From Bacteroidales bacterium (GTDB lineage Bacteria > Bacteroidota > Bacteroidia > Bacteroidales > Muribaculaceae), in NCBI GenBank assembly GCA_014800685.1, contig JAAVFQ010000017.1:1-39250 (forward strand): a stretch of 39,250 nt of DNA, given 5' to 3'. How positions within the stretch are numbered: the stretch's first letter is position 1; every line of letters starts with the position of its first letter. Position numbers and translations under genes: made by a program. The notes under the pieces were generated by a model. That model searched no databases, had not been told where the DNA came from, and saw nothing but the letters and a program-made list of their open reading frames with translations. Of the stretch, positions 1-39,250 are shown piece after piece.

Positions 1-274
1 AGTTATGGCAATTTTTCCCGCTTTGCAAGTCTTTTCCCCTTTTTTATCGCTTTTTTCGTGAACTTTTTTGTATCACGCTGATTGTTAGTGATTTGCAGAG
101 AGTTAATTTTTGTTTAATTTTGTTATGTTATGTTTATTTTGAAATGAGATTTTTGCAATAAGCGCAAAAGTTGCGCCGAAAAAATCTCTTCCGACACAAC
201 TTTTATGCATTATTCAGCCGATATTTCAGGTAGAATTTGGCTGAAATTATCTATCTAAATGTGGATTTCGACCT

Positions 275-715
275 TTATCTGTCGATTTTAAGGAAATTGC
301 CGGCTCTATCGAACTCCAGATCGAGCCCGTTGCTGAGTTCAATTTCGTATTTATTATTCTTTTTATCAACCCCAATGATTTTAGAGCCCTTGTAGTTTTT
401 GCGGACATAATTAACAAGAGCATTAGGGAGCATAGCGTCCGGGACGGCGTTGCTTCCCATATCTATCTCCTTCCAGTTGCCGTTGTGGTCAAAATCCACT
501 TCTGTTCCATCGCTAAGAATGACTTCGTAGTCGGTGTTACCTACGAGCTTTTTATCAATCTTAATGTGATTAACTGATTTTTTGGGGAAGTACTTAGTGA
601 GAGTGGTCCGGGCAGATGCCGGGAGGTCAGCCACGTTTCTGGATATGACGTCACGCGCCTGTGCCGAAGCAAGACCGAGGATTAACGCTACAATAATAGA
701 GAGATACTTTTTCAT
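275..715 (-). CDS. PepSY-like exported protein
   Basis: 146 aa with an N-terminal signal peptide (MKKYLSIIVALILGLASAQA, cleavage near residue 20). The mature part holds two similar halves, each ending in a Tyr-Glu-(Val/Ile)-x-Leu-(Ser)-(Asp/Asn)-Gly segment followed by Asp-x-x-Gly-Asn: residues about 62-82 (TDYEVILSDGTEVDFDHNGN) and 125-142 (NKYEIELSNGLDLEFDRAGN). This is the pattern of the putative-beta-lactamase-inhibitor-like / PepSY-like periplasmic family common in Bacteroidetes. The biochemical role of the family is not settled; ligand or protease-inhibitor binding is only suggested. It is divergent from the sigma factor gene across a 219-nt gap, so co-regulation is possible. No consensus promoter was found in front of it. 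Confidence 0.85.
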   Translation of the reverse strand: MKKYLSIIVALILGLASAQARDVISRNVADLPASARTTLTKYFPKKSVNHIKIDKKLVGNTDYEVILSDGTEVDFDHNGNWKEIDMGSNAVPDAMLPNALVNYVRKNYKGSKIIGVDKKNNKYEIELSNGLDLEFDRAGNFLKIDR

Positions 716-934
716 AATGTCCTTTATTTATTAAGTTATATAGTGTAAACGCCGGGACGGAAAATAAAGTTCGGCATGACGGCAATTTAATCATCCCAAA
801 ATCTTTCTTTGTGATAAAATGGTTTAAAACTAAACACACTCTACGAAATCTTAAGATTTTTTTTGGAAGGCGAGCGACCTTTTTTGGGAGTTGTGTTGTT
901 TTAAAGATACAGATTAACACTAAACATTACGATT

Positions 935-1441
935 ATGACAGACTCAGCAACATTTAAAAAGAAATTATTAGGATTGCAAGGAAATCTCCTAAACTTTGCA
1001 TATCAGTTAACGACAAACCGAGAAGCTGCGGAGGATCTTGTCCAAGACACTACACTCAAGGTGCTTGACAATGAATCCAAATATGTAGATAATACCAATT
1101 TCAAGGGTTGGGTATTTACAATAATGCGTAATATATTTATCAATAATTACCGCAGAACCGTAAGGAGCTCAACGATAATAGACACTACAGATGATTTATA
1201 TCATCTCAATCTCTCACAGGAGTCAGGAGTGTCGACACCGGAGGGTTCCTTTGCAGCCAAGGAGATTTCAGCAGCAATTAATAGTTTCACAGATGACTAT
1301 AAGGTGCCGTTTACGATGTATTTCGCTGGCTACAAATATAGCGAAATAGCAGAGAAGATGGGGCTTCCACTCGGGACAATCAAGAGCAGAATCTTTTTTG
1401 CACGAAAACGGCTTCAGACTATGCTGAAGGATTATAGATAA
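935..1441 (+). CDS. ECF-type RNA polymerase sigma factor (paralogue 1)
   Basis: 168 aa. Region 2 is visible at residues about 12-75, with the core-binding EAAEDLVQDTTLKVL segment and the TNFKGWVFTIMRNIFINNYRR block that corresponds to the -10 recognition helix. Region 4 is at about 110-165, with YKYSEIAEKMGLPLGTIKSR as the helix-turn-helix. Length is normal for ECF factors. No anti-sigma gene lies next to it; the divergent neighbour is a PepSY-like exported protein with no cytoplasmic anti-sigma domain. It is closely similar over its full, identical length to the sigma factor at 16043-16549. Its codon use is visibly more A/T-rich than that of the second copy. Target regulon unknown. Confidence 0.93.
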   Translation: MTDSATFKKKLLGLQGNLLNFAYQLTTNREAAEDLVQDTTLKVLDNESKYVDNTNFKGWVFTIMRNIFINNYRRTVRSSTIIDTTDDLYHLNLSQESGVSTPEGSFAAKEISAAINSFTDDYKVPFTMYFAGYKYSEIAEKMGLPLGTIKSRIFFARKRLQTMLKDYR

Positions 1442-1467
1442 GAATTTTTCTCATTTAAGTAATTTCG

Positions 1468-1559
1468 AAAAATTAAACGATATATGTGAGATGAAAACTC
1501 TTGTACAATAAAACTTGCCCTTTTGGGCTAATTTCACGTTGTCTCTCAGTCAGATATGC
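1468..1559. repeat. Dispersed intergenic repeat, copy 1
   Basis: A segment starting at AAAAATTAAACGA and running through AATAAAACTTG, CCTTTTGGGC and CTCAGTCAG. It aligns almost without gaps to 6888-6977; I count about 80% identity over the first 86 columns. It contains a small GCCC-TTTT-GGGC hairpin at 1517-1528. It lies in the 3' region between two convergent genes. Function unknown; it could be a family-wide intergenic repeat. Confidence 0.75.
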
Positions 1560-1699
1560 TTATATCTTCCTTCGTTTCGTCGCGAAATTATCTCCAAAAT
1601 TTCTTCGTTTTATATGTACATTAATTTTTCTCACTTACTTACTTAAAAATAAAACGAAAAGCAAAACCCCTTAATAGATAAATACCTCTTATATATGAC

Positions 1700-1739
1700 G
1701 CAGCCACCCGGGTTATCCCGCAGGTGGCTGCATTTTTAA
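1700..1739 (+). terminator. Rho-independent terminator
   Basis: Perfect 9-bp stem GCAGCCACC (1700-1708) / GGTGGCTGC (1723-1731), then ATTTTTAAT. The T-tract is on the plus strand, so it ends transcription from the sigma-factor side. It sits about 260 nt after the sigma stop codon, leaving a long 3' region in 1442-1700 that holds only the dispersed repeat and A/T-rich sequence with no recognisable gene. Confidence 0.8.
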
Positions 1740-1765
1740 TAATGCATATTAATACAGGAGAGTAA

Positions 1766-2446
1766 TCATTCATCGCCGAGGAGGTCCGGTCTTAACCGCC
1801 GAGTTCTTTCAAGAGCCTGCTCATGCTTCCACTCGTCGATTTTTGCCTGATGGCCTGAGAGAAGGATTTCCGGAACTTTCCAGCCTTTGTATTCAGCAGG
1901 TCTGGTATATACCGGAGGTGCAAGCAGGTTATCCTGAAAGCTATCGGAGAGGGCAGACTGTTCATCACCGATAGCACCCGGAATTAACCTTACAATAGAG
2001 TCAGCAATAATTGCAGCCGGGAGCTCGCCTCCGGTGAGCACATAGTCTCCAATGGAAATTTCGCGCGTCACGAGATGCTCACGAATACGATAGTCAATAC
2101 CTTTATAGTGTCCGCAGAGAATAATGATATTTTCAGCAAGCGAAAGAGAATTAGCCGTTTTCTGATTGAAGGTTTCGCCATCGGGAGTGACAAAAATGAC
2201 TTCATCGTAGTGACGTTGCTCGCGAAGCATGGAAATACACGCATCAACGGGTTGGATTTGCATAACCATTCCGGCTTCTCCGCCGAAAGGATAATCGTCG
2301 ACCTTTCGATGTTTGTTGGTAGTGAAATCACGGAGATTATGGACACAAATTTCCACGAGTCCCTTGTCTTGCGCTCTTTTGAGAATAGAGCAATTAAGAG
2401 GAGACTCAAGCATTTCCGGGAGTACGGTGATAATATCGATTCTCAT
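1766..2446 (-). CDS. trmD: tRNA (guanine-37-N1)-methyltransferase
   Basis: 226 aa SPOUT-class enzyme that makes m1G37 next to the anticodon, preventing +1 frameshifting, using S-adenosylmethionine. [13 protein letters not shown] is the typical N-terminus, so I start at the ATG at 2446 rather than the open frame extending to 2500. Family motifs are present: [14 protein letters not shown] near residue 50, VTPDGETF, the trefoil-knot SAM-binding [12 protein letters not shown] and [16 protein letters not shown], and PEYTRP-like [15 protein letters not shown] followed by [12 protein letters not shown]. Length is normal (family about 225-250). It lies 115 nt downstream of the inositol-phosphate synthase gene in the same direction and could be read from it. 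Confidence 0.97.
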
Positions 2447-2561
2447 GAGACAGAAAAGCGTTAAAAGAGAGAGGGCGTTCCGAAACAGAATTTTCGGCAT
2501 ACCCTCTCTAAGTTGTTATGCTTGTCAGCGCTGATTTATACAGCGGACAGAAACAGAGTTA

Positions 2562-3866
2562 TCAGTCGATTTCCTCATCAGCTTCGTAACCACCCATTTC
2601 GCGGATAGCGTTCTTAAGCATTACATACTGCTGGAAGAGGTGATTAACGGGAATTTCGCCTTCAGTGTAGTCGTGCATCGGGCTCTTGAGGAAGAAGCTG
2701 AGGAACTTCTGAGTTCCATATCTTCCGGCGCGAGCAGCGAGGTCGCTGAGGAGCACGAGGTCGAGACAGAGGGGAGCAGCGAGGATAGAGTCGCGGCAGA
2801 GGAAGTTGATCTTGATCTGCATGGGATAGCCCATCCATCCGAAGATGTCGATATTATCCCAACCCTCCTTGTTGTCGTTGCGGGGGGGATAATAGTTGAT
2901 ACGCACCTTGTGGTAGTAGTCGTTGTAGAGATCGGGCTGCTCTTCGGGAACGAGAATAGACTCGAGAGTAGAGAGCTTGCTGACCTCTTTAGTGCGGAAG
3001 TTAGCGGGCTCATCGAGCACGAGGCCGTCACGGTTACCGAGGATGTTGGTAGAGAACCATCCTGAGAGGCCGAGGCAACGAGTGCCGATGATAGGCGCAA
3101 AACCAGACTTCACGAGAGTCTGCCCGGTCTTGAAGTCTTTACCGGCGATGGGCATCTTAGTTCTCTCAGCCACCTCCCACATAGCGGGGAAGTCGACGGT
3201 AGTATTGGGGGCACCCATGATGAAGGGGCAACCCTCAAGGAGAGCAGCATAGGCGTAGCACATAGAGGGAGCGATGTGCTCTTTATCGTCAGCCTTCATA
3301 GCGGCGACCATAGCCTCTTCAGTGCCGTGCACTTTCTCATCCACAGCCACATAGACCTCGGTAGAAGCAGCCCAGAGGACTACAACGCGCTCAACACCTG
3401 TCTCCTTCTTGAAATTGCGGATATCTTCACGGAGGCGTTCCACCATTTCCCAGCGGGTGATGTCGCCCATAGTGTTGTCGCCATCAAGACGCTTAGCGTA
3501 GTTCTTATCAAAAGCGGCCTTCATAGGCTTGATAGCTTTGAGCTCATCCTTGACGGGCTCAATATCCTTTTCCTTGAGCACTTCTGCATTAATAGCAGAC
3601 TCGTAGGCATTTTCGGGATAAACGTCCCAGGCACCGAATACGATATCATCAAGCGATGCGATGGGGACGATGTCTTTATAGTGAAGATATTTTTTGTTTT
3701 CGCCACGTCCTACGCGGATTTTGTCGAACTGAGTCATGGAGCCGACGGGCTTAGCGAGCCCCTTGCGAGCCATGAAGACACCAGTCATAAAAGTAGTGGT
3801 CACAGCACCGAGACCAACAACGAGGACGCCTAATTTACCATTGGCTTCTTTTGCTTTTTCTGCCAT
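2562..3866 (-). CDS. ino1: myo-inositol-1-phosphate synthase (inositol-3-phosphate synthase)
   Basis: 434 aa. It cyclises glucose-6-phosphate to inositol-3-phosphate in an NAD-dependent reaction in the cytoplasm, the committed step for inositol lipids. The N-terminal dinucleotide-binding stretch LGVLVVGLGAVTTTFMTGV (residues about 12-30), a GAWDVYPENAYESA segment and the SGFAPIIGTRCLGLSGWFSTNILGNRDG block match the MIPS family. An extended acidic tail ends the protein. Length fits the shorter prokaryotic/Bacteroides-type enzymes. It has its own promoter (4008-4039) yet follows the lipid-headgroup genes, and the same enzyme family heads the inositol-lipid cluster in Bacteroides thetaiotaomicron. 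The symbol is by family name. Confidence 0.93.
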   Translation of the reverse strand: MAEKAKEANGKLGVLVVGLGAVTTTFMTGVFMARKGLAKPVGSMTQFDKIRVGRGENKKYLHYKDIVPIASLDDIVFGAWDVYPENAYESAINAEVLKEKDIEPVKDELKAIKPMKAAFDKNYAKRLDGDNTMGDITRWEMVERLREDIRNFKKETGVERVVVLWAASTEVYVAVDEKVHGTEEAMVAAMKADDKEHIAPSMCYAYAALLEGCPFIMGAPNTTVDFPAMWEVAERTKMPIAGKDFKTGQTLVKSGFAPIIGTRCLGLSGWFSTNILGNRDGLVLDEPANFRTKEVSKLSTLESILVPEEQPDLYNDYYHKVRINYYPPRNDNKEGWDNIDIFGWMGYPMQIKINFLCRDSILAAPLCLDLVLLSDLAARAGRYGTQKFLSFFLKSPMHDYTEGEIPVNHLFQQYVMLKNAIREMGGYEADEEID

Positions 3867-4007
3867 TTTGAGTAATTATAAGTAAGTTGTGTTTTTTAAT
3901 AAACCGTGACTAAAGCCGGGAAAGTAAATTCCGGCAAAGAGTCAGAAAGAGAGCCCTCGAATCGGCAACCTATCCAAGATCGAAGAGGCTGCCAATCGAA
4001 AGTCGGG

Positions 4008-4039
4008 CAAAATTATATAGATTTCACGAACCGACCAAG
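4008..4039 (-). promoter_or_regulatory. Bacteroidetes-type promoter for the inositol-phosphate synthase gene
   Basis: On the minus strand the -7 box is TAATTTTG (4008-4015), matching TAnnTTTG exactly. A CTTG -33 box (4036-4039; consensus TTTG) lies 20 nt upstream. This predicts a 5' leader of about 130 nt before the start codon at 3866. The 3867-4258 gap contains this promoter, the hairpin at 4060-4089 and A/T-rich sequence; no gene seen. Confidence 0.65.
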
Positions 4040-4059
4040 AAAATTCCAATAAAAGTAAA

Positions 4060-4089
4060 GGTGTGAAATGTTAAATTTTATTTCACACC
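4060..4089 (-). terminator. Hairpin, probable terminator of the lipid operon
   Basis: Perfect 10-bp inverted repeat GGTGTGAAAT / ATTTCACACC with a 10-nt A/T loop, about 170 nt beyond the HAD gene stop. On the minus strand the stem is followed by TTTACTTTTA, a broken T-tract. It separates the HAD gene from the promoter of the next gene. Confidence 0.55.
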
Positions 4090-4258
4090 CTACTATTTAG
4101 TTAACAAATATTAAATTTTCAATATTTGATGAGATTTTAGTTAATAAACCTAAAGAGGGCTTCTGGGTTTTTATTTAGATAATATTTACATTTAAACCAA
4201 ATTAAACAATAAATCATTCTAAACATACTCTATACGCTCATTAACCTTACTTACTTTC

Positions 4259-5017
4259 TCACTTACTTATCAATTCAGATAGAGAATCGATCGTTGGGAC
4301 TCCGGCGGGGGGAGTGGATTCTTCGGCGGGATCCCAGGTCAACCCTTTAATCCACACGGCATGACACCCGATGGAAGTAGCAGGGAGAATATCCTTTTTT
4401 ATGCTGTCGCCAACTACGAGAACCTCCTTCGGATCCATGCCGAGAGCCTTCACTCCGAGACGGAAAATCTCAGGGTCAGGCTTTCTGACGCCAACCACAG
4501 CGCTTTCGATAATTTTTTTGAAGAACCGGTAGATCCCAAAGTCCTTGAGGACAGACTCGATATTGCCATAAAAGTTGCTGACGAGCACGAGAGGGAATTT
4601 CTCGGCAAGAGTCTTGAGAACGGGAATGGCATCTTTTACGTGTGCTTCAGCCGCCTTATAGCAAAGGTCGGCAGTCTCTTTAGCCTTTTCTTCCACGAGA
4701 GCGGGGGGGAAAAGTCCGTTTTCTGAGAGCCATTGGAGCTCCAGACGCATTTTAATGAGGAGCATATCGGCGAAGGTATGCTGTGGGAGGATATGGCGCA
4801 CTCTGGCGAGTTCGCGTTCTGCGAAGACATAAGCCTCGCGAAATTCGCCTTTTGAGACAGCAATATCAGCTTTCTGCCATGCATTCCAGATGACTTCACT
4901 CCAGTGATCACCGGCAGAATCGATAGTGCCGCCGTAGTCAAAAATTACACCTTTAATACCGGTAAAAATATCATTAATTTGAGAGTTCATCGCAAAGAGT
5001 TTTACAGATTTTTTCAT
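4259..5017 (-). CDS. HAD-superfamily hydrolase in the inositol-lipid locus
   Basis: 252 aa from the first ATG; an internal ATG at 4990 is an alternative. HAD motif I is FDYGGTID (residues 26-33): the nucleophile Asp27 is present, but the usual acid/base Asp two residues later is Gly29. Motif II Ser is in LVLVSNF, motif III Lys in GVRKPDPEIF, and motif IV is GDSIKKD, all intact. Its 5' end overlaps the end of the upstream CDP-alcohol phosphotransferase gene by 44 nt, so the two are almost certainly translated together. The substrate may be an inositol or lipid phosphate, judged from context only. The Gly substitution occurs in other DYGGT-type HAD proteins and does not by itself prove inactivity. 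Confidence 0.85.
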   Translation of the reverse strand: MKKSVKLFAMNSQINDIFTGIKGVIFDYGGTIDSAGDHWSEVIWNAWQKADIAVSKGEFREAYVFAERELARVRHILPQHTFADMLLIKMRLELQWLSENGLFPPALVEEKAKETADLCYKAAEAHVKDAIPVLKTLAEKFPLVLVSNFYGNIESVLKDFGIYRFFKKIIESAVVGVRKPDPEIFRLGVKALGMDPKEVLVVGDSIKKDILPATSIGCHAVWIKGLTWDPAEESTPPAGVPTIDSLSELISK

Positions 5018-5909
5018 GACGACATACCATATAAATAAGCAGGAAATTCAGCACCGTCAGCTCAAAAGCAAAGTAAAGCCATGGCATTCTGAAAATCAGA
5101 ATCGCGGCAAAGAGGGCGAAGGAGCGGGTGTTGAACGAGAGGATATTGGTATATTTCATCAGAGGGAGAGAGAGGGCACGAAATTTATCGCGGAACTGCT
5201 GCGGGATATGGTCACCATATTTCACTTGCAGACGTGCGCGGAGTTTTTGCATAGAGGGGGTGCGCCGTTCCTGACCTTTAGTATAGTTCATATAAAAGAA
5301 GAGCACGATTTTCTGCCAGAAATTGCCATTCCAGGAGAGAGTATCAAATTTTTCACGAAGGATAGAATAGCGGTCGAGTTCGCTCCCCTCTTCTCCTTTA
5401 AGGAAATAGAGATGAAACTGGCGATAATAATCTGCCATAGCAGCCTGCACACCATGACAAATGCCGGTCACGACAGCCATTACCCAAATCACCCACTTAT
5501 GAGCCATAAAGAAATCAGAGGTGACATTTTCTCTGAGACAGATAGCCACGTATATAGCTGCAAACCAGAGGTCGCCGCTGAGACCGTCAAGGATTCTGCC
5601 GAGTCGGGAATACTGTTTTGTCATTCGAGCGAGCTGACCATCTGCTGAGTCGAAAGAATCGGCCCAGACGAGGAGAAGGACGCCGAGCAGATTCCACCAG
5701 ATATTATTAAAATAGAAAGCCACGCCTGCGCCGATGCCAAGAAATATGGAGGCAATAGTGATTACATTGGGATGCACACCAAGTTTTTTAGCAAGGAGCG
5801 CCCATGCGTAACCAAGGGGGCGATAGAAAATAAGGTCGAAATGCTCCTCCGTGTCCATAGACTTGAGAGAGCTTTTATATTGAGAGATAAAGGATTTTTT
5901 GTCTGACAT
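4974..5909 (-). CDS. CDP-alcohol phosphotransferase, atypical (second copy)
   Basis: 311 aa integral membrane enzyme with several hydrophobic segments (about 50-70, 72-86, 115-127, 138-156, 268-300). The signature is D87-x2-D90-G91-x2-A94-R95-x8-G104-x3-D108, but the residue where the fourth catalytic Asp belongs (112) is Gly, with Asp at 113 (ILDGLSGD). The enzyme class transfers a phospho-alcohol from a CDP-linked donor. It is much longer than the canonical copy at 7913-8599 because of a cytosolic-looking insert (about 160-250). Overlap with the HAD gene and proximity to inositol-phosphate synthase suggest inositol-lipid formation. Exact donor and acceptor unknown. Its start region is duplicated (5902-5945). 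Confidence 0.85.
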   Translation of the reverse strand: MSDKKSFISQYKSSLKSMDTEEHFDLIFYRPLGYAWALLAKKLGVHPNVITIASIFLGIGAGVAFYFNNIWWNLLGVLLLVWADSFDSADGQLARMTKQYSRLGRILDGLSGDLWFAAIYVAICLRENVTSDFFMAHKWVIWVMAVVTGICHGVQAAMADYYRQFHLYFLKGEEGSELDRYSILREKFDTLSWNGNFWQKIVLFFYMNYTKGQERRTPSMQKLRARLQVKYGDHIPQQFRDKFRALSLPLMKYTNILSFNTRSFALFAAILIFRMPWLYFAFELTVLNFLLIYMVCRHEKICKTLCDELSN

Positions 5910-5945
5910 TAGAATTTTAATTATCTGACATAAGAATTTTAATTA
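5902..5945 (-). repeat. 22-bp tandem duplication covering a translation start
   Basis: Two adjacent 22-bp units, 5902-5923 and 5924-5945, differ at one base (T5910 vs A5932). Each carries the start codon and the A/T-rich leader of the downstream CDP-alcohol phosphotransferase gene. The upstream copy opens a four-codon frame ATG TCA GAT AAT TAA (5931-5917) that ends just before the true start at 5909. Confidence 0.85.
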
Positions 5946-5988
5946 TAAGCAAGCACGTTGTAAGACGCAAGCCACTCATCTTGCGAGA

Positions 5989-6876
5989 TCACTTTCCAAA
6001 TTCCTCCCTAAGGTGATATGTCTGCTCCCTGAGGAAAGCGCCGAGACCCGGTATATCGCCCTTATACTTGGCGATAGTCTCCGGAGAAATGGGCTGACCT
6101 ATAGAAATATGAACCTCCTTATTTCTCTTCCTGAACACTTCGGAGGGGAGGCGCAGAGACCTTGCCGGCCAGCAAGCATGACCAAGGAAATTAAAGAACC
6201 AGCTATTGGAGCCGTGGAAGAATATAGGGATAACGGGCACTTTGGCTCTGGCAATAATTTCACTGACCGAATCCTGCCAGGGGCGGTCTATGAGTTCTCC
6301 TTTGAGATTAGTTTTGCTCATGGCGCCGGCGGGAAAGAATCCTACAGGGTGACCATCCCGGAGTCTGCGGAAAACCTCCCGGATGCCGTTGATGCTCACA
6401 GAACGTTTTTTAGGGTCGATGCTCCAGGCATCTACAGAAATAAAATTCGGTCTCATGGCGCTGAGATGAGAGAGGAAATAGTTGACCATCACCTTATAGT
6501 CAGGGCGCAGCTGTGTGATAAGATAGATGAGCGTGATGCCATCAACGGCTCCGAATGGATGATTGCTGACGGTGATAAAGGGGCCCTGGCGGAAGCGTTC
6601 AAGTATGTCCTGATTATCCACGCGCATATCAAACTTAAAATCATCCTCCACGAGGTGCTTGACAAATTCAGCTCCGGGGGTCTGAGACCACCGGCCATGC
6701 ACCCTATTGACTTCATCCACTCTCAGCCAATGCAGAAGCGTGTTTACGAGCTTTTCATGGCCTTTAAGCTTAGGAGCCATGCGAGCCACGTCCTGATATG
6801 TCAGGACGTCGGGATGCACATCATATTTTTTTATTAACTCTTCATGAGTGAGGAGAGTATCGTCTCTATTGTCCAT
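5989..6876 (-). CDS. Lysophospholipid acyltransferase, hemolysin/OlsA-like clade
   Basis: 295 aa. The acyltransferase block I is NHPFGAVDG (residues 105-113), in which His106 and Asp112 are five residues apart. This NHPxGxxDG form is typical of the hemolysin-like / ornithine- and glycine-lipid acyltransferase clade rather than the HxxxxD of PlsC. A glycerolipid-binding FPAGAMS motif is at 181-187, and VPVIPIFFHGSNSWFFNFLG follows as block IV. Likely adds a fatty acyl chain to a lysolipid or amino-lipid on the cytoplasmic membrane face. It is 80 nt from the next gene and 92 nt from the previous one, all co-directional. Acceptor unknown. Confidence 0.88.
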   Translation of the reverse strand: MDNRDDTLLTHEELIKKYDVHPDVLTYQDVARMAPKLKGHEKLVNTLLHWLRVDEVNRVHGRWSQTPGAEFVKHLVEDDFKFDMRVDNQDILERFRQGPFITVSNHPFGAVDGITLIYLITQLRPDYKVMVNYFLSHLSAMRPNFISVDAWSIDPKKRSVSINGIREVFRRLRDGHPVGFFPAGAMSKTNLKGELIDRPWQDSVSEIIARAKVPVIPIFFHGSNSWFFNFLGHACWPARSLRLPSEVFRKRNKEVHISIGQPISPETIAKYKGDIPGLGAFLREQTYHLREEFGK

Positions 6877-6887
6877 TCGTAAGTTCT

Positions 6888-6977
6888 AAAAATTAAACGA
6901 AATGTATTAGCTGAATATTCTTATACTATAAAACTTGTCCTTTTGAGCCGATTCTCATTGTCGCTCAGTCAGGAGAT
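6888..6977. repeat. Dispersed intergenic repeat, copy 2
   Basis: Matches the segment at 1468-1559, including AAAAATTAAACGA, TATAAAACTTG, CCTTTTGAGC and CTCAGTCAG in the same order and spacing. It fills the gap between the acyltransferase start and the PAP2 gene end, and its last bases overlap the final codons of the PAP2 gene (stop at 6969-6971). It would therefore be in the middle of the operon transcript. Confidence 0.75.
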
Positions 6978-7916
6978 GTAGAGTGTGTATTTATAGATGA
7001 AACGGCTGAAAGCCGGAATTTTCATCAGTACATATTCAAAAATCAGGTATCCTGCGATAGCACAGAATATTCCGGCTGCCACGTCAATGATATAGTGATG
7101 AGAGGTATACACGGCTGTAAACCAGATGCCCGCTGTGACCACGCCGAGCAAAACACGCCACAGGAGGCTGCTTTTGAGTCTCATGGCATAGATGAAAGCC
7201 ACGAGGGTGTAGGCGGAATGCAGAGAGGGGAAAGCCGCGAAGACATTGGCATTGCGTTCATAGAGTCCATGGAAGATAGAGAGACCCGTCATAGCGTCGA
7301 AAGCTGCGAGACCGGCCATATTTCCGGGGGTGGAGGTGTCAGCTATAGCTCCATAAATGGCAATATACCAAGGGGGAGCAGCCGGATGGACGTAATAAAG
7401 AGCAAAACCGATGAGATTGACAAGTAGAAATACGAGCGCAAAATGCAGATAGCCCTCACGCCGTCCGCGTGCGTAAAGCCACAATCCATAAAAGACCGGA
7501 AGGGGCACCCAGCAGAGGTAGAAAATGCCTGCGAGAAAATCCATTGAGGCAGAGGTGTGGCGCGCAAAAAATTCGTTAGGCGTCAACATTCCATCAGGGG
7601 ATGAAATTCCAAACAGACCCTTTTCAGTCTCATAAATTCCAACCACGTCGATAGGATTTACTTCATAGTTCGGGAGGAGATTCATCCAGTCGTAAGAGAT
7701 GCCGAATGCTACGAAAGGGAGTAGCGCCACGATAAGTTTTCTGGAGGGGAGAGATGAGAAGAAAAGAGCGCATATCAGCAGAGCGAGGAGGAGATGCTCC
7801 GGGCGGAAACCGACGCAAAGCAGCGTGACGGCAAGCCAGACCGCCAGAGAGAGAATCATAATTACCGACTCGCTCAGAGAAGGGAGACTGAAAATGCGTT
7901 TATCTGCCATGGTCAT
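6969..7916 (-). CDS. PAP2/AUR1-like inositol phosphorylceramide synthase candidate
   Basis: 315 aa polytopic membrane protein. It shows YYVHPAAPPWY, then AFPSLHSAYTL, then YTSHHYIIDVAAG, the pattern of PAP2-fold AUR1-like enzymes with the SLH and HxxxD catalytic residues on the outer face. In the B. thetaiotaomicron inositol-lipid cluster an enzyme of this type moves phosphoinositol from phosphatidylinositol to dihydroceramide. I choose the ATG at 7916 because it overlaps the upstream stop codon as ATGA; an ATG at 7934 is also in frame. It follows the canonical CDP-alcohol phosphotransferase directly, as expected for the substrate-supplying step. A generic lipid phosphatase is the alternative. 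Confidence 0.8.
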   Translation of the reverse strand: MTMADKRIFSLPSLSESVIMILSLAVWLAVTLLCVGFRPEHLLLALLICALFFSSLPSRKLIVALLPFVAFGISYDWMNLLPNYEVNPIDVVGIYETEKGLFGISSPDGMLTPNEFFARHTSASMDFLAGIFYLCWVPLPVFYGLWLYARGRREGYLHFALVFLLVNLIGFALYYVHPAAPPWYIAIYGAIADTSTPGNMAGLAAFDAMTGLSIFHGLYERNANVFAAFPSLHSAYTLVAFIYAMRLKSSLLWRVLLGVVTAGIWFTAVYTSHHYIIDVAAGIFCAIAGYLIFEYVLMKIPAFSRFIYKYTLYIS

Positions 7917-8599
7917 TGAAGTTGCTTTCTGCAATGATTCATTCGTGCGAATGCAGTGACGTTAGAAAAGAGAGCGAGAATGCACATTGCAATAATGAGG
8001 ATAATGTCAGGCGAGAATCCATTGCCCTTATAGTTAGCGCACATCCCCGTAATGCCCGTAGCAAGAAGTGACAGGCAGGTGATGACGACCCTTTCGGGAC
8101 GCTGCATGAATCCGACCTTACATTCCAGTCCCAGCCCCTCGGCACGGGCGCGTGTATAGCTGACCATCAAGGAGCCTACAACGGCAAGAAAAGTGACAAG
8201 GGCGCCAAAAAGCGACCCGCTTTCTATGAGATAGTAAGAGATGCCGCCAAGACAGAAGAGCTCGCAATAACGGTCAAGAACAGAATCATAGAATGCCCCG
8301 AAGCGCGACACCATATTTCCGAGGCGTGCTACCTGTCCGTCGAGCATATCGAAGAGAGAGAAGATGATGATAACGGCTCCGCCGAGAGTGACGAGAGCAT
8401 AGTCATGGACTCCGGCCGTCATAACCTTATATCCCGCCATGACGAGGATGACGGCACCGGCTATCTGACCGAGCAAGCCGATGGTAGTCACCATATTGGG
8501 CGTAATGCCACATTTGATGAGCAGGCGGACGAAGGGATTTATCACAAAGTAAAGGCCCTTCTGAATGGCATCACGCATTTTACTAAAGAAATAACTCAT
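7913..8599 (-). CDS. CDP-alcohol phosphotransferase, candidate phosphatidylinositol-phosphate synthase
   Basis: 228 aa with about six membrane segments. The complete catalytic signature is present: D84-x2-D87-G88-x2-A91-R92-x8-G101-x3-D105-x3-D109. The family joins CDP-diacylglycerol to an alcohol; in the equivalent Bacteroides cluster the alcohol is inositol-3-phosphate, giving phosphatidylinositol phosphate. The N-terminus INPFVRLLIKCGITPNMVTT is the usual amphipathic entry helix followed by the first membrane segment. It overlaps the AUR1-like gene by 4 nt and is 29 nt after the GtrA-like gene. Inositol-phosphate as acceptor is inferred from the neighbours. Confidence 0.87.
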   Translation of the reverse strand: MSYFFSKMRDAIQKGLYFVINPFVRLLIKCGITPNMVTTIGLLGQIAGAVILVMAGYKVMTAGVHDYALVTLGGAVIIIFSLFDMLDGQVARLGNMVSRFGAFYDSVLDRYCELFCLGGISYYLIESGSLFGALVTFLAVVGSLMVSYTRARAEGLGLECKVGFMQRPERVVITCLSLLATGITGMCANYKGNGFSPDIILIIAMCILALFSNVTAFARMNHCRKQLQ

Positions 8600-8628
8600 T
8601 AGAATGACAAATGAAGATTAGCAATCAA

Positions 8629-9183
8629 TTATGAGCGCCGACAGCTCTTCCTGCGCGGCACAAGCCAATGGACCAGCCGGATAAAATATGGGTCGAACCG
8701 GTTAGGGCGGTAGACGAAATTGCGCTGCAGCACGAAATTCCATGCCCAGGAGACGATAAGAGCCACCAGAAGCGTAGCACCGGAGAAAATCAGCTTGTCG
8801 TCGAGGCCGAATTCACGGAGCCAATGCCAGTCAGAGAGAGCCAGAAAGGCGAATGTGGTGCCATACATATTAAGGAGCAGGCTGCCGGCCCAAACGAGAA
8901 TATACTTGACTGCGACGGCGGCGATATTCTGTCCGGAGGCGTGAAAGGTGAATTTGTAGTTGATGGCGCAATTAACGATTCCGCCGACTACAGCGCCAAT
9001 GGCCACCGAAAGGTTAGAGCGATAAAACTCGCTTAGACCAACGAAGACATACGAGTAGAACACGAATCGACAGCCAAGATCCATCCATCCGGCCGTCTGC
9101 GAGGAGACAGCCGAGCGGAGGAATTCATAAAACCATCCATCGCTGGTGAGTATCTTGTGGCCTAATTTTCTAACTTTACCCAT
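8629..9183 (-). CDS. GtrA-like membrane protein
   Basis: 184 aa with four predicted membrane helices (about 35-55, 61-79, 90-112, 127-148). The VGGIVNCAINYKFTF and SWAWNFVLQRNFVYRP segments are the two characteristic helix-end motifs of the GtrA/DPMS_TMD family. Family members accompany polyprenyl- or lipid-linked sugar transfer and are proposed lipid flippases. Here it sits between the PgpA-like phosphatase and the phosphatidylinositol-phosphate synthase candidate, so flipping or anchoring of inositol-lipid intermediates is a context-based guess. A basic Arg-rich tail ends the protein. Confidence 0.85.
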   Translation of the reverse strand: MGKVRKLGHKILTSDGWFYEFLRSAVSSQTAGWMDLGCRFVFYSYVFVGLSEFYRSNLSVAIGAVVGGIVNCAINYKFTFHASGQNIAAVAVKYILVWAGSLLLNMYGTTFAFLALSDWHWLREFGLDDKLIFSGATLLVALIVSWAWNFVLQRNFVYRPNRFDPYFIRLVHWLVPRRKSCRRS

Positions 9184-9238
9184 TGAGGTTTCAGTAAGTT
9201 CTAAGAATATAGACTAAGCGCGCAAAGCCCGCTTCATG

Positions 9239-9790
9239 TCAATAGAGAATATTAATGAGAAAAATCACGAATCCGGCGAGGATGCCGGCTGCGATGTCAT
9301 CAGCCATCATGCCTACTCCTCCCGGAAGCCTTTCGAGCTTGCGGATGCCTAAGGGCTTCCAGATGTCGAAGGCACGGAAGAGGATAAACGACAGAATCAC
9401 ACACCACCAGGGGGTGGCATTGACACCGGCCGAGAGAGGCACCACCGGAAGGAGGGCGATCCACTGCCCTACCGTCTCATCGGCGCATGCCACCACAGGG
9501 TCTTTGCCCCAGTATTTTTCCGAGAGGGTGCTTGCCCAGGTTCCCGCTATGCAGTAGAGAATTGTGGCCGTGAGCGTCAGCCAGAAGGCTACCCAGATGG
9601 ATGCATAGAGGTAAAGGGGAAGCCAGAGGAGCAGAGCCAGGAGAGCGCCCCATGTGCCGGGAGCCACCGGAAGAAAGCCAACGCCGAATGAGGTGGCGAT
9701 GAGCTTGGGGAGGAGAGGAAACTTCTCCCGGGTTACGGGGCAGGATTTTCCGGATTTCGACATAGCATTATTGAAAATGAAACGAAACAC
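9239..9790 (-). CDS. PgpA-family phosphatase, candidate phosphatidylinositol-phosphate phosphatase
   Basis: 183 aa. PgpA-family motifs are all visible: GFLPVAPGTWGALLAL, ACADETVGQW, FRAFDIWKP and GGVGMMADDIAAG, the acidic clusters being the metal-binding active site. Three to four membrane segments. In Escherichia coli PgpA dephosphorylates phosphatidylglycerophosphate; in the B. thetaiotaomicron inositol-lipid cluster the member removes phosphate from phosphatidylinositol phosphate. The neighbours favour the second role here. The start at 9790 is 16 nt after the ATP-grasp stop; an internal ATG at 9763 is possible. Confidence 0.88.
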   Translation of the reverse strand: MFRFIFNNAMSKSGKSCPVTREKFPLLPKLIATSFGVGFLPVAPGTWGALLALLLWLPLYLYASIWVAFWLTLTATILYCIAGTWASTLSEKYWGKDPVVACADETVGQWIALLPVVPLSAGVNATPWWCVILSFILFRAFDIWKPLGIRKLERLPGGVGMMADDIAAGILAGFVIFLINILY

Positions 9791-9806
9791 ACTGAAGGGA
9801 GCGGGG

Positions 9807-10673
9807 TCACTTCATGAAATTTTTGATTTTAGCCAGGATATAGGCTGAAATGGCCTGAGCAGCCTCCTTACGGCAGGGGGCGAAAGATGGCCAGTCGTTG
9901 AAGTCAATGATGCTGAAGCTGCCGTCGGCATCAATGATGCAGTCGCCGCCGTAGATATCCACGTCAAGCGCCTCGCAGGCCACTTCACACTGTGCCTGAA
10001 GGTCTTCCACGCTAAAGGCAATCTCCTCCGGCTCGCCATTGATTTTGTCGAGACCATATTTCTCTTTATGTCCGAAAAAGGGATAGAACCAGTAGAAGAA
10101 TTTCTCCCCTCTGACGCCATAAAACTTCACGAGGTCGCCTTTGAGATGACGGTTGATGACGGCGCGCTTTATGCCCCGATAGAAATATTCATGGAGCATA
10201 TCCTGCGCCTCTTCAGGATGGCGACAGAAGCTGACATCCTCGCGATGAAGAGAATGAGACTCTCCTCTCTTTACCCAGCACTCCACGATGCCGCGGCGTG
10301 CAAGCTCCGGGATCACATTCTCGTCGGTGCCGGCGATGACAGACTCCGGATAAGGCACAGAAGCGGCCATCAGCAGGCGCGTCATCAGCTCACGGGTGCA
10401 ATTAGTGATGCCGAATCCGGAATTGATGACAAGGCGTCCCTCCTTCTCGAGGGCACGGAGCTTCATCAGGGAGTCGCTCTCGCGGGCCATATTAATCACT
10501 ATAGGCTCCGGGATGTCCTGAGTCTGAAACTGAGACTCGCTGTAAACGGTGACATTGCATCCGCGCTTGCGCAGCTGCTCCATCACTTCATTGAAGATAG
10601 CGGCATCATTGCCGATATGGTTAGGCGAAAAGGCTCCGGCGCGCATCACGCCGGCCACTTTAATTTCTGACAT
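9807..10673 (-). CDS. ATP-grasp superfamily protein, first gene of the lipid operon
   Basis: 288 aa, no signal or membrane segment. The N-terminus resembles a pre-ATP-grasp domain; the central part has strands GIVECWVKRGE and KRAVINRHLKGDLVKFYGV; the C-terminus IDADGSFSIIDFNDWPSFAPCR carries the acidic Asp and Asn expected for Mg-ATP binding in ATP-grasp ligases. Such enzymes activate a carboxylate as acylphosphate and join it to an amine or thiol. It starts right after a good promoter (10746-10777), making it the leader gene of the operon. A role in decorating a lipid headgroup or making an amino-acyl intermediate is only suggested by location. Not assigned to a named family. Confidence 0.78.
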   Translation of the reverse strand: MSEIKVAGVMRAGAFSPNHIGNDAAIFNEVMEQLRKRGCNVTVYSESQFQTQDIPEPIVINMARESDSLMKLRALEKEGRLVINSGFGITNCTRELMTRLLMAASVPYPESVIAGTDENVIPELARRGIVECWVKRGESHSLHREDVSFCRHPEEAQDMLHEYFYRGIKRAVINRHLKGDLVKFYGVRGEKFFYWFYPFFGHKEKYGLDKINGEPEEIAFSVEDLQAQCEVACEALDVDIYGGDCIIDADGSFSIIDFNDWPSFAPCRKEAAQAISAYILAKIKNFMK

Positions 10674-10745
10674 CGTAGTCTTTCAAATTTAAGTTGGCGT
10701 CAGCGTCCTGCGGAGAGGGCGGGAGCATCGGCCTATAAAACCACG

Positions 10746-10777
10746 CAAAATTAACAATTTCCCTGCAATGTCACAAA
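10746..10777 (-). promoter_or_regulatory. Promoter of the inositol/sphingolipid operon
   Basis: Minus-strand -7 box TAATTTTG (10746-10753) and -33 box TTTG (10774-10777), 20 nt apart: both match the Bacteroidetes consensus exactly. The predicted leader is about 65 nt. The -33 box lies inside the inverted repeat 10766-10788. Confidence 0.8.
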
Positions 10778-10788
10778 TAGTGGCATTG
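10766..10788. promoter_or_regulatory. Palindromic operator candidate in the divergent promoter region
   Basis: CAATGTCAC (10766-10774) and GTGGCATTG (10780-10788) form a 9-bp inverted repeat with one mismatch and a 5-nt spacer. It covers the -33 box of the leftward promoter. The half-site GTGGCATTG recurs exactly at 10829-10837, inside the rightward promoter. No regulator is encoded nearby. Confidence 0.55.
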
Positions 10789-10825
10789 TTTTTTGCACTC
10801 AATGGGCTAAATTATGGTCGAAAAA

Positions 10826-10857
10826 TTTGTGGCATTGCTCATTTATCGCTAATTTTG
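10826..10857 (+). promoter_or_regulatory. Promoter of the ftsB-to-corC operon
   Basis: TTTG (10826-10829), 20 nt, TAATTTTG (10850-10857): exact consensus. About 60 nt of leader precede the start codon at 10927. Confidence 0.8.
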
Positions 10858-10926
10858 CAGACTTCAAAGTGTGGGCTTACGTTTCTTCCGGGGCGCACGT
10901 CAGACTCAATTCATTGAAGCATCCTT

Positions 10927-11235
10927 ATGGGAAAGAGAATAAAATACTCGCTATTCTGGCTGCGACGCCGTTCGCACCTTCCGGTCTTTATCGTAGGAGG
11001 AGTCATCATTCTGGTGCTCTTTCTCAATGAAGACACCTCCATCGCGCTCAATGTAGAGTATCAGAAAGAGATCAACCGGCTCACAGCCGAGATAGAATCC
11101 TGCCGCGACTCGGCCATCTATTACCGGGAGAAGCGTGAAGCAATCCTCAATGGCAAAGAAGACCTCGAGCGCATCGCGCGCGAACAGTATAATATGCAGA
11201 AGGCCACCGAGGACATTTTCATCATCAATGACTGA
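10927..11235 (+). CDS. FtsB/DivIC-like septum formation protein
   Basis: 102 aa single-pass membrane protein: short basic cytoplasmic N-terminus, membrane helix at about 18-33 (LPVFIVGGVIILVLFL), then a coiled coil (about 43-80) and the conserved EDLERIAREQYNMQK motif near the end, in which family members have a YnM/E-x-tyr ending. This is the FtsB/DivIC divisome family that bridges FtsL and FtsQ. Length is typical (about 100 aa). It is the first gene of a tight plus-strand operon and overlaps the next gene by 8 nt. Confidence 0.9.
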   Translation: MGKRIKYSLFWLRRRSHLPVFIVGGVIILVLFLNEDTSIALNVEYQKEINRLTAEIESCRDSAIYYREKREAILNGKEDLERIAREQYNMQKATEDIFIIND

Positions 11236-11707
11236 CATGGGAAAGAGCACTAAAAAAGAAAAGGGCTGCGGCAAGACCCCACGCACGGCGGAGCAGACAC
11301 GGCGTCTGCGTTCGCGCGTGGAGAATATCGCGGCATTCGGGCTTATACTCATCTGCGCGGCCCTCGCGCTCCCTTTCGCCTCGGCCTTCTCGCCGCTATG
11401 GATGAATGTGGGGAAATGGGCATTCGCCTCCGGCACCCTGATATTTATCATAGCGAGGGTGGTGAAGGTAGGCGATGACACCGAGTCGGCACGAGTGAAG
11501 CGCCTGCGCCGCATGGAGGCATGGGCCGGATTTGCGTTTGCCGCCGGCGCCTTCTTCTGGTTTCGCAATGAAGCAGCTATGGGGCCATACGCCGGTCCGC
11601 TTGCCGTGCTGCGCGATACCATCATGTTTGCACTCGCAGGCGCGATGATACAGATTATCTCCTCATGGCTGATAGTGTGGCGCCTCAAAAAGGAGAATAA
11701 GAACTGA
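11228..11707 (+). CDS. Conserved small membrane protein
   Basis: 159 aa from ATG 11228, which overlaps the end of the FtsB-like gene; a second ATG at 11237 is possible. The first 30 residues are strongly basic. Four hydrophobic segments follow (about 35-55, 60-76, 95-110, 120-147). No catalytic motif recognised. It appears beside the FtsB-like gene and before coaX, which suggests a conserved envelope operon. Function unknown. Confidence 0.8.
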   Translation: MTDMGKSTKKEKGCGKTPRTAEQTRRLRSRVENIAAFGLILICAALALPFASAFSPLWMNVGKWAFASGTLIFIIARVVKVGDDTESARVKRLRRMEAWAGFAFAAGAFFWFRNEAAMGPYAGPLAVLRDTIMFALAGAMIQIISSWLIVWRLKKENKN

Positions 11708-11737
11708 CCAAAACCTTTCGCCTCAAGATTTTAGCTG

Positions 11738-12502
11738 ATGCATCCAGTTATCACCATCGACCAGGGCAACACCCGCACCAAGACTCATCTCATGCTCGAA
11801 GGGCGTGTGCTTGCCGACTATTCCGGCCCTACCCCCTCGCTGGAGAACGTTCTGGCAATGCAGGAACGCTGGGGGCAGACGGGCGCTATATATAGTAGCG
11901 TGGGGAGTATGGATGTGCGCTTCATAGAGTCGCTGAGACATCTGACAGAAAAGCCGGTAAGGGTGCTGACCCATGCCACGCCGCTTCCCGTCAGAATAGA
12001 CTATGCCACACCGCAGACGCTCGGCACAGACAGGATCGTAGCGGCCGTCGGCGCTCTCAAACTCCTCGGCGAAGGGGTGCCGGCACTTGTCGTGGATGCC
12101 GGCACTTGCATCACGCTCGACATCCTTGACGCCTCTGCCACTTTCCGCGGAGGCAACATCTCGCCGGGGATCAGAATGAGACTCGACGCCATGCACCGAT
12201 TCACCGACAGGCTGCCTGAGGTGACTACCGCCGGCGATACTCCGCTTTTCGGCTATGACACTGTGACGGCTCTGCGCGCCGGGGCCATCAGAGGCATTGC
12301 AGGAGAAGTCAAGGCTACTCTGCTGGCGGCTCGCGCGCGCTATGGCGTGGAGACGCTCGTGCTCTCCGGCGGCGACATGCAGACACTCATACCTTTCATC
12401 AGCGAAGACTTAAACGACTATAACGATTTACGCATCTTTCCGGCCGCCGACCTCATCCCCGTAGGGCTGGAAGAAATATACCGATATAATGAAAACCTTT
12501 AG
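11738..12502 (+). CDS. coaX: Type III pantothenate kinase
   Basis: 254 aa. It phosphorylates pantothenate, the first step of coenzyme A synthesis. The ASKHA-fold N-terminal phosphate loop is ITIDQGNTRTK (residues 5-15), the TPQTLGTDRIVAAVGA block follows, then VVDAGTCITLDIL, FRGGNISPGIRMR and the late LSGGD motif. These are the CoaX family signatures, distinct from CoaA and PanK2. Length normal. It overlaps the next gene by 14 nt, so the operon is translationally coupled. Confidence 0.95.
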   Translation: MHPVITIDQGNTRTKTHLMLEGRVLADYSGPTPSLENVLAMQERWGQTGAIYSSVGSMDVRFIESLRHLTEKPVRVLTHATPLPVRIDYATPQTLGTDRIVAAVGALKLLGEGVPALVVDAGTCITLDILDASATFRGGNISPGIRMRLDAMHRFTDRLPEVTTAGDTPLFGYDTVTALRAGAIRGIAGEVKATLLAARARYGVETLVLSGGDMQTLIPFISEDLNDYNDLRIFPAADLIPVGLEEIYRYNENL

Positions 12503-13751
12503 ACTATACCTCCTTGCGGCTTTAGGCCTGCTGCTCTTAAGCACTAATGCCTTGGCACAGAACGCCGTCTCTCCCTATTCGATGTATGGCTATGGCATCC
12601 TCAATGACAACGCCACCTCTATGCAGAGGCAGATGGGTGGCGTCGGTGTGGCCATGAGCTCAGGAAGGCAGATCAACGTCATGAACCCGGCATCTTACGC
12701 CACGATGGACTCCCTGACATTCCTTTTCGATATGGGCGCAGACTTATCTCTTCTCTGGAGCAAAGAGGGCTCGGCTCAGGAACATTCCACCGGCGGAGGC
12801 CTCGACTATCTCACCATGAAGTTTCCTATCTGCAAATATATGGGAGGCTCGATAGGTATGCTCCCTTTCACCTCCGTAGGCTATGCATTCGGAAATGAAG
12901 TGAGACACGGCAGTACTCAGAATCAGGGTTCAGGCGGCATAAATCAGGCTTACCTCGGTGTGGCCGGCACCTACGGCGGATTCTCGCTTGGCGCCAACAT
13001 TTCCTATAATTTCGGCAATATCGTCAATGATCTATATGCCTATCCCTCCACTGAGGGCGAATCCCTCTTCGAACATGTGATGCAGGTGCGCGACTGGAAT
13101 CTTCTGCTCGGCGCGCAATACACTGCACGCCTCTCCAAAACATCCGAACTCTCGCTGGGTCTGACCTACGCCCCTAAAAAGAGTCTTCACGGAAAGTCTT
13201 ACGCCACTATTCAGGAACTCGTGGCCGAATCTAAAGCCGACACCGTGGGAATGACCAAGCTCTCCGGCAAATATTTCACTCCCAACATGATAGCTGCCGG
13301 CGTCGCTTACCGATATTCACGTGCCTGCCGCCTCAATGTGGAGGCCGACTTCTCTTTCCAGCAATGGTCGAAGACACCATATCAGCCCCTATACAATGCC
13401 GAAGGGGGCGTTCTTTTTGACGGCATGGACTTCAATGACCGTCTACGCTATGCCGTCGGCGCTGAATACACGCCGAGAGTAAGAGGCAACTATGGTCAGA
13501 GAATCACCTATCGCCTCGGCGCTTATTACACCCGCGACTATCTCAAGATTCTTGACAATTCGGTCAGAGAGTATGGAGTGTCGTGCGGCGTGGGACTGCC
13601 CACACCTGAGGGCCGCACTATTATCAATATCGGTCTGGAATGGAAACATCGCTCGGCTTATCCGCAGACTCTCCTCTCTGAAAACTATCTGAACATTACG
13701 CTCGGAATCAATTTCAACGAGATGTGGTTCTGGAAGCGCAAGATTAACTGA
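12489..13751 (+). CDS. Outer membrane beta-barrel protein, FadL/OmpP1-like
   Basis: 420 aa with a signal peptide (residues 1-23, ending LSTNALAQ). The mature protein starts with SPYSMYGYGILND and an NPASYA segment, then alternates short amphipathic strands to the end, finishing with LNITLGINFNEMWFWKRKIN, a typical outer membrane barrel with terminal aromatic strand. It resembles the putative outer membrane proteins that follow coaX in Bacteroidales. The transported ligand is unknown; long-chain hydrophobic compounds are the family guess. The stop overlaps the start of the lptC gene by 1 nt. Confidence 0.85.
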   Translation: MKTFRLYLLAALGLLLLSTNALAQNAVSPYSMYGYGILNDNATSMQRQMGGVGVAMSSGRQINVMNPASYATMDSLTFLFDMGADLSLLWSKEGSAQEHSTGGGLDYLTMKFPICKYMGGSIGMLPFTSVGYAFGNEVRHGSTQNQGSGGINQAYLGVAGTYGGFSLGANISYNFGNIVNDLYAYPSTEGESLFEHVMQVRDWNLLLGAQYTARLSKTSELSLGLTYAPKKSLHGKSYATIQELVAESKADTVGMTKLSGKYFTPNMIAAGVAYRYSRACRLNVEADFSFQQWSKTPYQPLYNAEGGVLFDGMDFNDRLRYAVGAEYTPRVRGNYGQRITYRLGAYYTRDYLKILDNSVREYGVSCGVGLPTPEGRTIINIGLEWKHRSAYPQTLLSENYLNITLGINFNEMWFWKRKIN

Positions 13752-14449
13752 TGCTCCCGCAGCAGTGTCTTTCAACTCAGCTTACCCTCTTGAAGCGTAG
13801 ACTGTCCCACATAGCCGGGTTTACCCCCTTGCTCCTTATGGTTCTCATTCTGGCCGTGGCCTGCAGTAATGAGAGCAAAGTCTCCGTAGCCTCACGCCTC
13901 AATCCTAAGAAGATGCCCACGATGTCTACTAAAAACGTGGCCACCTTCATCTCCGACTCGGGCATTATTCAATATAAGCTCGTCTCCCCGGCTTGGTACG
14001 TATATAATGAGGCCGACACCCCTTACTGGCATTTCCCCAAGGGCATCTACCTCAGAAAATATGACAGAGCCTTCAAGGTGGTGTCTTCGGTCGCGGCCGA
14101 CTCCGCACATTATCTCTCTCGCGAGAAATTATGGCGACTTGACGGGCATGTGGAGATTCATAACGGCACCGACGAGCTCTTCCTGACAAATCAACTCTTC
14201 TGGGACGAGCGCCGGCATAAACTCTATTCCGATTCCTTCATCCATATCGAGACAGCTACTCACATTCTCGAAGGGAAAGGATTTGTGTCCAACGAACGTC
14301 TCACTGCCTACAGCATAGTGAAACCTACGGGCGTCTTCCCGGTAAATCAGCAGCAGATAGAGCCCGGCACCCCGGCTGAAGTCACCTCTGAAATGCCGGT
14401 CACCAACTCTCCGGACGACCCCGACAATATCCCCGAAACTACTGAATAA
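13751..14449 (+). CDS. lptC: LPS export ABC transporter periplasmic protein LptC
   Basis: 232 aa. Membrane-anchor segment at about 25-38, ending in LAVACS, which looks like a lipobox. It is followed by an OstA/LptC-like beta-jellyroll with YLSREKLWRLDGHVEIHNGTDELFLTNQLFWDERRHKLYS-type repeats, the core LptC signature (quoted here by parts). LptC passes lipopolysaccharide from the inner-membrane LptBFG complex to LptA. The C-terminal 45 residues are low-complexity Pro/Thr/Glu-rich. The long N-terminal 20 residues before the anchor suggest the true start might be a downstream codon, but no better ATG exists before the anchor except Met30. Confidence 0.88.
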   Translation: MLPQQCLSTQLTLLKRRLSHIAGFTPLLLMVLILAVACSNESKVSVASRLNPKKMPTMSTKNVATFISDSGIIQYKLVSPAWYVYNEADTPYWHFPKGIYLRKYDRAFKVVSSVAADSAHYLSREKLWRLDGHVEIHNGTDELFLTNQLFWDERRHKLYSDSFIHIETATHILEGKGFVSNERLTAYSIVKPTGVFPVNQQQIEPGTPAEVTSEMPVTNSPDDPDNIPETTE

Positions 14450-14467
14450 ACACCTTACCGCTCCTCC

Positions 14468-15742
14468 ATGAATTCAGCTTCCGCTATCACCATAACTATC
14501 ATAGCAATCCTCTTCTCAGGCCTCTTTTCAGGCGCTGAAATAGCTTTCGTGCAGTCTTCAAAAGTAAGAATGCAGATTGATGCCTCGCGCGGCGGCCTTC
14601 TGAACCGTATCATCAACGGGTTCTCCCGAAGGGAAGACATGTTCATCTCCACTCTCCTGGTGGGCAACAATGTAGTGCTGGTCATCTACGGCATCGCCTT
14701 CTCCTTCCTAATCGACCCGATTCTCAGCTCTTGGCTCCATAATGACGCTCTGGTGCTCATCGCCAACACGATTCTTTCTACCGGGCTCATCCTCTTCACG
14801 GGAGAGTTTTTACCCAAAACCACCTTCCGCATCAACCCCCATTTCATGATGAGGCTTTTTGCGCTCCCTCTCTTCCTTATCTACATCATCCTTTATCCAA
14901 TATCGGTCTTCGTCTCTTTCCTCTCACGCGGCCTTATGGCTCTCTTCGGCATCCGGAACAATGCTCCTGTCTCATCCATGCTCACCATTGAGCAGCTTGA
15001 CGAATATGTCTCACAGTCGCTAAGCGCCTCTTCCGACGACAAACCGGTGGAGAACGAGCTCAAAATCTTCCGCAACGCCATTGACTTCAAAGACACTCAG
15101 ATAGGCGAATGCATGATTCCGCGCAATGAGATTGTGGCTGTCAACGTCGAAGGCACCTCGCGCGAAGAGCTCATACAAACGTTTATCGCTACCGGACTCT
15201 CAAAGATAATCGTCTTCCGCGAGGACATCGACGAGCCGGTAGGATACATACACATCTCCGAACTCTTCAACTCTGAAGCTGACTGGACAAAATGCATCAA
15301 ACCGCTGATTTTCACCCCGGAGACCATGCTTGCCAATAAAATGATGCGCAAGATGATGGCTGAAAAACGCACGCTCGCTATCGTGGTTGACGAGTTTGGA
15401 GGAACTGCCGGGCTCGTGTCGCTTGAAGACCTTGTAGAGGAGATTTTTGGCGAAATCGAGGATGAGCATGACCATAAACGTCTCCTTGCGCGCAGACTTC
15501 CTGACGGCACTTTTGAATTCTCCGGACGCGCTGAAATCGAACATATCAATGAGGAGTTCGGCCTTGACATCCGGGAGTCTGAGGACTATCATACCATTGC
15601 CGGATACATCCTTGAGAACCTTGAGGCACTCCCTCGGCAGGGCGATACTTTCGATATTGGCAACCTGCGGTTTACTGTACTTCAGATGTCGGCCACCCGC
15701 ATTCTCCTCGTTTCGGTGCAGATTTTAGAGGAAAAAGACTGA
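14468..15742 (+). CDS. CNNM/CorC-HlyC-type transporter-associated membrane protein
   Basis: 424 aa. The N-terminal CNNM (DUF21) domain has helices at about 3-20, 60-80, 92-115 and 130-155, with FSGAEIAFVQSSK near residue 20. A CBS pair follows (about 205-330; MIPRNEIVAVNVEG, IIVFREDIDEPVGYIH and LAIVVDEFGGTAGLVSLEDLVEEIFGEI in parts), then a C-terminal CorC_HlyC domain with ARRLPDGTFEFSGRAEI and YHTIAGYILENLEALPRQGD. Family members are linked to Mg/Co ion efflux. Last gene of the operon started at ftsB; 18 nt separate it from lptC. Confidence 0.92.
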   Translation: MNSASAITITIIAILFSGLFSGAEIAFVQSSKVRMQIDASRGGLLNRIINGFSRREDMFISTLLVGNNVVLVIYGIAFSFLIDPILSSWLHNDALVLIANTILSTGLILFTGEFLPKTTFRINPHFMMRLFALPLFLIYIILYPISVFVSFLSRGLMALFGIRNNAPVSSMLTIEQLDEYVSQSLSASSDDKPVENELKIFRNAIDFKDTQIGECMIPRNEIVAVNVEGTSREELIQTFIATGLSKIIVFREDIDEPVGYIHISELFNSEADWTKCIKPLIFTPETMLANKMMRKMMAEKRTLAIVVDEFGGTAGLVSLEDLVEEIFGEIEDEHDHKRLLARRLPDGTFEFSGRAEIEHINEEFGLDIRESEDYHTIAGYILENLEALPRQGDTFDIGNLRFTVLQMSATRILLVSVQILEEKD

Positions 15743-15938
15743 TGTCAAGCCTATGATTTTTTGAAATCCCGGCAAAAGAAGCTGTCCGGACTAACCGCTA
15801 ATTAAAAAATTTGACGTAAAATATTTTCAGCAAAAGTTTTTTAGCGCCAAAACAAGCCTGAAATTCAGCTACTTGCTCACGGCGAATTATTTTATCGGCA
15901 TCAATCTCGCGAAAAAAATTATTTTTTTATTGTGAAAA

Positions 15939-15970
15939 TTTGTTTATATCGAAAGAAATGATTAACTTTG
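15939..15970 (+). promoter_or_regulatory. Promoter of the second ECF sigma gene
   Basis: TTTG (15939-15942), 20 nt, TAACTTTG (15963-15970), exact housekeeping consensus. The 15743-16042 gap otherwise holds A/T-rich sequence with no gene seen. Confidence 0.78.
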
Positions 15971-16042
15971 CATTCCAGAATCAGTGTATTCCTTTGCGTG
16001 CACTTGATTCCTCGCTAAACTAATGACAACAATTTTCAGCAA

Positions 16043-16549
16043 ATGAACCAGAACAGCGCATTCAAAGCATCCGTACTTGGAATGCAGGGCAATCTGCTCT
16101 CTTTCGCCCTTAAGCTTACTCTCAACAAAGAGGAGGCGCAAGACCTTGTGCAGGATACCACCCTTAAGGCTCTCAACAATGAGGAGAAGTTTGTGGAAAA
16201 CACCAACTTCAAGGGATGGATGCTGACTATCATGCGTAATATCTTCATCAACAATTATCGCAAGTCAGCACGCGAGAACACTATTCTTGACTCTACCGAT
16301 GACCTTTACCACATAAATTTAGCGCAGGATTCGGCTATTGAAAGCCCAGAATCAGCCTTTGCCATCGGTGAGATTTCTCAGATCATTGCCGGATTTCCCG
16401 CTGATTTCCGCAACCCTTTCAACCTCCACGTTGCAGGCTATAAATATGAGGAGATTGCAAAGAAACTCGGCATGCCTCTCGGCACCGTGAAGTCGCGTAT
16501 ATTCTTCACTCGCAAAAGACTCCGCGAGATTCTGAAAGACTATCGTTGA
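16043..16549 (+). CDS. ECF-type RNA polymerase sigma factor (paralogue 2)
   Basis: 168 aa, the same length as the sigma factor at 935-1441 and alignable without gaps, with long identical blocks (LVQDTTLK, NTNFKGW, TIMRNIFINNYR, LPLGT-IKSRIFF-like, KDYR). Region 2 lies in about 12-75 and region 4 HTH in about 140-160 (EEIAKKLGMPLGTVKSR). It has a housekeeping-type promoter of its own and a strong hairpin behind it, so it is monocistronic, with no anti-sigma gene beside it. A small orphan sigma factor controlled after translation or by abundance is one possibility. Codon use is more G/C-rich than in copy 1. Confidence 0.93.
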   Translation: MNQNSAFKASVLGMQGNLLSFALKLTLNKEEAQDLVQDTTLKALNNEEKFVENTNFKGWMLTIMRNIFINNYRKSARENTILDSTDDLYHINLAQDSAIESPESAFAIGEISQIIAGFPADFRNPFNLHVAGYKYEEIAKKLGMPLGTVKSRIFFTRKRLREILKDYR

Positions 16550-16589
16550 CACTCAGGCCTTCCCGCTCAGGATGGCACATAAAATATTA

Positions 16590-16632
16590 CCGAGATGGCG
16601 CGTAGGATTCCGCTTCCTATGCGCCATCTCGG
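16590..16632 (+). terminator. Strong hairpin after the second sigma gene
   Basis: 18-bp stem (16590-16607 with 16615-16632) with one G-T wobble and a 7-nt loop, followed by CTATTTTGG. It lies 40 nt after the sigma stop codon. The T-tract is short, so it may be a transcript stabiliser as well as a terminator. Confidence 0.7.
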
Positions 16633-16702
16633 CTATTTTGGATTTGGCCGGCATGAATCTCTTCATTCGCACCCACTTCTTATCCAGCCTCGTCTTTCCG
16701 TT

Positions 16703-17563
16703 TCAGTGCCCTATCTGCACAAAGAGTTTCCAGCCGTGAGCTTTGCGATACGCTGCCTCGCTTCCCGCGGGCACACTTAGTTCACAACTGTCATACATCT
16801 CTTTCTCGTCCGGCTCAAAGATAAAACTATTACATTCAAAGGTAGGGGGCACCATCCTCGGCACCCTTATACACTTCAGACTCCGGCAGCCTGAAAATAT
16901 CAGTTCTCCAATTTCCCGCGCGCCGCTACTCAGTGTCACCTCCTCAAGCCCCACACATTCGGAAAAGGCGTACGACTCCAACTCAGTGACCGATGCAGGT
17001 ACCGTCACGCTTCTCAGTGACCCACAGAAACTGAAAGCATTCATCCCTATATGTCGCAGACCGGACGGAAGACTGATTGATTCAAGCGACTCACAATAAG
17101 CGAACGCAAGGCGATGGATTGACTTTAATCCTGAAGGCAGCGTCACTTTTCTCAGGCTTCTGCATCCGCTGCAAAAAAATCGTGGCAATTCCCTCACCGA
17201 ACCCGGAACGACAAGGTATTCAAGTGAAACGCAGTCCTGAAAACCCCCGGTAGACAAAACCGTGCCCTGTGGCAGACTAATTTCTTTAAGCCCCCGGCAA
17301 TCATAAAAGGCATATTCGCCTATTTTCAGCGTCCTGTTTCCCCCGGCTATTGAGACGGTTTTAAGATTTACGCATCCCTCGAAACAATAAGGTCCGATCT
17401 CTCTGAGAGATAGTGGGAGCGATATGGATGTCAGGGTCGTATCTCCACGAAACTCCCCCTTCCCCAGAACACGTCTCCCCTCAGCAATCTCCAAATGACG
17501 ACCGAAGCCACTTAGCGCCACAAGCACTGTCATAATTATCATCAACCTTCTTCTCATCTCCAT
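16703..17563 (-). CDS. Secreted BspA-like leucine-rich repeat protein
   Basis: 286 aa with a signal peptide at residues 1-21 (MEMRRRLMIIMTVLVALSGFG). The rest is a run of about nine LRR_5 / Treponema-type repeats of 22-24 residues with the frame F.GC.SL..I.LP..L..IG..AF..C, for example YCESLESISLPSGLRHIGM and FCGSLRSVTVPASVTELES. Such proteins bind host or bacterial surfaces. There is no C-terminal sorting domain or lipobox, so it may be soluble or periplasmic. It is alone on the minus strand between two plus-strand units. A partial -7 box (TAAATTTG, 17648-17655 minus) may drive it. Confidence 0.87.
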   Translation of the reverse strand: MEMRRRLMIIMTVLVALSGFGRHLEIAEGRRVLGKGEFRGDTTLTSISLPLSLREIGPYCFEGCVNLKTVSIAGGNRTLKIGEYAFYDCRGLKEISLPQGTVLSTGGFQDCVSLEYLVVPGSVRELPRFFCSGCRSLRKVTLPSGLKSIHRLAFAYCESLESISLPSGLRHIGMNAFSFCGSLRSVTVPASVTELESYAFSECVGLEEVTLSSGAREIGELIFSGCRSLKCIRVPRMVPPTFECNSFIFEPDEKEMYDSCELSVPAGSEAAYRKAHGWKLFVQIGH

Positions 17564-17708
17564 TTGCCATTAACTTTTGCAGGGATAAAATATTTTAGCC
17601 GGGGTGTTTTCATAGAAAAAACATCCCGTCAGAGCAATTTATTCGGACAAATTTAGCAAAATTTCCCGAATTATCCCTACCTTTGCAGTTACAAACTTTT
17701 TTTCTGAA

Positions 17709-18773
17709 ATGACAGACACCCATAAGCCGGCAACAGATACTACATCCCGTAGAGCCTCAGTAAAATCCCGCATCGGAGGTATTGCACTGCGCTACCTGCT
17801 CCCACTGGGACTTACAGTGGCTCTCATCTGGTATCTCTTCAGAAAAGTTGACTTCGGCAGCATGATGGAGATAATACGCGATGGCGCCGACCTATGGTGG
17901 ATACTTCTCGCCATGGGCATAAGCGTCGTTTCTCACATCTTCCGCGCTGCACGCTGGCGTCTGCAGCTCTCAGCACTCGGGATTCGCCCGCCCTTCATGG
18001 CGTTATGCTGCTCTATTTTCGGCACATACGCTCTTAATCTCATATTCCCTCGCCTCGGCGAAGTGTGGAGATGCACATATATTTCACGCATAGGCCGAGC
18101 CCCGTTTACCACCGTTTTCGGATCTATGGTAGCCGACAGACTCGCCGACACCCTTACCGTGCTGATGCTCGTTCTGCTCACTTTTGTCGTAGCTTCGCCG
18201 GCCATCACTTCCTTTCTTGAGAAATATCCCGTGGGGCGCTCCCTGCTCGACATGGTCTACAACCCTCTTTTCTGGGTAGTGGCAGCCTTGGCCCTCGTCA
18301 TCATATTCGTCCTTATCAGAGCCTTTCGGCATACGGGCCCGATAAAAAAACTGACCCGATGGGTTTCCGAACTCTGGAAAGGATTTATCGTGGTGGCAAC
18401 GATGAAAGGGAGATGGATGTTTGCGCTGCTCACTCTTTGCATCTGGGGATGCTATTTCGTGCAGCTCTATGTAGCCTTCTTCGCCTTCTCATTTACAAGC
18501 CGCCTCGTCTTTGAGCCCGGCACAGCTTACGGGCTTATCCCCTGCCTTGTAGCATTCGTGCTCAGCTCTATAGGAATGGCAATTCCCTCAAATGGAGGCC
18601 TCGGCCCCTGGAACATTGCCATTATGTTCGGACTCGCTCTTTACGGCATCTCCGACACTCAGGGCACCGCTTTCTCCATGCTTCAATGGTCAGGACAGAC
18701 CGTTATGCTCGTCCTTCTCGGCATATACACCATGATTTATATATCTTTGCGCAGGAAGGATTCTTCCCGATGA
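17709..18773 (+). CDS. Lysylphosphatidylglycerol-synthase-TM / UPF0104 flippase-like protein
   Basis: 354 aa polytopic protein with about eight membrane helices. Family marks are SHIFRAARWRLQLSALG, FGTYALNLIFPRLGEVWRC (the conserved N-x-x-x-P-R-x-G-E) and GLIPCLVAFVLSSIGMAIPSNGGLGPWN. This is the AglD/MprF flippase-domain family without a synthase domain. Probable role: moving a lipid or glycolipid across the inner membrane. The promoter is a TACCTTTG -7 box at 17678-17685 with a poor -33. The stop overlaps the next start as ATGA. Confidence 0.88.
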   Translation: MTDTHKPATDTTSRRASVKSRIGGIALRYLLPLGLTVALIWYLFRKVDFGSMMEIIRDGADLWWILLAMGISVVSHIFRAARWRLQLSALGIRPPFMALCCSIFGTYALNLIFPRLGEVWRCTYISRIGRAPFTTVFGSMVADRLADTLTVLMLVLLTFVVASPAITSFLEKYPVGRSLLDMVYNPLFWVVAALALVIIFVLIRAFRHTGPIKKLTRWVSELWKGFIVVATMKGRWMFALLTLCIWGCYFVQLYVAFFAFSFTSRLVFEPGTAYGLIPCLVAFVLSSIGMAIPSNGGLGPWNIAIMFGLALYGISDTQGTAFSMLQWSGQTVMLVLLGIYTMIYISLRRKDSSR

Positions 18774-19510
18774 GCGTAGAGGACACTTCTTACTCTCTAA
18801 GTAAATTTTTTGCAATGCCTATATTCAAATCAGACGATTACGATCCCCACGACCATTATAGCAGCGACTACGAAGAGGAAACCGACCGCTATAATGCCCG
18901 TATACGCGACACTCAGCGCCCCTTCCCCATTCAGGATGATGAAGATGAAGACGATGACGACCGCGACTTCTTCAGCGGCCCCGACATCCCGGACCCTCCG
19001 AAAAAAAAGGAGAAAGCGCCTGCCCTAAAGCCGGAAGACCCCGACTATTGGGATCAGGATGAGTCGGAATGGGAACATCTGATACCGCGCAGACGTCTCC
19101 CTCTCTGGGTATGGATAGCCTCTTCTGCCGTTATAATTCTTCTCGGCATAGCTTTCTATCTGCGCTTCTTCTCTCCTTACCGCGAAGCTGCCACTCAGTA
19201 TGGCTACGTGGAGAGCATAGAGACCCGCGGCACCGTCTTCAAAACCATCGAAGGCGTCCTGCTACCCTATAAGAACATCATGGACACCACCCGTGTCTAC
19301 GAGCGTGATTTCAACTTCACCGTGAAAGACAAGAAGGTAGCCGCGCAGATATATTCAGCAATGACAAAAAACAGACCCATCCGGGTCACTTACAAGGAAT
19401 ATGCCGCCACAATCCCCTGGCGCGGAGACAGCAAAATCATCGTCACGGATGCCGTCACTGTAGACCCGGAGAATATCCTACCCCCTGACAGGACTCCTCG
19501 TATAGAATGA
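18770..19510 (+). CDS. Single-pass membrane protein with acidic cytoplasmic region
   Basis: 246 aa if started at ATG 18770, which overlaps the upstream stop codon (ATGA); ATG 18815 gives 231 aa. The N-terminal half is highly charged and acidic (DDEDEDDDDRDFF, with PPKKKEK). A membrane helix follows (WVWIASSAVIILLGIAFYLRF, about residues 128-148, quoted by its boundaries W to F). The C-terminal half of about 95 residues is probably periplasmic. No domain recognised. It is coupled to the flippase-like gene and followed by the HExxH protein, suggesting a three-gene unit. Function unknown. Confidence 0.78.
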   Translation: MSVEDTSYSLSKFFAMPIFKSDDYDPHDHYSSDYEEETDRYNARIRDTQRPFPIQDDEDEDDDDRDFFSGPDIPDPPKKKEKAPALKPEDPDYWDQDESEWEHLIPRRRLPLWVWIASSAVIILLGIAFYLRFFSPYREAATQYGYVESIETRGTVFKTIEGVLLPYKNIMDTTRVYERDFNFTVKDKKVAAQIYSAMTKNRPIRVTYKEYAATIPWRGDSKIIVTDAVTVDPENILPPDRTPRIE

Positions 19511-19525
19511 CAAGCAAGTGAGTAA

Positions 19526-19879
19526 GTGAGAAAACTGCAACCGAAAGTCATCCGGAACCGACTCATCCCCCTCGGCCGGAATTTCTTAGCCATCAACATC
19601 TGCGGAATAATCTTCGCCAAAGGGGAATGCGGACCACGCACACTTCGCCACGAGGCTATCCACACAGCTCAGATGCGCGAACTCCTTTATCTACCCTTCT
19701 ACCTGTGGTATCTTACTGAATGGATGGTCAGGCTCCTTCTCACCATGAGCCCGATGAAGGCCTATTACTCCATTTCGTTCGAGCGCGAAGCATACGCCAA
19801 TCAGGATAAAGCCGACTACCTGCTTCATCGTCCCCGCTTCGCCTTTCTCAGATACCTCAAACACTCCGCAAAGTCCTGA
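19526..19879 (+). CDS. Small HExxH-containing membrane-associated protein
   Basis: 117 aa starting with GTG at 19526; no ATG is in frame before the conserved part. It has HEAIH (residues about 42-46) followed by TAQMRELLYLPFYLWY, a hydrophobic stretch, and SFEREAYANQ about 40 residues later, whose Glu could be the third metal ligand of a gluzincin-type zinc peptidase. The protein is too small for a full known peptidase domain. It begins 15 nt after the preceding gene. Widespread in Bacteroidetes as far as I recognise the pattern, but without assigned function. Confidence 0.78.
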   Translation: MRKLQPKVIRNRLIPLGRNFLAINICGIIFAKGECGPRTLRHEAIHTAQMRELLYLPFYLWYLTEWMVRLLLTMSPMKAYYSISFEREAYANQDKADYLLHRPRFAFLRYLKHSAKS

Positions 19880-19913
19880 ATAAGCCTCTCTTTAAATTTT
19901 TTAACCATAAACT

Positions 19914-19945
19914 CTTGACATCCTCCTCATAATTTTATATCTTTG
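19914..19945 (+). promoter_or_regulatory. metK promoter
   Basis: CTTG -33 box (19914-19917; consensus TTTG) and TATCTTTG -7 box (19938-19945), 20 nt apart. Leaves a leader of about 190 nt before metK, which holds the attenuator. Confidence 0.7.
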
Positions 19946-19949
19946 CAAT

Positions 19950-20122
19950 CCGGCTGCGGAGATATTCGCGCCAGTGGAGAAATTTGGCTGCTTGCAACCA
20001 CTCTAAAAAATGCTAAAATCGCAACCATACGCCCGCGGACGCCATGAAATTCATGCACTCGCCGGCAAGTGATTTTGGCATTTGTGCAGTTTCCCATACG
20101 CACAGATGCTTTTTAATTTTTT
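19950..20122 (+). ncRNA. metK leader: candidate SAM-sensing riboswitch with terminator and antiterminator
   Basis: The leader contains AGTGG (19973-19977) / CCACT (19998-20002), a TTGCAACC segment and ATGCTAAAATC, which resemble conserved core pieces of SAM aptamers (GCAACC and GCTAAA). Downstream, 20078-20087 (GCATTTGTGC) pairs with 20100-20109 (GCACAGATGC; one wobble) and is followed by TTTTTAATTTTTT: a textbook intrinsic terminator before the start codon. The core segment 20008-20020 can pair with 20071-20083 over 13 bp with one G-U, which would break both the terminator and the aptamer core. Such mutually exclusive folds are the logic of a transcriptional off switch. SAM as the ligand is inferred from metK; the aptamer class is not assigned. 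Confidence 0.72.
20078..20122 (+). terminator. Attenuator terminator in the metK leader
   Basis: 10-bp stem with one wobble, 12-nt loop, then a T-rich run, only about 25 nt before the metK start. It can form only if 20071-20083 is not paired with 20008-20020. Confidence 0.85.
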
Positions 20123-20144
20123 GAACATACTTACATAACTGACT

Positions 20145-21476
20145 ATGAGTTATCTATTCACATCAGAATCCGTTTCTGAAGGACATCCCGACAAAGTGGC
20201 TGACCAGATAAGCGACACCCTGCTTGACGAATTTCTTGCAAGAGACCCGAACTCCAAAGTCGCAATAGAGACTCTCTGCACCACCGGACAGGTAGTCGTG
20301 GCAGGCGAAGTTTCCAGCGAAGCATACGTAGACATACCGGCCGTCACCAGACGCCTCATCAACGATATAGGCTATAACCGTGGAGCTTATCGATTCGATG
20401 GCGACTCCTGCGGCATCCTCAGCACAATTCACGAACAAAGCCCCGACATCAATCGCGGCGTGGATCGCGCCAAGAGAAACGCCAGCGAGGATCAGGGTGC
20501 CGGCGATCAGGGAATGATGTTCGGATATGCTACTAATGAGTCTGACAATTACATACCCCTGACACTCGACATCTCCCACCGCATACTCCGCGAACTCGCC
20601 GCCATCCGACGCTCCGGAGAGGCCTTCAACTATTATCGCAAAGGCAAGCTCACCACATATCTTCGCCCCGACGCAAAATCGCAGACCACTGTGGAGTATG
20701 ATGACAACGGGCGCCCGCTCCATATAGCTACAATCGTCGTCTCCACACAGCACGACGACTTCGTGCTCCCGCTCGAAGACACCCCCGAAGCTCAGGAGAA
20801 GGCTGACCAGCAGATGCTCGAACAAATCCGCAAGGATGTCATCGAAGTGCTCATCCCGCGAGTAATCGCTGACCTGCCGGAGAATGTAAGAAATCTCTTC
20901 GATGAAAAAACGGAGATACTTGTCAATCCCACAGGCAAATTCGTGCTCGGAGGCCCTCACGCCGATACCGGTCTCACCGGACGCAAGATAATCGTAGACA
21001 CCTACGGCGGACGTGGAGCCCACGGCGGCGGCGCCTTCTCCGGAAAAGACCCCTCCAAAGTGGATCGCTCAGCAGCCTACGCCGCACGCCATGCAGCCAA
21101 AAACATGGTGGCCGCCGGAGTTGCCGACGAAATGCTCGTGCAGGTAGCCTACGCTATCGGAAAAGCAGAGCCGGTAAGCATATTTGTCAATACCTTCGGC
21201 ACTTCACACGTAGACATGACCGATGCGCAGATAGCCGACAAAGTGAGAAAACTCTTCCCCTGGCGTCCCGCCGAGATAGAAAAAACACTCGGACTGCGTC
21301 AGCCCATCTACAAAGAGACAGCCACCTACGGACATGTAGGCCGTCGTCCGGTCACCGTCACCAAAACCTTCCACTCACGCTACGATGGCGAGAAGCCCAT
21401 AGAGCGCACAGTGAAACTCTTCAGCTGGGAAGAACTCGACAAAGTCGACGATATCAAAAAAGAGTTCGGACTCTGA
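20145..21476 (+). CDS. metK: S-adenosylmethionine synthetase
   Basis: 443 aa. It makes SAM from methionine and ATP. N-terminal [19 protein letters not shown] (substrate and metal site), [14 protein letters not shown] (ATP-binding), [22 protein letters not shown] (quoted by part) and [20 protein letters not shown] all match the family. Slightly longer than the approximately 385-aa E. coli enzyme, as usual in Bacteroidetes, because of inserts around residues 170-230. Its long leader contains a terminator/antiterminator pair, so expression is probably set by SAM level. Confidence 0.97.
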
Positions 21477-21512
21477 GAAAGAATCAGCGGATGCAGTTTT
21501 TTTTACTTTCTC

Positions 21513-21543
21513 TTTGTAAAATGCATAAAAATTGCTACCTTTG
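21513..21543 (+). promoter_or_regulatory. Promoter of the PpiD-like gene
   Basis: TTTG (21513-21516), 19 nt, TACCTTTG (21536-21543), exact consensus; predicted leader about 100 nt. Confidence 0.78.
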
Positions 21544-21650
21544 CGTGCTCAAAGTGTGCTGAGCAGACTTTTCTGCGCCATCGCAGAAGAATCCGTCCGC
21601 AAGCATTGACGCCCTTTTAATAGCAAAATAAAACAAAAGACCTATAACTA

Positions 21651-23783
21651 ATGGCAGTCTTAGAGAAAATCAGGAGTAAATCCGTATTCTTGTTGGTCAT
21701 TATCGCACTCGCGCTTCTGGCCTTCATCCTTGGTGACGCCCTCACCAACGGCCAGAACTTCTTCGGCAACCGCACTACTATCGCAGAAGTCGGAGGTGTG
21801 AAAATTGACATTCAGGAGTTTCAGCAGAAACGCGAAGAACTCGCAAACCGAATTGAGGAAATGCGCAAGCAGAATCCCCAGCAGCTCGCCGGATTCGATA
21901 TGCAGACTCTTCCCGAGCTTGCCCTCAATGAGCTTATCAATCAGAAACTCATCGATGCCGCTGTCTCTCGCCTCGGCATTCAGGTTTCGGGCGACCAGCT
22001 GAAATATTTCATGATGGACAACCCGGTCAACCAGAACATCGGCACCCTGCTTCAGCAGATGAATCAGAATGGCATCAGCGTGCAGACTCCCCAGCAGGCA
22101 TACGACGTTATTTTCAACCCCAAACGCTCCGGACTCACCGAAGCTCAGGTAGAGCCTTACCAGCGCGCATGGCTCGCCCTTGAGGAGGAGACTAAGCAGC
22201 TCGTGAAGCGCCAGACTTATCAGCAGCTCCTCGTAGGCTCAGTGAAGGCTAACGAGCTCGACAAGCAGGCTATCTACAATGACTACGTGGCCACCTCCAA
22301 AGTCGAGTATGCCTACAAGCCCTTCGGCGAGCTCTCAGCTAAGGAATATCCCGTCTCAGACTCTGAAATCAACGCTGAGTATGCAGCTCTCAAGCAGCAA
22401 TTCAAAGTTGAGCTTCCCACTAAGATGGTCAATTTCATCGCCGTAGACATCCAGCCCTCAGCGGCTGACCGCGCAGCGGCCAAAAAACTTGCAGCCAGCG
22501 CCATCGCCGATATCAATAAGACCGGACAGGTGAGCAAAGACGCCAAGAAAGAGGGTGTCATCGTAGAGCATAAGGAGCTCCGCGCCTCTGACATCCCCGC
22601 CGGCGCTCTCAAAGACTTCATCCTCTCGGCTCCCCTTGACACTGCAAGAATGATTGCTGAGACCCAGCAGGGATTCACTGCTGCCCGTCTGCTCTCAAGA
22701 AGCCAGCAGTGCGACTCTATCCAGCTCACACTGGTGCAGGTGGCCGGCGCCACTCTTCCCGCCAAGGTGCTTGCGCGCCTCAATGAGTCTGGCCTTTCCG
22801 CCGACTCTGTAGCCAGCGCGTATGCTCCGGACAGCATCATGGTGCAGAAAGAGCAGTGGATACCCCTCTTCACCGCACAGGGCGCTACCAACGCTCTCGA
22901 AAAGAGCCAGCTCGATTCTCTTCGCAATGCAGGTGGCAAATACGTAACCCTCATGGAGACTCCTCAGGGTGCCGTAATCGCCAGAATGGACAAGCAGACA
23001 GCTCCAGTAGAGATCTATTCATACGATGAGATCTCTTATCAGCTCAAGCCCTCTACCAAGACAGTGGCCGACGAGCGCGCCAAGCTGGAGAAATTCCTCC
23101 TCGCTAACAATGACGCCGCTAAGTTTGCCGCCAATGCAGCCAAATCAGGCTATAACGTTCAGAACTTTGATTTCACCCAGTCTGTGCCCGCAGTGCCCCG
23201 CATGGCCGGCATGAATCAGTACTATCCCGACAGCCGTCAGGTGGTAAGATGGGTAATGATAGATGGCAAGAAGGGCCAGGTGAGCCATGTCTATGAATCA
23301 AAAGATGCTCTCGCTCCCGCGCTCTACGTAGTGGCTGTGGAGGATGAGTTTAAGGACTATACTCCCGTCAGCAATAAGGAAGTGAAAGAATATCTCGAAG
23401 CCAGAATCCGTGCCCGCAAGGCAGGCGAAAAGATGGTCAAAGAGTATGCTTCCTGCAAGACTGTAGACCAGGCAGCTCAGAAGATGGGCGTAGCGAAAAC
23501 AAATGCCAATGAGTTCCGCTTCGGCCATAACAGCGGTCTGAATGACAATATCATCACCGGAACAATCTGTGGCTCCAAGCCTGCCAACAACGTTAAGGCA
23601 GTAGCCGGCGAAAACGGCGTGGTAGTGTATCGCGTAGCAGGCAACGGCAAAGCATCTTTCCCCTACAATGCTCAGCAGGCAGAACAGCAGTATATGCAGT
23701 TTATCAATCCTGACCTGACCAAGATGCTCCGTGGCGACAAGAAGTTCAAGAACAACATTTACAAGTTTGAAGCCGGCGACTAA
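21651..23783 (+). CDS. PpiD/SurA-type periplasmic peptidyl-prolyl isomerase / chaperone
   Basis: 710 aa. A single N-terminal membrane anchor (VFLLVIIALALLAFILGDAL, about residues 12-31) places the rest in the periplasm. The SurA-N-like helical region starts at TTIAEVGGVKIDIQEFQQKRE (by parts) and runs to about 200 with many Gln-rich helices. A long middle region with PPIC-like and related repeats follows. PpiD-like proteins help newly exported outer membrane proteins fold. No clear parvulin catalytic signature could be confirmed by eye, so it may be a chaperone only. Monocistronic, with its own promoter and terminator. Confidence 0.88.
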   Translation: MAVLEKIRSKSVFLLVIIALALLAFILGDALTNGQNFFGNRTTIAEVGGVKIDIQEFQQKREELANRIEEMRKQNPQQLAGFDMQTLPELALNELINQKLIDAAVSRLGIQVSGDQLKYFMMDNPVNQNIGTLLQQMNQNGISVQTPQQAYDVIFNPKRSGLTEAQVEPYQRAWLALEEETKQLVKRQTYQQLLVGSVKANELDKQAIYNDYVATSKVEYAYKPFGELSAKEYPVSDSEINAEYAALKQQFKVELPTKMVNFIAVDIQPSAADRAAAKKLAASAIADINKTGQVSKDAKKEGVIVEHKELRASDIPAGALKDFILSAPLDTARMIAETQQGFTAARLLSRSQQCDSIQLTLVQVAGATLPAKVLARLNESGLSADSVASAYAPDSIMVQKEQWIPLFTAQGATNALEKSQLDSLRNAGGKYVTLMETPQGAVIARMDKQTAPVEIYSYDEISYQLKPSTKTVADERAKLEKFLLANNDAAKFAANAAKSGYNVQNFDFTQSVPAVPRMAGMNQYYPDSRQVVRWVMIDGKKGQVSHVYESKDALAPALYVVAVEDEFKDYTPVSNKEVKEYLEARIRARKAGEKMVKEYASCKTVDQAAQKMGVAKTNANEFRFGHNSGLNDNIITGTICGSKPANNVKAVAGENGVVVYRVAGNGKASFPYNAQQAEQQYMQFINPDLTKMLRGDKKFKNNIYKFEAGD

Positions 23784-23813
23784 TCGTCCCGATTCGATAT
23801 AAAATTAATACTT

Positions 23814-23851
23814 CCGGGAGAGCGGCGGAGAGCCCGCCTCCCGGATTTTTT
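23814..23851 (+). terminator. Terminator of the PpiD-like gene
   Basis: CCGGGAG (23814-23820) / CTCCCGG (23838-23844), with an inner GCGG/CCGC pairing possible, followed by ATTTTTTC. Confidence 0.85.
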
Positions 23852-23991
23852 CTTAGATAACCAGTTTCTGAAGGCTAAAAACGGCTTAGAAAGTATCTGT
23901 CCGTGCGCCTCTGAAAGCTCATCGCTGAAAGAAGGATTATGAGAGGACATCGAAGCCGACGGATAAGTCGACAGAAAAAATTTCAAGAGAG

Positions 23992-25035
23992 ATGAAACCA
24001 CTGATAGGCATGAATCTGGAGGAACTTCAGCAGGCCGTAGCGCACTGCGGAATGCCCAGATTTACGGCAACCCAGATAGCCAAATGGATTTACGAAAAGA
24101 GGGTTACCACCTTTGACGAGATGGATGGTATCTCCAAAAAGAATAAGGAGAAACTCGCGGAGCATTACATAGTTGGCCGCGAGGCGCCCCGCACATCTAC
24201 ACGCTCATCTGACGGGACGGTGAAATATCTCTTCCCGGTGGGTGGAGGGCGCGTGGTCGAGTCGGTCTATATTCCTGACCGCGACAGAGCCACTCTCTGC
24301 GTCTCCTCGCAATCGGGCTGCAAGATGAACTGCTATTTCTGCGCCACGGGGAAAATGGGATTCAAAGCTCAGCTTAGCGCTGCTCAGATAATGAACCAGA
24401 TACTCTCCGTGCCTCCGAAGCCCGAAAAGGGATACGAGCCGATGCATGAACTGACCAACATCGTATTCATGGGCATGGGAGAGCCGCTTGACAACTTCAA
24501 GGCTGTGGAACGAGCCATAGAGATTCTCACGGCACCCTGGGGCCTTGCCTGGAGCCCTAAGAGAATAACGGTCTCGACAGTAGGCAAGCTGCCGGAGCTG
24601 AAGGATTTGCTGGAGAAGACACAGGTACATGTGGCCCTTAGCGTCCACACTGCAGAAATGTCTCAACGTGAATCCATGATGCCTGCCCAAAAGGCCTTTC
24701 CTCTGACGGCTGTTATGAAACTTCTCGGTTCTTACGACTTTTCTCACCAGCGTCGTCTCTCTCTTGAATACATAATGTGGCGCGGTGTGAATGATGATAT
24801 CGCCCACGCCGAGATGCTCGTCAGACTCATTAAGAATTCCGGCATTGACTGTAGGGTCAACCTTATCCGTTATCACGCGATAGAGGGTGTGGATCTGAAG
24901 CCCTGCAGTGAGGAGCGGATGGTAATGTTTCGCAGCTATCTCAACCAGCATGGCATCACAGCCACAATCCGGGCATCGCGCGGCGAGGACATCATGGCCG
25001 CCTGCGGAATGCTGGCCGGAAAATCCAAAGGCTGA
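23992..25035 (+). CDS. rlmN: Dual-specificity 23S rRNA/tRNA adenine-C2 methyltransferase
   Basis: 347 aa radical-SAM enzyme. The cluster-binding CxxxCxxC is C110-x3-C114-x2-C117 (SGCKMNCYFCATG). FMGMGEPLDNF and RITVSTVGKLPEL are typical SAM-binding parts. The methyl-carrying Cys is in the C-terminal MAACGMLAG. RlmN methylates A2503 of 23S rRNA and A37 of certain tRNAs. Length is normal. The 208-nt gap before it carries the PpiD terminator. It is followed by pdxA at 74 nt. Confidence 0.96.
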   Translation: MKPLIGMNLEELQQAVAHCGMPRFTATQIAKWIYEKRVTTFDEMDGISKKNKEKLAEHYIVGREAPRTSTRSSDGTVKYLFPVGGGRVVESVYIPDRDRATLCVSSQSGCKMNCYFCATGKMGFKAQLSAAQIMNQILSVPPKPEKGYEPMHELTNIVFMGMGEPLDNFKAVERAIEILTAPWGLAWSPKRITVSTVGKLPELKDLLEKTQVHVALSVHTAEMSQRESMMPAQKAFPLTAVMKLLGSYDFSHQRRLSLEYIMWRGVNDDIAHAEMLVRLIKNSGIDCRVNLIRYHAIEGVDLKPCSEERMVMFRSYLNQHGITATIRASRGEDIMAACGMLAGKSKG

Positions 25036-25109
25036 CATTCTCCCGGCATAAAACTCATCCATAGAACTAAGTAAACATACTCTTAGAACTTATTTAGAAT
25101 ATTACTGCG

Positions 25110-26204
25110 ATGGCACGACTTCTGAAAGTGGGTATAACTCACGGCGACATAAACGGAATCTCATACGAAATAATATTGCGCACACTCAGCGATGAGCGAC
25201 TCACTGAGATATGCACTCCCATCATCTTCGGCTCAGCAAAACTTATAGGCTACTTCAAGAAACTTTTCGGCATCGAAAATTTCCGCTTCAATATCATTAA
25301 GGATGCCACCGAGGCTGAGGAGGGCGTAGTAAATCTCGTGAACATCTCTCAGGAGGAATTTAAAGTTGACCTCGGGCTCGCGACTCCGGAAGCCGGAAGG
25401 GCCGCCCTTCTCTCGCTCGATATGGCTACAGAGGCGCTTAAAAATGGAGAGATTGACATACTGGTGACAGCTCCTATCAATAAACATTCAATTCAGAGCG
25501 ATGACTTCCATTTTGCCGGTCACACCGAATATCTTCAGGACAAGCTCCGCGACGACTCTGATGACAAAGCCCTGATGATACTTTTCAATGACTCGGCGCG
25601 CGTGGCTCTGGTCACCACACATCTGCCGCTCTCCCACCTCCCTGAGGCTATCACTCAGGAGAAAGTGCTCGACACAATCACCCGGTTCGATGCCTCACTC
25701 CGCAAAGACTTCGCCATTGCCGGCCCGAGAATCGCCGTTCTCTCTCTCAATCCCCACAATGGCGACAACGGGCTTATCGGCAACGAGGAGCAGACTGCCA
25801 TTATTCCTGCCATTCAGGAGGCCACTCAGAAAGGCATCATCTGTTTCGGACCATTCGCCGCCGACGGATTTTTCGGCTCCGGAGCCTATCGTAAATATGA
25901 CGGCATCGTGGCAATGTATCACGATCAGGGACTTGCTCCTTTCAAAGTAATAGCCGACAACAAGGGGGTCAACTTCACTGCCGGACTCCCATTCGTCCGC
26001 ACCTCTCCGGACCATGGCACCGGCTATGATATCGCAGGCCGCAACATAGCGGATGAGACCTCCCTGCGCGAAGCTATCTATAAGGGTATAGACATCTATC
26101 GCAACAGGGTCGCTTATCTGCAGGCTACCCACAATCCTCTCCGCAAACAGTATGTGGAGAAGGGAGCCGACAAGACAGTAGACCTCACTAAAGAATCTCT
26201 CTGA
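25110..26204 (+). CDS. pdxA: 4-hydroxythreonine-4-phosphate dehydrogenase
   Basis: 364 aa. NAD-dependent enzyme of the DXP-dependent pyridoxal phosphate pathway. Motifs: HGDINGISYEII near the N-terminus, APINKHSI, FAGHTEYL, the metal-binding MYHDQGLAPFK and TSPDHGTGYDIAG. Length is a little above the family norm (about 330) because of a C-terminal tail. The leader carries TTAGAACTTA (25083-25092), which recurs before two lipid-operon genes. The nucleotidyltransferase gene follows at 26 nt. Confidence 0.95.
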   Translation: MARLLKVGITHGDINGISYEIILRTLSDERLTEICTPIIFGSAKLIGYFKKLFGIENFRFNIIKDATEAEEGVVNLVNISQEEFKVDLGLATPEAGRAALLSLDMATEALKNGEIDILVTAPINKHSIQSDDFHFAGHTEYLQDKLRDDSDDKALMILFNDSARVALVTTHLPLSHLPEAITQEKVLDTITRFDASLRKDFAIAGPRIAVLSLNPHNGDNGLIGNEEQTAIIPAIQEATQKGIICFGPFAADGFFGSGAYRKYDGIVAMYHDQGLAPFKVIADNKGVNFTAGLPFVRTSPDHGTGYDIAGRNIADETSLREAIYKGIDIYRNRVAYLQATHNPLRKQYVEKGADKTVDLTKESL

Positions 26205-26230
26205 CCACTAACCTTTTCAAATCTGCAATC

Positions 26231-26965
26231 ATGCACTACGGAATAATAGCTGCGGGCGAGGGAAGCCGCCTGCGCCAGGAGGGAATAGAGCGTCCGAAGC
26301 CCCTTGTACTTCTCAACGGCGTCCCCATGATAGAACGCCTCATTCGCCAGATGATAGGCGCCGAGGCGGAATCGGTATCCGTCATAGTCAACGAACAGAT
26401 GACCGAGGTAGCCGACTTTCTTCGCTCACTGGCGCCTTCTCTTCCCGTGCCTCTCCAACTTGTAGTGAAGTCCACTCCCTCCTCCATGCACTCCTTCTAT
26501 GAGCTGAGCTCGCTGATGAAGGGGAAGGGACGCTTCATACTCACCACTGTAGACACGATTTTTCATTCGCAGCCTTTCGCCCGATATGCAAAAGCTTTTG
26601 CTGAGGGGCCGGAGGAGGTGGACTGCATGATGGGTATCACCGGATTTGTGGATGACGAGAAGCCTCTCTACGTGGCTACGCTCCCCCCTGACGTAAATCC
26701 GGGAGAAGAGAATCGCCTGTATCAGATAATAGGATTTTTTGATGACCCGACGCCCGGCGTGCGCTTCATCAGCGGAGGCATATATGGCCTTGACGGGAGC
26801 GCTATCTCGATTCTCGAGGAGTGCATGGAAAAAGGGGTTAGCCGCATGAGAAATTTCCAGAGAGCACTGACGGCCGGAGGTCTCAACGTGAAAGGCTACG
26901 ACCTCGGGAAGATAGTTGACGTAGACCACGCCGAAGACATCCGCACGGCAGAGCAATTCGTCTGA
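26231..26965 (+). CDS. Sugar/alcohol-phosphate nucleotidyltransferase
   Basis: 244 aa Rossmann-like NTP transferase. GIIAAGEGSRLRQEGIERPK (residues 4-23) is the G-x-G-x-R-x(n)-PK nucleotide-binding signature, TTVDTIFHS carries the metal-binding Asp region, and FISGGIYGLDGSAISIL and KIVDVDHAEDI follow. The family makes NDP-activated sugars, choline or inositol. The window also encodes inositol-phosphate synthase and an atypical CDP-alcohol phosphotransferase, so CDP-inositol formation is worth testing, but the enzyme could equally activate a sugar phosphate. Its stop is only 2 nt from the converging lipid kinase gene. Confidence 0.85.
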   Translation: MHYGIIAAGEGSRLRQEGIERPKPLVLLNGVPMIERLIRQMIGAEAESVSVIVNEQMTEVADFLRSLAPSLPVPLQLVVKSTPSSMHSFYELSSLMKGKGRFILTTVDTIFHSQPFARYAKAFAEGPEEVDCMMGITGFVDDEKPLYVATLPPDVNPGEENRLYQIIGFFDDPTPGVRFISGGIYGLDGSAISILEECMEKGVSRMRNFQRALTAGGLNVKGYDLGKIVDVDHAEDIRTAEQFV

Positions 26966-26967
26966 GC

Positions 26968-27927
26968 TCAGAACTGCTTGGAGAGAGCTGCCTGTATTTC
27001 CTGCAGAGTGCCGGTGATAGGCGTAAGTATAGGCTTAAATTCCGGCTCTCCCGCGCAATAGACGTTCAGGCTCTTGGGATGACATTCTATCTCTATTTTT
27101 TGCGGGAACATCACCGGCTCGCCGTCAAGATGCCCCTCCATCTGCTTTTCTGACTCAATGGTGAGCGTAGTGGCCCGGAGGGTCTCGAAGCGGCGATTAT
27201 TTTTTATAAATCCCGTGAAAAGCTCTATTGAATTTCTGGCTAAATCCAGGGGATTACCGGTATTGACTACGGTGATGTCGAGCAGGCCGTCGGTCAGCGA
27301 GGCGTGAGGGGCTATGTAGGCATTGTTGCCATACTGCGAAGAATTGCACACTGCAAGGATGAGAGCCTCGCGGCTGAAATTGCAGTCGGGGGTGCTGACT
27401 CTATATTTCTGCGGCTTATAAGACTTTGACTCGTGGATGATAACCCGGAGATAGGCGAATTTTCCTCTGCGCTTGCATTTCGAAAACGCATGGCTCACCC
27501 GAGCATCAAACCCTACGCCGAACGTGCAGAAAAAAGGCTTCCCATTGGCAGTGGCATAGTCGCAGGCTATGGAATGTCCATTCAGAGTCACCTTAAATGC
27601 CTCGACCGGATCGAGGGGGAGACCCAGGTGTCTTGCCAGTCCATTGCCGGAACCGGAGGGGATAATCCCCATTCTGACATCGCTGCCACACAGAGCCGAG
27701 GCCACTTCATTCACCGTACCATCCCCGCCGATAACAAGAATTGCATCCACGCTGCCGCTGGCCACAGCCTCTTCTGCAAACCGGCGGGCATCGCCCCCTC
27801 CACCCGTAAAGAGCAACTCATTTTTCATCTTGAGTTCATTGAAACATCTAACTACGAAGTCTCCAAGACGATTCTTGCTCGCCGTCCCGGAGATTGGGTT
27901 TGCTATGGTGAGAAATCTACGTTTCAT
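26968..27927 (-). CDS. YegS/diacylglycerol-kinase-family lipid kinase
   Basis: 319 aa. Signatures: IANPISGTASKNRL at the N-terminus, the nucleotide-binding VIGGDGTVNEVASAL (about residues 81-95), MGIIPSGSGNGLARHLGLP and a C-terminal EGHLDGEPV metal/ATP-contact block. This is the family containing diacylglycerol, ceramide and sphingosine kinases. In a sphingolipid-making Bacteroidales a sphingoid-base or diacylglycerol substrate are both plausible. It has a consensus -7 (TAATTTTG, 28023-28030 minus) with GTTG -33 at 28051-28054. Confidence 0.9.
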   Translation of the reverse strand: MKRRFLTIANPISGTASKNRLGDFVVRCFNELKMKNELLFTGGGGDARRFAEEAVASGSVDAILVIGGDGTVNEVASALCGSDVRMGIIPSGSGNGLARHLGLPLDPVEAFKVTLNGHSIACDYATANGKPFFCTFGVGFDARVSHAFSKCKRRGKFAYLRVIIHESKSYKPQKYRVSTPDCNFSREALILAVCNSSQYGNNAYIAPHASLTDGLLDITVVNTGNPLDLARNSIELFTGFIKNNRRFETLRATTLTIESEKQMEGHLDGEPVMFPQKIEIECHPKSLNVYCAGEPEFKPILTPITGTLQEIQAALSKQF

Positions 27928-28022
27928 TGCTCTGTCGGTGAAAATATCTATTTATCTCGGAGGCCTGACTACTCCTGAGTTGCCATGCAGGGAAAAAATG
28001 ACACCTGAAAAAAATTGCGGCG

Positions 28023-28054
28023 CAAAATTACAAAAATTTCGTGAGCTATACAAC
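28023..28054 (-). promoter_or_regulatory. Promoter of the lipid kinase gene
   Basis: Minus-strand -7 box TAATTTTG (28023-28030), 20-nt spacer, GTTG at -33 (28051-28054; consensus TTTG). Predicted leader about 90 nt. Confidence 0.6.
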
Positions 28055-28110
28055 TCCTCCGGGTTTGCGGAAATAGTGAGTAAGAGTAACTACTTCATTA
28101 TCCTACTACT

Positions 28111-29055
28111 TCATTCCTCAAGCATCTGGAGATAATCTCCATAGCCCTCCGCTTCCATATCGGCGGCCGGAATGAACCGAAGCGAAGCGGAATTAATGCA
28201 ATAGCGCAGTCCTCCCTCCTCCACGGGACCATCCGGAAATACATGCCCGAGGTGAGAGCCACTGGCAGCGGCGCGGACTTCGGTGCGTATCCGGCCGAAA
28301 GAGGTGTCTTCATGCTCTGTGATGAGGTCTTCTGAAATAGGACGGGTGAATGCCGGCCATCCGCATCCCGAATTATATTTTCGCGTAGAAATAAAGAGTG
28401 GCGTTCCGTCCACGATGTCAACGTAAATACCGGGGCGGAACTCCTCATCATACTCATTATTGAAAGGAGGCTCTGTAGCGGCATTCTGCGTCACTTCCCA
28501 CTGCAAGGGGGTGAGTAGCTTGCGAAGTTCGGCTTTTGCGTCAGTCAGGCGCGGATGCAGATTTCGGGCCTCGTAAAAAAGTGACCGGTCTACGTGGCAA
28601 TATCCTCCGGGATTTTTTGAAAGATAGTCCTGATGATACTCCTCGGCGGGATAGAAATTCTGCAATGGACCGACCTCGACGGCAAGTGGCCTGGAATATC
28701 GTCTGGCCACCGTAGCCACAAAAGCTTCTATGACGGGGGCATCCTCAGGGTCAACGTAATAGATTCCCGTGCGATATTGAGTGCCGACATCGTTGCCCTG
28801 ACGATTAAGCGCCACCGGGTCTATGCTTCTGAAATAGAGGTATAGCAGGTCAGTAAGGCCTATTCTATCGGCATCATAGACCACTTCCACTGCCTCCGCG
28901 GCGCCTGTAGCTCCTGTGCATACAAGACGGTAGTCAGGCTCCGCGACCCGGCTGTTTGCATATCCAACGCGCGTACTGACCACTCCGGGCACTAATGACA
29001 TAAGGCGCTCCGTACCCCAAAAACATCCACCTGCAAGATATATTTTTTTCTCCAT
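28111..29055 (-). CDS. msrAB: Fused methionine sulfoxide reductase MsrA-MsrB
   Basis: 314 aa cytoplasmic fusion with no signal peptide. MsrA, residues about 1-155, has the catalytic Cys in [10 protein letters not shown] (Cys11). MsrB, about 175-310, has the zinc/structural NSGCGWPAF and the catalytic [11 protein letters not shown], reducing the S- and R-sulfoxide respectively. The order A-then-B is common in Bacteroidetes. It is 55 nt after the RluA-family gene. Confidence 0.95.
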
Positions 29056-29110
29056 AAGCCATTCTGTTTTTGCTGGAATACTTACTTAACGCCGCAGGCT
29101 TCCGCTATGT

Positions 29111-30733
29111 TTAGAACGGCGTGGCAATCTCAAAAGCATAGTCACGGCCATCCAAGGGGAACGAAAACTCTATCCTGCGTGCATGGAGATAAAGACGACG
29201 CTCTAAGCGGACGGTCCGCTTTCCATACAGCGGGTCACCACAGATGGGCATCCCAAGCCCCTTTGCCGAAGCTGAATGGACTCTCAGCTGATGAGTGCGC
29301 CCGGTAAGTGGATGAAAAATCACCCTGCTGCATTCATCATCAACCTTCACAAATTCATATTCCGTAACAGCCTCTTTCCCCTCCACTTCATCCACACGCT
29401 GACGGGGACGGTCAAGCCAATCGGGTGTAAGAGGGAGTGAGATACGTCCTTGTCGGGGAACTCCGGATGCTATATAGTCACCCTGAAGAAGAGCCTCATA
29501 CGTCTTGCGGACTTTGCGGGTAGCAAAGAGGGCTTGCATCATCCTGAAAGCCTCCGGATCGAAAGTGGCTATCAGCAATCCTGAGGTGTCACGGTCAAGT
29601 CTATGAGCCATTTTCACACCACGCTCCTCCCCATATCTGCCGACGAGCCAATCCTGCACGGAGACTGAGTTCCCTTTGCCCGGCACCGAGAGCATCCCGG
29701 AAGGCTTGTTAACCACACAAAACCATTCATTCTCATATACAATTTCCGGAGAAAACTTGCCCTGCTCCACCCCTTCGCTTCCCAGAGGAGGCTGGACGGG
29801 CAGACCCTGAAGCATCCAGCTCAGTAGAGGCAGACATTTGCCACGGCAGGCCGGATAGTGCTCGCCATGGATTCTCACTTCTCCCTCTTTAGCCTTTCCA
29901 TACCAGTATTCGGCTATTGACACAGGCGTCCATCCCCGAAGATAAGCAGCCTGAAGCAGTTTGGGAGCACAACACTCGCCGGCTCCGGAGGGGGGAGTCT
30001 TCATGGCCGTCTCGGCAAAAATCTCACTCAGACATTTCCACTCACCCCGCGCATTGAGCACCCGAAAGTTCGTAAAGAGCCATTGCTGTAACGCCTCTGA
30101 GCGCTCTCTTCTCATTCTCTTTAGAGCACCGAGATACTCCTCGGCCTCCTTCAGTTTTGCTTCAAAAGGGAGCAGGCGGTCAGCATTTCGTTGTTTTAGA
30201 CGGCGGAGTTCGGCTTTTTCGAATTGACTGCGACGCACAAGCGCCTCCTTTTCCGCCTCATCAATTTCGGGAGAGGCTCTCCGGGCATCCCTCTGCATCT
30301 TAGAACGCCTCATCATCTCTTTGCGCTCCGAAAGTTCAGCCTGTATCGCCTCTCTCATTGACTCGCAGGCATCACGGGCCTCCGACAAATCACCCCGCTC
30401 AAAACGCTCTATCTCGCTATAGAAGGAGGATATCTCCCGTTCCTTTGTTTTGAAATAACCGTCGGGCCGGAGATAGTCAAACACAGGCCCTACGAAACCA
30501 TCACGCCAAAAACCCCTCTCCCCTATTTGCCCGGAGAAGGCAAAGAGAGTGTGACGCACATCCTCACTATCCACAGCCACGAGCACTCCTAACATTTTTC
30601 CGGCCTCGAGCTCGCGGCAAAAAGCCACATCGGAAGCCTCCTTGCTTTCTTTAAGCGAGCCGAGCATCTTCATGAGATTATCGAAAGCTTCCCGGCAGAG
30701 TGCGTCAGGAGCATAATCAAAGGGATTATTCAT
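29111..30733 (-). CDS. RluA-family pseudouridine synthase with long N-terminal extension
   Basis: 540 aa. The C-terminal half (about 330-540) is an RluA-type catalytic domain: NKPSGMLSVPG, then the active HRLDRDTSGLL (catalytic Asp380), GRISLPLTPDWLDRPRQ, and LTGRTHQLRVH. Residues about 105-215 are highly charged helices likely forming a coiled coil. Residues 217-312 contain a Cys-rich PPSGAGECCAPKLL block and HYPACRGKC. Standard RluA proteins are 220-320 aa, so the extension adds about 200 residues. The RNA target is unknown. Confidence 0.9.
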   Translation of the reverse strand: MNNPFDYAPDALCREAFDNLMKMLGSLKESKEASDVAFCRELEAGKMLGVLVAVDSEDVRHTLFAFSGQIGERGFWRDGFVGPVFDYLRPDGYFKTKEREISSFYSEIERFERGDLSEARDACESMREAIQAELSERKEMMRRSKMQRDARRASPEIDEAEKEALVRRSQFEKAELRRLKQRNADRLLPFEAKLKEAEEYLGALKRMRRERSEALQQWLFTNFRVLNARGEWKCLSEIFAETAMKTPPSGAGECCAPKLLQAAYLRGWTPVSIAEYWYGKAKEGEVRIHGEHYPACRGKCLPLLSWMLQGLPVQPPLGSEGVEQGKFSPEIVYENEWFCVVNKPSGMLSVPGKGNSVSVQDWLVGRYGEERGVKMAHRLDRDTSGLLIATFDPEAFRMMQALFATRKVRKTYEALLQGDYIASGVPRQGRISLPLTPDWLDRPRQRVDEVEGKEAVTEYEFVKVDDECSRVIFHPLTGRTHQLRVHSASAKGLGMPICGDPLYGKRTVRLERRLYLHARRIEFSFPLDGRDYAFEIATPF

Positions 30734-30812
30734 AAAACGACAGTATGATCACGAAATAAGCATCCTCCGGATTTTAGTGTAATATCCCGGAAGATGATTC
30801 CTATTAATTATG

Positions 30813-30845
30813 CAAAATTACTCATTTTTTCATTAAGACCCCAAC
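30813..30845 (-). promoter_or_regulatory. Possible promoter of the RluA-family gene
   Basis: Minus-strand TAATTTTG -7 box (30813-30820) with a weak GTTG at 30842-30845, 21 nt upstream. The rest of the 30734-31076 gap holds an IS-like end (30855-30884) and A/T-rich DNA; no gene seen. Confidence 0.45.
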
Positions 30846-30854
30846 CGGCAAGAA

Positions 30855-30884
30855 TGAAGTGCACCCCAAAAGTTGAACACAAAA
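30855..30884. mobile_element. Solo IS3-family-like terminal repeat
   Basis: TGAAGTGCACCCCAAAAG followed by TTGAACACAAAA resembles the terminal inverted repeats of IS3/IS150-group elements (TGnnnTGCACCCCAAAAGTT-type). No transposase and no partner end are visible in the window, so it is a remnant of a deletion or a chance match. Confidence 0.45.
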
Positions 30885-31076
30885 ATTTAGTAGTGAGAAG
30901 GTTTGGTCTTTCCTGAAGCAATTTATCACCTGCTGACAGAGCGGTTGTCTGCTAAAATTATTATTTTTGCATATCGGTTATCGGATTTTGCCTGGCAAGA
31001 GCAAGAATAACCGAAGAAGGACAGCCCCTGCAAAGAGTAGTTAGCCTTCAAATTTACAACGATAGAAAGAATACCG

Positions 31077-31754
31077 ATGGACATAACAATAGAAACCACA
31101 GCCGACGGCACTCCGACCCTTTACCGGGCAGACATCGACGAGCACTACCATTCCGTAAAAGGTGCATTGGCCGAAAGCCGGCACGTCTATGTGGAGTCGG
31201 GATGGCGCAAGGCTGCCGAGACACACAGACCCGTAAGAGTCTTCGAAGTGGGATTCGGCTCAGGACTGAACGCCGCTGTGACGGCTTCTGCGGCGAGTGA
31301 GGCAGAAATACCGACTGAATACTATTCGGCAGAACTTTACCCCCTGCCGACCGAGACCGCGGCTCTGATATCGAAAAGCATTCCGGAAGAATATCTGAAA
31401 GCATTTGCAGAAGTCAATCATGCGTTATGGAACGAACGGATACAGATCAATCCCTTCTTCATGCTTATGAAAATGGAAGCCAACCTGCTGACGATGACGC
31501 TCCCCGCAGATATAGACGCAGTCTATTTCGACGCATTCGCTCCGGAGAAACAACCGGAAATGTGGGACGAGGCAATCTTCCGACGACTCTATGCGGCCAT
31601 GCGTCCCGGAGGCATACTCACCACCTACTGTGCCAAAGGCAACATCCGGCGCATGCTCCGGCAGATAGGATTCCTCACCGAACGCCTGCCCGGCCCTCCG
31701 GGAGGGAAACGAGAAATACTGCGAGCCTCAAAGCCCATTGAGCTGAAAGAATAG
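31077..31754 (+). CDS. mnmD: tRNA 5-methylaminomethyl-2-thiouridine34 methyltransferase
   Basis: 225 aa. FEVGFGSGLNAAVT is the SAM-binding motif I, and VYFDAFAPEKQPEMWDEAIF and CAKGNIRRML are the DUF752/MnmD markers. It completes the 5-methylaminomethyl modification of wobble uridine. In E. coli this domain is fused to an FAD oxidoreductase (MnmC); here it stands alone, as is common in Bacteroidetes. The stop is followed closely by the rhuM remnant on the other strand. Confidence 0.93.
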   Translation: MDITIETTADGTPTLYRADIDEHYHSVKGALAESRHVYVESGWRKAAETHRPVRVFEVGFGSGLNAAVTASAASEAEIPTEYYSAELYPLPTETAALISKSIPEEYLKAFAEVNHALWNERIQINPFFMLMKMEANLLTMTLPADIDAVYFDAFAPEKQPEMWDEAIFRRLYAAMRPGGILTTYCAKGNIRRMLRQIGFLTERLPGPPGGKREILRASKPIELKE

Positions 31755-31772
31755 ACCCTACCGCCACTATGC

Positions 31773-32163
31773 TTACTCTTTCTTGAGCATTAGATCAAGA
31801 AGCAAGACAGCATGTTCTTTTTCTTCTTCCGCTGCATCTTTAGGACGCCATGCCACTATAAATTAATTTTATGTAAGATACAAATTCTTTGATTCCACCG
31901 TGTGTTGTCCGAATTGTATAACTATATGTCCTTTCATCTTCCTGCCGAACCTGTCGGAAATTTCGATAAGTTGATACCTCATCAAGTTATCCGTCTTCAT
32001 AAATATGCTCGATATGCTCAACTACATTACTTCGGGATGACTGGTAAAGTTCTGCCATCTGCGCCTGAGTCAGCCAAACTGACTCATCCTCTACCCTTAC
32101 ATCAAGGGCGAGAGAGTCATCTGGCTGTTAAAGTATATTTTCATTCGCGTGAGCCGATTCCAT
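31773..32163 (-). pseudogene. Decayed rhuM-family gene
   Basis: Reading the minus strand from ATG 32163 gives MESAHANENIL, then a TAA (32130-32128), then QPDDSLALDVRVEDE and SVWLTQAQMAELYQSSRSNV, VEHIEHIYEDG, a second TAA (31989-31987), and LDEVSTYRNFRQVRQE in the same frame. This is the N-terminal consensus of RhuM/virulence-associated proteins (VRLEDETVWLTQAQMAELF), with Tyr and Glu codons changed to stops. After RQE the match is lost; a separate 27-residue open segment (31856-31773, VAWRPKDAAEEEKEHAVLL...) ends in TAA. At most one third of a full gene remains. A parallel reading of this DNA on the plus strand is a shadow. Confidence 0.85.
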
Positions 32164-32206
32164 ATCGCAAATTTACTCGGATACTCTGATATTCCTTTAG
32201 TCAAAC

Positions 32207-32746
32207 TTAACTATTCGAATTAATCACCTTCCAGAAATCCAATGTCTGAGGCGTTAATTCATCAGCACGAGGATTTACCATTAAACCATTGTTCAATTCC
32301 GGCAAGAGTTCTTTAAGATAATCGTACCACAACTTTTCGAGGAGTTCCTCGTAATCCGCCGGCAATTCTCTTCCGGAATGTCCACCTCTCCAATTGAAAT
32401 CGGGCATTGCTTTTTCCAGTCTCTCAGGAGAAAGTGGAGTGGAATATTCACTGTCAATAAACTCTTGCGGATACCAATCTGCATAGAATACTTTCCTCCC
32501 TCTTCCTGCCCAATCCTGATCTTGATAAGGTGAAGAAATAATCTTACCCCTTAATACAACTCCATGAGGTCCTGATTCATCACTACACCTGACCAAATAA
32601 CATACGTCTCCGTCTCTGACATTTTCATATTCCCAAAAACTCCAGTTGAAGCAACCACCATAATATAAAATTTCAGTCATCTCATCCGTCATTCGGTCAC
32701 GGGTCATACTGGATAAATCAGGATTCCAAAATAATATATAAATCAT
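32207..32746 (-). CDS. Uncharacterised protein, possible EVE/PUA-like fold
   Basis: 179 aa, no signal or membrane segment. FNWSFWEYENVRDGDVCYL (aromatic-rich) leads into VRCSDESGPHGVVLRGKIIS and SPYQDQDWAGRGRKVFYADW; alternating strands with a Gly-Asp turn recall PUA/EVE modified-base-binding domains, but I cannot name the family. The C-terminal 70 residues are helical. It has an exact consensus promoter (32784-32815) and lies next to the rhuM remnant, in A/T-rich DNA, so it looks acquired. Confidence 0.75.
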   Translation of the reverse strand: MIYILFWNPDLSSMTRDRMTDEMTEILYYGGCFNWSFWEYENVRDGDVCYLVRCSDESGPHGVVLRGKIISSPYQDQDWAGRGRKVFYADWYPQEFIDSEYSTPLSPERLEKAMPDFNWRGGHSGRELPADYEELLEKLWYDYLKELLPELNNGLMVNPRADELTPQTLDFWKVINSNS

Positions 32747-32783
32747 TGTATCTTAAATATAATTGTTCTATTAATTTATAGCG

Positions 32784-32815
32784 CAAATATACACTATAAT
32801 AGACAAGTAAACAAA
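32784..32815 (-). promoter_or_regulatory. Promoter of the EVE/PUA-like gene
   Basis: Minus-strand TATATTTG -7 box (32784-32791), 20 nt, TTTG -33 box (32812-32815): exact consensus; leader about 30 nt. Confidence 0.75.
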
Positions 32816-32875
32816 TTTTCGGAGGGATAAGTGTCTGAAAATAGGCAAGTTTATTTTGCAGTGAAAGGACAGAAA

Positions 32876-32915
32876 AAGCGATTGACAAGTTTATTTCTCG
32901 GCTTGTCAATCGCTT
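32876..32915 (-). terminator. Bidirectional-looking terminator
   Basis: Perfect 14-bp stem AAGCGATTGACAAG (32876-32889) / CTTGTCAATCGCTT (32902-32915) with a 12-nt loop. On the minus strand a TTTTTCTG run follows, ending the DUF2795 / adenosyltransferase transcript; on the plus strand GTATTTTAATTATTT follows. Confidence 0.88.
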
Positions 32916-32957
32916 GTATTTTAATTATTTAAGGCGTATGTTACGTCTGATTTCGGC

Positions 32958-33179
32958 TTAATACTCTTCTTCGTTGAAGAAGAAGTCTTCCTTGGAGGGA
33001 TAGTCGGGCCAGATTTCTTCGATGTTGTCGTAGGTCTCCCCTTCGTCTTCCATCTCCTGAAGGTTTTCTATTACTTCCATCGGGGCGCCGGAGCGCATGG
33101 CGAAGTCTATGAGTTCTTCTTTTGTTGCGGGCCAGGGCGCATCCTCAAGTTTCGAGGCCAATTCAAGTGTCCAATACAT
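32958..33179 (-). CDS. DUF2795 small acidic protein
   Basis: 73 aa starting at MYWTLELASKLEDAPWPATK (ATG at 33179). The PWPATKEELIDFAMRSGAP and EVIENLQEM segment is the DUF2795 pattern seen in short Bacteroidetes proteins. The tail is acidic with several aromatic residues (IWPDYPSKEDFFFNEEE). The open frame extending upstream to 33368 is out of keeping with family length. It follows the adenosyltransferase gene by 26 nt and is the last gene before the terminator. Function unknown. Confidence 0.88.
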   Translation of the reverse strand: MYWTLELASKLEDAPWPATKEELIDFAMRSGAPMEVIENLQEMEDEGETYDNIEEIWPDYPSKEDFFFNEEEY

Positions 33180-33205
33180 ATCTGTGTCTTTTTTTATATT
33201 GCGTA

Positions 33206-33766
33206 TTAAGGTAGTTTCCAGGTTATTTCCGCTACGCCACTTACGTGATTCAGATGGCGTGCGAGAATGAAGAGGTAGTCGCTGAGCCGGTTGATGTAAG
33301 AGAGGAGCATGGGGTCGACATATTCCTCCTGCGAGAGGCGCAGAATTTCCCTTTCCGCCCGGCGGCATACGGTGCGCGCTACGTGAGCGAAAGCTGCCGA
33401 TTCTGACCCGCCGGGGAGCACAAAGGCGTGGATCCGGGGAGTCTCGGAGTCAAGGCTGTCTATCCATCTCTCTACGGCATCAAGGTCTACGGGTGAGAGG
33501 CCGGAGACGCGGGGCGTGGTGTCGGGCTCAGGGCGGGTAGCCAGATAAGCTCCGAAGTTGAACATCATGTTCTGAATCGTAAGTAGCTGCCTTTTGCAAA
33601 TTTCCGGGACGTCCGGGCGAGCATGAAGCACCCCGAGGTGAGCTGAAAATTCATCCAGGGTGCCATAGGCATCCAGGCGTACACTGTCTTTCCTCACACG
33701 CTCGCCTCCGACGAGTGAGGTTGTGCCTTGGTCGCCGGTCTTGGTATATAGATTGCTTTTCTGCAT
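33206..33766 (-). CDS. Cob(I)alamin adenosyltransferase, PduO type
   Basis: 186 aa from the ATG at 33766 (MQKSNLYTKTGDQGTTSLVG); an upstream frame to 33811 adds 15 residues unlike the family. KTGDQGTTSLVGGERVRKD is the ATP-binding signature, and FVLPGGSESAAFAHVARTVCRRAERE is the conserved C-terminal helix pair of PduO-type ATR (both partly quoted). It transfers the adenosyl group of ATP to cob(I)alamin, giving the coenzyme for enzymes such as methylmalonyl-CoA mutase. No cobalamin riboswitch is apparent upstream. Confidence 0.93.
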   Translation of the reverse strand: MQKSNLYTKTGDQGTTSLVGGERVRKDSVRLDAYGTLDEFSAHLGVLHARPDVPEICKRQLLTIQNMMFNFGAYLATRPEPDTTPRVSGLSPVDLDAVERWIDSLDSETPRIHAFVLPGGSESAAFAHVARTVCRRAEREILRLSQEEYVDPMLLSYINRLSDYLFILARHLNHVSGVAEITWKLP

Positions 33767-33914
33767 GGGTTGAGTATGGTATTTCAGCAATATTTTCTTT
33801 GTATAACGCATGTGAGTGGATATTGTTGCAGCGCTTCTTTAATTTATTTAAATAGTCTGCTATTTAGCTGTCAGGGATATTCTTCTTATGTACCATTTTT
33901 CCCATTAATGTTCT

Positions 33915-33945
33915 TTTGCAGTTAGAGTAATTTTTGCTAACTTTG
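33915..33945 (+). promoter_or_regulatory. dnaX promoter, near-leaderless
   Basis: TTTG (33915-33918), 19 nt, TAACTTTG (33938-33945), exact consensus. The start codon at 33956 is only about 10 nt after the -7 box, so the mRNA would begin a few nt before or at the ATG. Confidence 0.72.
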
Positions 33946-33955
33946 TGCTGCAATT

Positions 33956-35746
33956 ATGGAAGACAACGAACGATACATAGTCTCGGCCCGCAAATATCGT
34001 CCTTCTACCTTCGGAAGCGTTGTGGGGCAGGAGGCGCTGACTCATACCTTGAAGAATGCGGTAGCCTCCGGGCGTCTCGCGCAGGCTTATCTTTTCTGTG
34101 GCCCCAGAGGCGTGGGGAAAACTTCCTGCGCCCGCATATTCGCCAAACGCATTAATTGTCTTTCTCCTACGGAGGATGGCGAGGCGTGCGGCAAGTGCGA
34201 ATCATGCAAAGCCATTGAGCAAGGGGCCTCTTTCAATATCGTAGAGCTTGATGCTGCCTCTAATAACTCTGTCGACGACATCCGCGCTCTCACCGAGCAG
34301 GTGAGCATGCCCCCCCAGACCGGTCGCTATCGCGTTTTCATCATTGACGAGGTGCACATGCTGTCTTCCTCGGCTTTCAATGCTTTTCTGAAAACGCTTG
34401 AGGAGCCCCCTTCCTACGTAATTTTCATTCTTGCCACGACGGAGAAGCATAAGGTCATCCCCACTATCCTAAGCCGTTGCCAGATCTACGATTTCAAGAG
34501 AATCACCATCGACGACATGGCTTCTCACCTCTCCTACGTGGCTGCTCAGGAGGGTATTGAGGCTGAGCCGGCAGCGCTTGCTGTCATAGCGCAAAAGGCC
34601 GACGGGGCCATGCGCGATGCCCTTTCCATCTTCGACCAGGTAGCCGCTTCAAGCGCCGGCCACGTCACATACGACAAGACTATTGCCAGCCTTAACGTGC
34701 TCGACTACGGCTATTATTTCCGTCTCACCCGGGCATTCCACGACGGCAATGTGGCCCAAGCTCTGCTCATTTATAAGGAGATTCGTGATGCCGGCTTCGA
34801 CTCGCTTTTCTTCATCAACGGCCTGGCTTCACACGTGCGTGACCTTATGGTGGCTTCCGATCCCTCCACCGCTCCCCTCCTGGAGGTTGGCGAAGAGATT
34901 GGAAAGCAATACACGGCCCTGGCTCAGTCGCTTCCGCTTCAATGGTATTACGGCGCCATGAGGATTCTCAATGATGCCGACCTTAATTACCGCACATCGG
35001 GCAATAAGCAGCTTCTTGTGGAGTTAGCCTTGATTAGGCTCTGCGGTCAGGGTTCACAGCCTTTGCGCTCCGCTGCGCCATCCCCCTCTGCGGCCACTTC
35101 AAATGCTCCCGCAGCCAACTCCCCGGCGCCTTCTGCATCTTCTGCTCAACGGCAGGCTCCCTCTCCGACTACTCTTCACAGCTCGCCGGCATCGGCCCCT
35201 CGTGCCCCTCATGCACCTTCAGGAGCAAGCGTCAGGCCGGCTGCTCCCGGCGCAAGACATACTCCTCCCCCGGCGGCAGGTGTGCATCGTATGCCACACT
35301 CTTCTCCGGCGGCTAAGAGTCAGCCGGCCTCCCCTGCCGAGAGCGAACCCGCCCCGGATTCCTCCCAGCCTCCGGCCGGCCTCTCACGCCCTTACTCTCC
35401 TGAAGAATTTACTGCCGCATGGCATGAGTTCGCCAATTCTCATCATGAGCTTCCTCTGCTGACCACAGCTATGCTTGCTGCTCATCCTCATCACCTCGGT
35501 GAGCATCGCTATGCGATTGGAGTAGTGGGACAAGCGCAGGCATCAACTTTTGATAACGACCTCCCTACGCTTACTGAATTTCTGCGTAAGCGTCTTTCCA
35601 ATGAAAACATCGTGGTCGGAGTGGTACAGGTTGAGCCTAAGGCGAGGCCGAAGAAATTGACTCCCGCCGAAAAATTGCGCAAAATAATTGAGGATAACCC
35701 CAAACTTGGCGAACTCCTCAATGAAATGGATGCCGAACTCGTCTGA
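33956..35746 (+). CDS. dnaX: DNA polymerase III subunit gamma/tau
   Basis: 596 aa. AAA+ ATPase clamp-loader subunit. Walker A GPRGVGKT (residues 49-56), zinc-binding Cys68, Cys78, Cys81, Cys84, Walker B IIDEVHML (Asp131) and sensor/arginine-finger LSRCQIYDF. A clamp-loader collar domain runs to about 365, then an Ala/Pro/Ser-rich linker (about 370-480), then a C-terminal domain that ends with KLGELLNEMDAEL. The linker is unusually long and of biased composition. No slippery A-rich frameshift site was noticed, so a separate gamma product is not predicted. Promoter directly before the start. Confidence 0.96.
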   Translation: MEDNERYIVSARKYRPSTFGSVVGQEALTHTLKNAVASGRLAQAYLFCGPRGVGKTSCARIFAKRINCLSPTEDGEACGKCESCKAIEQGASFNIVELDAASNNSVDDIRALTEQVSMPPQTGRYRVFIIDEVHMLSSSAFNAFLKTLEEPPSYVIFILATTEKHKVIPTILSRCQIYDFKRITIDDMASHLSYVAAQEGIEAEPAALAVIAQKADGAMRDALSIFDQVAASSAGHVTYDKTIASLNVLDYGYYFRLTRAFHDGNVAQALLIYKEIRDAGFDSLFFINGLASHVRDLMVASDPSTAPLLEVGEEIGKQYTALAQSLPLQWYYGAMRILNDADLNYRTSGNKQLLVELALIRLCGQGSQPLRSAAPSPSAATSNAPAANSPAPSASSAQRQAPSPTTLHSSPASAPRAPHAPSGASVRPAAPGARHTPPPAAGVHRMPHSSPAAKSQPASPAESEPAPDSSQPPAGLSRPYSPEEFTAAWHEFANSHHELPLLTTAMLAAHPHHLGEHRYAIGVVGQAQASTFDNDLPTLTEFLRKRLSNENIVVGVVQVEPKARPKKLTPAEKLRKIIEDNPKLGELLNEMDAELV

Positions 35747-35814
35747 CCCTCTCCTCTCCGGCCTGATTTTTCCACCTTTTTATCCGCCTTATTCCTCCCT
35801 GCTCATTCTATTCT

Positions 35815-36618
35815 ATGAAGAAGAAGACATTATGCATGGCCTCTCTCATTCTGCTGATGGCCTCATGCGGCGAAAAGAAATCTGACTCAAAGCCCGCTCA
35901 GGACAGCACTGCGACTCCGGAAGCCGAGGCGCGTATTGCGCCGGAATCGCCTGACTATGATCTCTTTCAGATTAAGGGAGACATAGAATATGTCGTTCAC
36001 GAACGCTTCATGGATCTCACAGCCAAGAATCTTGAGCAGGGAGACTCTATCCGCTTTGACGACAAGGGATTCTGGATAGGCCGTACCACTTGGTCGGGAA
36101 GCGGACGCGAACGAACGGTCTATGAAGACATCCGCCTTTCATATAACGGGGACGGGGAGTTTATCGAGGGAAAAGACGTGGCCACTACTCCGCAGATGAA
36201 AGTAGTATTAGAGCGCAACGATTCTCTCTATCTCACGTCTATGAGCAGACTGGACGGAGGAGACGGCAGCTGGGAGGATGCTTCATATACAAAGAAATGG
36301 GAATGGCTTGGCAGCCGGCAAAAGCGCAATGAGACTTCAGGCTATGGATGGCATATCACCAACCGATTCTCATATCCCGAAGAGGGAATGATGCCCGAGA
36401 GCGTCAAGCGCACTACGGAGGATGAAGGGGGGCTGCTTGAGGAATCTATAAAATTTGAGTATACTGCCATTGACCCTAACGGCAACTGGACTGAAAGAAA
36501 AGTTCACATAGAGGAGCGTAGCCGTGACTATGATGTCGAGACGGGAAGCATCGTGCAGAATGGTGAAGTGAAACGCCGCAGCTACCTCGAACGCCGTCGC
36601 ATAGGGTATCGTCACTGA
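35815..36618 (+). CDS. Lipoprotein of unknown function
   Basis: 267 aa. Lipobox LMASC at residues 14-18 makes Cys18 the lipidated residue; the next residues GEKKSDSK are positively charged. The mature part has an FDDKGFW motif, a YNGDGEF motif and FEYTAIDPNGNWTERKVHIE, suggesting several short beta-hairpin repeats of the kind seen in YD/RHS-like Bacteroides lipoproteins. It lies 68 nt after dnaX and converges with the next gene, overlapping its end by 7 nt. No domain assigned. Confidence 0.85.
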   Translation: MKKKTLCMASLILLMASCGEKKSDSKPAQDSTATPEAEARIAPESPDYDLFQIKGDIEYVVHERFMDLTAKNLEQGDSIRFDDKGFWIGRTTWSGSGRERTVYEDIRLSYNGDGEFIEGKDVATTPQMKVVLERNDSLYLTSMSRLDGGDGSWEDASYTKKWEWLGSRQKRNETSGYGWHITNRFSYPEEGMMPESVKRTTEDEGGLLEESIKFEYTAIDPNGNWTERKVHIEERSRDYDVETGSIVQNGEVKRRSYLERRRIGYRH

Positions 36619-37328
36619 CCGACGGCCGGAGTCTGTGCCCCCGGCTCTATCTGAAGAATCAAGACGTAGCGACCGGCGGCCGGCTCGCTATTTTCGTCGG
36701 CGAGAGGCGAAAGAGATGATGAATCAAAGTCAAATTGGGCATCCGGAGCCGATTTTTCCTCTATAAGCCTTATTTCCACCGAGTCATTTCCATTCTTACC
36801 ATAGACGTCAAAGAGCGCTACAGAGTCCTGCACCCCCTCCATCACCAGGCCAAAATCATTAAGCTCCTGAAGGAGTGCTCCGGTGAAGGCTGACTGACGC
36901 ATATTCACTTGCTGACGGTTGGTATCCGTATATGGAAAGATAAAGAAGAAACCATAGCCGGAGAGATTTTCATCGTCAAATCTGGCCATAGCGGTAACTT
37001 CAGGAGAATCCCCGTAGCAGGATAGCTGATATCCATCCTCTTTTTCCAGCCACAGCCCATATTCATCTTTCGACGGGAGAAGCGAAGACAACTCTCCGCA
37101 CTTCGCCACGCACTCTTCCTCGGAGGCTATACTGTCGCTTTCTATGAATCCGAACACTTTACTGACAAGATCTCTTCCATTGACATCTACCGGCATCCTA
37201 AGTCTCACGCGCGAAAGCTCTCCATTAGACCGGATTTTTGATTCTGCATCACTGGCCGCGGAAGTGGCGCAATATATCGTCAGACCGGCGAAAAGAGTAA
37301 CAATAAGAGTGTAAAATGTCTTTTTCAT
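36612..37328 (-). CDS. Secreted protein of unknown function
   Basis: 238 aa with a signal peptide (MKKTFYTLIVTLFAGLTIYC, residues 1-20; ATSAAS follows). The mature protein is acidic with a central GYGFFFIFPYTDT hydrophobic patch. No recognised domain. Tail-to-tail overlap of 7 nt with the lipoprotein gene. Upstream 37329-37631 contains the promoter of the next gene (37506-37537) but no clear promoter for this one. Confidence 0.82.
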   Translation of the reverse strand: MKKTFYTLIVTLFAGLTIYCATSAASDAESKIRSNGELSRVRLRMPVDVNGRDLVSKVFGFIESDSIASEEECVAKCGELSSLLPSKDEYGLWLEKEDGYQLSCYGDSPEVTAMARFDDENLSGYGFFFIFPYTDTNRQQVNMRQSAFTGALLQELNDFGLVMEGVQDSVALFDVYGKNGNDSVEIRLIEEKSAPDAQFDFDSSSLSPLADENSEPAAGRYVLILQIEPGAQTPAVGQ

Positions 37329-37505
37329 AGCTTAAATCTAAAACGCCGAAAGGGAAAGGCCCTTTCAGATATCATTACAACCGCTAAGGAGAGAAGAATG
37401 TTCTCAGCCTGCACGACATTCTTTCCCGAAGGAACATGGAAAACAAGCGATACCATTATTTTGCGAACATATTATTAAAACAGAATATAACTTACGCGCC
37501 CTAAA

Positions 37506-37537
37506 TTTGGCAAAGTAATTAATTTTCATTAACTTTG
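37506..37537 (+). promoter_or_regulatory. Promoter of the two-lipoprotein unit
   Basis: TTTG (37506-37509), 20 nt, TAACTTTG (37530-37537), exact consensus. Leader about 90 nt before 37632. Confidence 0.78.
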
Positions 37538-37631
37538 CGCTCGCCATTATTTAGGGCTTACTCACATAATATAATATTCCGTAGTAACCAATACACTAAA
37601 ACTATATTTATATTAAAACTATATTAAACCA

Positions 37632-38378
37632 ATGAAGAAATTCGCATTACTTCTGGGTCTCGCGCTGCCACTGGCCTTCACCTCCTGCAGCAACGATGAC
37701 GAGCCCTCAGCACTCACTCTCGACAAGACCTCCGTCACTATCAACTATGGCGAAGACGTCACCATTTCGGCTTCTGAAAAGAACGTGACCTGGACTTCAG
37801 GCAACGACTTCGTAGCCACCGTAGAGAATGGCAAAATAGTAGGTGCCCATGCCGGTTCCACTACCATCACCGTCACTAAAGATGGAAAAACCGCTTACTG
37901 CAATGTGACAGTGAAAACCACCAACGACAATTTCGACACCATTATTGACTGGGGTCTCACTCCCTCTCAGGTAAAGGACTATATGCCGAACACCCTCACT
38001 CTTCTTATTGAAGAGCCGGGCGAGCTGCTCTACACTCTCGACAATGAGGCTTTCCCATGGTTTGGCTTCCTCTTCGATGCCAACGACGAGCTCGAAGGCT
38101 CATCCATCTATTTCACCGATGCTCAGTTTGACGAATATGACTTCAACGGCTATCTCAATCAGCGCTACACTAAGCTCGGCACTGAGGATGAAGGCACTCT
38201 CTATGCTGACGCCTATACCCGCGCCAACGCAAACATCGCCGTTATCGTAAATTATGACGCTGAAGAAGACGTCTGGACTGCCAACTGGATGCCCATGACC
38301 CACGTAGGCACCAAAGCGCTTGGCAACGACATCGTAAAGAGAGCAAAAGCACTCTATAAGGCTGGAAAAAACAAATAA
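37632..38378 (+). CDS. Surface lipoprotein with BIG2-type Ig-like domain
   Basis: 248 aa. The signal peptide ends in a lipobox FTSC (Cys19), followed by SNDDEPS, a short acidic stretch like the lipoprotein export signal that sends Bacteroidetes lipoproteins to the cell surface. Residues about 25-95 form a Big_2 fold: LDKTSVTINYGEDVTISAS, NVTWTSGNDFVATVENGKIV, GAHAGSTTITVT (parts quoted). The rest (about 100-248) is an unrecognised domain with a DWGLTPSQVKDYMP start. Probably cell-surface binding or host-exposed. Confidence 0.88.
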   Translation: MKKFALLLGLALPLAFTSCSNDDEPSALTLDKTSVTINYGEDVTISASEKNVTWTSGNDFVATVENGKIVGAHAGSTTITVTKDGKTAYCNVTVKTTNDNFDTIIDWGLTPSQVKDYMPNTLTLLIEEPGELLYTLDNEAFPWFGFLFDANDELEGSSIYFTDAQFDEYDFNGYLNQRYTKLGTEDEGTLYADAYTRANANIAVIVNYDAEEDVWTANWMPMTHVGTKALGNDIVKRAKALYKAGKNK

Positions 38379-38399
38379 ATTCTCTCACTTAAATAAATC

Positions 38400-38843
38400 A
38401 TGAAGAAAATCATCTATTCATTCGCCGTTGCCGCTGTGGCATTCGGAATGACCGCTTGTGGCGGCAACAAAGCTGAAGGTGAAGATACTGCAGCTGCCGA
38501 TTCTGTAATCACCGAGACTGCTGAGATTATCGAAGACTCTGTAGTAAACGATTCTACTATCGTAGCAAACGTAGAAGAGGTGACCGAGACTGTTGAGGCT
38601 GCCCCTGCCGCCGTTAAGGAGACTGCAACAAAGGCTGCCAACAAAACCGTCAACACCGTAAAGGAGGCTGCCTCCACTAAGGCCGAGACTGTAAAGGCTG
38701 AAGCCACAGAGAAAGTCAACGAAGCTAAGGCTGAAGCTACCTCCAAGGCTCAGAAACTTCTCAACAAGTCAAAAGAGACCGTTGAGAAGGGCGTGAGCGA
38801 TGCTAAGGAGAAAACTCAGGAAAAGCTCAACAAACTTAAATAA
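38400..38843 (+). CDS. Lipoprotein with Lys/Glu/Ala-rich helical repeats (LEA-like)
   Basis: 147 aa. Lipobox MTAC (Cys20) followed by GGNKAEGEDT. Residues about 45-75 are acidic Val/Glu-rich. Residues about 75-147 are amphipathic 11-residue-like repeats (AANKTVNTVKEAASTKAETV, AEATEKVNEAKAEATSKAQK) with high Ala, Lys, Thr and Glu and no Trp or Cys, similar to late-embryogenesis-abundant or apolipoprotein-like helices. It starts 21 nt after the BIG2 lipoprotein, so the two are one unit. Membrane-association or stress protection is a guess. Confidence 0.85.
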   Translation: MKKIIYSFAVAAVAFGMTACGGNKAEGEDTAAADSVITETAEIIEDSVVNDSTIVANVEEVTETVEAAPAAVKETATKAANKTVNTVKEAASTKAETVKAEATEKVNEAKAEATSKAQKLLNKSKETVEKGVSDAKEKTQEKLNKLK

Positions 38844-38885
38844 AATTCATATAAGCCTGATGGCTTAAACCTCATTTCATTAAAG

Positions 38886-38926
38886 AGGAGGGCGTGTCAA
38901 AATGCAAAATTTTGACACGCCCTCCT
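38886..38926 (+). terminator. Perfect 18-bp hairpin, likely terminator or stability element
   Basis: Left arm 38886-38903, right arm 38909-38926, loop GCAAA. The following sequence TGTGTGTAG has no T-tract, so termination may need Rho or be inefficient. It is about 40 nt after the last lipoprotein gene. Confidence 0.65.
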
Positions 38927-38929
38927 TGT

Positions 38930-39090
38930 GTGTGTAGAGTTGAAGAGGGGGCGAAGTCGATGTGCCATAATAGGCCATCTGCGGCGTAGCTTTCGCCATT
39001 CGGCTTCGGTCACATACCTGTGTATGCCCCCTTAAGCCTCAGCGCCTTCCATCTGTCCTATTCTTACAAACCTACGGAGGGTGTATAGTG
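38930..39090. other. Structured-looking GC-rich intergenic segment
   Basis: Between the 38886 hairpin and the 39101 palindrome, about 160 nt are more G/C-rich than usual spacer DNA and hold no credible gene. Small inverted pieces are visible (GGCGTAGCTTTCGCC near 38973, CATACCTGTGTATG near 39011). It could be a repeat or an RNA; nothing more can be said. Confidence 0.3.
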
Positions 39091-39100
39091 CACAATAAAA

Positions 39101-39159
39101 CGTATACGTCCGAAAAAAGCCGACCTGATAAATCAAGTCGTTTTTTTCGGACGTATACG
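39101..39159. repeat. Long near-perfect palindrome with flanking ATAAAA
   Basis: Outer arms 39101-39118 and 39142-39159 are fully complementary (CGTATACGTCCGAAAAAA and its complement). An inner CGACCTGAT / ATCAAGTCG stem has one mismatch and a 2-nt apex. ATAAAA occurs immediately before (39095-39100) and after (39160-39165), like a 6-bp target duplication. It could be a miniature inserted element or a very strong terminator. Confidence 0.6.
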
Positions 39160-39250
39160 ATAAAACTTGAGAGAGGATGTCTAACAAGTTTAGGCAGTCT
39201 CTTTTTTAGTTAAATCAAAATAAAAAAAAAAATAAGGCTTTCATGCTGAA

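Follow-up and report, generated by a model that had tools for sequence, protein, structure and literature searches.

Gene content and layout of the locus

The window, i.e. the whole analysed stretch of 39,250 nucleotides, represents an entire contig (JAAVFQ010000017.1) of the 2.13-Mb draft genome GCA_014800685.1 of a Muribaculaceae member. The initial annotation had placed nine genes related to inositol lipids on a single strand, and all nine minus-strand ORFs are present with the limits listed below, in the order ATPG, PgpA-like, GtrA-like, PT1, AUR1-like, ACYL, PT2, HAD and MIPS when read from 10673 to 2562. A tenth gene, encoding an NTP transferase, had been overlooked.

10746..10777, minus strand: presumed Bacteroidales-type promoter upstream of ATPG, consensus match
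9807..10673, minus strand: ATPG, ATP-grasp enzyme of 288 aa, putative inositol (phosphate) kinase
9239..9790, minus strand: PgpA-like phosphatase, BT1525-like (PIP to PI); PF04608 134.7 bits, cut-off 28
8629..9183, minus strand: GtrA-like membrane protein, BT1524-like; PF04138 29.4 bits, cut-off 26.1
7913..8599, minus strand: PT1, CDP-alcohol phosphotransferase and putative PIP synthase, BT1523-like; intact motif DX2DGX2AR-X8-GX3DX3D
6969..7934, minus strand: AUR1-like protein, putative phosphoinositol dihydroceramide synthase, BT1522-like; NF052609
5989..6876, minus strand: ACYL, lyso-lipid O-acyltransferase of the GlsA/OlsF N-terminal type; scores under NCBI cut-offs
4974..5909, minus strand: PT2, second CDP-alcohol phosphotransferase; PF01066 and fold
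4259..5017, minus strand: HAD-type hydrolase; Pfam/NCBIfam match
4008..4038, minus strand: relaxed form of the presumed Bacteroidales-type promoter upstream of MIPS, spotted first by eye
2562..3866, minus strand: MIPS, myo-inositol-phosphate synthase; PF07994 336.9 bits
26231..26965, plus strand: NTP transferase of 244 aa, intact, putative CTP:inositol-phosphate cytidylyltransferase

Pfam and NCBIfam back eight of the nine gene names, the exception being the ATP-grasp gene. MIPS and the PgpA-like and GtrA-like proteins all passed the Pfam cut-offs. PT1 reached 264.1 bits with NF052561 (cut-off 350) and has the DX2DGX2AR...GX3DX3D motif, and the AUR1-like protein reached 470.1 bits with NF052609 over 305 of 305 positions (cut-off 480). 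If each ORF begins at its earliest possible start codon, there is a 22-bp overlap between PT1 and AUR1 and a 44-bp overlap between PT2 and HAD; the remaining intergenic gaps between ATPG and HAD measure 16-92 bp, and HAD and MIPS are separated by 392 bp. The strict form of the promoter consensus matches 8 times in the window against 0.2 expected occurrences, the relaxed form 12 times against 0.87, and we take the motif at 10746-10777 to be a promoter of this type. Because the relaxed promoter stands upstream of MIPS, this gene may, judged from the sequence, be transcribed separately. It is followed by a gene that is presumably trmD.

Merger of two inositol-lipid gene clusters

The inositol-lipid core recognised in the initial annotation is indeed present, since the PgpA-like, GtrA-like, PT1 and AUR1-like proteins correspond to the BT1522-1525 set, whose route has been characterised in Bacteroides thetaiotaomicron (PMC9246714, PMC8791184). 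The window shares MIPS, PgpA-like phosphatase, GtrA-like protein and, as putative members, PIP synthase and AUR1-like synthase with BT1522-BT1526, but differs in that PT2, HAD, the ATP-grasp gene and the acyltransferase are added to the cluster, and in that PT1 and AUR1 score below the curated NCBI cut-offs. In this first route, PT1 would join inositol-3-phosphate and CDP-diacylglycerol to PIP, the PgpA-like phosphatase would convert PIP to PI, and the AUR1-like enzyme would use PI for the synthesis of phosphoinositol dihydroceramide. The ACYL gene adjoins MIPS or the BT-like block in some relatives.

A putative alternative cluster has been described for B. vulgatus and Prevotella by Heaver in 2022, in which an NTP transferase, a CDP-alcohol transferase and a HAD hydrolase are found near MIPS; most species are said to carry one cluster or the other, not both, and a PT-HAD fusion was reported in P. 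veroralis (PMC9246714). This set is complete in the window, where the NTP transferase is not adjacent, and the gene set is the same as in two Bacteroides loci (L136, L140). PT-HAD fusions also occur among the relatives surveyed here, whereas the combination of both clusters at one locus with a distant NTP transferase distinguishes the window from the published cluster (PMC9246714). Hence, the suggestion that the extension may be undescribed does not apply to PT2, HAD and MIPS, which match the cluster of Heaver 2022, but it stands for the ATP-grasp gene, for which no description was found. Among the open-licence papers listed by our searches, none dealt with this gene or with the inositol-lipid genes found in Muribaculaceae, the terms "ATP-grasp" and "Muribacul" are absent from the main text of PMC9246714, and the passage of PMC10191378 repeating the CDP-inositol proposal names no ATP-grasp gene.

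The genes at both clusters were also compared between relatives. Of 31 PT2 loci from the same genus, 30 include the ATP-grasp gene, the remaining one ending at a contig edge, and so do three of three loci from other genera of the family and three of three from further members of the order. The gene was likewise found in 76 of 80 named genomes, which are the best 80 of 555 relatives and favour close kin because they were the best-scoring ones; one of the four exceptions lies at a contig end, while the other three have upstream room for the gene. Furthermore, NTP transferase and ATPG are fused in six and PT2 and HAD in three of the loci surveyed. A merely accidental adjacency of the extra genes is ruled out by the linkage in 76 of these best 80 of 555 relatives together with the fusions, and ATPG is a near-constant component of the alternative cluster. 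The best-matching named relatives of ATPG are mostly Muribaculaceae MAGs with mixed names. BT-like genes were present in the same fetched stretch in 7 of the 31 same-genus PT2 loci.

The usual gene order in same-genus relatives lacking the BT-like genes is ppiC-rlmN-pdxA-NTP-ATPG-PT2-HAD-MIPS-trmD, with flanking-gene names that are our assumption. A loss of the NTP transferase from the window was considered and rejected, as a search from relatives located the intact copy downstream of ppiC, rlmN and pdxA, 15.5 kb from the rest of the alternative cluster. Relative to loci L048 and L064, the window carries the ATPG-trmD block in the opposite orientation, and its metK-NTP block is found beyond the ftsL-corC genes, which points to one break between NTP and ATPG. 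Thus, the NTP transferase appears to have been split from ATPG by rearrangement, although a misassembly of the draft genome is possible.

In B. salyersiae (L136) and B. finegoldii (L140) the order is MIPS-NTP-ATPG-PT2-LPG-HAD, in which LPG is a lysylphosphatidylglycerol-synthase-type membrane protein. Judged by position, the spacing of the published tags BVU_RS13095, RS13105 and RS13115 would fit the second, fourth and sixth genes of this arrangement, which are the first, third and fifth when counted from NTP. There was no Phocaeicola record among the best 80 of 555 relatives in the scan of genome contigs, and no Phocaeicola name among the best 120 protein matches to a Mediterranea PT2, most of which are nameless.

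In the genus sample, strong PT2 matches occurred in 31 of 37 genomes and strong AUR1 matches in nine (with a fragment in a tenth); eight genomes had both. The two clusters are interleaved in the window, L040 and L074, and arranged in tandem in L064, L066, L070 and L072. They are also interleaved in L215 from another genus of the family, where HAD is absent from the stretch. Among 295 genomes sampled across the order, PT2 was found in 44, AUR1 in 22 and both in eight, but at one place in only two of these eight. The co-occurrence in eight genomes against 3.3 expected is a modest excess (Fisher p 0.008, uncorrected for kinship; p-values here assume independence of related genomes). MIPS was detected in six of ten genomes searched (G000, G011, G038, G047, G056, G059), each with strong PT2 or AUR1, and was not found in the other four (G002, G006, G007, G048), all without strong PT2 or AUR1; a distant PT2-type sequence (33%, E 1.4e-27) is present in G048. 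The AUR1, PT2 and ATPG trees were too weakly resolved to tell whether interleaving arose once. Collectively, the BT-like cluster with its extra genes is a merger of two described clusters. To the extent of our searches, the novel features are this merger, the near-constant presence of the ATP-grasp gene, the changed PT2 motif and the pattern of divergence reported below.

A putative second route via CDP-inositol

A second, atypical CDP-alcohol phosphotransferase paired with a HAD hydrolase had correctly been noted at this locus. PT2 matches PF01066 and the CDP-alcohol phosphotransferase fold, whereas the canonical four-Asp motif D-x2-DG-x2-AR-x8-G-x3-D-x3-D is changed at the fourth Asp, which is replaced by Gly. 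Among 116 PT2 sequences, this position is Gly in 111, Ser in 4 and Asp in 1, and the following residue is Asp in 95. The draft genome contains three PF01066 matches, two of them at the locus. The closest solved structures of PT2 are the archaeal AF2299 (4o6m) and IPCT-DIPPS (4mnd), and IPCT is also among the matches of the NTP transferase. The likeness to the Archaeoglobus proteins IPCT-DIPPS and AF2299 is limited by the separate proteins in the window, the proposed lipid acceptor and the exchanged fourth Asp of PT2.

The gene content is compatible with the earlier suggestion of two inositol-lipid routes. We give about an even chance to a model in which two routes share one MIPS and the second proceeds via CDP-inositol, with ATPG acting as inositol (phosphate) kinase; it builds on the observed genes, families, folds, linkage, fusions and correlated divergence. 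MIPS has no second match in the draft genome and is common to both routes. For route 2, we infer each reaction, the acceptor lipid and the points at which kinase and phosphatase act: ATPG would phosphorylate inositol or inositol phosphate ahead of the CTP step, the NTP transferase would form CDP-inositol, PT2 would transfer phosphoinositol from it to a lipid alcohol, most likely to dihydroceramide directly, and HAD would strip a spare phosphate before or after PT2.

According to the published proposal (PMC9246714), which has been repeated later (PMC10191378, PMC10056535), PT2 would instead join CDP-inositol and diacylglycerol to PI, HAD would then yield phosphoinositol dihydroceramide, and the ATP-grasp gene would be a bystander. 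The PT2-HAD fusions agree with such coupled steps, and TLC bands consistent with PI-DAG and a ceramide lipid have been reported for species without BT-like genes (PMC9246714). However, HAD is devoid of TM-like segments, and among solved structures its relatives are phosphatases, dehalogenases and hydrolases of the HAD superfamily, hence it is unlikely to act as a lipid-lipid transferase; its motif I has Gly instead of the +2 Asp in 61 of 61 aligned sequences. Moreover, the ATP-grasp gene is near-constant, and diacyl PI went undetected in B. vulgatus, being found among four species tested in B. thetaiotaomicron and B. ovatus only, while ceramide-PI made up 1% of the B. vulgatus sphingolipids (Ryan et al. 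2023, PMC10056535). We therefore regard the published scheme as quite unlikely for this cluster. The presence of a ceramide-level product while PI went undetected is compatible with a direct action of PT2 on dihydroceramide, but this reading needs caution in view of the TLC bands, a possible rapid use of PI and detection limits.

The function of ATPG is more difficult to assign. No Pfam family matched the protein, NCBIfam gave weak RimK-type matches only, and in a Pfam scan of 88 members no family matched more than five at E <= 1, RimK being among those with five. The predicted structure (pLDDT 91.4) displays an ATP-grasp fold along the full length. The RimK, LysX and ArgX ligases were the best-ranked folds, about 1-2 Z ahead of kinases, and PsnB topped one profile search; the fold is shared with RimK-type ligases, and identity to the ligases and to the ITPK and PPIP5K inositol phosphate kinases was 11-18% in the compared rows. 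The kinase step is the weakest part of our model because fold comparison puts ligases slightly above kinases. Accordingly, ATPG might instead ligate an amino acid or a comparable group, and the cluster would then produce an inositol lipid bearing an additional modification. This alternative appears somewhat unlikely to us. The score with NCBIfam TIGR00768 was 31.3 bits, the cut-off being 143.4, and when the profiles of the family and of RimK-type ligases are aligned, an Arg of RimK is replaced by Lys in the family and the FRxN stretch is unmatched, residues that we assume to be functional. Furthermore, myo-inositol has no amine. The acylated or aminoacylated inositol lipid put forward in the initial annotation also found no support. 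Species with the alternative cluster have been reported with ordinary phosphoinositol dihydroceramide (PMC9246714, PMC10056535), which HPLC-MS identified in both B. vulgatus and P. veroralis (PMC9246714); these reports offer no argument for aminoacylation.

For inositol sphingolipid synthesis in gut bacteria of the B. vulgatus and Prevotella type, the published scheme, as given in PMC9246714, uses a soluble HAD protein as ceramide-level synthase and omits a gene that is almost always present. ATPG as near-constant component and PT2 as likely CDP-inositol enzyme with ceramide as its possible direct acceptor make the pathway experimentally tractable, and with both routes in one genome two product pools can be compared within one cell. 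A wider interpretation, possible but doubtful at present, would be a Kennedy-type pathway of Bacteroidales that went unrecognised because of its ATP-grasp gene, in which MIPS, an ATP-grasp kinase, a cytidylyltransferase and a CDP-inositol:ceramide phosphotransferase with modified active site would lead directly to phosphoinositol ceramide without AUR1 or PI-diacylglycerol, and which would have merged with the PIP route in this lineage, the kinase being released or retargeted.

Divergence of the ATP-grasp gene beside the BT-like cluster

The identity of ATPG to two genomes of other genera was 60.4% (47-67, n=8) in BT-like-positive and 72.0% (68-75, n=21) in BT-like-negative relatives, whereas the corresponding values were 84.2 and 85.2 for MIPS (one reference) and 54.1 and 55.5 for pdxA. 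Against a same-genus panel, ATPG reached 61.8 in positive and 76.7 in negative genomes and trmD did not differ (82.0 and 83.2); part of the ATPG gap in this panel reflects kinship, because MIPS (88.1 vs 91.3) and pdxA (56.5 vs 60.9) differ somewhat, too. The difference was smaller for NTP, HAD and PT2 than for ATPG. L069 (G025), whose AUR1 is on another contig, was for that reason assigned to the BT-like-positive group, and L073 and L075 were placed in neither group. L073 (G012) is a counterexample, as its ATPG is diverged (48% to the panel) and its genome has no AUR1 match; if it is counted as BT-like-negative, the ATPG ranges overlap. The stronger divergence of ATPG where the BT-like cluster is present suggests that the two clusters may have overlapping roles and that ATPG has probably been relaxed or retargeted.

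In this genome, route 2 could be a partly redundant relic that has been decaying since the arrival of the BT-like genes, with only route 1 being of importance. In line with this, the window ATPG is only 59.8% identical to the other-genus outgroup compared with 68-75% in BT-like-negative relatives, HAD is absent from the L215 stretch, NTP and HAD are absent from L073 and L074, and ATPG residues that we take to be metal ligands are changed in L073, L074 and L215 and, at a different position, in L216. On the other hand, every ORF in the window is intact, its ATPG retains the conserved Lys, His and Asp/Asn residues, and only ATPG and slightly MIPS lie beyond the BT-like-negative range of identity to the other-genus outgroup, PT2, NTP and HAD being inside; a mere relic is thus unlikely in our view. 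In L216, ATPG is kept next to BT-like genes although the genome yielded neither a PT2 match (E <= 1e-40) nor an NTP match (E <= 1e-15), which favours retargeting, at least in that lineage.

The lysylphosphatidylglycerol-synthase-type membrane protein

17709-18773 (+), lysylphosphatidylglycerol-synthase-type membrane protein (PF03706)

A PF03706 homologue lies between the second CDP-alcohol phosphotransferase (PT2) gene and the HAD hydrolase gene in 18 of the 80 named loci, which are the best 80 of 555 relatives. Heaver (PMC9246714) places a gene of this type near both inositol-lipid clusters, the BT-like and the alternative one.

Neighbours of the NTP transferase gene

26968-27927 (-), diacylglycerol kinase gene, YegS-type

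The kinase and NTP transferase genes directly abut end-to-end in the window, and in a relative's locus, L048, a homologue of the kinase adjoins metK at the opposite end of the metK-NTP transferase block. In genome G014, a diverged NTP transferase (35-36%) adjoins trmD and the myo-inositol-phosphate synthase (MIPS) gene (L220, 5101-8066), separate from the locus with PT2 and its ATP-grasp partner (ATPG).

Additional PT2-like genes

Genome G038 has a second PT2-like gene, grouped with a tandem pair of acyltransferases and a membrane protein of the lysylphosphatidylglycerol-synthase (LPG) type (the group at L044, 6320-9912); matches to NTP transferase, ATPG, HAD and MIPS were all absent around it in this stretch. 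Locus L043 combines the alternative cluster with a distant PT2 paralogue, in which the fourth Asp is canonical, and an adjoining ORF resembling a second NTP transferase (the pair at 6379-8008); both genes perhaps serve a different CDP-headgroup lipid.
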